The position numbers and the translations under genes are program-made. A stretch of 41,106 nucleotides of DNA from Thermoplasmata archaeon (GTDB lineage: Archaea > Thermoplasmatota > Thermoplasmata > Lutacidiplasmatales > UBA184), in contig JAKIWQ010000002.1 in assembly GCA_022749935.1 (NCBI GenBank), positions 66,480-107,585 on the forward strand. The letters run 5' to 3'. The number at the start of each line of letters is the position of its first letter. Within the stretch, counting starts at the first letter, position 1. The notes under the pieces were generated by a model, which was given only the letters and a program-made list of their open reading frames with translations, was not told the origin of the DNA and made no database searches. This document shows positions 1 to 41,106 of this stretch, piece by piece.

Positions 1-3000
1 AAGGCGCTTCGGGCGGAGCGGCTCACGCACCTGTTCTTCAACGGCGGGTCGTCCAAGAAGGCGGCGACGGAGTGCGAGGTGTCCCTCGTGTTCGACAATT
101 CGGACAAGCTCCTTCCCGTCGAATCGGCCGAAGTCGAGGTGACCCGGTACGTCAAGCTGGCCCCGAACGACCCGGACGGCTACTACTCCTACTTCTACGT
201 CAACGGGAAGCGGACGACCCAAGGAGAGATCGACTCGATCCTCTCGCACGGCCGATTGAGCGGGGACGGCTACAACCTGGTGCAACAAGGCGACGTCAAC
301 AAGGTCGTGACCATGGGGCCGGTCCCGCGGCGGGGCCTTCTCGAGCGTCTCGCCGGCATCAGCCAATACGACGAGGAGCTCGACAAGGCGACCGCGAAGC
401 GGACGGACCTGGACGCCAACCTCGAGCGGATCCAGACGCTGCTCGGCGAGATCAAGAGCAATCTGGGGAAGTTGGAGGCGCAGCGCCTCCAGGCGATCCA
501 GTACAAGGAGTACCAGCAGGACAGGCGGCGCACCGAGGCCCGCCTTGCTCGCGCGGGCCACCGGCTGGCCGAACAGGAACTTGCGACGTGCCAGAAGCAA
601 GTCGAGTCGGCGCACACGGAGATCGGGCGTCTCCAGTCCGAGCGGACGAAGCTGGCCGCGCGAGAGGCCGAACTCGCAGCCGCGCTCGAAGGCGTGGACC
701 GCGAGGTCGCCGAGGCCGGGGGCGCGGCGGCGGTGAAATTCAAGGAGGAGCTGGACGCGAAGAAGATCGCCTACGCCCGCCTCGAGCAGAACCTCGGCCA
801 CCTCACGGAGGATTGCGAGGCGCTGGACCAGCAGGTCGCTGAATTGACGGCCGCCATGTCCGGGGACGGAACCGCGCGGAAGACCCTCGAGGCCAAGGAG
901 AAGGAACTCACCGCAAAGCTTGCGGGACTTTCGGAAGAGGCAGAGTCCAACTCCAAGGAGATCCAGGGCGCGACCCTTCCCGGTGGAAAGTCTCGGGACC
1001 GGCTCGCGGCCGCACGGAAATCTCAACTCGAGCTCCAGCGAGAGGCCGATGCGAATCAGAAAAGCTGGGAGGACGCGGTCCGCCGACGAGAGGCCGCCCA
1101 CGCCTCCTTGCAGGCCGCCGAACACCTCCAGGCACAGACCGAGGACGACCTCCGGGAACGTGAGGTCGAGGTCAAGGACCTGGAGCTCCGCCTGAAGGAG
1201 GCCGGTGGTGGGAGGGGCGCGGGCGAGGCCTCGACCGGCGACCTCCAGAAGGAACTTCACACGGTCAAGGCGCGGGAACAATCGCTCCGGGCGGAGGCCG
1301 ACCGTCTCGCTCGCGAGGTCAGCGAGCTGAACCGCCGGTATCTCACCCTGGACGCGCGACTGAAGGCCCGAACCGAGACCGGCGGACGGCCCAATCAACT
1401 CGCCGCGGTCGATTTCCTGCTCTCTCAACGCAACCTAGGCAAGATCGCCGGGATCCGTGGAACGGTCGAAGAGCTCGCCGAATTCGACCCGAAGTACAAG
1501 ACGGCCCTGCAGACGGCAGGCGGCAACCGATTCCAGGCGCTGGTCGTGGAGACCGACCAGGTCGCCGAACAGTGCATCCAGCTCCTCCGCCAGGAGAAGC
1601 GTGGACGCGCCACCTTCCTCCCCCTCAACAAGATGCTGCCCGGACGGCCCCATGGTCGGTCACTTCTGGTCGCCAAGGCGACCGGGGCCCAAGGTTTCGC
1701 GGTCGACCTCGTGCAGTTCGACGAATCCCTACGGGCCGCGTTCGGATACGTATTCGGGGAAACGGTCGTCATGGACGACCTCGCGAAGGCGCGTACCCAC
1801 ATGGGCGGGGTCCGTCTCGTCACCCTCACGGGCGACCTGATCGAAGCGACCGGGGCCATCTCCGGGGGATACGTGGACCCGTCCGCCCAGGGACGGGGGG
1901 CCGACAGCGCGGTCGAGCTGAAGCGACTCGGTAACGAGCTCCGGGAGAAGAGCGAGGCCGAGGCGGCGGCCCGCACGGAGTTGACGTCCGCGGAGAGAAG
2001 GATCCGGGGGCTCGCCGAGGAACTCTCCAAGCGGTCGATCCAGGACCAAGCGCATCAATCGTCTCGGAAGGGGCTCGAGTCGGACTTGGCGGCCGCGCGG
2101 GAGCGTCTCGCGGCGACGCGGAGTCGGATCGCCTCCGCCGAGGCGGAGGCCAAGAAGGTCACAGGCGCGCTGGCCACCGCGGAAGATTCGGTAGGAAAGC
2201 TCGCGGCCACCCTCGTACAGATCAAGGAACGGATCGCCAAAGCGCAGGAGGAGTATCTCGGCCAACTTCCCGAGGCGATCTCGACCCGTCTCCGGACCCT
2301 CCAGGAAGCCGGCCAGAAGACCGCCGACGAGCGGATTCAAGTCAACGGGGAACTCGAAGCGGCGCGGGCCTCGCTGGCCGCGCTGGTCGCCAACGTCGCC
2401 GCACGGCAGGAGGAGCTCGACAAGTCCGAAGCCTCCCTCGGCACCCGGAAGAAGGAGATCGCGAAGACCGAAAAAGAGGTCAAGGAGGCCCGGGCCGCGC
2501 TCGACGCCCTCAAGACGGTCGAGTCGAAACAAGGGGAGTCCCAGAAGGCCCTCGGAGAAAAGAAGCGGGTTCTCGAGGTAGAACGGCTCCAGGTCACCGG
2601 AAAGCTGGGCGAGGTCCAGGCGAATTTCACGACTCGCCAAGGGCTGGTCGTCCAAGAGGAGACCCGCCTCGCCCAGGCCGAGGCACGGTTCCACGAGCTC
2701 GAAGAGGCGCTCCGGGAATTCCCCGAGCCGGAACCGGACGAGAAGCCCGTCGCGGTCGAGGAGCTCAAGCGAAAGATCGCTACGCTGACGGAGCAACTCG
2801 AGTCGATGGGGGCGGTGAATCTCCGGGCGCTGGAGGAGTACGACGCCGAGAAGTCCCGATTGGACGAGTTCGGTACCGAAGCGTCCCGCCTTACCACCGA
2901 GAAGACCGAGCTGGTCTCGCTCGTCGGTGAGATCGAACGACGCAAGCGCGAGAAGATCTCCGAGGTCGTCATCCAGGTCAACACGAATTTCCACGCGATC

Positions 3001-3477
3001 TATGGGGAACTGAGCGCCGGCGGGGAGGGCGAGATCGCCCTCGAGAACCCGGCCGACCCGCTCGCCGGCGGCCTCCTGATCAAGGCCCGGCCTGTCGGGA
3101 AGACCGTGGCCCGACTCGAGCAGCTCTCGGGCGGGGAAAAATCGCTCGCGAGCCTGGCTTTCATCTTCGCTCTCCAGCGGTACGACCCGAGCCCGCTCTA
3201 CGTCTTCGACGAGGTGGACATGTCGCTGGACGGCCTCAACGCCGAGTACGTCGGTCGTCTCCTCCGCCACAACGCCGAGCGCGCGCAGTTCATCGTCATC
3301 TCGCTCCGCAAGGTGACGCTCAAGTTCGCCCACCACCTCTTCGGTGTGACCATGCGGGGGGACGGATGCTCCCGCGTCGTAGGGATCCAACTCGAGGACA
3401 TTCACGATGTGGAGGCCCGGGATGGGGCGCGAGCGCCCGACGCCGCGGCGCTCCTCCCGCCCCTGGAGGCCCGATGA
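1..3477 (+). CDS. smc: Chromosome segregation ATPase SMC (5' end missing)
   Basis: SMC forms the long coiled-coil ring of the prokaryotic condensin that organises and segregates the chromosome with ScpA and ScpB. The frame is open from base 1 (KALRAERLTHLFFNGG...), so the ORF-track start at the GTG at 79 is internal and the Walker A end lies outside the window. Visible in order are the end of the N-terminal head lobe, a long charged coiled coil, a hinge domain (roughly bases 1390-1900, with GKIAGIRGTVEEL and GDLIEATGAISGG), the return coiled coil, and the C-terminal head lobe with the ABC signature LSGGEKS near base 3125 and Walker B LYVFDEVD near base 3200. The stop overlaps the scpA start (ATGA), which implies translational coupling. 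About 1158 codons are present, consistent with a nearly full-length SMC. The identification is secure. Confidence 0.96.
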   Translation, partial: KALRAERLTHLFFNGGSSKKAATECEVSLVFDNSDKLLPVESAEVEVTRYVKLAPNDPDGYYSYFYVNGKRTTQGEIDSILSHGRLSGDGYNLVQQGDVNKVVTMGPVPRRGLLERLAGISQYDEELDKATAKRTDLDANLERIQTLLGEIKSNLGKLEAQRLQAIQYKEYQQDRRRTEARLARAGHRLAEQELATCQKQVESAHTEIGRLQSERTKLAAREAELAAALEGVDREVAEAGGAAAVKFKEELDAKKIAYARLEQNLGHLTEDCEALDQQVAELTAAMSGDGTARKTLEAKEKELTAKLAGLSEEAESNSKEIQGATLPGGKSRDRLAAARKSQLELQREADANQKSWEDAVRRREAAHASLQAAEHLQAQTEDDLREREVEVKDLELRLKEAGGGRGAGEASTGDLQKELHTVKAREQSLRAEADRLAREVSELNRRYLTLDARLKARTETGGRPNQLAAVDFLLSQRNLGKIAGIRGTVEELAEFDPKYKTALQTAGGNRFQALVVETDQVAEQCIQLLRQEKRGRATFLPLNKMLPGRPHGRSLLVAKATGAQGFAVDLVQFDESLRAAFGYVFGETVVMDDLAKARTHMGGVRLVTLTGDLIEATGAISGGYVDPSAQGRGADSAVELKRLGNELREKSEAEAAARTELTSAERRIRGLAEELSKRSIQDQAHQSSRKGLESDLAAARERLAATRSRIASAEAEAKKVTGALATAEDSVGKLAATLVQIKERIAKAQEEYLGQLPEAISTRLRTLQEAGQKTADERIQVNGELEAARASLAALVANVAARQEELDKSEASLGTRKKEIAKTEKEVKEARAALDALKTVESKQGESQKALGEKKRVLEVERLQVTGKLGEVQANFTTRQGLVVQEETRLAQAEARFHELEEALREFPEPEPDEKPVAVEELKRKIATLTEQLESMGAVNLRALEEYDAEKSRLDEFGTEASRLTTEKTELVSLVGEIERRKREKISEVVIQVNTNFHAIYGELSAGGEGEIALENPADPLAGGLLIKARPVGKTVARLEQLSGGEKSLASLAFIFALQRYDPSPLYVFDEVDMSLDGLNAEYVGRLLRHNAERAQFIVISLRKVTLKFAHHLFGVTMRGDGCSRVVGIQLEDIHDVEARDGARAPDAAALLPPLEAR

Positions 3478-4436
3478 GCCTCGCGGCCACGGAAAATCCG
3501 ACCATCCTCGCGCCGACCACCGTCCCGCGGGACGCGGCCGAGAAGGTCCTCCGGTACCTCGTGTTCCATCGCTCTCTCCTCGGGGAGGCCGAGGACACGA
3601 CGGCGCTCCTCGAGCGCTATCTCCACCTGGTCGAGAACCTGAAGGACGGGGTCCACCTCGTCATCCCGGACCCCTTCCAGAAGGCGACCGCCCTCCTCTT
3701 CGAACTGGTGATGGAGGAGGAGTTCGACCCGTGGGAGATCGACCTCGTACGGTTCACCCAGGCCTACCTCGACCGGGTCCGGGAGGACGGGGGTGTCAAT
3801 TTCGCGATCGCCGGACGTCTCGTCTACATGGCGTGGAGCATCCTCTACCTGCAGTCGGAGGTCCTCCTTCGGTCCCGGGACACTCCGGTAGACGTCGCCG
3901 CCGGGGTGAACGGCGACCCCAGTGACGGACCGACGGACGAGGGGTACTTGCCACTGATGGAGACCCCGGAGGCGGTCGACGTCACGAGTGCGGTCCTCGG
4001 GTCGAGCGCGCCCCCTCCCCTCTTGGAAATGGTCCGACATCCGGAGACCCGCCCGGTTTCCCTCCTCGAGCTGGTCCGAGCGTTCGGAGAGGCGGAGGCC
4101 GACGCCCGGCGCACCTTGCGGGTCCAGGAACTCCGCGAGCGGCTCCGGGAAGAACAACGGGCCCCTCCCGAGGTGTTGGTCCACGGGGACGTCCCCGAGA
4201 CCGACCTCGAGGACACCTGGGAGGCGACCCGGCGGCATCCGGTGGGAGAGGAGTTCCCCCTTCTCGACCTGTGGAGCCCGCTCACCGGACGCGACCGGCT
4301 GGTCGCGATCTTCCTCGCCCTCCTCTTCCTCGCGCGGGAGCGGTCGGTCGAGCTGCGCCAGGAGGTCCTCGGCGAGTCACCGGTCGTCGTCGTCCGTACG
4401 ACGGAGACGCGAAGCCGGATCGCGGAGAAGGAGTGA
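3474..4436 (+). CDS. scpA: Segregation and condensation protein ScpA (kleisin)
   Basis: ScpA is the kleisin subunit that bridges the two SMC heads and binds ScpB. The ORF track starts upstream at 3366, but the ATG at 3474 overlaps the smc stop and precedes normal kleisin sequence, giving 320 residues. The motif DPWEIDLVRFTQAYLDRV is typical of the ScpA N-terminal helical domain that contacts the SMC neck. A winged-helix-like C-terminal part (LLDLWSPLTGRDRLVAIFLALLFLARE...) matches the kleisin end that binds the SMC head. The middle is acidic and proline-rich, as expected of a linker. The 3 bases between its stop and scpB show a tight operon. Start choice and identity are both well supported. 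Confidence 0.93.
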   Translation: MSLAATENPTILAPTTVPRDAAEKVLRYLVFHRSLLGEAEDTTALLERYLHLVENLKDGVHLVIPDPFQKATALLFELVMEEEFDPWEIDLVRFTQAYLDRVREDGGVNFAIAGRLVYMAWSILYLQSEVLLRSRDTPVDVAAGVNGDPSDGPTDEGYLPLMETPEAVDVTSAVLGSSAPPPLLEMVRHPETRPVSLLELVRAFGEAEADARRTLRVQELRERLREEQRAPPEVLVHGDVPETDLEDTWEATRRHPVGEEFPLLDLWSPLTGRDRLVAIFLALLFLARERSVELRQEVLGESPVVVVRTTETRSRIAEKE

Positions 4437-4439
4437 ATC

Positions 4440-5084
4440 ATGCCCTCCAAGTTGGACGAGTTGGTGTTCCAGGTCGAGGCCGTACTGTTCGCGAGCGGCA
4501 AGCCGCTCAGCGTGAAGGAATTGACCGAGGCACTCGGCCTCGAGGATTTCCGCCCCGTCCAGAAGGCGGTCCGTACGCTGGAGCAGACCTACGAGAATCG
4601 GCAATCCTCACTCGAGGTTCGTCGCGTCGGCGATCGATTCGCGCTCCAGCTCAAGGAGAATTACGTCGCGACGGTCCACGCCGTGACGCCCGTGGAGATG
4701 GGGGCGCGGACGGTCAAGGCCCTCACCCTCATTGCCTACCATCAACCGATGCTCCAGAGTCACCTCGTCCGGATGCTGGGGGAGGTCACATACGAGGAGG
4801 TCCAACACCTCCGTGGGATGGGTCTCGTCCGCACCGAACCGAAGGCTTCCACCCTCGAACTCACGACGACCCGGCGGTTCGCCGAGTACTTCGGGATCGC
4901 CTCGACGCGACCGGAGGAGATCCGCCGCTTCCTTGAAGGAAAGCTGGGAGTCGCCCCTCCCTCCCCGATTCCGGCGGCGGTCGACACCCCGGCCGACGCG
5001 ACGGGGCCCGCACCGGAACCCGTCCCGACGGCCGAGCCGGCGGACCTGACGCCGCCGGTCGAGGAAGAACCCCCTACCCCGTGA
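4440..5084 (+). CDS. scpB: Segregation and condensation protein ScpB
   Basis: ScpB is the dimeric winged-helix partner (KITE protein) that binds the ScpA linker in the SMC complex. The 214-residue product opens with a classic ScpB start (LVFQVEAVLFASGKPLSVKELTEAL), continues with a second winged helix (ALTLIAYHQPMLQSHLVRMLGEVTYEEVQHL) and the conserved RRFAEYFGI stretch. The last 45 residues are a proline, alanine and glutamate-rich tail not needed for the fold and probably disordered. It starts 3 nt after scpA and ends just before the convergent Pit transporter gene. The three condensin genes therefore form a compact smc-scpA-scpB unit. Confidence 0.93.
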   Translation: MPSKLDELVFQVEAVLFASGKPLSVKELTEALGLEDFRPVQKAVRTLEQTYENRQSSLEVRRVGDRFALQLKENYVATVHAVTPVEMGARTVKALTLIAYHQPMLQSHLVRMLGEVTYEEVQHLRGMGLVRTEPKASTLELTTTRRFAEYFGIASTRPEEIRRFLEGKLGVAPPSPIPAAVDTPADATGPAPEPVPTAEPADLTPPVEEEPPTP

Positions 5085-5111
5085 ACCGGCGCGAATGCCG
5101 CGCCGCGGGCC

Positions 5112-6098
5112 TTATCCTGGGATTCCGAAGACACCGGCGAGACGGGCGACCGCAAACCCCACGACGATCCCCGAAACCGGCCCCACTCCCCAACCTACCA
5201 AGATCCCACGAACCATCGGCCAGTGGACGGTCCGCGTGTGTCGGGCCAGACCGGCGCCGACCATGGCCCCCACGAGCGCCTGGTTGAGCGACGTGAACAG
5301 GCCGAAGACCGTCGCCCCGAGCACGACCCCGGCCTGGGAAAGTTGGGCGCCCGTCGCGAGCCGCGGGTCGAGGTCGACGATATCGAACGCCACCCGTTCG
5401 AGGAGCGGTCGTCCCCAGAGGAGCACGCCGAGCGCGAGTCCGACCCCGCCCAGGGCGGCCGCCGTCACCGGGTCGAACAGTCCGGTCATGATGAACCCGC
5501 CCGTCGCGTTCGACACGTCGTTCGCTCCCATTACGAACGAGGCCGCGGCGCCCACCCCGACGAGGCCGACGACGGCGGATCGACCGAGCTGGGTTCCCCG
5601 AGTCACGTTCCGCGTCGGCTGGGGCGGCCGAAGGGTGTCGGCCGATCGAACCAGAACGAACGCTACGGCGAGACACAATATCGGGGCGGTAGCCCAGAGG
5701 ACCAGGAGCGACTCGACGGTCGCCCAGTGGACCACGAGACCCGTACCGAGGCCGACCCCGACCACCGAGAATACCAGGATCTGGATGGTCGAGGTGGGTA
5801 GTCGAAGGTAGTTGTACGCGGAAACGAGCCCGAAGGCGACCGCAATGATCTCGGTCGCGAGCAGGATACCCCCCGCCGGGACGGCGAGGAGTCCGTGACC
5901 GACCGTCCCCTCGACGGTCTCGCTGGCCACGATCGCCCCGACGAAGGATAAGGGGGCCATGACGAGGAGGGCCGTCCGGCCACGGATGGCCCCCGCGGCG
6001 TACGGCAGGCCCATGCACGCTCCCGTGTAGTGGGCGCCGATGCTGAGCGCAAACCCGATCGCGAGCCCGATCAGCACGAGGTCCGCGAGGTCAACCAA
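5112..6098 (-). CDS. Pit-family inorganic phosphate (or sulfate) permease
   Basis: This 328-residue integral membrane protein belongs to the PiT/PHO4 family, which imports phosphate, or sulfate in CysP-type members, using an ion gradient. It is almost entirely hydrophobic with about ten membrane segments. The second inverted repeat has the canonical motif GANDVSNATG (residues 191-200). The equivalent position in the first repeat reads GAHYTGACMG (residues 21-30), lacking the ND pair. A conserved-looking PTSTIQI segment lies near residue 101. The apparent start is TTG, with GAGGA about 8 nt upstream as a possible ribosome-binding site. It follows the S53 peptidase gene by 40 nt on the same strand, so the two may be co-transcribed. 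The substrate cannot be fixed from sequence alone. Confidence 0.88.
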   Translation of the reverse strand: MVDLADLVLIGLAIGFALSIGAHYTGACMGLPYAAGAIRGRTALLVMAPLSFVGAIVASETVEGTVGHGLLAVPAGGILLATEIIAVAFGLVSAYNYLRLPTSTIQILVFSVVGVGLGTGLVVHWATVESLLVLWATAPILCLAVAFVLVRSADTLRPPQPTRNVTRGTQLGRSAVVGLVGVGAAASFVMGANDVSNATGGFIMTGLFDPVTAAALGGVGLALGVLLWGRPLLERVAFDIVDLDPRLATGAQLSQAGVVLGATVFGLFTSLNQALVGAMVGAGLARHTRTVHWPMVRGILVGWGVGPVSGIVVGFAVARLAGVFGIPG

Positions 6099-6138
6099 CG
6101 CCGGTCCTCGACTCCCTCACGGCTCGACCGGTGTTAGC

Positions 6139-8484
6139 TCACAGAGCGCCACACCGAGGACATCGGACCGGCTCGGCCGGCCGGATCGAGCCGCAGAACG
6201 GGCAGAGGTACGTCGCGGGACTCGGGTCGAGCGTCTCCGGCGCCGGAGGCGGAAGCCCGTAGGCGCTCGGGGGAACCGGTGGAGCGACCCCGTAGGTCGT
6301 TCCGAGGGGGCCGTAATCCGGCGCTACCGGCGGAGGTCCCCGTCGACGGGAGGGCCCCACGAAGACGAGGACGAGGAGCACGGCCAACACGACTCCGAGG
6401 CCCAGGATCACGGCGATGGCCACGGCGGGGATGGGCGCGTTAGACGTGGCCGGGAGACCGGGGGTGGGCCCGGCGTAGTGGTAGGCCCGCACCGCCACGT
6501 TCTCGTCGGCTTGAAGGAAGCGCGGCGCCGATAGTCCTCCCCAACCCGTCGCCGCATCCCAGCCGGCCACGGCGCTGAACACGTAGTTGCTGCCAGAGGT
6601 GATGTCCAAGAACGGCGAATCCTGTCCGGGATTCGCGGCGAAGTAGGACGCCATCGAGTAGAGTTCCGGATCAACGAATCCGAACCCGAGGGGCAGCCCC
6701 GAGCGATTCTCAACTGCGATGACATCGGCCAAGAGACCGGCGAACACCGGCGCCGCGACGCTCGTGCCCTCCAAGATCGTGAAGTAGATGTTCTCGGACG
6801 CGTCCGCGTACACGTAGGCGATCGTGGAGTTGGCCGGAAACGCAAGGTCCGGCCCGGCTCTCCCCAGCGACGACACTCCCTGGGTCCCCGCGGCCTCGGC
6901 AATCGGGGGTTGCGCGGCCGAGTGGACCTCCCAGTACGGTTCCGGGTACACCGAGCTGAGCCCGCCCTCGGTACCGGCGCAGGCATGAGGGCACCCACCG
7001 GAGTCCCACCAGGCCGACATGCCACTGAACCCGGTGGAGTTCGAATCGAACGACAAGTTGAGGGACGTCCCATTCCACACGGTGGTGGGGACTCCACTGA
7101 GAGTAACGGAGGCTCCCCCGACCGAAACGGAGCCGCTCGTGTTGAACCCCACGGAGGCGGGCCACACGGGCCAAGGGCCGTCGCCTCTCCCCGTCAGGGT
7201 ATCCGGCGCGTTTCCCTGATCCCCGCTCGCCATCACGACCGTGACTCCGGTGGAGGCGGCGATGGTGAGGTCCGAGTTCCATGCCGAGTCGTTGAGGTCG
7301 GGGAGGCCAAACGACCCGCTCACCACTCCGAGACGGGCCGGTGAGTAGTTTTCCGCCAATGCGGCGCTCAGGTCGGCCGCAAACGCGTCCGCCAAGTTCA
7401 TCGCCGGCGTGCTTCCGGCCAGGACGCTGCCGGCGAAGTAGAAATTGTAGAGCGCGACCCCGGGAGCGAGGCTACCGGCCATTTCGAGGTCGAGGGAGTT
7501 CTCGTACTCGTCCAGACTGGAGTCGTTCAGCGTTCCGAACGAGGCGGGGGGCGGAGCGGGGATCCCGTCGACCGCGACCGGGACACCGACGGCCACGGGT
7601 TGCGGCCACGTGGACGGAAACGTGTCGTTGAAGTACTGTCGAACGACCGCGGGGTCCCACCCCGGAAGGTTCTGATTCGTGGACTCGTTGTACCCGCTCG
7701 CCAAGAGCGTGGCCACCGCGACGTGCGAAGGAAACGTGTCGTTGCTCCCGAACAAGCCGCCGGGGAACAGGGACGAGGCCCCGTACGCCTGGGTGAAGTC
7801 CGAGCCGACAAACCACTCGCCGCTCGTGTTGGAAAGCACGAACGACGAACTCCGACCTGAGGCTCGCGTCCCGACCGGCCCGTGGTGGGCCCCGATCAAA
7901 AGGTACGGGTTGCCCTCGTCGCTGAGGCCGCCAATCCCGACCACATGGCCCAGGAGGGACGGGGGGAGGGAGACCGTTCCGACCGCGGTGTAGAGAGGAA
8001 CTCCGCGATCCATCCCGGTGGTGCAGAGCCGGACCCCGAGGAGGCTCTCCACCGCTCCCGCTGAGAGAACAGCCGAGACGGTGTTGCGAGCGCCGGAGAC
8101 AGAGAGGTCCGTTCCGCCCGCCGACCGGAGGGTCTCAGCGACCGAGGCCACCTGGGCGGGCGACGGGCTGAACCGCGCCACAAACTCCGGTTCGGTGAGG
8201 AAGTGGCGGTACTGGGTCGAGGTCGGGTCCTCCACCGCGCCGAGCCAGCGGGCCAATCCCCCTGAATTCGAGTAGGGTAGGGTGAACGTAAGGGACAGCA
8301 GGGTGGCGGGCGGGAGGGGCCGAACGGGGGCCTGGGCCGGAAGGCGGATTTCGTCGGTGACGAGGCGCGGTGGCGCAGCCGCTCCCGGAGGTACCGGGGC
8401 CTCCGCACCCAGCGCCACGGGCGTCATGCTCACCACGAGCACGAGCGCCAGGAACCCGACGAATCCACCCGCGACGAGCCGCAT
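6139..8484 (-). CDS. Secreted, membrane-anchored S53 (sedolisin) peptidase with C-terminal zinc ribbon
   Basis: This roughly 781-residue protein is a sedolisin/kumamolisin-family serine-carboxyl peptidase, usually acid-active. It has a signal peptide or anchor (LVAGGFVGFLALVLVVSMTPVALGA), a pro-kumamolisin activation domain (about 50-190, with STQYRHFLTEPEFVARFSPS) and the S53 catalytic domain. The catalytic Glu/Asp pair is visible in DEYENSLDLEMAG (about 328/332), the oxyanion Asp in ASGDQGN (about 421) and the nucleophilic Ser in EGTSVAAPVFAGL (about 575). The calcium-site region resembles DITSGSN...WDAATGWG. After this come one membrane helix (about 686-709), an RRRG stop-transfer and a proline-rich linker ending in a two-CxxC zinc ribbon (CPFCG...CPRCG) that should lie in the cytosol. 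The ATG at 8484 is preferred over the adjacent GTG, with a weak ATTAG box 26 nt upstream. Confidence 0.92.
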   Translation of the reverse strand: MRLVAGGFVGFLALVLVVSMTPVALGAEAPVPPGAAAPPRLVTDEIRLPAQAPVRPLPPATLLSLTFTLPYSNSGGLARWLGAVEDPTSTQYRHFLTEPEFVARFSPSPAQVASVAETLRSAGGTDLSVSGARNTVSAVLSAGAVESLLGVRLCTTGMDRGVPLYTAVGTVSLPPSLLGHVVGIGGLSDEGNPYLLIGAHHGPVGTRASGRSSSFVLSNTSGEWFVGSDFTQAYGASSLFPGGLFGSNDTFPSHVAVATLLASGYNESTNQNLPGWDPAVVRQYFNDTFPSTWPQPVAVGVPVAVDGIPAPPPASFGTLNDSSLDEYENSLDLEMAGSLAPGVALYNFYFAGSVLAGSTPAMNLADAFAADLSAALAENYSPARLGVVSGSFGLPDLNDSAWNSDLTIAASTGVTVVMASGDQGNAPDTLTGRGDGPWPVWPASVGFNTSGSVSVGGASVTLSGVPTTVWNGTSLNLSFDSNSTGFSGMSAWWDSGGCPHACAGTEGGLSSVYPEPYWEVHSAAQPPIAEAAGTQGVSSLGRAGPDLAFPANSTIAYVYADASENIYFTILEGTSVAAPVFAGLLADVIAVENRSGLPLGFGFVDPELYSMASYFAANPGQDSPFLDITSGSNYVFSAVAGWDAATGWGGLSAPRFLQADENVAVRAYHYAGPTPGLPATSNAPIPAVAIAVILGLGVVLAVLLVLVFVGPSRRRGPPPVAPDYGPLGTTYGVAPPVPPSAYGLPPPAPETLDPSPATYLCPFCGSIRPAEPVRCPRCGAL

Positions 8485-8506
8485 CACCCCAACTCAGCCG
8501 GCCTCT

Positions 8507-8513
8507 CCTAATG
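8507..8513 (-). promoter_or_regulatory. Weak TATA-like box for the S53 peptidase gene
   Basis: On the minus strand this reads CATTAGG and is centred about 26 nt before the ATG at 8484, the distance expected for a leaderless archaeal transcript. The match to a TATA box is weak. Confidence 0.35.
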
Positions 8514-8548
8514 AACCCGACCCCGTTCGAGACTCTCTCGAGGCAATC

Positions 8549-8554
8549 CTTTAG
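8549..8554 (+). promoter_or_regulatory. TATA-like box for the HIT gene
   Basis: CTTTAG is centred about 26 nt before the ATG at 8578 in a very GC-rich background. This is the leaderless spacing repeated across the window. Confidence 0.5.
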
Positions 8555-8556
8555 GG

Positions 8557-8573
8557 CCGCGGACGCTCCGCGG
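8557..8573 (+). repeat. Perfect 7-bp inverted repeat with 3-nt loop in the HIT promoter
   Basis: CCGCGGA and TCCGCGG flank a CGC loop. The repeat lies between the TATA-like box and the start codon, so it covers the expected transcription start. It could be a repressor site or a transcript hairpin, or it could be chance in GC-rich DNA. Confidence 0.4.
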
Positions 8574-8577
8574 TCCG

Positions 8578-9000
8578 ATGGTCCCGTCGCCCGACCCGTC
8601 GGCCTCGTGCGTCTTCTGCGAGATCATCGCGGGTCGCGCTCCCGCCTTCGTCGTCTACGACGACGCGTCGACCGTAGCCTTCCTCGACCTCTTTCCGTTT
8701 ACCCGGGGACACCTTCTCGTCGTCCCGAAGCATCACGGCGAGCGGATCACCGACCTACGGCCCGAAGACCAGGACTCCCTGGTTCGGACGCTCGACCGGA
8801 TGTGCCGAAAGGCCGAGTGCTTGGCCCCCGACTACAATGTGGCCCTCAACGCCGGTGCCGCTGCAGGTCAGATCATCTTCCACGTTCATTTTCATGTCAT
8901 CCCCCGGTACGGAGAGGCCAACCCCTTCCACCCGTCCACGCGGGCCCGGATCTCGGAGAAGGACGCGCAGCAGTTGATCTCCGAGCTGACGACCCCCTGA
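8578..9000 (+). CDS. HIT-family nucleotide hydrolase/transferase
   Basis: HIT proteins hydrolyse or transfer nucleotide monophosphates, for example from dinucleoside polyphosphates or adenylated substrates. The 140-residue product has the histidine triad HVHFHVIPR (His102, 104 and 106), the N-terminal CVFCEIIAG typical of the HINT-like branch, where cysteines often bind zinc, and the FTRGHLLVVPKHH strand. Length and motif order are normal. The ATG is 26 nt after a TATA-like box, so the mRNA may be leaderless. The MEMO1-like gene follows 7 nt after the stop, so the two are probably co-transcribed. The exact substrate is not evident. Confidence 0.93.
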   Translation: MVPSPDPSASCVFCEIIAGRAPAFVVYDDASTVAFLDLFPFTRGHLLVVPKHHGERITDLRPEDQDSLVRTLDRMCRKAECLAPDYNVALNAGAAAGQIIFHVHFHVIPRYGEANPFHPSTRARISEKDAQQLISELTTP

Positions 9001-9007
9001 GAGAACG

Positions 9008-9871
9008 ATGGGATCGGAACCGCGTCCGCCGGCGGTCGCGGGCCAGTTCTATGCCGCCACCGGCGCCGCTCTGGCGCATCAGGTCGAGGAATGTTTCCTC
9101 TCCGCCCGAGGGCCGGAGTCGCTTCCTCTACGACACCGTTCAGCGACGCGAGGGATCCGGGCCGCGGTCGTTCCCCACGCCGGGTACGAGTACTCGGGGC
9201 CGATCGCGGCGCTCGCGTATGCCGAGATCGCCGTCCAACGGCCCCCGGAGTCGGTCCTGGTGCTCGGGGTGGATCATCACGGGGCGGGACGAGGCCCTGC
9301 GCTTTCCGACGTTGCCTGGACGACCCCGCTCGGTCCGACCGCGATCGATACCGATCTTCGCCGCGCTCTCACGCGCGCTCCGCTCGAAATCGACGAGCCG
9401 GCGCATGCGCTGGAACACTCGATCGAGGTCCAGTTGCCGTTCCTGGAGTACGTCCTGCCGCGCCCCCGGTTCGTCCCCTTGCAGGTCCCTTATGATTCGT
9501 TCGCCGCCCTGGAGCAGGTGGCCCTCATCGTTCGGGAGGCGGTGCGCGGACGCGACACACTCCTCCTCGCGTCCACCGACCTCTCCCACTACGTGAGTCC
9601 CGCGACCGCGAAGCGACTCGACCGCCTCGCGATCGAATGCATCCTCGCGCGGGATGCGCGAGGGCTGTACGAGACCGTGGCCACGAATCGGATATCGATG
9701 TGCGGGATCGCGCCCACGACCGTCCTCTTGGCCGCGCTGGCCGAGGAACCTCTGTCGGCCCGCCTCCTGGGCTGGGGCCACTCCGGAGAGGCCCGTCCGA
9801 TGGAGGATGTGGTCGGGTATGCGGCCCTCCTTCTCGAAACATCGCCCGGGGCTTCGTCCCCCGTTAAATAG
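9008..9871 (+). CDS. MEMO1-family protein (AmmeMemoRadiSam system protein B)
   Basis: MEMO1-like proteins are structurally related to class III extradiol dioxygenases and are widespread in archaea with uncertain function; some occur with AMMECR1 and radical SAM partners. The 287-residue product carries all familiar blocks: PAVAGQFY near the start, VPHAGYEYSGPIAALAY, VLGVDHHGAG, EHSIEVQLPFLEYVLP, ASTDLSHYV, CGIAPTTVLLAAL and the near-terminal GWGHSGEA. The histidines and the cysteine of the putative metal site are retained. It starts 7 nt after the HIT gene. No AMMECR1 or radical SAM partner is adjacent here; the next gene is dcd. The family call is firm, the function is not. Confidence 0.93.
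   Translation: MGSEPRPPAVAGQFYAATGAALAHQVEECFLSARGPESLPLRHRSATRGIRAAVVPHAGYEYSGPIAALAYAEIAVQRPPESVLVLGVDHHGAGRGPALSDVAWTTPLGPTAIDTDLRRALTRAPLEIDEPAHALEHSIEVQLPFLEYVLPRPRFVPLQVPYDSFAALEQVALIVREAVRGRDTLLLASTDLSHYVSPATAKRLDRLAIECILARDARGLYETVATNRISMCGIAPTTVLLAALAEEPLSARLLGWGHSGEARPMEDVVGYAALLLETSPGASSPVK
9864..9870 (+). promoter_or_regulatory. TATA-like box overlapping the MEMO1 stop codon
   Basis: TTAAATA covers the last codons of the MEMO1-like gene and lies about 33 nt before the dcd ATG. It is a good archaeal TATA match and would give dcd its own transcript with a leader of only a few bases. Confidence 0.5.
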
Positions 9872-9899
9872 CGGGGCCGGCTCGACACGCCCGGCCTGC

Positions 9900-10475
9900 A
9901 TGATCCTCTCGGATGCGAAGATCCGCGCGGAGATGGCTCGGGGCCGCATCATCATCCGACCGTACCGCGCGGATTGTCTCGGGACGAACTCGTACGACGT
10001 GCATCTGGGGCCGTTCCTCTCGGTGTATCGGGCCGGCGCACTGGATGCGCGGCGCTTGAACACGGTTCGAGAATTCCGGATTCCACCCAGCGGGTTCGTC
10101 CTCGTCCCCGGCCAGCTGTACCTCGGAGTCACCGAGGAGTACACCGAGACCCATGGGTTCGTTCCCTTCCTGGAGGGCAAGTCGAGCCTGGGGCGACTGG
10201 GAGTGGACATCCACTCCACGGCCGGGAAGGGCGACGAAGGGTTTTGCAACTACTGGACCCTCGAGATGAGCGTCAAGCTACCGGTGCGGATCTATGCCGG
10301 GATGCCGGTGGGGCAACTGATCTACTTCGAGATCTCAGGGCGGGTCGACCGGAGTTATTCCCACAAGCGGTCCGCCAAGTATCGACAGGTATCGGCCCAT
10401 CCGATGCCGTCCCGCATGCACCTCAATTTCCGCGGCCGCCGGCGAACCACCCGAACCCCCAAGCCTCCGGGCTAA
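9900..10475 (+). CDS. dcd: dCTP deaminase (Dcd/DUT family)
   Basis: Dcd converts dCTP to dUTP, and bifunctional archaeal forms go on to dUMP, supplying thymidylate precursors. The track ORF begins at 9654, but the conserved N-terminus MILSDAKIRAEMARGRIIIRPY starts at the ATG at 9900, giving 191 residues. Family blocks include LGTNSYDVHLG, a PGQLYLGVTEEY strand, EGKSSLGRLGVDIHSTAG and GFCNYWTLEMSV with the catalytic glutamate in TLE, followed by MPVGQLIYFE. The C-terminus ends in a basic, arginine-rich tail. It converges with leuS, leaving 15 nt between stops. Monofunctional versus bifunctional activity cannot be decided by inspection. Confidence 0.92.
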   Translation: MILSDAKIRAEMARGRIIIRPYRADCLGTNSYDVHLGPFLSVYRAGALDARRLNTVREFRIPPSGFVLVPGQLYLGVTEEYTETHGFVPFLEGKSSLGRLGVDIHSTAGKGDEGFCNYWTLEMSVKLPVRIYAGMPVGQLIYFEISGRVDRSYSHKRSAKYRQVSAHPMPSRMHLNFRGRRRTTRTPKPPG

Positions 10476-10490
10476 ACGGACCCCGTGTTC

Positions 10491-13388
10491 TCAGGGGCCC
10501 GGCGAGGGCCGCCCGACGAGGTAGAATGCCGGTCGCCCCGGCCGGGCCCGGTCCCGTCGACCCTTGGGGTCGTGAGGCGCGGCCTCCGATTCGGGGTAGA
10601 CCGCGACCGACCCGAATCCAAACCTCCGGACCAGGTACGCCTCTGCCGCCCGGAGGGTCGCCGCCTCGTCGATCCGCGGTCCTTCCGGCACCGGCTCGGC
10701 CCGTACCAGCGGACCGACGCGCTCGACATACTTCGGAATTTCCGCGCGGTGGGCCGATAGCTCCGGATGGTCCTTGACCCGGGCCATAACGTCCCGGACC
10801 GTCGGGGTCTCCTTCCGGTCGACCGACTCCCGCAGCCAGGTCTCGAGCGTCCTCTTCCAGGGGTCGGCCACGTAGAAGATCGCCTCCCCCGGGGCCCAGT
10901 CTCCCCGTCCTTCGGACGCCCGGAGCACGGAGCGCAGATCGTCTTCCACCCGATCGAGGAATTCTTCACGGGCCTCGGCGTCCGGTGAGAGACGATACTC
11001 CTCGGGGGCCGGCAATCGGGATTGGGCGACCAGACCCTCGAACCGCCCCTCCCCGAGCTCTTCGGCCAGGTGCGGCGTGATCGGACTCAGGAACAAGGTC
11101 CACGCGCGGGCGAGCCGGTCGGTCACGTGACCCGGCAGGCCGCCTCGGGCGTAGTACCGGCGCAGGAGACGGGGCACCTCGACATAGACGATCTCGGCCG
11201 CCGTGCGAAGGTCGGTCGCGTCGAACGCCCCACGAGCCCGTTTCACCCAGGTGTGGGTCGCCGACTCGAGCCACGCGTCGAGCTCCGGCGGTCCCTCTCC
11301 CGTGCCTGCGGCCTCCCGGACCAGCCGCTCGATGTCTCCCAATCGGGTGAGCGCGGCTTCGACTCCGGTGGGATCGAACTCGAAATCCTGCGAGGGGGAC
11401 GCCACGGTGACGTAGTAGAGTCGGAGCGCATCGGGGCCCCATTCCTCCATCGCCTGGTCGGTCGGTCGAATCCGCCCGGCCTTGGTCGAGGTCTCTTTTT
11501 TTGAGATCTTGGACCCTCCAGGGCCAGTGACCCAACCGTGGACGTAGATCCCGCGGGGCTGGAGTTCCGGCGGAAGGAGCCGGGCATGCGTGTAGAGGAA
11601 GACCGGGAAGTGGACCCGCTTGTGCTCCTTCCCCCCGACGTTGAAATCCAGCGGGTACCAATAGAGGAATTCCGCCCGAACCTCCTCCAACAGGGCTCGA
11701 TCGACCCGTGGCTCCCCCGGCTCGCGGCCCCGAAACACGAACTCGAAGAACGCGTCGGTCAGGTCCTCGAGGCGGAGGCGACCCTCGGAGACGAATCGCC
11801 GCACTACGAAGTAGGCGGGGTAGAAGGTCGAATCCGCGATGGGCTCGATGATCCATTCCGGGTCGAGAGGAAATCGGGTCCCCAGCCAGACCCCCCGCCG
11901 GGTGCACGGCCGGTCCCCAAACCAATCCAAGATGGAGGGGAGCTCCCGACCGTACTCGACCGGCCACGTCGTCACGCGGGCTGCCAAGCTCTTCGTCTCC
12001 GCCTTCCACGCCGGGTCGCTGTAATGGAGGAACCATTGGTCGGGAACCCGCCGGATGACCACTGCATGTCCATTCCGACAGATGACCGGTTTCGTGAATT
12101 CCTGCAGCTCGAAGCACGGACCCTCCCCCCGAAGCTGGTCGACGACGCGCTCCCGGGCTAGCCGGACGGGCACACCCGAAAGGGAGGGCACGGTCATGCG
12201 CCCGCGGACGAACTCGAGCCGGTACAGGCGCTCGGTCGCTTCCTGCAGCGCCGCAGCGTCCGCCAGGTCGTGGACTCCGACCGCACGAAGCGCCCGCTGC
12301 GCCGGCGACCCTTCTCCCACGTTCAGTTCCTCTTCCGAGGCGGTCCAAGCCTCTCGGGGTCCCACGTCGATGAGTACCGGCGGATCCCCCACTTTCTCCC
12401 GGTCGGCCGGGGGAAGCGCGTCGAGAGCGGCCGCGTCCATGGGGGCGTGGGCGGGCACCGACATCACGACTCCGGTGCCGATCGACAGGTCGACCACGGG
12501 GGTTTCGAGGATCGGCACCTTTGTCCCCCGGAACGGTACGGTCACCTCGCGTCCGACCAGGTCGTGGGCAGGCACCTCGTGGCCGATCCGACCCCCGTGT
12601 TGTTCGACGAGCCGCTCGGCCCCCGGACGCGCCGCGAGGTAGTTTCCGGACTCGTGATGCCAGACCACGAGGGTCTCGCCGGGCGCCACCCAGAGATTCG
12701 TCACGCCATAGACCGTCTCGGGGCGGAGGGTGGCGGCGAGTAGGACCCGGCCGTCCTCCAGCGGAAACGGGATGGTCGAAAAACGGACGACGTCGGCGTC
12801 CCCCCCCGATTGCAGGTCGGTCTCGGAGGCGTCGACCGCGACCGGCCCGCAGACCGGGCAGACCGGAGAGTAGTGGGTGCCCTTCACGAGGGCCCCCGCT
12901 TCATTCAACGCGCGGAACTGCCACCGGATGAACGCCCGGTAGTCGTCGTCCACGGTCGTCACGAACGTGGACTCGTCGATGAGCGCCCCGAATCGACGGA
13001 ACACTCGGAGGTACTCGCGACCCAGAAAGCGCGCCGCCTCCTCGGGGTCCTCTAGGCGGGCCCGAGTCGACGCGTCGACCCCGCGCTCCTCGAGTCCCTG
13101 GAGAATGGCGGGGTCCCCGTCGCGGAGCCGTCGCGACCAGGTGACCGCGGGAAGTCCGGAAGCGTGCACCCCCATCGGGAAGAGGACCTCCTCCCCCAGC
13201 ATCCGATGGTACCGGTGGAGCGGGTCCGTGTAGGCGAACCCACGGAGATGGCCGACGTGGAGGAACCCGCTCGGACCCGGATAGGCGACGAGCGCGTAGA
13301 ATTTCCGATGTCCGGCCACCCGCCGGCCGTGGGCGAGGCCGGCCGCCGCCCAGGCCTCCTGCCAATGCCCGGCACGAGAGGCGTCCAT
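10491..13388 (-). CDS. leuS: Leucyl-tRNA synthetase, archaeal type
   Basis: LeuRS charges tRNA-Leu and hydrolyses mischarged products. The 965-residue length fits the archaeal/eukaryotic cytosolic type. The HIGH motif appears as HVGH (residues 44-47) and KMSKS as KISKK near residue 630. Between them lie the CP1 editing domain, with ATLRPETVYG and GTGVVMSVPAHAP followed by the conserved Asp, and a CPVCG element. The anticodon-binding part includes FLSPITPHLAEELGEG, and the C-terminal domain is archaeal. The ATG at 13388 lies 27 nt from a TATA-like box on the same strand. It is divergent from queE and converges with dcd. Confidence 0.96.
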   Translation of the reverse strand: MDASRAGHWQEAWAAAGLAHGRRVAGHRKFYALVAYPGPSGFLHVGHLRGFAYTDPLHRYHRMLGEEVLFPMGVHASGLPAVTWSRRLRDGDPAILQGLEERGVDASTRARLEDPEEAARFLGREYLRVFRRFGALIDESTFVTTVDDDYRAFIRWQFRALNEAGALVKGTHYSPVCPVCGPVAVDASETDLQSGGDADVVRFSTIPFPLEDGRVLLAATLRPETVYGVTNLWVAPGETLVVWHHESGNYLAARPGAERLVEQHGGRIGHEVPAHDLVGREVTVPFRGTKVPILETPVVDLSIGTGVVMSVPAHAPMDAAALDALPPADREKVGDPPVLIDVGPREAWTASEEELNVGEGSPAQRALRAVGVHDLADAAALQEATERLYRLEFVRGRMTVPSLSGVPVRLARERVVDQLRGEGPCFELQEFTKPVICRNGHAVVIRRVPDQWFLHYSDPAWKAETKSLAARVTTWPVEYGRELPSILDWFGDRPCTRRGVWLGTRFPLDPEWIIEPIADSTFYPAYFVVRRFVSEGRLRLEDLTDAFFEFVFRGREPGEPRVDRALLEEVRAEFLYWYPLDFNVGGKEHKRVHFPVFLYTHARLLPPELQPRGIYVHGWVTGPGGSKISKKETSTKAGRIRPTDQAMEEWGPDALRLYYVTVASPSQDFEFDPTGVEAALTRLGDIERLVREAAGTGEGPPELDAWLESATHTWVKRARGAFDATDLRTAAEIVYVEVPRLLRRYYARGGLPGHVTDRLARAWTLFLSPITPHLAEELGEGRFEGLVAQSRLPAPEEYRLSPDAEAREEFLDRVEDDLRSVLRASEGRGDWAPGEAIFYVADPWKRTLETWLRESVDRKETPTVRDVMARVKDHPELSAHRAEIPKYVERVGPLVRAEPVPEGPRIDEAATLRAAEAYLVRRFGFGSVAVYPESEAAPHDPKGRRDRARPGRPAFYLVGRPSPGP

Positions 13389-13412
13389 GACGGGCCTTCG
13401 ACACCGGCACGC

Positions 13413-13419
13413 TATTTAG
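13413..13419 (-). promoter_or_regulatory. TATA-like box for leuS
   Basis: On the minus strand it reads CTAAATA, centred about 27 nt before the leuS ATG. It is one of the two outward-facing boxes in the 100-bp leuS/queE intergenic region. Confidence 0.6.
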
Positions 13420-13459
13420 TTCAATCCCGGGAGCGGTGGGCCCCCCCGGAAGGAAGGCG

Positions 13460-13465
13460 ATTTAG
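13460..13465 (+). promoter_or_regulatory. TATA-like box for queE
   Basis: ATTTAG is centred about 26 nt before the ATG at 13489, consistent with a leaderless transcript. Confidence 0.55.
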
Positions 13466-13488
13466 CGCCGGGGTCGCGTAGAGGGACG

Positions 13489-14118
13489 ATGCGGATCATC
13501 GAGGTCTTTCACTCCGTGCAGGGGGAGGGGCCGCTCACGGGCGTGCGGACGACCTTCATCCGGACCGCGCGGTGCAACTTGCGATGCACCTGGTGCGATA
13601 CGACCTACTCGTTCGGTCCGGGCCGGGAACGGTCGATCCCGAGTCTGCTGGGGGAGGTGACCCGACACCGGACCCGGTACGTGTGCCTGACCGGAGGCGA
13701 GCCCCTCCTGCAGCGGGAGTCGGTCGACCTCGTCCGACGACTCTCGGAGCGAGGGATCGTCACCGTGATCGAAACCGGCGGCTCGCTCGACGTAAGCCCG
13801 TACCTTCCCATACCGCACGTCGTCCTGAGCGTCGATGTGAAGTGCCCGAGTTCCCACATGCAGGACCGGAATCGCTGGGCCAACTTGCCCCTTCTGCGGG
13901 CGGCGGATGTGTTGAAGTTCGTGGTGGGCGACCGACCGGACTACCTCTACGCCAAGAAGGTGCTCGGGACGTACGAAGGACCCGCTTCGGTCGTGTTCCA
14001 GCCGGTCTGGGGGACCGACGCGGGACGGTTGGCCGATTGGGTCCTGCACGACCGGCTCGACGTCCGGACCATGCTCCAAGAGCACAAGGTCCTCTGGGGC
14101 GACACGCCCGGCCGATAG
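13489..14118 (+). CDS. queE: 7-carboxy-7-deazaguanine synthase
   Basis: QueE is a radical SAM enzyme that contracts 6-carboxytetrahydropterin to 7-carboxy-7-deazaguanine, a step towards preQ0 and, in archaea, archaeosine in tRNA. The 209-residue protein has the hallmark N-terminus FHSVQGEGPLTGVRTTFIR and an iron-sulfur CxxxCxxC (Cys29, 33 and 36). A conserved TGGEPLLQ follows, then an IETGGS strand and SVDVKCP, which in the family holds substrate and magnesium contacts. Length is typical. The gene is divergent from leuS. No other queuosine or archaeosine genes are next to it. Confidence 0.94.
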   Translation: MRIIEVFHSVQGEGPLTGVRTTFIRTARCNLRCTWCDTTYSFGPGRERSIPSLLGEVTRHRTRYVCLTGGEPLLQRESVDLVRRLSERGIVTVIETGGSLDVSPYLPIPHVVLSVDVKCPSSHMQDRNRWANLPLLRAADVLKFVVGDRPDYLYAKKVLGTYEGPASVVFQPVWGTDAGRLADWVLHDRLDVRTMLQEHKVLWGDTPGR

Positions 14119-14190
14119 CCCGGGGCGGGCCGGGAACGAGGCGCTCGCGATAGGCTAAAGAGGGCCCTCCCCCCGTCCGCCCTTTCGGCG

Positions 14191-15300
14191 ATGTCGGGAG
14201 ATTCGACGCGTGCTCGCAACCTGGGGTCCGTGCAGGACCTCCCGTTCGGCAAAGCCCGCGGGATGGTGTTCCCGCGGGTCGTGCTCGTGGGTCACGGCGT
14301 GCTCTCCGACCTCGGAACGACCTGTATCCAATTCGGGTTCCTCAAGCGGGGGGTCGTGATCACCGGCCCTCGGACGGCGATCCTCGCGGGGAACCGAGCG
14401 TCGGAGATCCTCGGGGAGTCGGGGTTCGACGCGTCCACGCTCATCGCCCGGGACGCGACCGAAGTCGAGGTCGACCGTGTCGAGAGGGAGAGCCGCTCGC
14501 TCGGAGCCCAATTTCTGGTCGGGGTCGGTGGCGGGAGCAAGATCGACATTACGAAGGTGGTCGCCGCCCGGCTCAAGATCCCGTTCGTCAGCCTACCCAC
14601 CTCCGCCGCCCACGATGGGATCTCCTCCCCTCGGGCCTCGATCCACACCGTCGAACGGACGACCAGCACCGACGCGGCGGTGCCGGTGGGAGTCATCGCC
14701 GACACGGAACTGATCGTGAAGGCCCCGTTCCGGCTCCTGGCTTCTGGGTGTGCCGACGTGATCTCGAACGTCACCGCGGTGCTCGACTGGCGCCTCGCGG
14801 TCCGTCTTCGGAACGAGGAGTACTCCAGCACCGCCGCCACGCTGAGCGAGTATGCGGCCGGCGAGATCATCGACCATGCGTCGGCCATCAAGCCGAACCT
14901 CGAGGAATCCGTCTGGATCGCGATCCGGCCGATCCTCGTAGCCGGGATCTCCATGAGCGTCGCCGGCTCGTCCCGTCCCTGTTCGGGGAGCGAGCATCTG
15001 TTCAGCCATGCGCTCGACCGGGTCAGCGACCACCCTAGCCTCCACGGGGAGCAATGCGGGGTGGGTGCGATCATGATGATGTACCTTCACGGGGGCGATT
15101 GGCACCGCCTCAAGAACGCCCTCCACACGATCGGAGCCCCCACCACCGCGCGGGAGCTCGGAGTCCGTCCGGAGGAGATCGTGAACGCGCTCGTGATGGC
15201 GCATTCGATCCGACCGGAGCGGTACACGATTCTCGGAGACAACGGCCTGAGCCGAGAGGCAGCCGAACGGCTGGCCAATGTGACCGGGGTGTTGGGTTAG
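14191..15300 (+). CDS. egsA: sn-Glycerol-1-phosphate dehydrogenase
   Basis: This enzyme reduces dihydroxyacetone phosphate to sn-glycerol-1-phosphate, the stereospecific backbone of archaeal membrane lipids, and is strong evidence for an archaeal host. The 369-residue product has the nucleotide-binding GVGGGSKIDITK (113-121), a phosphate and substrate region LPTSAAHDGISSP, and metal-ligand regions with histidines in GSEHLFSHALD and HGEQCGVGAIMMM. The first ~25 residues may be a slightly long N-terminus; the ATG at 14191 is kept, with a GCTAAAGAG box about 34 nt upstream. The UPF0179 gene follows immediately after its stop codon. Confidence 0.95.
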   Translation: MSGDSTRARNLGSVQDLPFGKARGMVFPRVVLVGHGVLSDLGTTCIQFGFLKRGVVITGPRTAILAGNRASEILGESGFDASTLIARDATEVEVDRVERESRSLGAQFLVGVGGGSKIDITKVVAARLKIPFVSLPTSAAHDGISSPRASIHTVERTTSTDAAVPVGVIADTELIVKAPFRLLASGCADVISNVTAVLDWRLAVRLRNEEYSSTAATLSEYAAGEIIDHASAIKPNLEESVWIAIRPILVAGISMSVAGSSRPCSGSEHLFSHALDRVSDHPSLHGEQCGVGAIMMMYLHGGDWHRLKNALHTIGAPTTARELGVRPEEIVNALVMAHSIRPERYTILGDNGLSREAAERLANVTGVLG

Positions 15301-15729
15301 ATGGCAGAGATCACGCTGCTCGCAGTCGCCGAGGCGCACGAGGGGTTCGAATTTATCTACGAGGGCGGCGCCCCGATCTGCCGCACCTGTCCCTATCGCC
15401 ACGCCTGCTTGACGCTCGACCCGGGGCGGCGGTACGTCGTCACGAAGGTCCGGACGGTCAAGCACCCGTGCGCGCTCCAAGAGAGTGCCGCGAGTGTCGT
15501 CGAGGTCAAGGGCGTCGCCCGGCCCCTGGTCGTCGAGGCCCGCAGCGCAATCGTCGGGAGCTCGATAGAGACCGGACGATTTGCCTGCGGTCGACTCGAC
15601 TGTCCCAACTGGTGGGTCTGCGCCGGACCTTCGTTGCCAGCCAAACAACGGTACCGCATCGAGAAGGTCGACCCGGGCCCGGCCGAATGCCGGATCGGAC
15701 GAACGTTGAAACGGGTAGACGCGATCTAG
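15301..15729 (+). CDS. UPF0179 family cysteine-rich protein
   Basis: This 142-residue protein matches the archaeal UPF0179 family, whose function is unknown. The family start is clear (ITLLAVAEAHEGFEFIYEGGAPICRTCPYRHAC), with cysteines at 27, 30, 36 and 57 and a second group around FACGRLDCPNWWVCAGP, enough for one or two metal or iron-sulfur sites. Its ATG directly follows the egsA stop (TAGATG), so it is co-translated with the lipid gene. The tRNA-Pro gene begins 10 bp after its stop. Family membership is judged from recalled sequence pattern. Confidence 0.85.
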   Translation: MAEITLLAVAEAHEGFEFIYEGGAPICRTCPYRHACLTLDPGRRYVVTKVRTVKHPCALQESAASVVEVKGVARPLVVEARSAIVGSSIETGRFACGRLDCPNWWVCAGPSLPAKQRYRIEKVDPGPAECRIGRTLKRVDAI

Positions 15730-15739
15730 GCGTCGATGC

Positions 15740-15848
15740 GGGGCTGTGGGGTAGCTACGGACGCGAGGCAACCACCTCCGTCCGCTCTACTGGTCCATCC
15801 TTCGGGCTTTGGGAGCCCGGGACCCCGATTCAAATTCGGGCAGCCCCA
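15740..15848 (+). tRNA. tRNA-Pro (UGG) with a ~34-nt insertion in the D-loop
   Basis: The acceptor GGGGCTG (15740-15746) pairs with CAGCCCC (15841-15847), with discriminator A. The D-stem is GGGT/ATCC. The anticodon stem CGGGC/GCCCG encloses the 7-nt loop TTTGGGA, giving anticodon TGG. The T-arm is CCCGA-TTCAAAT-TCGGG. The D-loop is 44 nt instead of about 10. The extra bases fold into a hairpin: CGGACG with CGTCCG, one bulged C, then GAGG with CCTC and a CAACCA loop. It is probably an archaeal intron at an unusual site, roughly 15756-15789. No textbook bulge-helix-bulge could be drawn, so the exact splice sites are uncertain. Confidence 0.88.
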
Positions 15849-15995
15849 TGGGGAACGACGGCCTGAGTGGGGGCATCGCGCGACGCGACGACCCCCTCCC
15901 GCCCGGTGGCGACGGTTCCTACCCGCGGAGACCGGGCCGACCACCGCGAGCAGGGTGGGAACGGCCTCCGTTCCGGGCCCCCGAGGTCCCCCGAC

Positions 15996-16976
15996 ATGAC
16001 CGGGGTGACGGTCACCGCCGTGGTGACCGCCCATGACCGGCGAGAGTTCCTGCCGGCTGCGGTTCGCTCCGCCCTCGAGGGGGGAGCGGACGAGGTGGTC
16101 GTGGTCCGAAATTTCGGGGGCCCGATCGAGGGCTGCGAAGGGCGGTACCAGGACATCCTCTGCCCCACCCCCGACACCAACGAGAAGGAGGGGCGAGGAC
16201 TCGAAGCGTCGCACGGCGAGGTGGTAGGGTTTCTAGACGACGACGACCTTTGGGCGGCGGAGAAGGTGAGCCGACTCCGAACGTTGTTCGCGAACGATCC
16301 CGACCTCGTCTACTACTGCCATCCCCAGCGCGCCGTAGATTCCCGCGGAGTCCCCGTCACGGCGACCCACCGGGAGCTCGCATCGAAGCGACCGGAATTG
16401 TTTCCCGAGTGGGACGGCTCGGACTTCGAGCGGCTCGTCCGCACGATCTGGCCCGGCAACAACTCGTCCACGGTCGTTCGGAGGTCGTGGGCGGTCGAGT
16501 GGCTGCCGGCGTTCCGCGAGGCGGGCTGGTCGGCCGACCTGTTCTGGCTCGTCGCGTCCCTGCTCAGCCATCGGCATGTGCAGATTGGAGCGGACCCGCT
16601 CACCCTCCTCCGCCTGCACGATGCCAATATGTCGCAGACCCGGGGCTCCACCCGCGAGGAGTTCCGCGCCCGACACCGGACCACCTGTGAACGGTTCGCC
16701 CGGTCCAACGGCGTCCTCGCCCGGATCGCCCGCGAACGACTCGGTTCCTACTCCCCGATGGCCACCTACCTCTCCGAGACCGCGGAGGGATTCCGGTTCT
16801 TCGCCGACCTGGAAGCCGGCCGCCGTCCCCGCCGGGCGGGAGTGCGGGCGGTCCGCCATGGCGCCGGTCGGCGAGACCGCGGCGTGTTCCTGACCGCCCT
16901 CGTCACGCTCGTCTCCCCCGAGCTGGCGCGGCGCCTTCTGTTCCGGTCGAGCGTGCGACGATGGAACCTCAGTTAG
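15996..16976 (+). CDS. Family 2 glycosyltransferase
   Basis: This is a GT-A fold glycosyltransferase of the GT2 type, likely moving a nucleotide sugar onto a glycan or lipid in the cytosol. The track ORF begins at 15867, but its first 43 residues are low-complexity read-through after the tRNA. The ATG at 15996 gives 326 residues beginning TGVTVTAVVTAHDRREFLPAAVRSAL, the standard family opening. The metal-binding acidic motif is FLDDDDLW, and an NSSTVVRRS acceptor-side segment follows. The C-terminal ~100 residues are arginine-rich and may associate with the membrane surface. The neighbouring SDR sugar epimerase suggests a surface glycan or N-glycosylation role. Donor and acceptor are unknown. 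Confidence 0.85.
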   Translation: MTGVTVTAVVTAHDRREFLPAAVRSALEGGADEVVVVRNFGGPIEGCEGRYQDILCPTPDTNEKEGRGLEASHGEVVGFLDDDDLWAAEKVSRLRTLFANDPDLVYYCHPQRAVDSRGVPVTATHRELASKRPELFPEWDGSDFERLVRTIWPGNNSSTVVRRSWAVEWLPAFREAGWSADLFWLVASLLSHRHVQIGADPLTLLRLHDANMSQTRGSTREEFRARHRTTCERFARSNGVLARIARERLGSYSPMATYLSETAEGFRFFADLEAGRRPRRAGVRAVRHGAGRRDRGVFLTALVTLVSPELARRLLFRSSVRRWNLS

Positions 16977-16992
16977 CCCCGACCCACGAGGG

Positions 16993-16998
16993 CTTTAA
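16993..16998 (+). promoter_or_regulatory. TATA-like box for the epimerase gene
   Basis: CTTTAA is centred about 27 nt before the ATG at 17022 but only 14 nt before the upstream ATG at 17010. This spacing favours 17022 as the start. Confidence 0.5.
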
Positions 16999-17021
16999 CA
17001 GGTGCCCTGATGCGCCCGACC

Positions 17022-17984
17022 ATGGCGAAGGTCGGTGTCACCGGGGCCTCCGGGTTCATCGGAGGGGCCCTCGTCCCGCGGCTGGCCGCGGAGGGGCACG
17101 ACCTCGTCCTGATTGACGACCACACCGGCCCGCTGCGCGTTGAGCATGCGACCTGGCCGGTCGAGGAGCTCGATTTCTCCAGCTCCGAATCGCTCGCTCT
17201 GCTCGCGGACTGCGACGTGGTCCTCCATCTCGGAGCGGTCTCGGGGGTGATGACCTGTGCGGAGGACCCGGTCGGCAGCGCCCGCATCAACCTCGGCGGC
17301 ACGCAGAAACTGGTCGACTCCTCTCGCGCGCGCCACGTTCCGGTGGTGTTCGCGAGCAGCTTTGCGGTGGTCGGACACCCCGAACGGCTTCCGGTGACCG
17401 AGGACACACCCGCCCGACCGACGCATGAGTACGCCCGGCAGAAGGCGGAGGGCGAACAGATCGTCTACGGACCGGAGGCGGGACGCACGGCGCCCTGCTC
17501 CGTCATCCGAATGAGCAATGTCTACGGATCCTACCAAGCGAACGGAACGACGATCGGCAAGGGGAACGTCGTCAACTTGTTCTCGCAGCAGGCGGCCACG
17601 GGCCGGCTGGCCGTGAACGCTCCGGGGACCCAACGGCGCAACTTTGTCCACATCCAGGACGTGCTAGCCCACTGGCTCGCTGCGGTCCGTTTCGTACGCG
17701 ACCACCCCCAGCCGGCGACCTACCTGTTCAACTGCGCAGGGGATGAGGCGTTCTCCGTCCTCGAGATCGCCGACAAGTTCGTGCGCCTCTGGGCCGAAGT
17801 CCGGCCGGGGACCCCGCCTCTGCGCGTCGAGGTCGTCCCGAACCCCCGGGCGGCGATCGAGCTGGTCGACCCCGAGTTCTCGGTCTCGCGGGACCGAACG
17901 GCTCGACTCCTGGGACTCACGAACCAACACCGGGTCGACGACACGATCCGGGAGCTTCTGCGACTCTCCGGCACCGGAAGGTGA
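17022..17984 (+). CDS. NAD-dependent epimerase/dehydratase (extended SDR)
   Basis: This is an extended short-chain dehydrogenase of the nucleotide-sugar epimerase/dehydratase group. It has an N-terminal Rossmann motif GVTGASGFIGGAL, an active-site pair in YARQK, a LHLGAVSGV strand, a RMSNVYGSYQ segment and a RNFVHIQDVLAHW block, all typical of UDP-glucose 4-epimerase-like enzymes. The catalytic Ser region reads FASSFAVVG. From the ATG at 17022 it has 320 residues; the track start at 17010 adds four residues but sits too close to the promoter box. It follows the GT2 gene and is followed by the HVO_0476-like gene 16 nt later. The substrate is not identifiable. Confidence 0.85.
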   Translation: MAKVGVTGASGFIGGALVPRLAAEGHDLVLIDDHTGPLRVEHATWPVEELDFSSSESLALLADCDVVLHLGAVSGVMTCAEDPVGSARINLGGTQKLVDSSRARHVPVVFASSFAVVGHPERLPVTEDTPARPTHEYARQKAEGEQIVYGPEAGRTAPCSVIRMSNVYGSYQANGTTIGKGNVVNLFSQQAATGRLAVNAPGTQRRNFVHIQDVLAHWLAAVRFVRDHPQPATYLFNCAGDEAFSVLEIADKFVRLWAEVRPGTPPLRVEVVPNPRAAIELVDPEFSVSRDRTARLLGLTNQHRVDDTIRELLRLSGTGR

Positions 17985-18000
17985 GGTCGTTCCTCGGGCC

Positions 18001-18822
18001 ATGAAGGCAGACCCGGACCCGGAAGTGAGGGGCGACGCATCGACCGGGGTCCACATCGCATCCGCCCAGATCTACTGCGAGAGCTGCCGCCGCACGACGC
18101 CCCACCGGATCCTCCGGGCGGTCCCGGGCCGCGCCGGGACCGGAGCCCTCCGCGGCATCGCTCGCTGCAAAGAGTGCCGACTGACGCATCCGTTCGATTC
18201 GGCTCCCGATCCCGTGGTCGAGGTGAAGCTGGTCGTCTCAGAGCACGACCAATCCACGCGGTCGGTCGTGACCCTCCCCCGGCGCCGTCGACTGTTGGTC
18301 GGGTCTGGCCTCCCCTCGATGGACCCGTCGCTCCGCGTCCGCCGCATCGACCTTCTCAACGGCCGACGAGGCACGGACGCGCGGACCGAGGAGATCGGCA
18401 CGATCTGGGCCACCCGGGAAGCCCCACCGTCCGTGAAGGTGTCGATCGTGATCGGGCGATTGACCCGCACCACTCGGCTCCCCTACAGCCCGGGAGCTCG
18501 CTTCGAGGTGGGTGGCTCGGTCATCATCGAGGGGCGTCCGCTCTGGATCTCCGCGGTGCGCGCTCGAGCGCATACTTGGCGCCTGTGGGGCGAGGGGTTC
18601 CCGGCGGAGGAGGTCGAGCGGATCTATGTACGCAAGACCGAGATGCCGCCGGCCGGCAACAGGGATTGGAGCAGGGAACGGGACACGCCCAGCGACGTGG
18701 CGAGGGAGCGTTCCACCGCCGGACGGTCGCGTTCCTCCCCCGGTCGAAGGACCGCACGGACCTCCCCGCGGGATCGAACGGCGGGTTCCGGAGCTCCGCT
18801 CCAGCGTTCCCGACCCTCGTAA
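18001..18822 (+). CDS. HVO_0476-family zinc-finger protein with basic C-terminal tail
   Basis: The 273-residue product resembles the archaeal HVO_0476 zinc-finger family of unknown function. Two CxxC pairs at the N-terminus (Cys26/29 and 56/59) make a zinc ribbon (YCESCRRTTPH...ARCKECRLTH). The rest is beta-rich: a VKLVVSEHDQSTRSVVTLP strand pair, LRVRRIDLLNGRR, EIGTIWATREAPPSVKVSI and a closing VERIYVRKTE. The family core appears to end near base 18650. The remaining ~55 residues are Arg/Ser/Thr-rich and lie entirely antisense to the end of the RqcH gene. The ATG at 18001 is used; the track ORF starts earlier in the epimerase. An Nmd3 label was considered but fits less well. Confidence 0.78.
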   Translation: MKADPDPEVRGDASTGVHIASAQIYCESCRRTTPHRILRAVPGRAGTGALRGIARCKECRLTHPFDSAPDPVVEVKLVVSEHDQSTRSVVTLPRRRRLLVGSGLPSMDPSLRVRRIDLLNGRRGTDARTEEIGTIWATREAPPSVKVSIVIGRLTRTTRLPYSPGARFEVGGSVIIEGRPLWISAVRARAHTWRLWGEGFPAEEVERIYVRKTEMPPAGNRDWSRERDTPSDVARERSTAGRSRSSPGRRTARTSPRDRTAGSGAPLQRSRPS

Positions 18823-20525
18823 CGGATGACGCCGAGCGCGATCTCCAAGGGCACGTCCCGCACGAAATTCTTCGTCCCGTGGATGACCCAGGCGCCCCGC
18901 GGAACGAATTCTCCGGTCGCGGCGGACTTCGAGACCTGGTCGGGGGTGACCCAGAACGCCGTAGCGGAGGCCAACCCCGCCCGCCAGGCCTTCGAAAAGG
19001 AGACCGCCCACTGGGCCGCTTCCCGAAGGGTAAGTTCCCCGACCACCGTCGGCGGCGTCGGCCGCTTCACGATGACGCTCGCCGCCCCGTGGAGGTCAGC
19101 GTGAAGGTAGTAATCCCCGTCCTTGAGGTTCCGGCGCACGACCAGGTCGTTGGACGGAGCGTCCCGCCCGGCGATGACGATCGCGCCCTCCGAACTGATG
19201 AACCAGCGAAATTTCTCGAACCAGAACGGCTTCTTGGCTCCGGTAAGGACCTCCGGCGCGCCGGGGGAACCGGCCTGCGGGGGCGGGAGGGGGGCGACCG
19301 CCCGGGCCGTCGTCTCAGAGAGGGCCGCTCGCGCTCCGGCCAGTTTCGTCGACCGCCGCTTGGCCTCCCGGAATAGCTTTTGGGCCGCCTCCCTCGGGGA
19401 ATCGGTGAATTCGAGCTCGACCGTGCGGCCTCCGAGTTCAACCCGGACCTGGCGCTCCTCCCCACCGGTGGCCCGCGCCTTCTCGACGGCCGCCTCGGCG
19501 TCCTGATAGTGGGCCAGGATCGCCTCGGCTCCGGCCTGGAGACTCGCGATCTCGGCGGTGAGTTCTTCGATCGCTCGGGTCTGACGCTCGAGGAGGCGCT
19601 CGACCTCCTTCCGTTCCGAGGACGCCGCGACCTCGCGGGGGCTCGGGGGGACGGGCACGACCGCCCGGAAGTACTCCCGTGCCGCCTCCGAGAAGGTGGT
19701 CCGTCGCTCCTCCGTCACGCCCGGAACGCCCTCCCATCGGTGCGAATGGTAGGGGGTCGCGTCGACGACCGCCCCCTCTCGAAAACTCAGGAACCCCGAG
19801 GGACGGTCCCCGAGCTCTCCGCGGAGCTCGGCGAGCGCCGCGTGCAGCGAGCGGGCCCGCTCCGGCGGGGCCGCCGTGGACGGTTCGGCTCCGTCGACGT
19901 GCATCCGTGCGACCGTCTCCTCGGCGAGCGGGCCCCCGAGGCCGAGCCGTGCCGCGAGCGTGCTCGTGAGGGAAGTACGGGATCGGGTGAGGACCTCCTC
20001 GATCCCGGCTTCCGGGAGCGTCCAGGGGTCGGTCCGTACCGGCGGTCGAAGGTACTCAGCGCCGACCCGGACCGACCGATGAGCCCATCGTCGACTCGAC
20101 GCCACGGCGACGATCTTCCGGTCCAGGGCCACCGTCACGTTCCCGGTCCCGAACATCTCGAGCGCGACCAGGAGCTCGGAAGGTGTGTCCCCCCGAGTGA
20201 ATCCGATCTCGAGGAACCGCTCTCCGGACGGCTCGGCGACCCGGGCGAGCGTCGCGCCCGTCAGAATCCGGCGCAGCTCCCGGGCAAACGGGGAAAGTTC
20301 CTCCGAACGCTCCGAACCGAACGGAATCAAGGCCGTGTACCGGCCCGGAACCAAGAGGAGTTCGCGCCGGCCCTCACTCCGCGAACGAAGCGCTAACGAC
20401 CAGCCGCCCTCCGCCAGGTCGAACGCCTTGTCCACGTGGGCCCGGTCGAGGCCCCGGATCTCCCGGGTCACGGCGAGCGTATCGAGGGCGGTGAAGCGGT
20501 CCTTCGTGCTCGGCCCGACCGCCAT
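18624..20525 (-). CDS. rqcH: RqcH/NFACT ribosome rescue factor
   Basis: Archaeal NFACT proteins, homologues of Rqc2/NEMF and bacterial RqcH, bind stalled large ribosomal subunits and promote tailing of the nascent chain. The order is an NFACT-N domain (to about 200), helix-hairpin-helix and coiled-coil regions (ERKEVERLLERQTRAIEELTAEIASLQ), then the NFACT-R domain with PFWFEKFRWFISSEGAIVIAGRDAPSNDLVVRR, YYLHADLHGAASVIVK and RGAWVIHGTKNF. The C-terminal block ending LLPAGGISVLRT matches the family end, so the gene truly extends to 18624 and overlaps its convergent neighbour by 199 bp. The ATG at 20525 (MAVGPSTKDRFTALD) is preferred to the GTG at 20564, since family N-termini begin near there. 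Confidence 0.9.
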   Translation of the reverse strand: MAVGPSTKDRFTALDTLAVTREIRGLDRAHVDKAFDLAEGGWSLALRSRSEGRRELLLVPGRYTALIPFGSERSEELSPFARELRRILTGATLARVAEPSGERFLEIGFTRGDTPSELLVALEMFGTGNVTVALDRKIVAVASSRRWAHRSVRVGAEYLRPPVRTDPWTLPEAGIEEVLTRSRTSLTSTLAARLGLGGPLAEETVARMHVDGAEPSTAAPPERARSLHAALAELRGELGDRPSGFLSFREGAVVDATPYHSHRWEGVPGVTEERRTTFSEAAREYFRAVVPVPPSPREVAASSERKEVERLLERQTRAIEELTAEIASLQAGAEAILAHYQDAEAAVEKARATGGEERQVRVELGGRTVELEFTDSPREAAQKLFREAKRRSTKLAGARAALSETTARAVAPLPPPQAGSPGAPEVLTGAKKPFWFEKFRWFISSEGAIVIAGRDAPSNDLVVRRNLKDGDYYLHADLHGAASVIVKRPTPPTVVGELTLREAAQWAVSFSKAWRAGLASATAFWVTPDQVSKSAATGEFVPRGAWVIHGTKNFVRDVPLEIALGVIRYEGRERWSGAPEPAVRSRGEVRAVLRPGEERDRPAVERSLATSLGVSRSLLQSLLPAGGISVLRT

Positions 20526-20583
20526 CGTGCGCCGCCTCGGCCGGGCCGAGCGACTCGCCGCCACGCATTAAGAGTATGTCGTG

Positions 20584-21732
20584 ATGGGCCGCGTCGTGCC
20601 CACGGCCGAAGGGACGACCCCGAAGGAATGGCGCGCGCGGGCACGCGCGTTCGCCGCCGCCGAGGTCCGGCCTCACGCGGTCACGATCGATCGCACGGAC
20701 CGGATTCCCCCCGGGATTATTCACGGACTCGCGGGGCAGCGGTTCACCGCGCTCGGGCTGCCTCCGAAGTGGGGAGGCGAGGACGCCGACACCGAGGCCG
20801 TCTGCGGGGTCCTGGAGGAGCTCGCGGGGGTCAGCGCCGCGGTCGCCGTCACCTTGGCGGTCCACCTCTCGGTGTGCGCCGTACCGATCGCCCAGTGGGG
20901 CACCCCCGAGCAACAGGAGGAGTGGCTCCCCGCTCTCGCGTGTGGAGAACGGATGGGCGCGTTCGGGCTCACCGAACCCGGCGCCGGCTCGGATACGGCG
21001 TCGCTCCGGAGCAAGTACGAGCGAACTCCCGAGGGATTCGTCCTCCACGGCTCGAAGACGTTCATTTCAAACGCGGCGTCCGCCGGCCTTCTCCTCATCT
21101 TTGCGACCAAGGACCCCGGACTCGGGTCCCACGGGATCTCCGGATTTCTCGTCCCGGGAGGAACGGCCGGGTTCTCGGTGACCCAGCGGTTCGACAAGCT
21201 CGGACTGCGGGGAAGCGAGACGACCGAGCTCCGGCTCGAAAATGTTCGACTCCCCCTCGGCGCCCTCCTCGGACCGGAGGGCTCGGGACTCAAGGTGGCG
21301 TTGAGCGCCCTCGCCGGAGGACGCGTGGGGATCGCCAGCTGTGCGCTCGGGGTAGCACAGGCCGCCTTCGAGGAGATGCAGCGGGCCGTTCGAGAAGCGG
21401 ACGCGGATTGGAAGCGAACGCTCCTCGCGCGCGCGTTCGTCGAGCTCGCCTCGGCCCGAGCCCTGGTCCAGGAAGCCGTACGAGCGCGCGACCAGGGGCG
21501 ACCCTTCGCGACCGAGGCGTCCGCGGCTAAGCTTGTAGCCTCCCGAGCGGCCGTCTCGATCGCCTCGGCGGGAGTCGATGTGGCCGGCCCCGCCGGGGCC
21601 CGGGCCGGTGCGGAGGCCGAGCGTCTCTGGCGGGATGCACGGGTCTTTCCGATCGTCGAGGGGACCACGGAAATTCAGGAACTGATCCTCGCACGAAGCC
21701 TCCTCGAAGGGGAACTCCGGCCAACCGCTTAG
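20584..21732 (+). CDS. Acyl-CoA dehydrogenase
   Basis: This is a flavin-dependent acyl-CoA dehydrogenase introducing a 2,3 double bond into acyl-CoA. It has 382 residues, the usual length. Visible features are the N-terminal helical domain, the beta domain with AFGLTEPGAGSDTASL (FAD and substrate contacts), GSKTFISNAASAG and KLGLRGSETTEL, and the C-terminal helical domain with the catalytic glutamate in FPIVEGTTEIQELILAR near residue 360. It starts at an ATG right after a GTG and is divergent from rqcH. The helicase gene begins 23 nt after its stop. No electron-transfer flavoprotein or other beta-oxidation genes are adjacent, so substrate and pathway remain open. Confidence 0.93.
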   Translation: MGRVVPTAEGTTPKEWRARARAFAAAEVRPHAVTIDRTDRIPPGIIHGLAGQRFTALGLPPKWGGEDADTEAVCGVLEELAGVSAAVAVTLAVHLSVCAVPIAQWGTPEQQEEWLPALACGERMGAFGLTEPGAGSDTASLRSKYERTPEGFVLHGSKTFISNAASAGLLLIFATKDPGLGSHGISGFLVPGGTAGFSVTQRFDKLGLRGSETTELRLENVRLPLGALLGPEGSGLKVALSALAGGRVGIASCALGVAQAAFEEMQRAVREADADWKRTLLARAFVELASARALVQEAVRARDQGRPFATEASAAKLVASRAAVSIASAGVDVAGPAGARAGAEAERLWRDARVFPIVEGTTEIQELILARSLLEGELRPTA

Positions 21733-21755
21733 TACGACACCCAACTCGGGACGAC

Positions 21756-24059
21756 GTGCCGGGCCGCTCCCGTTCATCGCCTCCTCCCAAGGGGGCCGTT
21801 CGTGCTCCCACTTCGATCGTCCCGTTGGCGGACCTCCCCATCGACGCCGACCTCCGCCGCGTGCTGGAGGCCGACGGGATCCGGGCGCTCTACCCGCCCC
21901 AAGCGGCGGCCCTCGGCCCGGTGATGGCCGGGGAGAGCCTCCTCCTCGCGTGCCCCACGGCGAGCGGAAAGTCCCTGGTCGCTTACCTCGCGCTCCTGCG
22001 GGCGACCCGGGCCCACCGGACCGGGCTCTATCTCGTGCCGCTCCGGGCGCTGGCCCAGGAGAAGGCGGAGGAACTCGAGCGGTTCGCCGAGCTCGGCCTC
22101 AAGGTGGGTCTTTCGACCGGGGATTTCGACCTCTCGGCGGAGAAGCTCGACCGGCTGGACGTCCTGGTCGCGACGAGCGAGAAAGCCGACGGGTTGTTGC
22201 GCAGAGGCAGCCCGTGGCTCGACCGTCTCGGGGTCGTGGTTGCCGACGAGGTGCACCTGCTTCGCGACCCGGAACGGGGACCGACCCTCGAGGTGAGCCT
22301 CACCCGACTTCGGCGGAAGTACCCGGACCTTCAGGTGGTCGCACTCTCGGCCACCGTCGGCAACTCGACCGAGGTGGCCGATTGGCTCGGGGCCCGCCAC
22401 ATCGCCAGCGATTTCCGGCCGGTGCCCCTCCAGCTCGGAGTCTACTCGGACGGCCGGATCCTCTTCACCGACCTTTCGCATCGGGAGATCGCCCCTCCGG
22501 GAGAGGCGATCCCCCGGCTCGTTCGCACCGTCATCGAGGACGGCGGACAGGCGCTCGTCTTTGTGAACAGCCGACGCGCCAGCGAGCAGGTCGCGGAGGC
22601 CCTCGTTCCCACGGTGCGATCCCTGCTGACCCCGGCCGAGCGGGTCCGCGCGAAGGAATGGACGGTCGAACTGGGAGGGGCGTCCGACGAGGACACTCAG
22701 GGGATGCGGAGGTTGACGGGGCTGATCCCCTACGGCGTCGCGTTCCACAACGCGTCCCTCACGAACCCCGAACGCAGGATCGTGGAGAAGGCGTTCCGGG
22801 AGCGGACGCTCAAGGTATTGGTGGCGACCCCGACCCTGGCCGCCGGCATCAACCTCCCCGCGCGTCGCGTCATCGTGCGGGACACGAGCCGGTACGAGGG
22901 GCGGATCGGAATGCAGGCCCCCATCCCCGCCGGCGAGATCCACCAGATGCTAGGCCGGGCCGGGCGACCGCGGTTCGACGTCTCGGGTGAGGCACTCCTC
23001 CTGGCCCGCTCCGCGGAAGAGGAGGAACGGCTCCTCGACGACTACCTCTCCGCTCCCCCCGAGGACGTCGTCAGCCGGCTCGCCGCCGAACCGGCCCTGC
23101 GAATGCACGTCCTCGCGCTGGTGGCGAGCGGTGCGGTCCGATCCGAGGCCGAACTGACCTCCTTCTTTGCCGCCACCTTCTACGGGAGGACCCTCCCGCT
23201 CATCGAGCTCGAGACCAAGGTACGGAACGTTCGACGATTCTTGGAGGAGAACGACTTCCTCACTCCGGGAGCCCGACTCGAGGCCACCCGGTTCGGGCGG
23301 CTGACGAGCGACCTGTATCTCGACCCCCTGACCGCGGTCGTGCTTCGCCAGGTTCTCGAACGGGCCCCGATCGGGGTGAAGCCGTTCGCGCTCCTCGCGG
23401 CCGTCGCGACCACTCCCGACCTGCCTCCGCTCTACCTGCGACGGGATGACGAGGCCGACCTGATGGTCCGCTTCACCGACGAGCTCGAAGAGATTCTCGT
23501 CAAGCCTGATGAGGCCCCGCTCCACCTCGACCTCGACGGGATTCTGGCCTCCCTCAAGACCGCGAGCGTGCTGGAAGCGTGGATCGATGAGGTCCCGATC
23601 GTCGAACTGACCGAACGCTGGGGGATCGGAGCGGGCGACCTGCGCACGAAGGTCGAGGACGCCGAATGGCTGCTGTATGCGGCGGGGCGACTCGCTGCGA
23701 CGTTCCAGCGCCGCCTCGGCCGGGCGATCGACGACCTCGCGACCCGCGTCCGGTATGGAGCTCGGGAGGAACTCCTCGACCTGGTCCGGATGCGCGGGAT
23801 CGGCCGGGTCCGTTCGCGGATGCTCTACCGAGCGGGGTTTGCCGACCGGGAGGCGCTCCGACGGGCCCCGGCCGACCGGATCGCGGTCGCGCTCCACTCC
23901 CGGACGCTCGCGGACCTGGTCCTCAGTCAACTCGGTCGGAAGGGAGAGGTGGGTGCGACGGGGGAGAGTACCCTTGCGTCCCCGGTCCCGGCGGCTCCCA
24001 AGGGGAGGAAACCGAAGGTCCGGCGGCTCGACGAGTATCCGGCGGAAGGGCCGTCGTGA
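21756..24059 (+). CDS. hel308: Hel308-like superfamily 2 DNA helicase
   Basis: Hel308 is an archaeal Ski2-like 3'-5' helicase acting at stalled replication forks. The 767-residue protein has a Q-motif-like YPPQ, Walker A CPTASGKS (about 66-73), LVPLRALAQEKAEE (Ia), DEVHLL (Walker B), ALSATVGN (III), FVNSRRASEQVA (IV), VATPTLAAGINLPARRVIV (V) and GRAGRP (VI, near 400). It then has winged-helix and ratchet domains and a helix-hairpin-helix-like end (LVRMRGIGRVRSRMLYRAG). The start is a GTG; the first ~20 residues look unstructured, so a later start is possible. The last 137 bp overlap the convergent Orc1-like gene. Confidence 0.92.
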   Translation: MPGRSRSSPPPKGAVRAPTSIVPLADLPIDADLRRVLEADGIRALYPPQAAALGPVMAGESLLLACPTASGKSLVAYLALLRATRAHRTGLYLVPLRALAQEKAEELERFAELGLKVGLSTGDFDLSAEKLDRLDVLVATSEKADGLLRRGSPWLDRLGVVVADEVHLLRDPERGPTLEVSLTRLRRKYPDLQVVALSATVGNSTEVADWLGARHIASDFRPVPLQLGVYSDGRILFTDLSHREIAPPGEAIPRLVRTVIEDGGQALVFVNSRRASEQVAEALVPTVRSLLTPAERVRAKEWTVELGGASDEDTQGMRRLTGLIPYGVAFHNASLTNPERRIVEKAFRERTLKVLVATPTLAAGINLPARRVIVRDTSRYEGRIGMQAPIPAGEIHQMLGRAGRPRFDVSGEALLLARSAEEEERLLDDYLSAPPEDVVSRLAAEPALRMHVLALVASGAVRSEAELTSFFAATFYGRTLPLIELETKVRNVRRFLEENDFLTPGARLEATRFGRLTSDLYLDPLTAVVLRQVLERAPIGVKPFALLAAVATTPDLPPLYLRRDDEADLMVRFTDELEEILVKPDEAPLHLDLDGILASLKTASVLEAWIDEVPIVELTERWGIGAGDLRTKVEDAEWLLYAAGRLAATFQRRLGRAIDDLATRVRYGAREELLDLVRMRGIGRVRSRMLYRAGFADREALRRAPADRIAVALHSRTLADLVLSQLGRKGEVGATGESTLASPVPAAPKGRKPKVRRLDEYPAEGPS

Positions 24060-25134
24060 CCCATTCGTCCACGGGCGTGAGCACGCGGACGATCGAGCGA
24101 GTGCCCCCCATCCCTCCGGGGCGGATCTCGCGTCGCAGATAGCCGGCCTGCTCCAACCGCACGATCCGACGCCAGAGGGTCGTCGCAGGGAGCGGGCGAT
24201 TCCCTTCTTCCTCGGCAAACTGGGCCTCCCACCGCCGTACCTCACCGACCCCGGCCTCCCGGTCGCGGACCGCGGACTCGATGGCTCGGACGACGTGGGG
24301 TTCCACGGTGACCGGAGCGGATCGGAGTCCAAAGGGAACCTCCCCTCGGACCGCGCGCATCCCGCCGATCAATTCGCGCCGGAGCAGGTCGAGGGCAAGG
24401 GACGCATTCGCACCCTCCTCGACGGCCCGGGTCACGACTCGGACGACGAGCGCCGGTGGGACGGGCCGACCGAGAGACCGCTCCGCGCGGTCTCGAACGA
24501 TGGAGGCCAGGATTCGGTCGGAGTATGGGACCAGAGGCACCGCGGGGCCGAGCGTGAACCGGCCGTCGAGCGAGGCCTCGGCCGACTGGACTCCCTCCGG
24601 AGTTCCCGCGACCAGGGTCCAGGTGGGCGGTAGCCCGTTCTCGCCCTCCGGAAGGAATCGATCCGGATCCCCGAGGGCTCGAAGGATCGGACCGAGGTCC
24701 GGACCTCCCACACTGACGTCGTCCAAGACCAGGACGGAGGCGCGCCCCTCCCGACGGAGACGACGGAGAACTCCCGCGATCACCTCGGAGAGCGGGAAAC
24801 CGCGCCCGTCGAACCCGGGGTCGAGATGGCGAAGCATCGCGCTCGCCACGCCATGGGCTCCCCGAAGACCCGGGGTCCGAGTCACCAGCACCCGGGGCGA
24901 CGCCGACAGTCCCCCGGCGCGGAGGGAGTCCGCTACGGTCCGCGCCGCTCTCCGGGCCACCGTGCTCGTACCACTCCCCCGGGGTCCGTGGACCGCCACG
25001 AACCAAGGAGGGGGTGCGCGAGGGTGCGGCGGGTCGAGTCTCCGGACGGTTTCGGCGACCTCCCGCTCCCTTCCCGTGGCGACGGGAGGCAACCAATCTC
25101 GAGCCAAGACTTCCGGGTGCCGGGCTTCGAACAT
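23923..25134 (-). CDS. Orc1/Cdc6-like AAA+ protein with degenerate Walker A
   Basis: The layout matches archaeal Orc1/Cdc6 origin-binding proteins: a short N-terminus, TGREREVAE before the AAA+ core, a lid region and a C-terminal winged helix (LPATTLWRRIVRLEQAGYLRREI...GGTRSIVRV). The P-loop reads GPRGSGTST (residues 51-59), with Thr where the ATP-binding Lys should be. Walker B is VLVLDDV rather than the usual DE, and sensor 1 looks atypical (LVAGTPEG). ATP hydrolysis is therefore doubtful and a purely DNA-binding role is possible. The last ~45 residues are Pro/Ser-rich and antisense to hel308. The second of two adjacent ATGs is chosen, 26 nt from a TATA-like box in an AT-rich island. Confidence 0.75.
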   Translation of the reverse strand: MFEARHPEVLARDWLPPVATGREREVAETVRRLDPPHPRAPPPWFVAVHGPRGSGTSTVARRAARTVADSLRAGGLSASPRVLVTRTPGLRGAHGVASAMLRHLDPGFDGRGFPLSEVIAGVLRRLRREGRASVLVLDDVSVGGPDLGPILRALGDPDRFLPEGENGLPPTWTLVAGTPEGVQSAEASLDGRFTLGPAVPLVPYSDRILASIVRDRAERSLGRPVPPALVVRVVTRAVEEGANASLALDLLRRELIGGMRAVRGEVPFGLRSAPVTVEPHVVRAIESAVRDREAGVGEVRRWEAQFAEEEGNRPLPATTLWRRIVRLEQAGYLRREIRPGGMGGTRSIVRVLTPVDEWVTTALPPDTRRAAGPSVSSPWEPPGPGTQGYSPPSHPPLPSDRVD

Positions 25135-25376
25135 CATTCGTTACATTACTATCGTGTATAAGAATACTGATGTGACGTATCCTGGCCGTATGAACGCTGC
25201 GAGAAGGGACGAACCAGGCGACCTAGACTGGAAGCCGCCGAGGGGTGTCCCGGATTTCACGAGCCATTCGGGCCGAGCATGGTCCCTCACGTTCCGGTGG
25301 GTTTGCTCTCGGCGGAGGGGCCGTTACGGCCGCCTCCTTAAATCCGCCCAACGCTCCGCCGACCCCGGAAGGCCCG
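25135..25376. other. Divergent intergenic region with AT-rich island
   Basis: About 240 bp separate the Orc1-like and isocitrate dehydrogenase genes. Bases ~25135-25195 are conspicuously AT-rich for this genome (TTACATTACTATCGTGTATAAG and onward). The rest is GC-rich with a CTTAAATCC box at ~25337-25345 that may serve icd. No clear origin recognition repeats were recognised, so a replication origin is only a possibility suggested by the neighbouring gene. Confidence 0.35.
25156..25163 (-). promoter_or_regulatory. TATA-like box for the Orc1/Cdc6-like gene
   Basis: On the minus strand it reads TCTTATAC, centred about 26 nt before the ATG at 25134. It lies inside the AT-rich island. Confidence 0.5.
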
Positions 25377-26486
25377 ATGGGACACCGCGTCACGCTCATT
25401 CCCGGAGACGGAATCGGACCGGAAGTTACCTCGGCCGCTCGGCTGGTGGCCGAAGCCACGGGGATCTCCTTCGATTGGGACGTCGTGGAAGCCGGGGAGG
25501 CGGCAATCAAGGCTTCCGGGACTCCCCTACCGGAGGCGGTGCTCGATTCCGTCCGGCGGAATCGGATCGCCCTCAAGGGTCCGATCACGACTCCGATCGG
25601 CGGTGGATTCCGATCGGTGAACGTATCGCTCCGACAGACACTTGACCTGTATGCTTCCGTACGTCCGTCCCGGTCCATCGCGGGAGAGGGTACTCGATTC
25701 CCGGAGACCGACCTCGTCGTTGTCCGAGAGGCCACGGAGGGCCTCTACTCCGGAGTGGAGCATTGGGTCGACCGGGACCATTCTGCGGCCGAGACGGTGA
25801 ACGTGATCACCCGCAAGGCCTCCGACCGGATTTGCCGATTCGCGTTCGAACTCGCTCGGCGGGACCACCGCCGAAAAGTCACCGCCGTCCACAAGGCCAA
25901 CATCATGAAAACGACCGGAGCGCTCTTCCAGACCGCGTTCCGGGAGGTGGCGGCCAAGTATCCGGACATTCCGGCCGACGAGCGGCTGATCGACAACATG
26001 TGCATGCAGCTCGTGAAGCGGCCGTCGGAGTACGACGTCATCGTGACGACCAATCTGTTCGGCGACATCCTTTCTGACCTGTGCGCGGGACTCGCGGGAG
26101 GGCTCGGCGTCGCACCGGGCGCCTTGTACGGTGATTCGCTCGCGGTGTTCGAACCGGTGCACGGGTCGGCCCCGAAGTACGCCGGTCAGGACCGGGCCGA
26201 CCCGGTCGCCGAGATCCTCTGCGTGGAGTTGATGCTCCGGCACCTCGGGGAGACGAAGGCGGCCGACCGGGTCTTCCGGGCCGTCTGGGAAACCATCGCC
26301 GAGAAAAAGGTCGTGACGTACGACCTCGCGCTCCCCGGGTACACGAGCCGGCCCGTCGCGCCTTCCACCTGCTCTGCCATGGCAAAAGAGATCGCTCGGA
26401 AAGTTCCGATCGTGGACCCCAATCTCCCCCTACCCGCTCCCAAGGCTCCCGGGGCGCCGAGCGCGGACCCGGCACTCGAGACCTGA
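25377..26486 (+). CDS. icd: Isocitrate dehydrogenase, probably NADP-dependent
   Basis: This beta-decarboxylating dehydrogenase oxidises isocitrate to 2-oxoglutarate in the citric acid cycle. The true start is the ATG at 25377 (GHRVTLIPGDGIGPEV), preceded by GGAAGG; the track start at 25245 adds implausible sequence. The substrate loop GGFRSVNVSLRQTLDLYASVRP contains the Ser and Arg pattern of isocitrate rather than isopropylmalate enzymes. NLFGDILSDLCAGLAGGLGVAPGA holds the metal aspartates. PVHGSAPKYAGQD keeps the Lys-Tyr pair that in E. coli Icd contacts the 2'-phosphate of NADP. The 369-residue length is normal, with a proline-rich tail. It is divergent from the Orc1-like gene. Confidence 0.88.
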   Translation: MGHRVTLIPGDGIGPEVTSAARLVAEATGISFDWDVVEAGEAAIKASGTPLPEAVLDSVRRNRIALKGPITTPIGGGFRSVNVSLRQTLDLYASVRPSRSIAGEGTRFPETDLVVVREATEGLYSGVEHWVDRDHSAAETVNVITRKASDRICRFAFELARRDHRRKVTAVHKANIMKTTGALFQTAFREVAAKYPDIPADERLIDNMCMQLVKRPSEYDVIVTTNLFGDILSDLCAGLAGGLGVAPGALYGDSLAVFEPVHGSAPKYAGQDRADPVAEILCVELMLRHLGETKAADRVFRAVWETIAEKKVVTYDLALPGYTSRPVAPSTCSAMAKEIARKVPIVDPNLPLPAPKAPGAPSADPALET

Positions 26487-26624
26487 GCCCAGGTCAGTTT
26501 CCGGTCGGCTGCCCCGCATGGGAGTACCTCGGAGGGCCGGCGACCTCGGTCGATTCGTCCTGCCGGCACGCCGATCATTCCTGCCGCGGCACCTTAGGTA
26601 CTCCGGACGAGAAACTCGGAGGCC

Positions 26625-27035
26625 TTAGTCGCCCAGCACCTTTACGACCACCCGTTTCCGCCGTTGACCATCGAACTCCGCGTAGAACACCTGCTCCCAG
26701 GGTCCGAGGTCGAGGTCGCCCCCCGTCACGGGAACGATCACTTGGTGTCCGAGGAGCAGGTTCTTCAGGTGAGCGTCCCCGTTCGATTCCCCCGTGTGGT
26801 GATGCTCGTACTCTCCCGGCGGAGCGAGTCGGTCGGCCCAGGCCGCGATGTCCCGAAGGAGCCCGGATTCGTTGTCATTCACGTACACGGCCGACGTGAT
26901 GTGCATGGAGGAGACGAGGACCATTCCGTCACGGACACCGCTCGCCTTCACGACGGCCCGGACCCGCTCGGTGATGTTGAGGAACTCCCGTGGGGCGCGG
27001 GTCTCGAAGACCAGATACTCGGTCCAGTGTGCCAT
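26625..27035 (-). CDS. YjbQ family protein (UPF0047)
   Basis: YjbQ proteins are small, usually trimeric, metal-containing proteins; some show weak thiamine-phosphate synthase activity, but the physiological role is unclear. The 136-residue product carries the whole conserved core: SSMHITSAVYVNDNESGLLRDI, a YEHHHTGESNGDAHLKNLLLGHQVIVPVTGGDLDLGPWEQVFYAEFDG run with the metal-site histidines, and the C-terminal basic strand RRKRVVVKV. The ATG lies 26 nt from a TATA-like box, consistent with a leaderless mRNA. It converges with icd across a 138-bp gap in which nothing notable was seen. Confidence 0.92.
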   Translation of the reverse strand: MAHWTEYLVFETRAPREFLNITERVRAVVKASGVRDGMVLVSSMHITSAVYVNDNESGLLRDIAAWADRLAPPGEYEHHHTGESNGDAHLKNLLLGHQVIVPVTGGDLDLGPWEQVFYAEFDGQRRKRVVVKVLGD

Positions 27036-27058
27036 GGCGCCACGTTCCGACGGGTAGG

Positions 27059-27064
27059 TTTAAG
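27059..27064 (-). promoter_or_regulatory. TATA-like box for the YjbQ gene
   Basis: On the minus strand it reads CTTAAA, centred about 26 nt before the ATG at 27035. The same element read on the plus strand (TTTAAG) could also serve the divergent membrane-protein gene. Confidence 0.5.
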
Positions 27065-27099
27065 GTCGCGGGAAACGCCTCGCAGAGGGGAGGACCCTG

Positions 27100-27627
27100 G
27101 TGGCAGCCCCCCGTCCGGTGCGGATACCCCGTGCGAGCCCGACCCCCCGCGCCGCGATGACCGCCGGCGACCTTGTCGAGCACCGCCCGAATGAGGCGGG
27201 CACCCAGCGGGCGTTCCGGTTCGCGGTGTTCTACGTCCTCGCGCTGGTCGTGCTCGACGCGACGCTCGTCCTGTTCGACCTTTCCTCCCCCGTGGGGCGG
27301 GAGCCGGGCTCAGAAAGCGGCCTGGGTCTGTTCACCGCCTTCGCGCTCGTCCTCGCGGTCGGGAGCGTCCTCTTCGCCCTGTCACCGGCTCCTCGGCACG
27401 TCGATTTCCGGACGGACGGCGTGGTCGTGGTCGGTCGCTGGGGTCACCGACGCTGGTTCCCGGTGGCGGGAGACCTCAACCCCAAGGTGGTGCGCCATTA
27501 TCCGGCGGGGTTGCTGTCGAGCCGTCCGGTCGACATTGTCGAGTTGGTCGATCGTACGGGCCACCGGCGAAACTACCAGGTCGACGCGGGGCTGTTCGCT
27601 CCCCCGACGGGCACGAATCCCCCCTAA
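27100..27627 (+). CDS. Small two-helix membrane protein, function unknown
   Basis: The 175-residue product has two membrane helices (about residues 40-60, FAVFYVLALVVLDATLVLF, and 75-95, LFTAFALVLAVGSVLFAL) followed by a soluble ~75-residue beta-rich domain (VDFRTDGVVVVGRWGHRRWFPV...VDIVELVDRTGHRRNYQVD). The arrangement recalls small membrane proteins with a PH-like C-terminal domain, but no family is recognised with confidence. The GTG at 27100 is chosen because GGGGAGG lies 7 nt upstream, a good ribosome-binding site; the ATG at 27157 is the alternative and would drop a poorly ordered stretch. It converges with the basic protein gene. Confidence 0.7.
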   Translation: MAAPRPVRIPRASPTPRAAMTAGDLVEHRPNEAGTQRAFRFAVFYVLALVVLDATLVLFDLSSPVGREPGSESGLGLFTAFALVLAVGSVLFALSPAPRHVDFRTDGVVVVGRWGHRRWFPVAGDLNPKVVRHYPAGLLSSRPVDIVELVDRTGHRRNYQVDAGLFAPPTGTNPP

Positions 27628-27644
27628 GGGGGTTCCGGACCGGA

Positions 27645-28049
27645 TCACTCGAGAAGGTCCTCGAGTTCCCCGGCGACGAGCGTCAGGAGCTGGTCGAGCG
27701 CCCGGTTCTTGAGCTCCGTGATGTGGCCCGTGTCGGTCTCGAGCCGGGCGAGGAACTCGTCTCCGTCGCGGACGAACGACAGGGAGAGCAGGTGCCGACG
27801 TCCGTCCGACCGGCGGGGTTCGGGGACGGGCAGCGGGGGTTCCGGCTTGGGCGCGGATTTCTTGGGAGGGGCGGCCTTGGTCGGGGTCGAGGGCTTGTGC
27901 GGCGCCGCCTTCGGCTTCGCCTTGACCGCCGACTTGGAGGCGGGTCTCGCACGGGACTTAACCGAAATCTTCCCGGCGGGCTTCGACCCCTTTTTCGGAG
28001 AGGGCTTCGGCCGGTGAGCCGCCGATTTGGAGGTGCGAGACGAGGGCAT
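27645..28049 (-). CDS. Lys/Ala/Pro-rich protein with small C-terminal domain, unknown
   Basis: The first ~75 of 134 residues are a disordered, strongly basic Lys, Ala, Pro and Ser tract (KPSPKKGSKPAGKISVKSRARP...) resembling linker-histone or HU-like tails. The last ~55 residues (HLLSLSFVRDGDEFLARLETDTGHITELKNRALDQLLTLVAGELEDLLE) look like a small alpha/beta domain ending in a helix. No family is recognised. Nucleic-acid binding through the tail is an inference from charge alone. A CTTAG element lies about 28 nt upstream of the ATG and a better TATA (ATAAATA) about 40 nt upstream. The ORF could be questioned because Lys/Ala/Pro-rich frames can arise in GC-rich DNA, but the ordered C-terminus supports it. 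Confidence 0.7.
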   Translation of the reverse strand: MPSSRTSKSAAHRPKPSPKKGSKPAGKISVKSRARPASKSAVKAKPKAAPHKPSTPTKAAPPKKSAPKPEPPLPVPEPRRSDGRRHLLSLSFVRDGDEFLARLETDTGHITELKNRALDQLLTLVAGELEDLLE

Positions 28050-28146
28050 GAGGTGCTGCCTTGAGTCGGCCGCACTTAGCCCCCCTATTTATGGATATGG
28101 CGCTGCACCACACACTACCGAGCCCGATTCCCCGCGACGGGCACGT

Positions 28147-28153
28147 CTTTAGA
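28147..28153 (+). promoter_or_regulatory. TATA-like box for the GT-C-like gene
   Basis: CTTTAGA is centred about 29 nt before the ATG at 28179. Confidence 0.45.
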
Positions 28154-28178
28154 CGGTACCGTCCTCCCCGCCGCTGGA

Positions 28179-30035
28179 ATGAGCTCCGTCGCCGTGCCGA
28201 CGCCGCCCTCCGCCGAGCAGGCCGCCGGCGCCGTGCGGCCTCCCCTCACCTCCGCGACGGTGGTCCTCCTCGCCGGGCTAGCGCTCGTCCTCGTCTTCCT
28301 TGCGCTCGAACCTTTCCTCTCGTACGCGCTCTTCGGTTCGGACACGGGTGAGTACTACGCCCTCACCTCGGCGTTGATCTCCTCGGGGCATCTCCCCCAC
28401 GGCACCGCCTACGGGGGTTGGGGGGCCGCTTATCCCGATTTTCCTGGGACATTCCTCCTCGCGGGATCCGCTGCCGGGGCTCTCGGCCTCGACCCCTTCT
28501 CCGCGCTGTCCATCGTGATCCCGGTCGTCGCCGTCCTCTCCGTCCTCCCGCTCTTCCTGCTCTTCCGCCGGCTCTATTCCAACGACACGGTCGCCCTCTT
28601 GGGAGCCGCCGTCGCGTCGGTCGCGATGCCGCGACTCTTCTCCCTCGCCCACCCGGCGCCCCTCGCACTCGGCGACTTCCTGTGCGTAGCCGCGCTGTGG
28701 ATGTTGGTCGAGAGCCGGCAGGATCGTCGGTGGTACCTGCCCCTCGGGCTCCTCGGCGGCGCCCTCATCCTTACGCACCATCTCTCGTCCTACTTCTTCG
28801 TCATCAGCGCCCTCGGGGGACTCCTCTTCCTCGAACTCTGGCGGCCGCACCTGTGGAGTCGGCGCTTCCCGACCCGGGAACTCGTCTTCCTCGGGACCTT
28901 TGTCACCACGACGTTCGTCTACTGGTTCTATGGGACGACGGCGTTCGTGACCAAGGTCATCCTCTACAGCCTGCCCTACCCCTCGTACGTAGGGTTCGCC
29001 GCGTTCGAGGCGACCGCCCTCCTCGGCGTGGTCGTGGTCGGCCTCCTGATCCGGTGGCGACGCGGGATCCCATCGACGCGGCGGGTTTGGGTCCGACTCC
29101 CGTCGGACCGGAGTGTCTGGCGCGACTGCGCCCTCATCGTCACGATCGTCTTTGGATTGGTGTCGGTCCTGCTGTTCGTCCCCATCCCGGGGACGGGTCA
29201 GAGCACCGTCCCCGGCGCCGTCCTGTGGTTCTCCCCCCTCCTCGCCCTCGGCCTGTTCGGGTCGGGAAGCCGGCGGAGCCCCTCCCTCGCCCGACTCGGC
29301 CCGTTCGGCCTCTCCTGGCTCGGCGCCCTCGGTCTCTCCGCCGGAGCGTTGCTGGCCGTCGCCGCGGTCGCCTCGACCAGTCCTCGGTACACCGTCGCGG
29401 CGAGCGTCGCCGCAACGATTTCTCCGGACCGACACGTGGAGTACCTGTTCCTTCCGCTCGGCCTGCTGCTGGCGATCGGAATCGCTCGGGCGGTGGCCCG
29501 TGCCGGAGATGCCGGCGGTCGCCGCGCCCTGTGGGCCGCCTCGCTCGGGGTGGTCGTCCTGCTTGGGGCCAACGCGGGGATCGTCTACCCCCCTCCCTCC
29601 GATTTTGGGGGATTTCAGGAAGGGCTCACTCACGGGGACGCGGCGCTGTGGATGTGGGTGGGGATCGCGGTCCCCTCGACCTGGACGGTCGCGAGCGACC
29701 ATCGCTTGAGTTCGATGGTCTTCGGGTTCGACGGGAATCCGGCGACGTGGGTGACCACGCCCGCGTTGTTCAACGGTCATCACCCCTCGACCGCGGCGGC
29801 CGACGAATTACGTAGCGTGGGTACGCCGAACCCGGCCCATCCGCATCCGGTCGACGTGGTCGCGGTCGATTCCGTCATGTTCACGGGGGTCGCTCTCGAC
29901 CCCGCCCAATTGGCCCTACCGCTCAGCGCGTCGGCGATCGCCTGGTTCCAGCAGCTCCCCTTCGTTCCTCTCTACGAGGACGGCGCGAGCGTGGTCTACC
30001 TGGTCGACGGCGCGTCCCTTCCGGCATCGCTGTAA
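28179..30035 (+). CDS. Multi-pass membrane protein, probable GT-C glycosyltransferase
   Basis: The 618-residue protein has roughly ten to thirteen membrane helices over its first ~450 residues and a soluble, presumably extracellular, C-terminal ~150 residues. The first loop after helix 1 contains SDTGEYYALTSALISSGHLP, an acidic motif at the position used by GT-C enzymes (PMT/ArnT/AglB-like) to bind the lipid-phosphate sugar donor and metal. A histidine-rich ALILTHHLSSYFF lies in the middle. This points to a dolichol-phosphate-sugar-dependent glycosyltransferase of the archaeal cell surface, but the specific family is not certain. The C-terminal domain (DHRLSSMVFGFDGNPATW...) is not recognised. 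The gene overlaps the convergent mptE by 40 bp. Confidence 0.78.
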   Translation: MSSVAVPTPPSAEQAAGAVRPPLTSATVVLLAGLALVLVFLALEPFLSYALFGSDTGEYYALTSALISSGHLPHGTAYGGWGAAYPDFPGTFLLAGSAAGALGLDPFSALSIVIPVVAVLSVLPLFLLFRRLYSNDTVALLGAAVASVAMPRLFSLAHPAPLALGDFLCVAALWMLVESRQDRRWYLPLGLLGGALILTHHLSSYFFVISALGGLLFLELWRPHLWSRRFPTRELVFLGTFVTTTFVYWFYGTTAFVTKVILYSLPYPSYVGFAAFEATALLGVVVVGLLIRWRRGIPSTRRVWVRLPSDRSVWRDCALIVTIVFGLVSVLLFVPIPGTGQSTVPGAVLWFSPLLALGLFGSGSRRSPSLARLGPFGLSWLGALGLSAGALLAVAAVASTSPRYTVAASVAATISPDRHVEYLFLPLGLLLAIGIARAVARAGDAGGRRALWAASLGVVVLLGANAGIVYPPPSDFGGFQEGLTHGDAALWMWVGIAVPSTWTVASDHRLSSMVFGFDGNPATWVTTPALFNGHHPSTAAADELRSVGTPNPAHPHPVDVVAVDSVMFTGVALDPAQLALPLSASAIAWFQQLPFVPLYEDGASVVYLVDGASLPASL

Positions 30036-30742
30036 GGCACGAGGGTCCCGTCCCGACGCCACACCAGCAGCGGCGTCCGGCTTCCGGAGGAGAGCTCGCT
30101 CAGGGCCCTTCGAGCCCAGGCGAGTTTCGAGCGCTTTCGGGCCGCGAGCTCGGGGGTGGGTTCCTCGACATGGTCAAAATCGAATCCCCAGAGGAGGATC
30201 CGAGCCGCGCCGGCCGTCTCGGCAAGGAACGCCGAGCGGTCCCCGTCGGTGAACCCTCCGACGTCGAGGAGACCGTTCCCGGGGGGTCCCGCCCACGAGC
30301 CCGCCAACTCGCCCGGGAACTGGGGCACCCACTCCTCGAGCGCCTCCCGGTTGTCCCCGTGCGCGTGGACGACGACGAGGCTCCCCCGACGGTTCGCGTT
30401 CACCTCGGAGGCGACCGGCCCGTCCAGGTCGCTCACCACGACATCCGGAACGATCCCGGCCTCGAGGCACGTCGCGGCCGCCCCGTCGGCCGCGACGGTA
30501 CCGATCCCCGCCCCCGTGAAGGGACGGCGCCAGAGCGGCGGCGGGCCGGCCCGCGGTGCGAGGCCGACCACGACCACCTCTTTCCCTCGCAAGCGCGACG
30601 TCACGCGCTCGAGGGGATGCTCGAGGGCCGCGAGGGGCAGGAGCTCCCGCAATCGTGCGGCACTTGCCTCTTCCCGGTCCATGGCAAAGCCGAGCTCCCG
30701 TCGGAGCTTCTCGTAGAAGGGGGCCCAGTCCGCGTACTCCAA
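29996..30742 (-). CDS. mptE: 6-hydroxymethyl-7,8-dihydropterin pyrophosphokinase MptE-like
   Basis: MptE is the archaeal, non-FolK enzyme that pyrophosphorylates 6-hydroxymethyldihydropterin for tetrahydromethanopterin or folate synthesis. Family motifs are VVVGLAPRAG, ADGAAATCLEAGIVPDVVVSDLDG, VVVHAHGDN and VGGFTDGDRSAFLAETAGAARILLWGFDFD, closing with KRSKLAWARRALSEL. The track start at 30820 adds 26 unrelated residues. A TTG at 30742 begins EYADWAPFYEKLRRELGF, the normal family start, and sits 29 nt from a CTATAAA box, so a leaderless TTG start is likely. This gives 248 residues. It is divergent from ftsZ. Whether methanopterin or folate is made cannot be told here. Confidence 0.85.
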   Translation of the reverse strand: MEYADWAPFYEKLRRELGFAMDREEASAARLRELLPLAALEHPLERVTSRLRGKEVVVVGLAPRAGPPPLWRRPFTGAGIGTVAADGAAATCLEAGIVPDVVVSDLDGPVASEVNANRRGSLVVVHAHGDNREALEEWVPQFPGELAGSWAGPPGNGLLDVGGFTDGDRSAFLAETAGAARILLWGFDFDHVEEPTPELAARKRSKLAWARRALSELSSGSRTPLLVWRRDGTLVPYSDAGRDAPSTR

Positions 30743-30766
30743 CGGGCCGCCGACTCCCCGCGAGTG

Positions 30767-30774
30767 CTTTATAG
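30767..30774. promoter_or_regulatory. TATA box shared by divergent mptE and ftsZ
   Basis: CTTTATAG reads as a TATA box on both strands (CTATAAAG on the minus). It is 29 nt from the mptE TTG and 40 nt from the ftsZ ATG. It is the only AT-rich element in the 68-bp gap. Confidence 0.6.
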
Positions 30775-30810
30775 TGAGGACCCTGCTCCCGCCGCCGGGT
30801 ACTCCCCTTG

Positions 30811-31935
30811 ATGCGACCACTCGCCCAGGAAATCCTCTCCCATCTTCCGGGAGAGGCGAAGCGTGGAACCGAACCGCTCCCGCCGACGAACGACGACGCC
30901 GAACTCGAAGCGGTCTTGGCCTCGCTCAAGACGAACATCAAGGTCGTAGGATGCGGCGGAGGCGGCTGCAACACAATCAACCGTCTCGCGGAAGAGGGAC
31001 TCGCCGGCTCCGACATGATCGCCTGCAACACGGACGCCCAGCACCTCCTCGCGATCCACGCCCCGAAGAAGATCCTGCTCGGACGTCGGCTCACCCGCGG
31101 GCTCGGCGCCGGCGCCCTCCCTCAGGTCGGCGAGCAGGCGGCCCGTGAGGCCGAGGACGAGCTCAAGAAGGCGCTCGCCGGCTCGGACATGGTGTTCATC
31201 ACGCTGGGGCTCGGCGGAGGTACCGGGACCGGTTCCGCGTCGGTCGTGGCCCAGGTCGCGAAGGACGCGAACGGTGGTCAGCCGCTCACGATCGCGGTCT
31301 GTACGCTCCCGTTCGCCTCCGAGGGCCTCGTCCGAACCGAGAACGCGATGTGGGGGCTCGAACGGCTCCGCTCGGTCATCGACACCGTCATCACGATCCC
31401 GAACGACCGGCTGCTCGAGCTCGTCCCCCGTCTTCCGATCCAGACGGCGTTCAAGGTCGCCGACTCGGTCCTCGCCCGCGCGATCCGGGGGATCACCGAG
31501 ATCATCACGCGTCCGGGCCTCGTCAATCTCGACTTCAACGACCTGCGGACGATCATGAAGGGCGGCGGGGTCGCCCTCATCGGCATCGGCGAATCCGAAA
31601 GCGAGAACCGGGCCGAGGACGCGGTCCTCGAGGCGATCCACTCCCCCCTCCTCCACGTCGACATCGCCGGCGCCACGGGGGCGCTCATCAACGTGACCGG
31701 TGGTCCGGACATGACCGTCAGCGAGGCCCAGAAGGCGGCCGAGGTCGTCCAGAAGGCCATCAGCCCGACCGCCCGGATTATCTGGGGTGCGGCGGTCGAC
31801 CCTACGATGCAGAGCACCATCCGCGTCATGCTGGTGGTAACCGGAGTTAAATCCCCCCAGATTTTCGGTGGGGCGCCGACCACGGGGGCCGGACCGGGGC
31901 GCAAGCCCGGACCGGACATCGACGTCGTGCGCTAG
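30811..31935 (+). CDS. ftsZ: Cell division GTPase FtsZ
   Basis: FtsZ polymerises into the cytokinetic ring with GTP. The 374-residue protein has the N-terminal VGCGGGGCNTINRL nucleotide site, ACNTDAQ, the tubulin signature GLGGGTGTGSA (about 133-143), the T7-type NLDFNDLRTIM loop and IGIGES. A 35-residue N-terminal extension precedes the GTPase domain and a short Gly/Pro-rich basic tail ends it. The ATG is used rather than the TTG one codon upstream. The order ftsZ-secE-spt5 is that of euryarchaeal ftsZ1, so this is probably the FtsZ1 paralogue. The secE gene follows after 6 nt. Confidence 0.96.
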   Translation: MRPLAQEILSHLPGEAKRGTEPLPPTNDDAELEAVLASLKTNIKVVGCGGGGCNTINRLAEEGLAGSDMIACNTDAQHLLAIHAPKKILLGRRLTRGLGAGALPQVGEQAAREAEDELKKALAGSDMVFITLGLGGGTGTGSASVVAQVAKDANGGQPLTIAVCTLPFASEGLVRTENAMWGLERLRSVIDTVITIPNDRLLELVPRLPIQTAFKVADSVLARAIRGITEIITRPGLVNLDFNDLRTIMKGGGVALIGIGESESENRAEDAVLEAIHSPLLHVDIAGATGALINVTGGPDMTVSEAQKAAEVVQKAISPTARIIWGAAVDPTMQSTIRVMLVVTGVKSPQIFGGAPTTGAGPGRKPGPDIDVVR

Positions 31936-31941
31936 GGTACC

Positions 31942-32187
31942 ATGGCTTTCCTTGACCGCGCCCGCCGCGCCCAGGAGGAGTTCGACGGCCGGCTCCGCAC
32001 GTTTGGCCACGGAAAGTACGGCCGGATCCTGCGGATGGCGCGCCGACCGACCTCCGAAGAGTACGTCAAGGTCCTCGAGGTCACGTGGCTCGGCGCGGTC
32101 ATCATCGGTTCCACGGGCTTCCTGCTCTACATCTTCTTCTCCCAGGTCGGACCCTGGTTCTGGGCCAACGTGCTGACGGGGCTCTAG
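31942..32187 (+). CDS. secE: Preprotein translocase subunit SecE
   Basis: SecE (Sec61 gamma) is a single-spanning clamp of the SecYEG channel. The 81-residue product has an amphipathic N-terminal helix (RRAQEEFDGRLRTF), the conserved PTSEEYVKVLEVTWLG turn and one membrane helix (AVIIGSTGFLLYIFFSQV) near the C-terminus. Length is slightly above the archaeal norm because of the N-terminal helix. It lies between ftsZ and spt5 with gaps of 6 and 13 nt, a conserved euryarchaeal arrangement that supports the call for this short protein. Confidence 0.93.
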   Translation: MAFLDRARRAQEEFDGRLRTFGHGKYGRILRMARRPTSEEYVKVLEVTWLGAVIIGSTGFLLYIFFSQVGPWFWANVLTGL

Positions 32188-32200
32188 GGCGGTCGGGGCC

Positions 32201-33196
32201 ATGTCCGGGAACGAGGACGAGATCGGGCTGCTGTCGGGCACCCCGACGGCCCCGACCGGGCCGAAGCCCACGGCGGCCACGGCCGCGACCCCGGTCCATC
32301 TGACCGAGGACGCGGCGCATGTCGCGACCCCGAAGCTCGACAGCCGCATGTTCCTCTCGCTCCAGGCCGCGGACGACACGGCCCGGAACTTGACCGCGGG
32401 GACGATCACGACCCTCTCCGCCGTCCTCACGAGCAAGGCGCCGGGTCCGGCGAGCGCGAAACTCACGATCGAGGTCGGTTACACCTCGACCTACCCCGGC
32501 GAGGGAGCCGAGTGGCCGGTCCGCTGGACGCCCCCGGGCAAGCGCCAGATGCTCGACCTCTTCCCGCGCAAGGAGTCCCACAAGATCGCGCTGCAACCGG
32601 GAGCGGGTGTACCCCTCTCGTTCGAGGTCACGGCCCCGGTCGGGGTCCGGTACGGGGACCGGGTCGAGGTCCGCCTGGCCGCCGAACTCGAGGAGGACGG
32701 CAACCCCGTCAAATTGACCCTCGCCTGCGTCGCCCGCCAGGCGGTCCTCGCGATCAAGACCTCGCGGGGATACGAGCGGGAGGTCGCCGACACGCTGCTC
32801 GCCCGGGCCGAGGAGAAACCCGATGTGGTCTTCTCGCTCCTCGTCCCGAGCTCGCTCCGAGGGTACGTCTTTGCCGAGGGGATGAGCTTCGAGGGCGTTC
32901 GCGAGATGTTGAAAGGGATCCGCAAGGCCCGCGGCCTCGTGGAAGGCGAGACGACCCTCAAGGAGGTCGAGCCGCTCCTCGTCCCCAAGATCACGGTCGA
33001 AGGGTTCGTCGAGGGCGCGATCGTCGAGCTCATCTCGGGACCGTTCAAGGGCGAGAAGGCCCGCGTGAAGAAGATCGACCAGGCCAAGGAAGAGATCACG
33101 GTCGAGCTCATTGAGGCGGTCGTGCCCATCCCGGTCACCGTCCGGGGGGACCACGTCCGCATGCTGGAACGGGGAGGTTCGAAGGGTGGCAGTTGA
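32201..33196 (+). CDS. spt5: Transcription elongation factor Spt5 (NusG) with long N-terminal extension
   Basis: Archaeal Spt5 binds the RNA polymerase clamp to increase processivity. Here the NGN domain spans about residues 178-265 (VLAIKTSRGYEREVADTLLARAE...FSLLVPSSLRGYVFAEG) and the KOW domain about 268-322 (FVEGAIVELISGPFKGEKARVKKIDQAKEEITVELIEAVVPIPVTV). Most archaeal Spt5 proteins are about 150 residues; this one has 331. The extra N-terminus holds a Thr/Pro-rich stretch (1-45) and a ~130-residue segment of alternating strands (LTAGTITTLSAVLTSKAPGPASAKLTIEVGY...LSFEVTAPVGVRYGDRVEVRLAAEL) that looks like an Ig-like beta sandwich. The ATG at 32201 is in frame with no clear internal start, so the extension appears real. 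Its stop overlaps the rpl11 start. Confidence 0.92.
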   Translation: MSGNEDEIGLLSGTPTAPTGPKPTAATAATPVHLTEDAAHVATPKLDSRMFLSLQAADDTARNLTAGTITTLSAVLTSKAPGPASAKLTIEVGYTSTYPGEGAEWPVRWTPPGKRQMLDLFPRKESHKIALQPGAGVPLSFEVTAPVGVRYGDRVEVRLAAELEEDGNPVKLTLACVARQAVLAIKTSRGYEREVADTLLARAEEKPDVVFSLLVPSSLRGYVFAEGMSFEGVREMLKGIRKARGLVEGETTLKEVEPLLVPKITVEGFVEGAIVELISGPFKGEKARVKKIDQAKEEITVELIEAVVPIPVTVRGDHVRMLERGGSKGGS

Positions 33197-33653
33197 GGTC
33201 AGTGTCCTCGTAGAGGGCGGAAAGGCGGCGGCCGGTGCGACGCTCGGCTCGGCGCTCGGACCGCTCGGCGTCAACGTCGGTCAGGTCGTCACGAAGATCA
33301 ACGAAGAGACGAAGCAGTTCGCCGGGATGCGGGTGCCCGTCATTATCCGGGTCGACCCCAACACCCGGTCGTTCACGCTCGTGGTCGGTCGTCCTCCCGT
33401 GGCCGCCCTCCTCCTGAAAGAGGCGAAGAAGGAGAAGGGGTCGGGCAAGCCGAAGACCGAGACCATCGGGGACGTCTCGCTGGACGCCGTCCGCCGGATC
33501 GCGGAGGCGAAGGGCGAGGACCTCCACGGCCGTACGAAGGAAGAGCAGGCGAACCAGGTCATCGGAACCTGCGTTTCCCTCGGCCTCACCGTCGACGGCC
33601 AGGACCCCCGCTTGCTCTTGAAGGAACGCGTGGCCGCCCGAGGCGCGCGATGA
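33186..33653 (+). CDS. rpl11: 50S ribosomal protein L11
   Basis: L11 binds 23S rRNA at the GTPase-associated centre. The track ORF begins at 33111, but the GTG at 33186 gives the standard N-terminus [37 protein letters not shown]. The C-terminal RNA-binding domain is seen in [43 protein letters not shown]. The 155-residue length is right for archaea. It overlaps the spt5 stop by 11 nt and its own stop overlaps the next small ORF (ATGA). The usual downstream L1-L10-L12 genes are absent from this operon. Confidence 0.96.
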   Translation: [155 protein letters not shown]

Positions 33654-33946
33654 TGGGGGGACCGGGCGGTCCTCCGCCCGACCTCGCGAACGCCGAGATC
33701 GTCGACTACCAGACGATCGAGGGCGACGGAAAGGTCCGTCTCAAGTTGAAGGACGGCTCCGTCGTCGAGATCCGCCTCGAGATCATGAACATCCTCCGGG
33801 CCGGCAACGACCCGAACACCGGCCTACCCGCCTACATCGTGCAGTCGGCACCGCTCGTGCGGCTGGTGGAGTGCCCGAAGGAACTCCGCAAGGCTCCGCT
33901 CCGGCCCGGCGGCCGGGACCCCAAGGCGGTCACCGGGTTCGGCTGA
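33650..33946 (+). CDS. Small unrecognised protein translationally coupled to rpl11
   Basis: The 98-residue product starts at an ATG overlapping the rpl11 stop. After a Gly/Pro-rich opening it predicts a small beta-strand domain (EIVDYQTIEGDGKVRLKLKDGSVVEIRLEIMNILRAGNDPNTGLPAYIVQSAPLVRLVECP), then a basic tail. No family is recognised. Its place where rpl1 normally sits, and the stop-start overlap, suggest a role or expression linked to ribosome or transcription components; that is inference. A second in-frame ATG at 33653 is equally possible. Confidence 0.75.
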   Translation: MMGGPGGPPPDLANAEIVDYQTIEGDGKVRLKLKDGSVVEIRLEIMNILRAGNDPNTGLPAYIVQSAPLVRLVECPKELRKAPLRPGGRDPKAVTGFG

Positions 33947-33986
33947 GCGCGACGCCCCCGCGGGTTCGTTCCCGGTCGCCGTAAGT

Positions 33987-33993
33987 CCTATAC
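33987..33993 (+). promoter_or_regulatory. TATA-like box for the 105-aa membrane protein
   Basis: CCTATAC is centred 26 nt before the GTG at 34016, supporting a leaderless GTG start. Confidence 0.5.
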
Positions 33994-34015
33994 CCGCGGC
34001 CCGGGTCGGCCCTCC

Positions 34016-34333
34016 GTGGTCGACCTGCAGGAGACCCCGGCCACCCCACCCTTCGATCCCGGGGGGGACGAGCGGATCGGATACTTCGTCTCCGGCGCGA
34101 CCCTCCTCTTCCTCGGATGGGTCCTCGGCGTGGCCCTCAACCTGCTCCTCCACTGGGAGGCGCGGATGGGTCCGTTCCAGCTCTGGGGGGTCCATTTCGG
34201 ACCGAGCCTCGGACCGTTCGCCTGGGCCGTCTTCGGACTCGGTCTCGTGACCGGAGCGCTGGGGGCGGCGATCCTCGCCGTCGGACGCTCGGCGACGAAA
34301 GGCCCGTTCGTCCTTCCGGGTGCCGACTACTGA
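34016..34333 (+). CDS. Small two-helix membrane protein, unknown
   Basis: The 105-residue product has two predicted membrane helices (YFVSGATLLFLGWVLGVALNLLLH, about 23-46, and FAWAVFGLGLVTGALGAAILAVG, about 67-90) with short polar ends and an intervening WEARMGPFQLWGVHFGP loop. No family is recognised. The GTG start is supported by the promoter box 26 nt upstream. It sits after the ftsZ operon and its last 7 bp overlap the convergent eight-cysteine gene. Confidence 0.68.
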   Translation: MVDLQETPATPPFDPGGDERIGYFVSGATLLFLGWVLGVALNLLLHWEARMGPFQLWGVHFGPSLGPFAWAVFGLGLVTGALGAAILAVGRSATKGPFVLPGADY

Positions 34334-34542
34334 ATCCGACCGGTCAACGGTCCGCCCCGAGTCACTCGGCGCGACGGGGGGCTTCGAGCTTCCACCGGAT
34401 TCTTCGTCCGGCGCTGGGCGCTCGCGCAGTCCGAGCACACCCGCTCATCCGCGTCGAGGCACCCCCGGCAGAACGTCCGGCCGCAGACGGTGCACCCGAG
34501 CGTGGCGGGGATTCCGCACCGTGCACATTGGCCGACGAACAT
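34327..34542 (-). CDS. Eight-cysteine zinc-binding mini-protein
   Basis: The 71-residue protein has four CxxC pairs within its first 40 residues (Cys6/9, 17/20, 25/28, 36/39: CARCGIPATLGCTVCGRTFCRGCLDADERVCSDC). This is enough for two zinc sites in a B-box or RING-like cross-brace. The remainder is a basic, probably flexible tail. It is the last gene of the gatD-gatE-HAD run, starting 6 nt after the HAD stop. The function is unknown. The dense cysteine pattern makes a spurious ORF unlikely. Confidence 0.75.
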   Translation of the reverse strand: MFVGQCARCGIPATLGCTVCGRTFCRGCLDADERVCSDCASAQRRTKNPVEARSPPSRRVTRGGPLTGRIQ

Positions 34543-34548
34543 CGTGGG

Positions 34549-35310
34549 TCACTCCAGGATCGACCCGGTCCGTCCGAGAACTCGGCTCGCCTTAAGACCT
34601 TCGACGAACCCGAGGGAGTACGACCCCTTCGTGACGTAATCGGCGGCCGCCCGGGCGCGGGGACTCCCGGACGGGAAGCTGACCCCGAACCCTGCGGCCC
34701 GGAGCATCTGGACATCGTTGTCGCCATCGCCGAGGACGACCGCGTCGGCGAGCGACCAGCCGAGCGGGGCGAGGGCGCGGACGAGGGCCGGCGCCTTTCC
34801 GGCGCCCCGTTCCATGAGATGGATGGCGTATCCGGTCGACTCGACGGCGATCGGGTGGGAGCGGACGCACGCGCGGACCGCCGCCACGGAAACGTTGGGT
34901 TCGAGGGCGACCTCGCTCTCCCGCCAGCGGTCGGTGAACAACCGACGCACCGGTAGGCCGGCCCGACGGAGCACCCGGTACGCAACGAGCGCGGGCCGCC
35001 GGTCGGCGAGCCGTCGGACCCGGTCGCGACCGTCCGCTCCCTTCCACCACAGCATCCCGCCGTTCTCCGCGACGATCGGACCCGTGAGACCGAGCGACCG
35101 ATGGAGGGCGAGCGCGATGGGGAGGACGTTTCCGGTCGCGAGGACCACCGGGATCTGGCGATCTTCCAGGGCGCGTACGCACCGGAGCGCTTCCGGGTCG
35201 AGGCGGCGCGAGGCGTCCGTGAGGGTTCCATCGACATCCGTGACGACGAGGGCGTACTGTCGTCGCGTGATGTCGGATCCTTTCGGTGGCGCGCGTCCCC
35301 CTCGGCCCAT
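34549..35310 (-). CDS. HAD-superfamily phosphatase, phosphoglycolate phosphatase-like
   Basis: The protein has the HAD motifs in order: VVTDVDGTLT (motif I nucleophile Asp), VVLATGN (II), the C2-type cap, a Lys region, and LGDGDNDVQML (motif IV). The type IIB cap and about 253 residues match archaeal phosphoglycolate phosphatase and sugar phosphatases such as TA0175. The track ORF begins inside gatE at 35583; the ATG at 35310, 14 nt after the gatE stop, is preferred. The first ~15 residues are basic and may not be translated if a later start is used. Its place in the gatDE operon does not explain its role. Confidence 0.85.
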   Translation of the reverse strand: MGRGGRAPPKGSDITRRQYALVVTDVDGTLTDASRRLDPEALRCVRALEDRQIPVVLATGNVLPIALALHRSLGLTGPIVAENGGMLWWKGADGRDRVRRLADRRPALVAYRVLRRAGLPVRRLFTDRWRESEVALEPNVSVAAVRACVRSHPIAVESTGYAIHLMERGAGKAPALVRALAPLGWSLADAVVLGDGDNDVQMLRAAGFGVSFPSGSPRARAAADYVTKGSYSLGFVEGLKASRVLGRTGSILE

Positions 35311-35324
35311 CTTCGTCCTCCCGT

Positions 35325-37196
35325 TCAGGGTGGGGGGCGGGCGTGGAACCGGGCGAGGGCACGGTGGAGCGCTTCCGCGACGTCCTTCCCGTCTCGGCGA
35401 CCCCGGACCTCGCGCATCATGTCGCCCATGAGCGGGGAGAACGCGGCCGCTCCGCGGTCGCGCACCATGCCCGCGTTCGCAGCGACCACGCGGTCGGCGA
35501 TCGAATCGAGATCCTCCAGCACCGGCCCGGCGAGGCCGGCCCGCTCGACCGCCGCATCCAGGGTCGGGGCGCCCGCCATCCACGCCGCGAGCACTCCGGG
35601 GATCCCCTCTTTGGAGAATTGACCCGACTCCGCGCCCCGGAGCAGCGCGTCCAACTGATCGAGAGAGAGTTCGACGTCCGACCCGCGGGGAGCGGCCGCG
35701 ACCGCCGCCGCGAGTTCCTGCGTGAGGAGCCGCGACACCGGGCCCGGCGATCGGCCCCGTCGGACCAGTTCCTCCAGAGTGCTCGCATCGCCGGCGGCCA
35801 CAAGCTGACGGACGAGATCGGGTGGAAGTTGGAACGTGGAGGCGAGTCGGTGGCGGAGGGTGGCCGGTCGTTCGGGTAGATGCGAGGACAGGTCCCGTAA
35901 ACGCTCCTCCGGCACGGCGACCGGAGGCACGTCGGTCTCCGGATACATGCGGTCCTTCCCGGCGAGCGGGCGCGAGTATCGGGTCCGTCCGTCCGGCAGC
36001 GGGTCCCGCGTCTCTCCGGGAATCCCCTCGAGGGCCGACCGGGCGCGCTCGGCCACACGTACCAGCGCGGCTTCGGCCCGTTCTCGCGTTGGGGCGACCA
36101 CGAGAACGAACGCGTCGGGCTCGTCCAGGCCGAGCGCCTCCCGAAGTCGGACCACCTCCGTCGTTCCGAGTCCGTGTCCGGGCAGTTCGTCCGAGTGAAG
36201 GAGGCCCCCGAGCCCCACCGCTCGAGCTTGGTCGGCGAGCTCCCGACCGAGCCGCTCCTCCGAAGCGTCGGACCCCCGAAGCATCCCGGCGAAGCCTCGA
36301 AGCGAAAGGGCCAGGATGACGCCCCGTTTCCCTGGGGCGCCCGCCAACGGCCCGGAAACCACGTCCGCGAGAAATTCGCCCACGTCCCGGATCTCGGCCG
36401 TCCGGGCGGTTACGCCCCGGCGGAGCAGCCGGTCGCGCAGGCGCAGAAGGGCCTCCTGGCGGGCGACCTCCCGGTCGGTGTACTCCCCGATCATGCGCAG
36501 CTCCTGGACTCCCTTGATCTCGATACGACGGCCCCCCTCGGTCGAGACATTCAGGTCCTCCCGAATCGTCCCGATCCCGCGGCGGACCCGTCCGGTGGAC
36601 CGGAGGAGGGCCCCGATCTCCTCGGCGACCTCGCGGGCCTCGAGGCCGCTGTGGATATCCGGGCCGGTGGCGATCTCGACCAACGGGATCCCGAGGCGGT
36701 CCAGCCGGTACGTGATCCCGTCCTTCGAGTCGGAGACCTTGCGCGCGGCGTCTTCCTCGAGGCAGATCGTATCGATGGCGTGACGACGCCCGCCGACATC
36801 GAGATGTCCGTCGGTTGCGATGAGCGCCGTGCGCTGAAATCCGGTGGTGTTCGACCCGTCGACGACGATCTTCCGCATGACCTCGACTTCGTCCACGGGC
36901 CGTGCCTCCAGCAAGAGCGCGAGCTGGAGGGCGGTGTCGAGCGCTTCCGGATTCAGGGCGTGCGGCGGTTCCTCGTCCATCTCGACGAGGCAGTTGGACG
37001 GACCCGATTCGTATCGGTACAGGAGTTCTCGCGACGCCTGAAGGGCCGCCGCGGGGTCGATGGCCCGGTTCTCGCCGCCCGACGCGCGCAGCCGCCGGGA
37101 GAAGGTCTGTCCGACCTCTTCGGAGAGTTCGGCCGGGCAGTCGCAGAAGAGCTTACTCATCGCGAGCTGCTGGTGGACCTCGAGGCCGACCTTCAC
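35325..37196 (-). CDS. gatE: Glutamyl-tRNA(Gln) amidotransferase subunit E
   Basis: GatE is the archaea-specific, GatB-related kinase/transamidase subunit that with GatD makes Gln-tRNA(Gln). The track ORF is much longer because its frame stays open through gatD; the GTG at 37196 starts VKVGLEVHQQLAMSKLFCDCPAEL, the universal GatB/E opening, and overlaps the gatD stop (GTGA). This gives 623 residues. Other features are LVEMDEEPPH, the GSNTTGFQRT metal and phosphate segment, CLEEDAARK, RLGIPLVEIATGPD, an inserted AspRS-like GAD domain with GRTRYSRPLAGKDRMYPETDVPP, and the C-terminal tail domain. GatE marks an archaeon. Confidence 0.95.
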   Translation of the reverse strand: MKVGLEVHQQLAMSKLFCDCPAELSEEVGQTFSRRLRASGGENRAIDPAAALQASRELLYRYESGPSNCLVEMDEEPPHALNPEALDTALQLALLLEARPVDEVEVMRKIVVDGSNTTGFQRTALIATDGHLDVGGRRHAIDTICLEEDAARKVSDSKDGITYRLDRLGIPLVEIATGPDIHSGLEAREVAEEIGALLRSTGRVRRGIGTIREDLNVSTEGGRRIEIKGVQELRMIGEYTDREVARQEALLRLRDRLLRRGVTARTAEIRDVGEFLADVVSGPLAGAPGKRGVILALSLRGFAGMLRGSDASEERLGRELADQARAVGLGGLLHSDELPGHGLGTTEVVRLREALGLDEPDAFVLVVAPTRERAEAALVRVAERARSALEGIPGETRDPLPDGRTRYSRPLAGKDRMYPETDVPPVAVPEERLRDLSSHLPERPATLRHRLASTFQLPPDLVRQLVAAGDASTLEELVRRGRSPGPVSRLLTQELAAAVAAAPRGSDVELSLDQLDALLRGAESGQFSKEGIPGVLAAWMAGAPTLDAAVERAGLAGPVLEDLDSIADRVVAANAGMVRDRGAAAFSPLMGDMMREVRGRRDGKDVAEALHRALARFHARPPP

Positions 37197-38509
37197 GGGG
37201 ACGCTTCCCCGGTGTGTCGGTCGAGAAACTCCTCGGCCCGTGGCGCCCGGAGGAGTTCGGTGACCCCGTCGGGCGTGACAGCGTGCCCGAGCGCCCACAC
37301 CATCTTCGCGTACGCGGTCTCGGGAAGGAGGTCGTCCAGGAAGACGACTCCGGCGTGGAGGAGCTCGCGCCCGGTGGCGTACACGTACGGGTCGGCGCGA
37401 CCCCCGAGGCATTGCGTCGTCATCGCGACCACGACGCCGCGACCGATTGCCTCTCGGATCCAGGGTAGGTGCGTCGAGCTGACGTGCCCGAGGCCCGTCC
37501 CCGCCAGGACGACGCCTCGGAGGTCCTGGACGAACCCCGCCGCGCGCTCGGGCTGGAGGCCCGGATAGAACCAGAGCAATCCGGCGTGCGTGTCGAGCGG
37601 TCCGTCGCAGCGAGCCGGGCCGACGGCCGGAGGGCGCACACTGGATCCGAGCGTAAAGACTTCCCCCTCCAACCAGCCGATCGGCGGACCATTCCGGCTC
37701 TCGAACGCGTCGCGTCGGCTCGAGTGCATCTTGCGGACCCAGTTTCCCCGGTGGACGGCGAACCGAGTGTCGGACAGACCGGCATGCATGAGCACGACCA
37801 CTTCGCCGATCCCGCCGTTCCGTGCGACCTGGACGGCCGCATCGAGATTCGAGGGTCCGTCCGAGGAGGGCCGGTCCGGCGATCGCTGGGCCCCCACGAG
37901 GACGACGGGTCCGGGGAGGTTGACGAGGAGAAAGCTGAGCGCGGCCGCGGTGAACCCGAGGGTATCCGTCCCGTGCGCGATCACGACGCCGACGGCCCCA
38001 GCGTGAAACGATTCCACCACCTTCTCTCCGAGCTCCGCCCAATCCTCGGGACGGAACTCTTCGCTCAGCCGGTCGAACACCGGCACGATGCGGACCGGCC
38101 CGCGGTGCTGCAGCTCCGGGTAGAAGGCAAGGATTTCCGCCTCGCCCTTGACGGGGCGGACCCCTCCGGTTTCGTAGTCGACCCGGGAGGCGATCGTTCC
38201 GCCCGTCGTTAGCAGGGCGACCCAAGCTCCGGAAGGCGCCGTGGGAAGGGGAACGGTTCCATCGACGTTCGACAACCGGGTCGGCGCGGCTTCTTCGACG
38301 ATCCGGAAGGCAAAATCGCGACCGATCTTCAACCCGACGTTGTATCCGCTCGCGAGCTTCAGCTGGAGAACGCGGGCCCCGGAGAAGTCGTGGTGCGGGA
38401 CGATGGTCCCGCGCCACGTGGAGCCTCCCGCGTCGGAAATTTCCACGCGCCGGCCCATCGGGAGCACGGCGAGTTCGGGCCACGGGTCCCGTCGATCCGG
38501 ATCGAGCAT
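37193..38509 (-). CDS. gatD: Glutamyl-tRNA(Gln) amidotransferase subunit D
   Basis: GatD is the asparaginase-like subunit that releases ammonia from an amide donor and channels it to GatE. The 438-residue protein has an N-terminal beta-barrel (about 1-85), then the asparaginase fold with the nucleophile Thr in LLTTGGTIASRVDY, VVIAHGTDTLGFTAAALSF (second catalytic Thr/Asp) and VLVGAQRSPDRPSSDG with the usual SD. The ATG at 38509 follows a CTTTATTACG box about 47 nt upstream, leaving a leader of about 20 nt. It is the first gene of gatD-gatE-HAD-cysteine protein. Confidence 0.95.
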   Translation of the reverse strand: MLDPDRRDPWPELAVLPMGRRVEISDAGGSTWRGTIVPHHDFSGARVLQLKLASGYNVGLKIGRDFAFRIVEEAAPTRLSNVDGTVPLPTAPSGAWVALLTTGGTIASRVDYETGGVRPVKGEAEILAFYPELQHRGPVRIVPVFDRLSEEFRPEDWAELGEKVVESFHAGAVGVVIAHGTDTLGFTAAALSFLLVNLPGPVVLVGAQRSPDRPSSDGPSNLDAAVQVARNGGIGEVVVLMHAGLSDTRFAVHRGNWVRKMHSSRRDAFESRNGPPIGWLEGEVFTLGSSVRPPAVGPARCDGPLDTHAGLLWFYPGLQPERAAGFVQDLRGVVLAGTGLGHVSSTHLPWIREAIGRGVVVAMTTQCLGGRADPYVYATGRELLHAGVVFLDDLLPETAYAKMVWALGHAVTPDGVTELLRAPRAEEFLDRHTGEASP

Positions 38510-38550
38510 CGAGCCGGTTCCGCCGTCCCCCGGCGCTCGGGAGCGCGCCG

Positions 38551-38560
38551 CGTAATAAAG
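38551..38560 (-). promoter_or_regulatory. Probable TATA box for the gatDE operon
   Basis: On the minus strand it reads CTTTATTACG, about 47 nt before the gatD ATG. It is one of two TATA-like elements in the 142-bp gatD/tRNA-Arg gap. Confidence 0.45.
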
Positions 38561-38595
38561 TGTGGCGCGGACCGTCCCGTTTCAGACCCCGCGGC

Positions 38596-38602
38596 TTTTA
38601 TA
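38596..38602 (+). promoter_or_regulatory. Probable TATA box for tRNA-Arg
   Basis: TTTTATA lies about 50 nt before the tRNA 5' end. Transcription would start ~25 nt upstream of the mature end, leaving a short leader for RNase P to remove. Confidence 0.5.
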
Positions 38603-38651
38603 GAGAACCCCGCTCGCCGCTGACGGGAAACCACCGAGAGACCGGATGGAT

Positions 38652-38760
38652 GCCCGTGTGGGGTAGCTACGGACGCGGGGCACACACCCCGGCCCGCTGC
38701 AATGGATTATCCTAGAGGCCTGCGGAGCCTCAGACCTGGGTTCGAATCCCAGCACGGGCG
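38652..38760 (+). tRNA. tRNA-Arg (GCG) with a ~34-nt insertion in the D-loop; likely attachment site
   Basis: The acceptor GCCCGTG (38652-38658) pairs with CACGGGC (38753-38759), with discriminator G. The D-stem is GGGT/ATCC. The anticodon stem GAGGC/GCCTC encloses CTGCGGA, giving anticodon GCG. The T-arm is CTGGG-TTCGAAT-CCCAG. The D-loop is again 44 nt, and 32 of those bases match tRNA-Pro at 15740, including the first 13. The inserted bases form a weaker hairpin around GGGG-CACACA-CCCC. It is probably an intron. An archaeal integrase starts 54 nt downstream in the same direction, so the 3' half is the likely integration target. No second copy of the tRNA end was found in the window. Confidence 0.88.
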
Positions 38761-38783
38761 TTACCCTCCCCCTAACGAATACC

Positions 38784-38792
38784 ATTATTAAG
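38784..38792 (+). promoter_or_regulatory. TATA-like box for the integrase
   Basis: ATTATTAAG is centred about 26 nt before the GTG at 38814, indicating leaderless transcription and supporting the GTG start. Confidence 0.6.
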
Positions 38793-38813
38793 TCGTCGAC
38801 GCTGTCCTCGTTT

Positions 38814-40193
38814 GTGTCCGCCCGCGAAGCGACTCGTAAGGAGCCCCGTAGAGCCCATCGGCCCGAGAAGAAACCGTCTGCAAAGGTCGGACGTGAACGA
38901 CACCGGCATCTGCTCGACGACCCTCGGGTGAAGGGCTGGTACGACGAGAGGGCGCTCCGTTCGCGTCTTTCGGCGGACACTTACCTTCGCCAGCTTGGCG
39001 GATTATGCGAGCGTCTGAAGCTTGATCCCGAGGAACTTTCGAAGCTCGCAACGAAAGACCCGGACAGGCTCCACGACCTTCTCGTAAAGTTCGCTGCGGA
39101 CCTCAAGTCGGAGGAGCGGCTCGATTCGTACATCGCGAAGGTCTTTGATGGCCTGCGGTCCTGGCTCCGCGCGCGGCGGGTGGAGTTCGACCAGTTCCCC
39201 CGGTTGAGCCCGGTGCGCGGCGTCTCGCTTGAGAACGAAGTCGTTCCGTCCCCGGACGAGCTTCGCGCTGTCCTCTACAACTCCGGGATGTCTTTCCGGG
39301 GGCGCTCGAGCGCGTTGTTCATGGCTCATGCCGGTCTCCGTCCCGGCGTCCTTGGAACTTACCAGGCACTGGATGGCCTGCGGCTCGGCGATATCCCGGA
39401 CCTCAAGCTTGGGAAGGTTCCGGCGTTTTCAGAGCTACCTTTCTCGATCCGAGTGCCCGCTCGACTCTCGAAGACTCGAAAGCTCTACACCACCTTCGGG
39501 ACAACCGAGCTGGGGGAGACGTTCTTGGCATACCTTCGGGAGAGGGTTGAGCGAGGAGAGAAGCTCGGAGCCGACTCCCCAGTAATCGCAGCCAATCCGC
39601 TTGGCATGGCCCGCGGGTACGCGAAGGACACGGGTTTCCTCACAACGAAGGGGATCGTCATGGAGTTGCGTGAAACCCTGAAGGGCCGCGCACCGGAGGG
39701 GAAGCGTCTACGTCCGTACGTCCTTCGGTGCTACGCATCAACCCGCCTCCTCCTGGCGGAGGCATCGAGTAAGATTCCACGAGACTTGCGAGAGAGCATC
39801 CTCGGGCACGACACCGGCGGCGCTGCAGCCCGTTACCACGTCGGAAAGACCTGGGGGCCCGAGCTGCTGAAGGAGGCGCGCGCATCGTTCAAACGTGCGG
39901 AGACATTCCTCACTACGAACGCGGTGATCGAGTCCAACGAAGGCGGCAACCGTGTCCTCCGCGCCCTGATGGTCGTGAAGGGGATGGCTCCAACCGACGC
40001 GGACAAGGTTGACCTCGGGTCTATGACCGACCCGGAAATCCAAGAGCTGTTCCGGAAACTCGGGATCGGGGCTACGACTTCGAAGCGGTCCGAGAGGGCG
40101 TTCCCCGTCGACGATGTACCGAAGATGCTTGACGCCGGGTGGGAGTTCGTGGCACCCCTGAACGGGTCGATGGCGGTGCTTCGAAGCCCCTAA
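38814..40193 (+). CDS. int: Archaeal tyrosine recombinase (integrase)
   Basis: This site-specific recombinase would catalyse integration and excision at the adjacent tRNA-Arg. The 459-residue protein has an N-terminal SAM-like domain (TYLRQLGGLCERLKLDPEELSKL), then the catalytic domain with Arg I in AGLRPGVLG (Arg176), box II RPYVLRCYASTRLL (Arg305), LGHDTGG (His332) and the nucleophile in ARYHVGK (Tyr341). The ~118 residues after Tyr341 contain a domain seen in other archaeal integrases (LGSMTDPEIQELFRKLGI ... DDVPKMLDAGWEFVAPLNGSMAVL). All catalytic positions are intact, with a Tyr where many family members have His in box II. Codons ending in T or A are commoner than in the chromosome to the left, consistent with transfer. 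Confidence 0.9.
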   Translation: MSAREATRKEPRRAHRPEKKPSAKVGRERHRHLLDDPRVKGWYDERALRSRLSADTYLRQLGGLCERLKLDPEELSKLATKDPDRLHDLLVKFAADLKSEERLDSYIAKVFDGLRSWLRARRVEFDQFPRLSPVRGVSLENEVVPSPDELRAVLYNSGMSFRGRSSALFMAHAGLRPGVLGTYQALDGLRLGDIPDLKLGKVPAFSELPFSIRVPARLSKTRKLYTTFGTTELGETFLAYLRERVERGEKLGADSPVIAANPLGMARGYAKDTGFLTTKGIVMELRETLKGRAPEGKRLRPYVLRCYASTRLLLAEASSKIPRDLRESILGHDTGGAAARYHVGKTWGPELLKEARASFKRAETFLTTNAVIESNEGGNRVLRALMVVKGMAPTDADKVDLGSMTDPEIQELFRKLGIGATTSKRSERAFPVDDVPKMLDAGWEFVAPLNGSMAVLRSP

Positions 40194-40254
40194 CCCCCAT
40201 CGCTGATTTCTACCTCGCCGGGCGCTGATAAGGGACCAGTGGCTTGGCCGACGG

Positions 40255-41106
40255 GTGGCGAACCCCAGCGTATCCTTCGATAGCGCGTTGCGCCGGGGGA
40301 AAGCGCTATTCAATCGGCTCCACGGCCGGAGGTGGGACTACTCGCTCATCGGGTCTATGGTTGATGACCTCGACTGGGTATCGGCCGAATCTTCCGGTGA
40401 CCTTCAATGGCACTTCATGGTCACCGGCGGGTCGGTGGACAAAGAGACATCATTTGTCCGTGCCCCCGGGGGGAACGATCTCGCAGGCGACCTCTTGGAG
40501 GCGTGGTCGATAGCCTACCTGTGCGGCGGCGCGCTCGAGGGGGAGGCGAGGGCCGGACATGACATCTCACCTTACCGGACCGCCTGGACGCACTTGGTCG
40601 TCCTTCAAGATTGGGTGCTTGAATCGGTGAGAGCCGATCCCGATGTGGCGCACATTCCGATCCTTCGGAAGACCCGATTTCTTCGGGTCTCGCTCGACCG
40701 CATCAAGGTTGAATTCGGGTACGACTTTCGGTCAATTCCTTCGGTTGATTTCGAACACCCCCGCGAGGGTTGGCTCAGGGCGGGAATGATGCTCGGGGGC
40801 ATACCGCACCTCGCAGACGTTACGGGCTACATCCGGGACCAAGTCCTCCCGGGGAAGAGTCTATTGGCGAGCGTTTCGCTCGTCGACGAAAAGGGTAGGT
40901 CGGTCCCTTCAGTCCCTCGATCACGACCGTCCCCGTGTGGGCTGTGCTGGGTTGATAGTTCGTTAGGCAGGGAGCAAAAGTGCCCCTCGAACTGCATTTA
41001 CGGAGACTCGGGATCTCACAGCGGCCCTCAGGATTTCCGGTACACCTCCGAACGTCCTGACACACCCGCTACACGCGGGCCCGATGTAGCCCATTGGCTC
41101 TACGGC
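40255..41106 (+). CDS. Unrecognised protein of an integrated element (runs off window)
   Basis: The frame is open from 40207 to the last base with no stop, so the ORF track does not list it. From the GTG at 40255 there are 284 codons. The product (VANPSVSFDSALRRGKALFNRLHGRRWDYSLIGSMVDDLDW...) is a mixed alpha/beta, acidic, tryptophan-containing protein with no recognised motif through ~210 residues. A cysteine cluster CGLCW...KCPSNC then follows (codons ~225-245) that could bind zinc, and a Ser/Pro/Gly-rich stretch to the window end. A TGATAAG sits ~28 nt upstream as a weak TATA-like element. Its base composition matches the integrase rather than the host chromosome. Function unknown. Confidence 0.65.
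   Translation, partial: MANPSVSFDSALRRGKALFNRLHGRRWDYSLIGSMVDDLDWVSAESSGDLQWHFMVTGGSVDKETSFVRAPGGNDLAGDLLEAWSIAYLCGGALEGEARAGHDISPYRTAWTHLVVLQDWVLESVRADPDVAHIPILRKTRFLRVSLDRIKVEFGYDFRSIPSVDFEHPREGWLRAGMMLGGIPHLADVTGYIRDQVLPGKSLLASVSLVDEKGRSVPSVPRSRPSPCGLCWVDSSLGREQKCPSNCIYGDSGSHSGPQDFRYTSERPDTPATRGPDVAHWLYG

Follow-up and report, generated by a model that had tools for sequence, protein, structure and literature searches.

Non-canonical tRNA introns are known from Crenarchaeota, Nanoarchaeota, Thaumarchaeota and soil Asgard archaea (PMC4090602, PMC4033280, PMC8450103, PMC11291895). According to reviews, only the splicing endonucleases (EndA) of the (αβ)2 and ε2 types cut relaxed motifs efficiently (PMC6379350, PMC4033280), and the α4 and α2 enzymes cut canonical motifs only (PMC4033280; cf. 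PMC6379350, PMC12397907). The reviews attribute few tRNA introns to Euryarchaeota and propose that an added lysine loop of EndA let non-canonical introns accumulate. Korarchaeum cryptofilum is given as the only archaeon that combines an α2 EndA with non-canonical introns, and its enzyme is said to have the broad-specificity loop (PMC4033280). According to a further source, bulge-helix-loop motifs are also substrates of homodimeric enzymes (PMC8707768); the A. fulgidus EndA cuts such a motif at position 37/38 in full-length precursors (PMC6379350).

The window (the whole stretch of 41,106 nucleotides that was analysed) belongs to the genome of an uncultured soil Thermoplasmata archaeon of Lutacidiplasmatales type, 1.79 Mb in 97 contigs and 95% complete. 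This genome is labelled G000 below; other G numbers denote other genomes, and L numbers denote loci. Two tRNA genes of the window carry a 34-nt insert, located in both cases between D-loop nucleotides 17 and 17a:

15740-15848, + strand: tRNA-Pro(UGG) gene, 109 nt, with a 44-nt D-loop between GGGT and ATCC
38652-38760, + strand: tRNA-Arg(GCG) gene, 109 nt, with a 44-nt D-loop between GGGT and ATCC

These coordinates and lengths agree with the original prediction. The identity of the two D-loops at 32 of 44 positions and the run of 21 identical bases, which starts at the end of the acceptor stem and reaches into the D-loop, were reproduced as well, and folding returned the 10-bp hairpin with one bulged base in the Pro insert and a weaker hairpin in the Arg insert. 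An 18-base part of the run occurs twice without mismatch in the window, against 0.04 copies expected by chance at up to three mismatches. The shared insert sequence is absent from all other tRNAs of the genome; the count of its carriers stops at Pro and Arg, and the further matches, all with three mismatches, do not exceed the background given by the reversed-pattern control. The intact tRNA-Pro(UGG) gene is missed by both cmscan with the Rfam tRNA model and ARAGORN, an example of complete tRNA genes being missed in such genomes. The Arg gene is misread by ARAGORN and Rfam as a 69-nt tRNA at 38692-38760, starting inside the insert. The tRNA census of the genome, composed of Rfam searches and selected stretches and possibly incomplete, revealed no second gene for the Pro(UGG) or Arg(GCG) anticodon; hence, both genes with inserts should be functional.

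The original prediction had found no standard bulge-helix-bulge (BHB) motif with sensible mature ends. All cut pairs with BHB spacing and at least 3/4 pairs in both helices were enumerated, and each candidate was spliced and scored with ARAGORN. The archaeal rule applied was a central helix followed, on each strand, by a bulge of 3 nt in which the cut follows the second base. The best of 213 Pro candidates, with cuts at 15756^15757 and 15790^15791, yields tRNA-Pro(tgg) with an ARAGORN score of 115.2, compared with no tRNA at all in the unspliced sequence. The best of 150 Arg candidates, with cuts at 38668^38669 and 38702^38703, yields tRNA-Arg(gcg) with a score of 121.7. The unbiased enumeration combined with ARAGORN thus chose the same geometry in both genes, and cuts in 3-nt bulges around a 4-nt helix do provide normal tRNAs. 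The resulting features are as follows:

15740-15756, + strand: Pro 5′ exon, nucleotides 1-17, GGGGCTGTGGGGTAGCT (BHB enumeration, splicing, ARAGORN)
15751-15754, + strand: Pro GTAG, nucleotides 12-15, exon side of central helix H (3/4 pairs with CTCT)
15757-15790, + strand: predicted Pro D-loop intron, 34 nt, at 17/17a, ACGGACGCGAGGCAACCACCTCCGTCCGCTCTAC (enumeration, empty sites)
15758-15784, + strand: inner hairpin h′ of the Pro intron (base-pair covariation)
15785-15788, + strand: Pro CTCT, intron side of H (CTCT in 67/75 sequences)
15791-15848, + strand: Pro 3′ exon, TGGTCCATCC..., from 17a to discriminator A73 (BHB enumeration, splicing, ARAGORN)
38652-38668, + strand: Arg 5′ exon, nucleotides 1-17 (best of 150 BHB candidates)
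38663-38666, + strand: Arg GTAG, exon side of H (4/4 pairs with CTGC)
38669-38702, + strand: predicted Arg D-loop intron, 34 nt, at 17/17a, ACGGACGCGGGGCACACACCCCGGCCCGCTGCAA (BHB enumeration)
38697-38700, + strand: Arg CTGC, intron side of H (CTGC, CTAC or CTAT in 25/26 distinct introns of the genus)
38703-38760, + strand: Arg 3′ exon (BHB enumeration, splicing, ARAGORN)

The position of the insert is confirmed by empty sites. In the same genome, Pro(CGG) and Pro(GGG) have no intron, and their D-arms read GGGT-AGCTTGGTCC-ATCC and GGGT-AGCTTGGACC-ATCC, respectively; compared with these, the insert lies after nucleotide 17, with AGCT before it and TGG behind it. The spliced Pro and Arg products are normal tRNAs with the same D-loop as intronless paralogues and relatives. 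The spacing of the 3-nt bulges, CU^A and AN^U, fits all Arg inserts and nearly all Pro inserts. No outer helix adjoins the 3′ bulge in either the Pro or the Arg D-loop introns, so that the motif is not the strict hBHBh′ but a relaxed HBh′ or bulge-helix-loop form. The suggestion that the insert is an intron is therefore upheld by a BHB-type parse in both genes and by the normal tRNAs obtained after its removal.

Helix H is complete in Arg, with 4/4 pairs in 29/30 sequences, and registers shifted by −1, +1 or +2 retain only 0-2 pairs. In the Pro gene of the window, the pairs between GTAG and the intron CTCT are G·U, a U·C mismatch, A-U and G-C; this near-constant mismatch leaves 3/4 pairs in 67/74 Pro sequences. 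The 4-bp central helix is thus present in full in Arg and relaxed in Pro. Minimum-energy folds rarely form H in the Pro and Arg precursors. They likewise miss it in the canonical 37/38 introns of Leu(UAA) and elongator Met of the same genome, and minimum-energy folding was dropped as a test, since it fails on correctly parsed canonical introns too (two of the four control introns, Tyr and Trp, were parsed to the wrong isotype and left out of the count). The Leu(UAA) and elongator Met introns each have one A·G mismatch in their own central helices, a feature resembling the single mismatch of Pro.

The layout of 75 distinct Pro genes is uniform: GTAG and three bases precede a hairpin of 21-29 nt, which is followed by four bases (CTCT in 67 of the genes), A and N, and TGG. 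The alternative four-base sequences of the Arg introns of the genus can all pair with GTAG. Both hairpins show base-pair covariation: 399/444 tested cells are paired in 74 distinct Pro inserts (maximum of 344 in 2000 shuffles) and 139/156 in Arg (shuffle maximum of 126), the shuffles ignoring kinship among the sequences in both cases. The hairpins vary and covary, and the exons and splice ends stay constant.

A scan of the genome collection found 73 loci with a Pro tRNA containing the D-loop insert, of which 70 are labelled Thermoplasmata archaeon or Candidatus Lutacidiplasma, 2 Euryarchaeota and 1 “bacterium”. They include the type-material genome of Lutacidiplasmatales, AcS3-62 (L129; PMC9287336); the main text of PMC9287336 does not mention introns. 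Within the genus, the full Pro gene with the insert is present in 31/37 genomes, including that of the window, and about 28 genomes have an Arg gene that aligns to the spliced tRNA only from nucleotide 17 or 18. Both D-loop introns are genus-wide. The sister family f3, represented by the single genome G038, has an intronless Pro(UGG) gene (L198), which adds to Pro(GGG) and Pro(CGG) as an insert-free Pro site. At 17/17a, the Arg(GCG) gene of G038 (L199) has an intron of 21 nt, GTAG-TT^A-hairpin-CTAC-AA^T, whose H consists of Watson-Crick pairs throughout. Arg is insert-free in three class members. In the two genomes of family f2 (L200, L201), Arg(GCG) has no D-loop insert, and additional sequence in its anticodon region is interpreted as a canonical intron. 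Genome G061 possesses a Pro intron, with CTAC, whereas its Arg gene is free of an insert and matches over the full length; G061 was placed outside the family by an EndA tree, whose deep branches are poorly resolved and which served for that placement solely.

Inserts in the D- and T-loops are not limited to Pro and Arg in this genome. Ten tRNAs carry T-loop inserts: Asn-GTT, Arg-TCT, Arg-TCG, Glu-CTC, His-GTG, Ser-GCT, Ser-CGA, Ala-GGC, Gly-TCC and Asp-GTC. These inserts are about 30 nt long (G000 loci L028, L029, L030, L206, L207 and L210-L214), and the tRNAs are scored poorly or missed by standard tRNA models. Enumeration gives TTCR-AA^N in 8/10 of them, mostly with the T-stem as outer helix, which makes a full hBHBh′; some of the motifs have one mismatch in the central helix. 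Many T-loop introns satisfy even the strict motif rule, whereas the D-loop introns need a looser reading. A T-arm pattern search produced too many matches to be used. A further D-loop intron was found in the initiator tRNA:

C1:16273-16375 (L020), − strand: initiator tRNA-Met with a 26-nt D-loop intron (central helix AGGA/TCCT)

The initiator Met intron sits further along the D-loop than those of Pro and Arg and is also present in G028 (L247). With Pro and Arg included, 13 non-canonical introns were counted among about 42 tRNA genes identified, and their number in the genome is at least 13. The expectation of the original prediction that euryarchaeal introns are few and near the anticodon fails here. 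Canonical 37/38 introns of the genome are those of elongator Met and Leu(UAA), and introns in the anticodon loops of Tyr and Trp are reported by ARAGORN. D- or T-loop introns are present in G028, too, and in other families of the class, represented by G038 (L248, L249, L251), G037 (L252, L253) and G060 (L255-L257); hence, the trait is wider than the genus. One weak tRNA-like match near a contig end (G000:C80:3743-3816, L209), whose anticodon loop is GAT-like and whose 5′ half is poor, is possibly a tRNA fragment.

Other readings of the inserts were weighed against splicing at 17/17a. The original prediction had allowed for retention of the insert; the mature tRNA would then have an additional hairpin in the D-loop, with G18-G19 left free. 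The hairpin is indeed stable, conserved as a structure and positioned just ahead of the invariant UGG, but a kept hairpin explains neither the conserved splice-site spacing nor helix H of Arg; orthologues and paralogues without the insert exist, and the same motif recurs in the T-loop inserts of the genome, where keeping the insert would break the T-loop. Retention is accordingly very unlikely. The metagenome-assembled source might suggest pseudogenes or assembly errors; the probability of this is negligible, given independent assemblies with the Pro insert in 31 genus members and the Arg insert in about 28, no other gene with these anticodons found in the genome, and exons that stay intact while the introns change. 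Another arrangement concerns Pro only: its functional helix could lie in a register shifted by 2 nt, pairing GUAG with CUAC and leaving a 3 × 2 internal loop at the 5′ site. This register is fully paired (4/4) in 65/74 sequences and appears in the minimum-energy fold of the Pro gene of the window. It is nevertheless improbable, as the cut in its 3′ bulge would fall inside the UGG that every Pro copy keeps and that a normal D-loop needs, and the same shift fails in Arg, with 1-2 pairs.

The origin of the two introns is a separate matter. In Thermoproteales, introns that resemble each other and occupy one site in different tRNAs have been attributed to transposition (Fujishima 2010, as cited in PMC4033280), and copying between tRNA genes by gene conversion or transposition could be considered for Pro and Arg as well. 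The common site, the similar lengths and ends, and the occurrence of the Arg intron in two families, as against one for the Pro intron, are consistent with it. By the same distribution, the Arg intron looks older, and the Pro intron is fixed in one family. However, unlike in Thermoproteales, there is no within-genome excess of similarity: Pro-Arg intron identity is 0.672 within genomes against 0.673 between them, and the within-genome value is reached by 179/300 permutations. Recent copying is thus unsupported, and much of the Pro-Arg likeness in the window is common exon and splice signals. G061, outside the family, has the Pro intron and an intronless Arg, and therefore the site can be invaded separately; site 17/17a may have been invaded more than once. 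Copying is on balance doubtful, one old event being compatible with these data. Of the intron spread supposed by the original prediction, the common site and the seemingly older Arg host stand, and the sequence identity lends it nothing, which leaves a weak case.

The genome encodes one EndA (G000:C25, about 12331-13131), with two PF01974 repeats in one open frame and the catalytic residues in the second; these repeats are the only PF01974 matches of the genome. One RtcB gene is also present. The EndA aligns to the A. fulgidus α′2 EndA, which is among its best PDB relatives, and by sequence it is of the α′2 (homodimeric) type. The crenarchaeal loop (CSL) inserted before the LSLIE segment in the chimera 3p1y is absent from the EndA of G000: the graft site reads AYGSRVGDRLELSLLE, as short as in native A. 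fulgidus, and shows no indel relative to other class members. A different endonuclease specificity, which had also been envisaged, is not indicated by this plain two-domain sequence without the crenarchaeal loop. A second or different splicing endonuclease was considered and rejected, a single gene having been found in the 95%-complete genome. The enzyme type, together with the site, geometry, conservation and empty sites of the inserts, is a matter of direct observation.

We infer with high confidence that both inserts are protein-spliced archaeal tRNA introns at 17/17a, with a GUAG-CUNN helix and cuts by EndA. In the precursor, exon GUAG (nucleotides 12-15) and intron CUNN would form the 4-nt central helix, with the intron hairpin stacked beyond it. 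EndA would cut at CU^A and AN^U, placing each cut between the second and third nucleotides of a 3-nt bulge, and the exons would probably be joined by RtcB. The excision itself is highly probable on these comparative data, and the exact cuts and the ligation are put forward as parts of the same model. The predicted mature D-loops are AGCUUGGUCC (Pro) and AGCUUGGAUU (Arg), and the joined-exon sequences expected for the spliced tRNAs are GTAGCTTGGTCC and GTAGCTTGGATT.

In kind, these are very probably ordinary BHB-type archaeal tRNA introns; what is unusual is their place at 17/17a, their number, the host lineage and the enzyme they are paired with. Like the canonical 37/38 introns, they have 3-nt bulges, a 4-bp central helix and an intron hairpin, but they lie in the D-loop and have no outer helix at the 3′ bulge. 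They share D- and T-arm sites, a high number per genome and relaxed BHB motifs with the non-canonical introns of Crenarchaeota, Nanoarchaeota, Thaumarchaeota and Asgard archaea, although 17/17a is not among the intron positions named in the text of PMC4090602. Unlike in the crenarchaeal-type cases, the host belongs to Thermoplasmata and has a two-domain EndA without the crenarchaeal loop. Korarchaeum cryptofilum is similar in combining a two-domain homodimer-type enzyme with non-canonical introns, but it differs in the loop ascribed to its EndA, which that of G000 does not have.

Of chief interest is this pairing of at least 13 non-canonical introns with one α′2 EndA without the relaxed-substrate loop, which runs counter to the rule given by the reviews for Euryarchaeota; the simple EndA of this lineage had been expected to permit few introns of this sort. 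The chances are about even that this soil Thermoplasmata class gathered D- and T-loop introns while keeping a plain α′2 EndA without the broad-specificity loop. If so, the accepted link between the enzyme loop and intron diversity would not be general, and the substrates of a plain EndA would include a D-loop bulge-helix-loop whose helix has a conserved mismatch.

A 459-aa protein is encoded at 38814-40193 (+ strand) of the window, beginning 53 bases past tRNA-Arg. Nothing in Pfam matches it, and its PHROG match, to an integrase, is very weak (E 0.037); no second copy of the tRNA-Arg 3′ end was found in the genome. Similar proteins are also encoded downstream of tRNA-Arg in G019 (L188) and G032 (L192).
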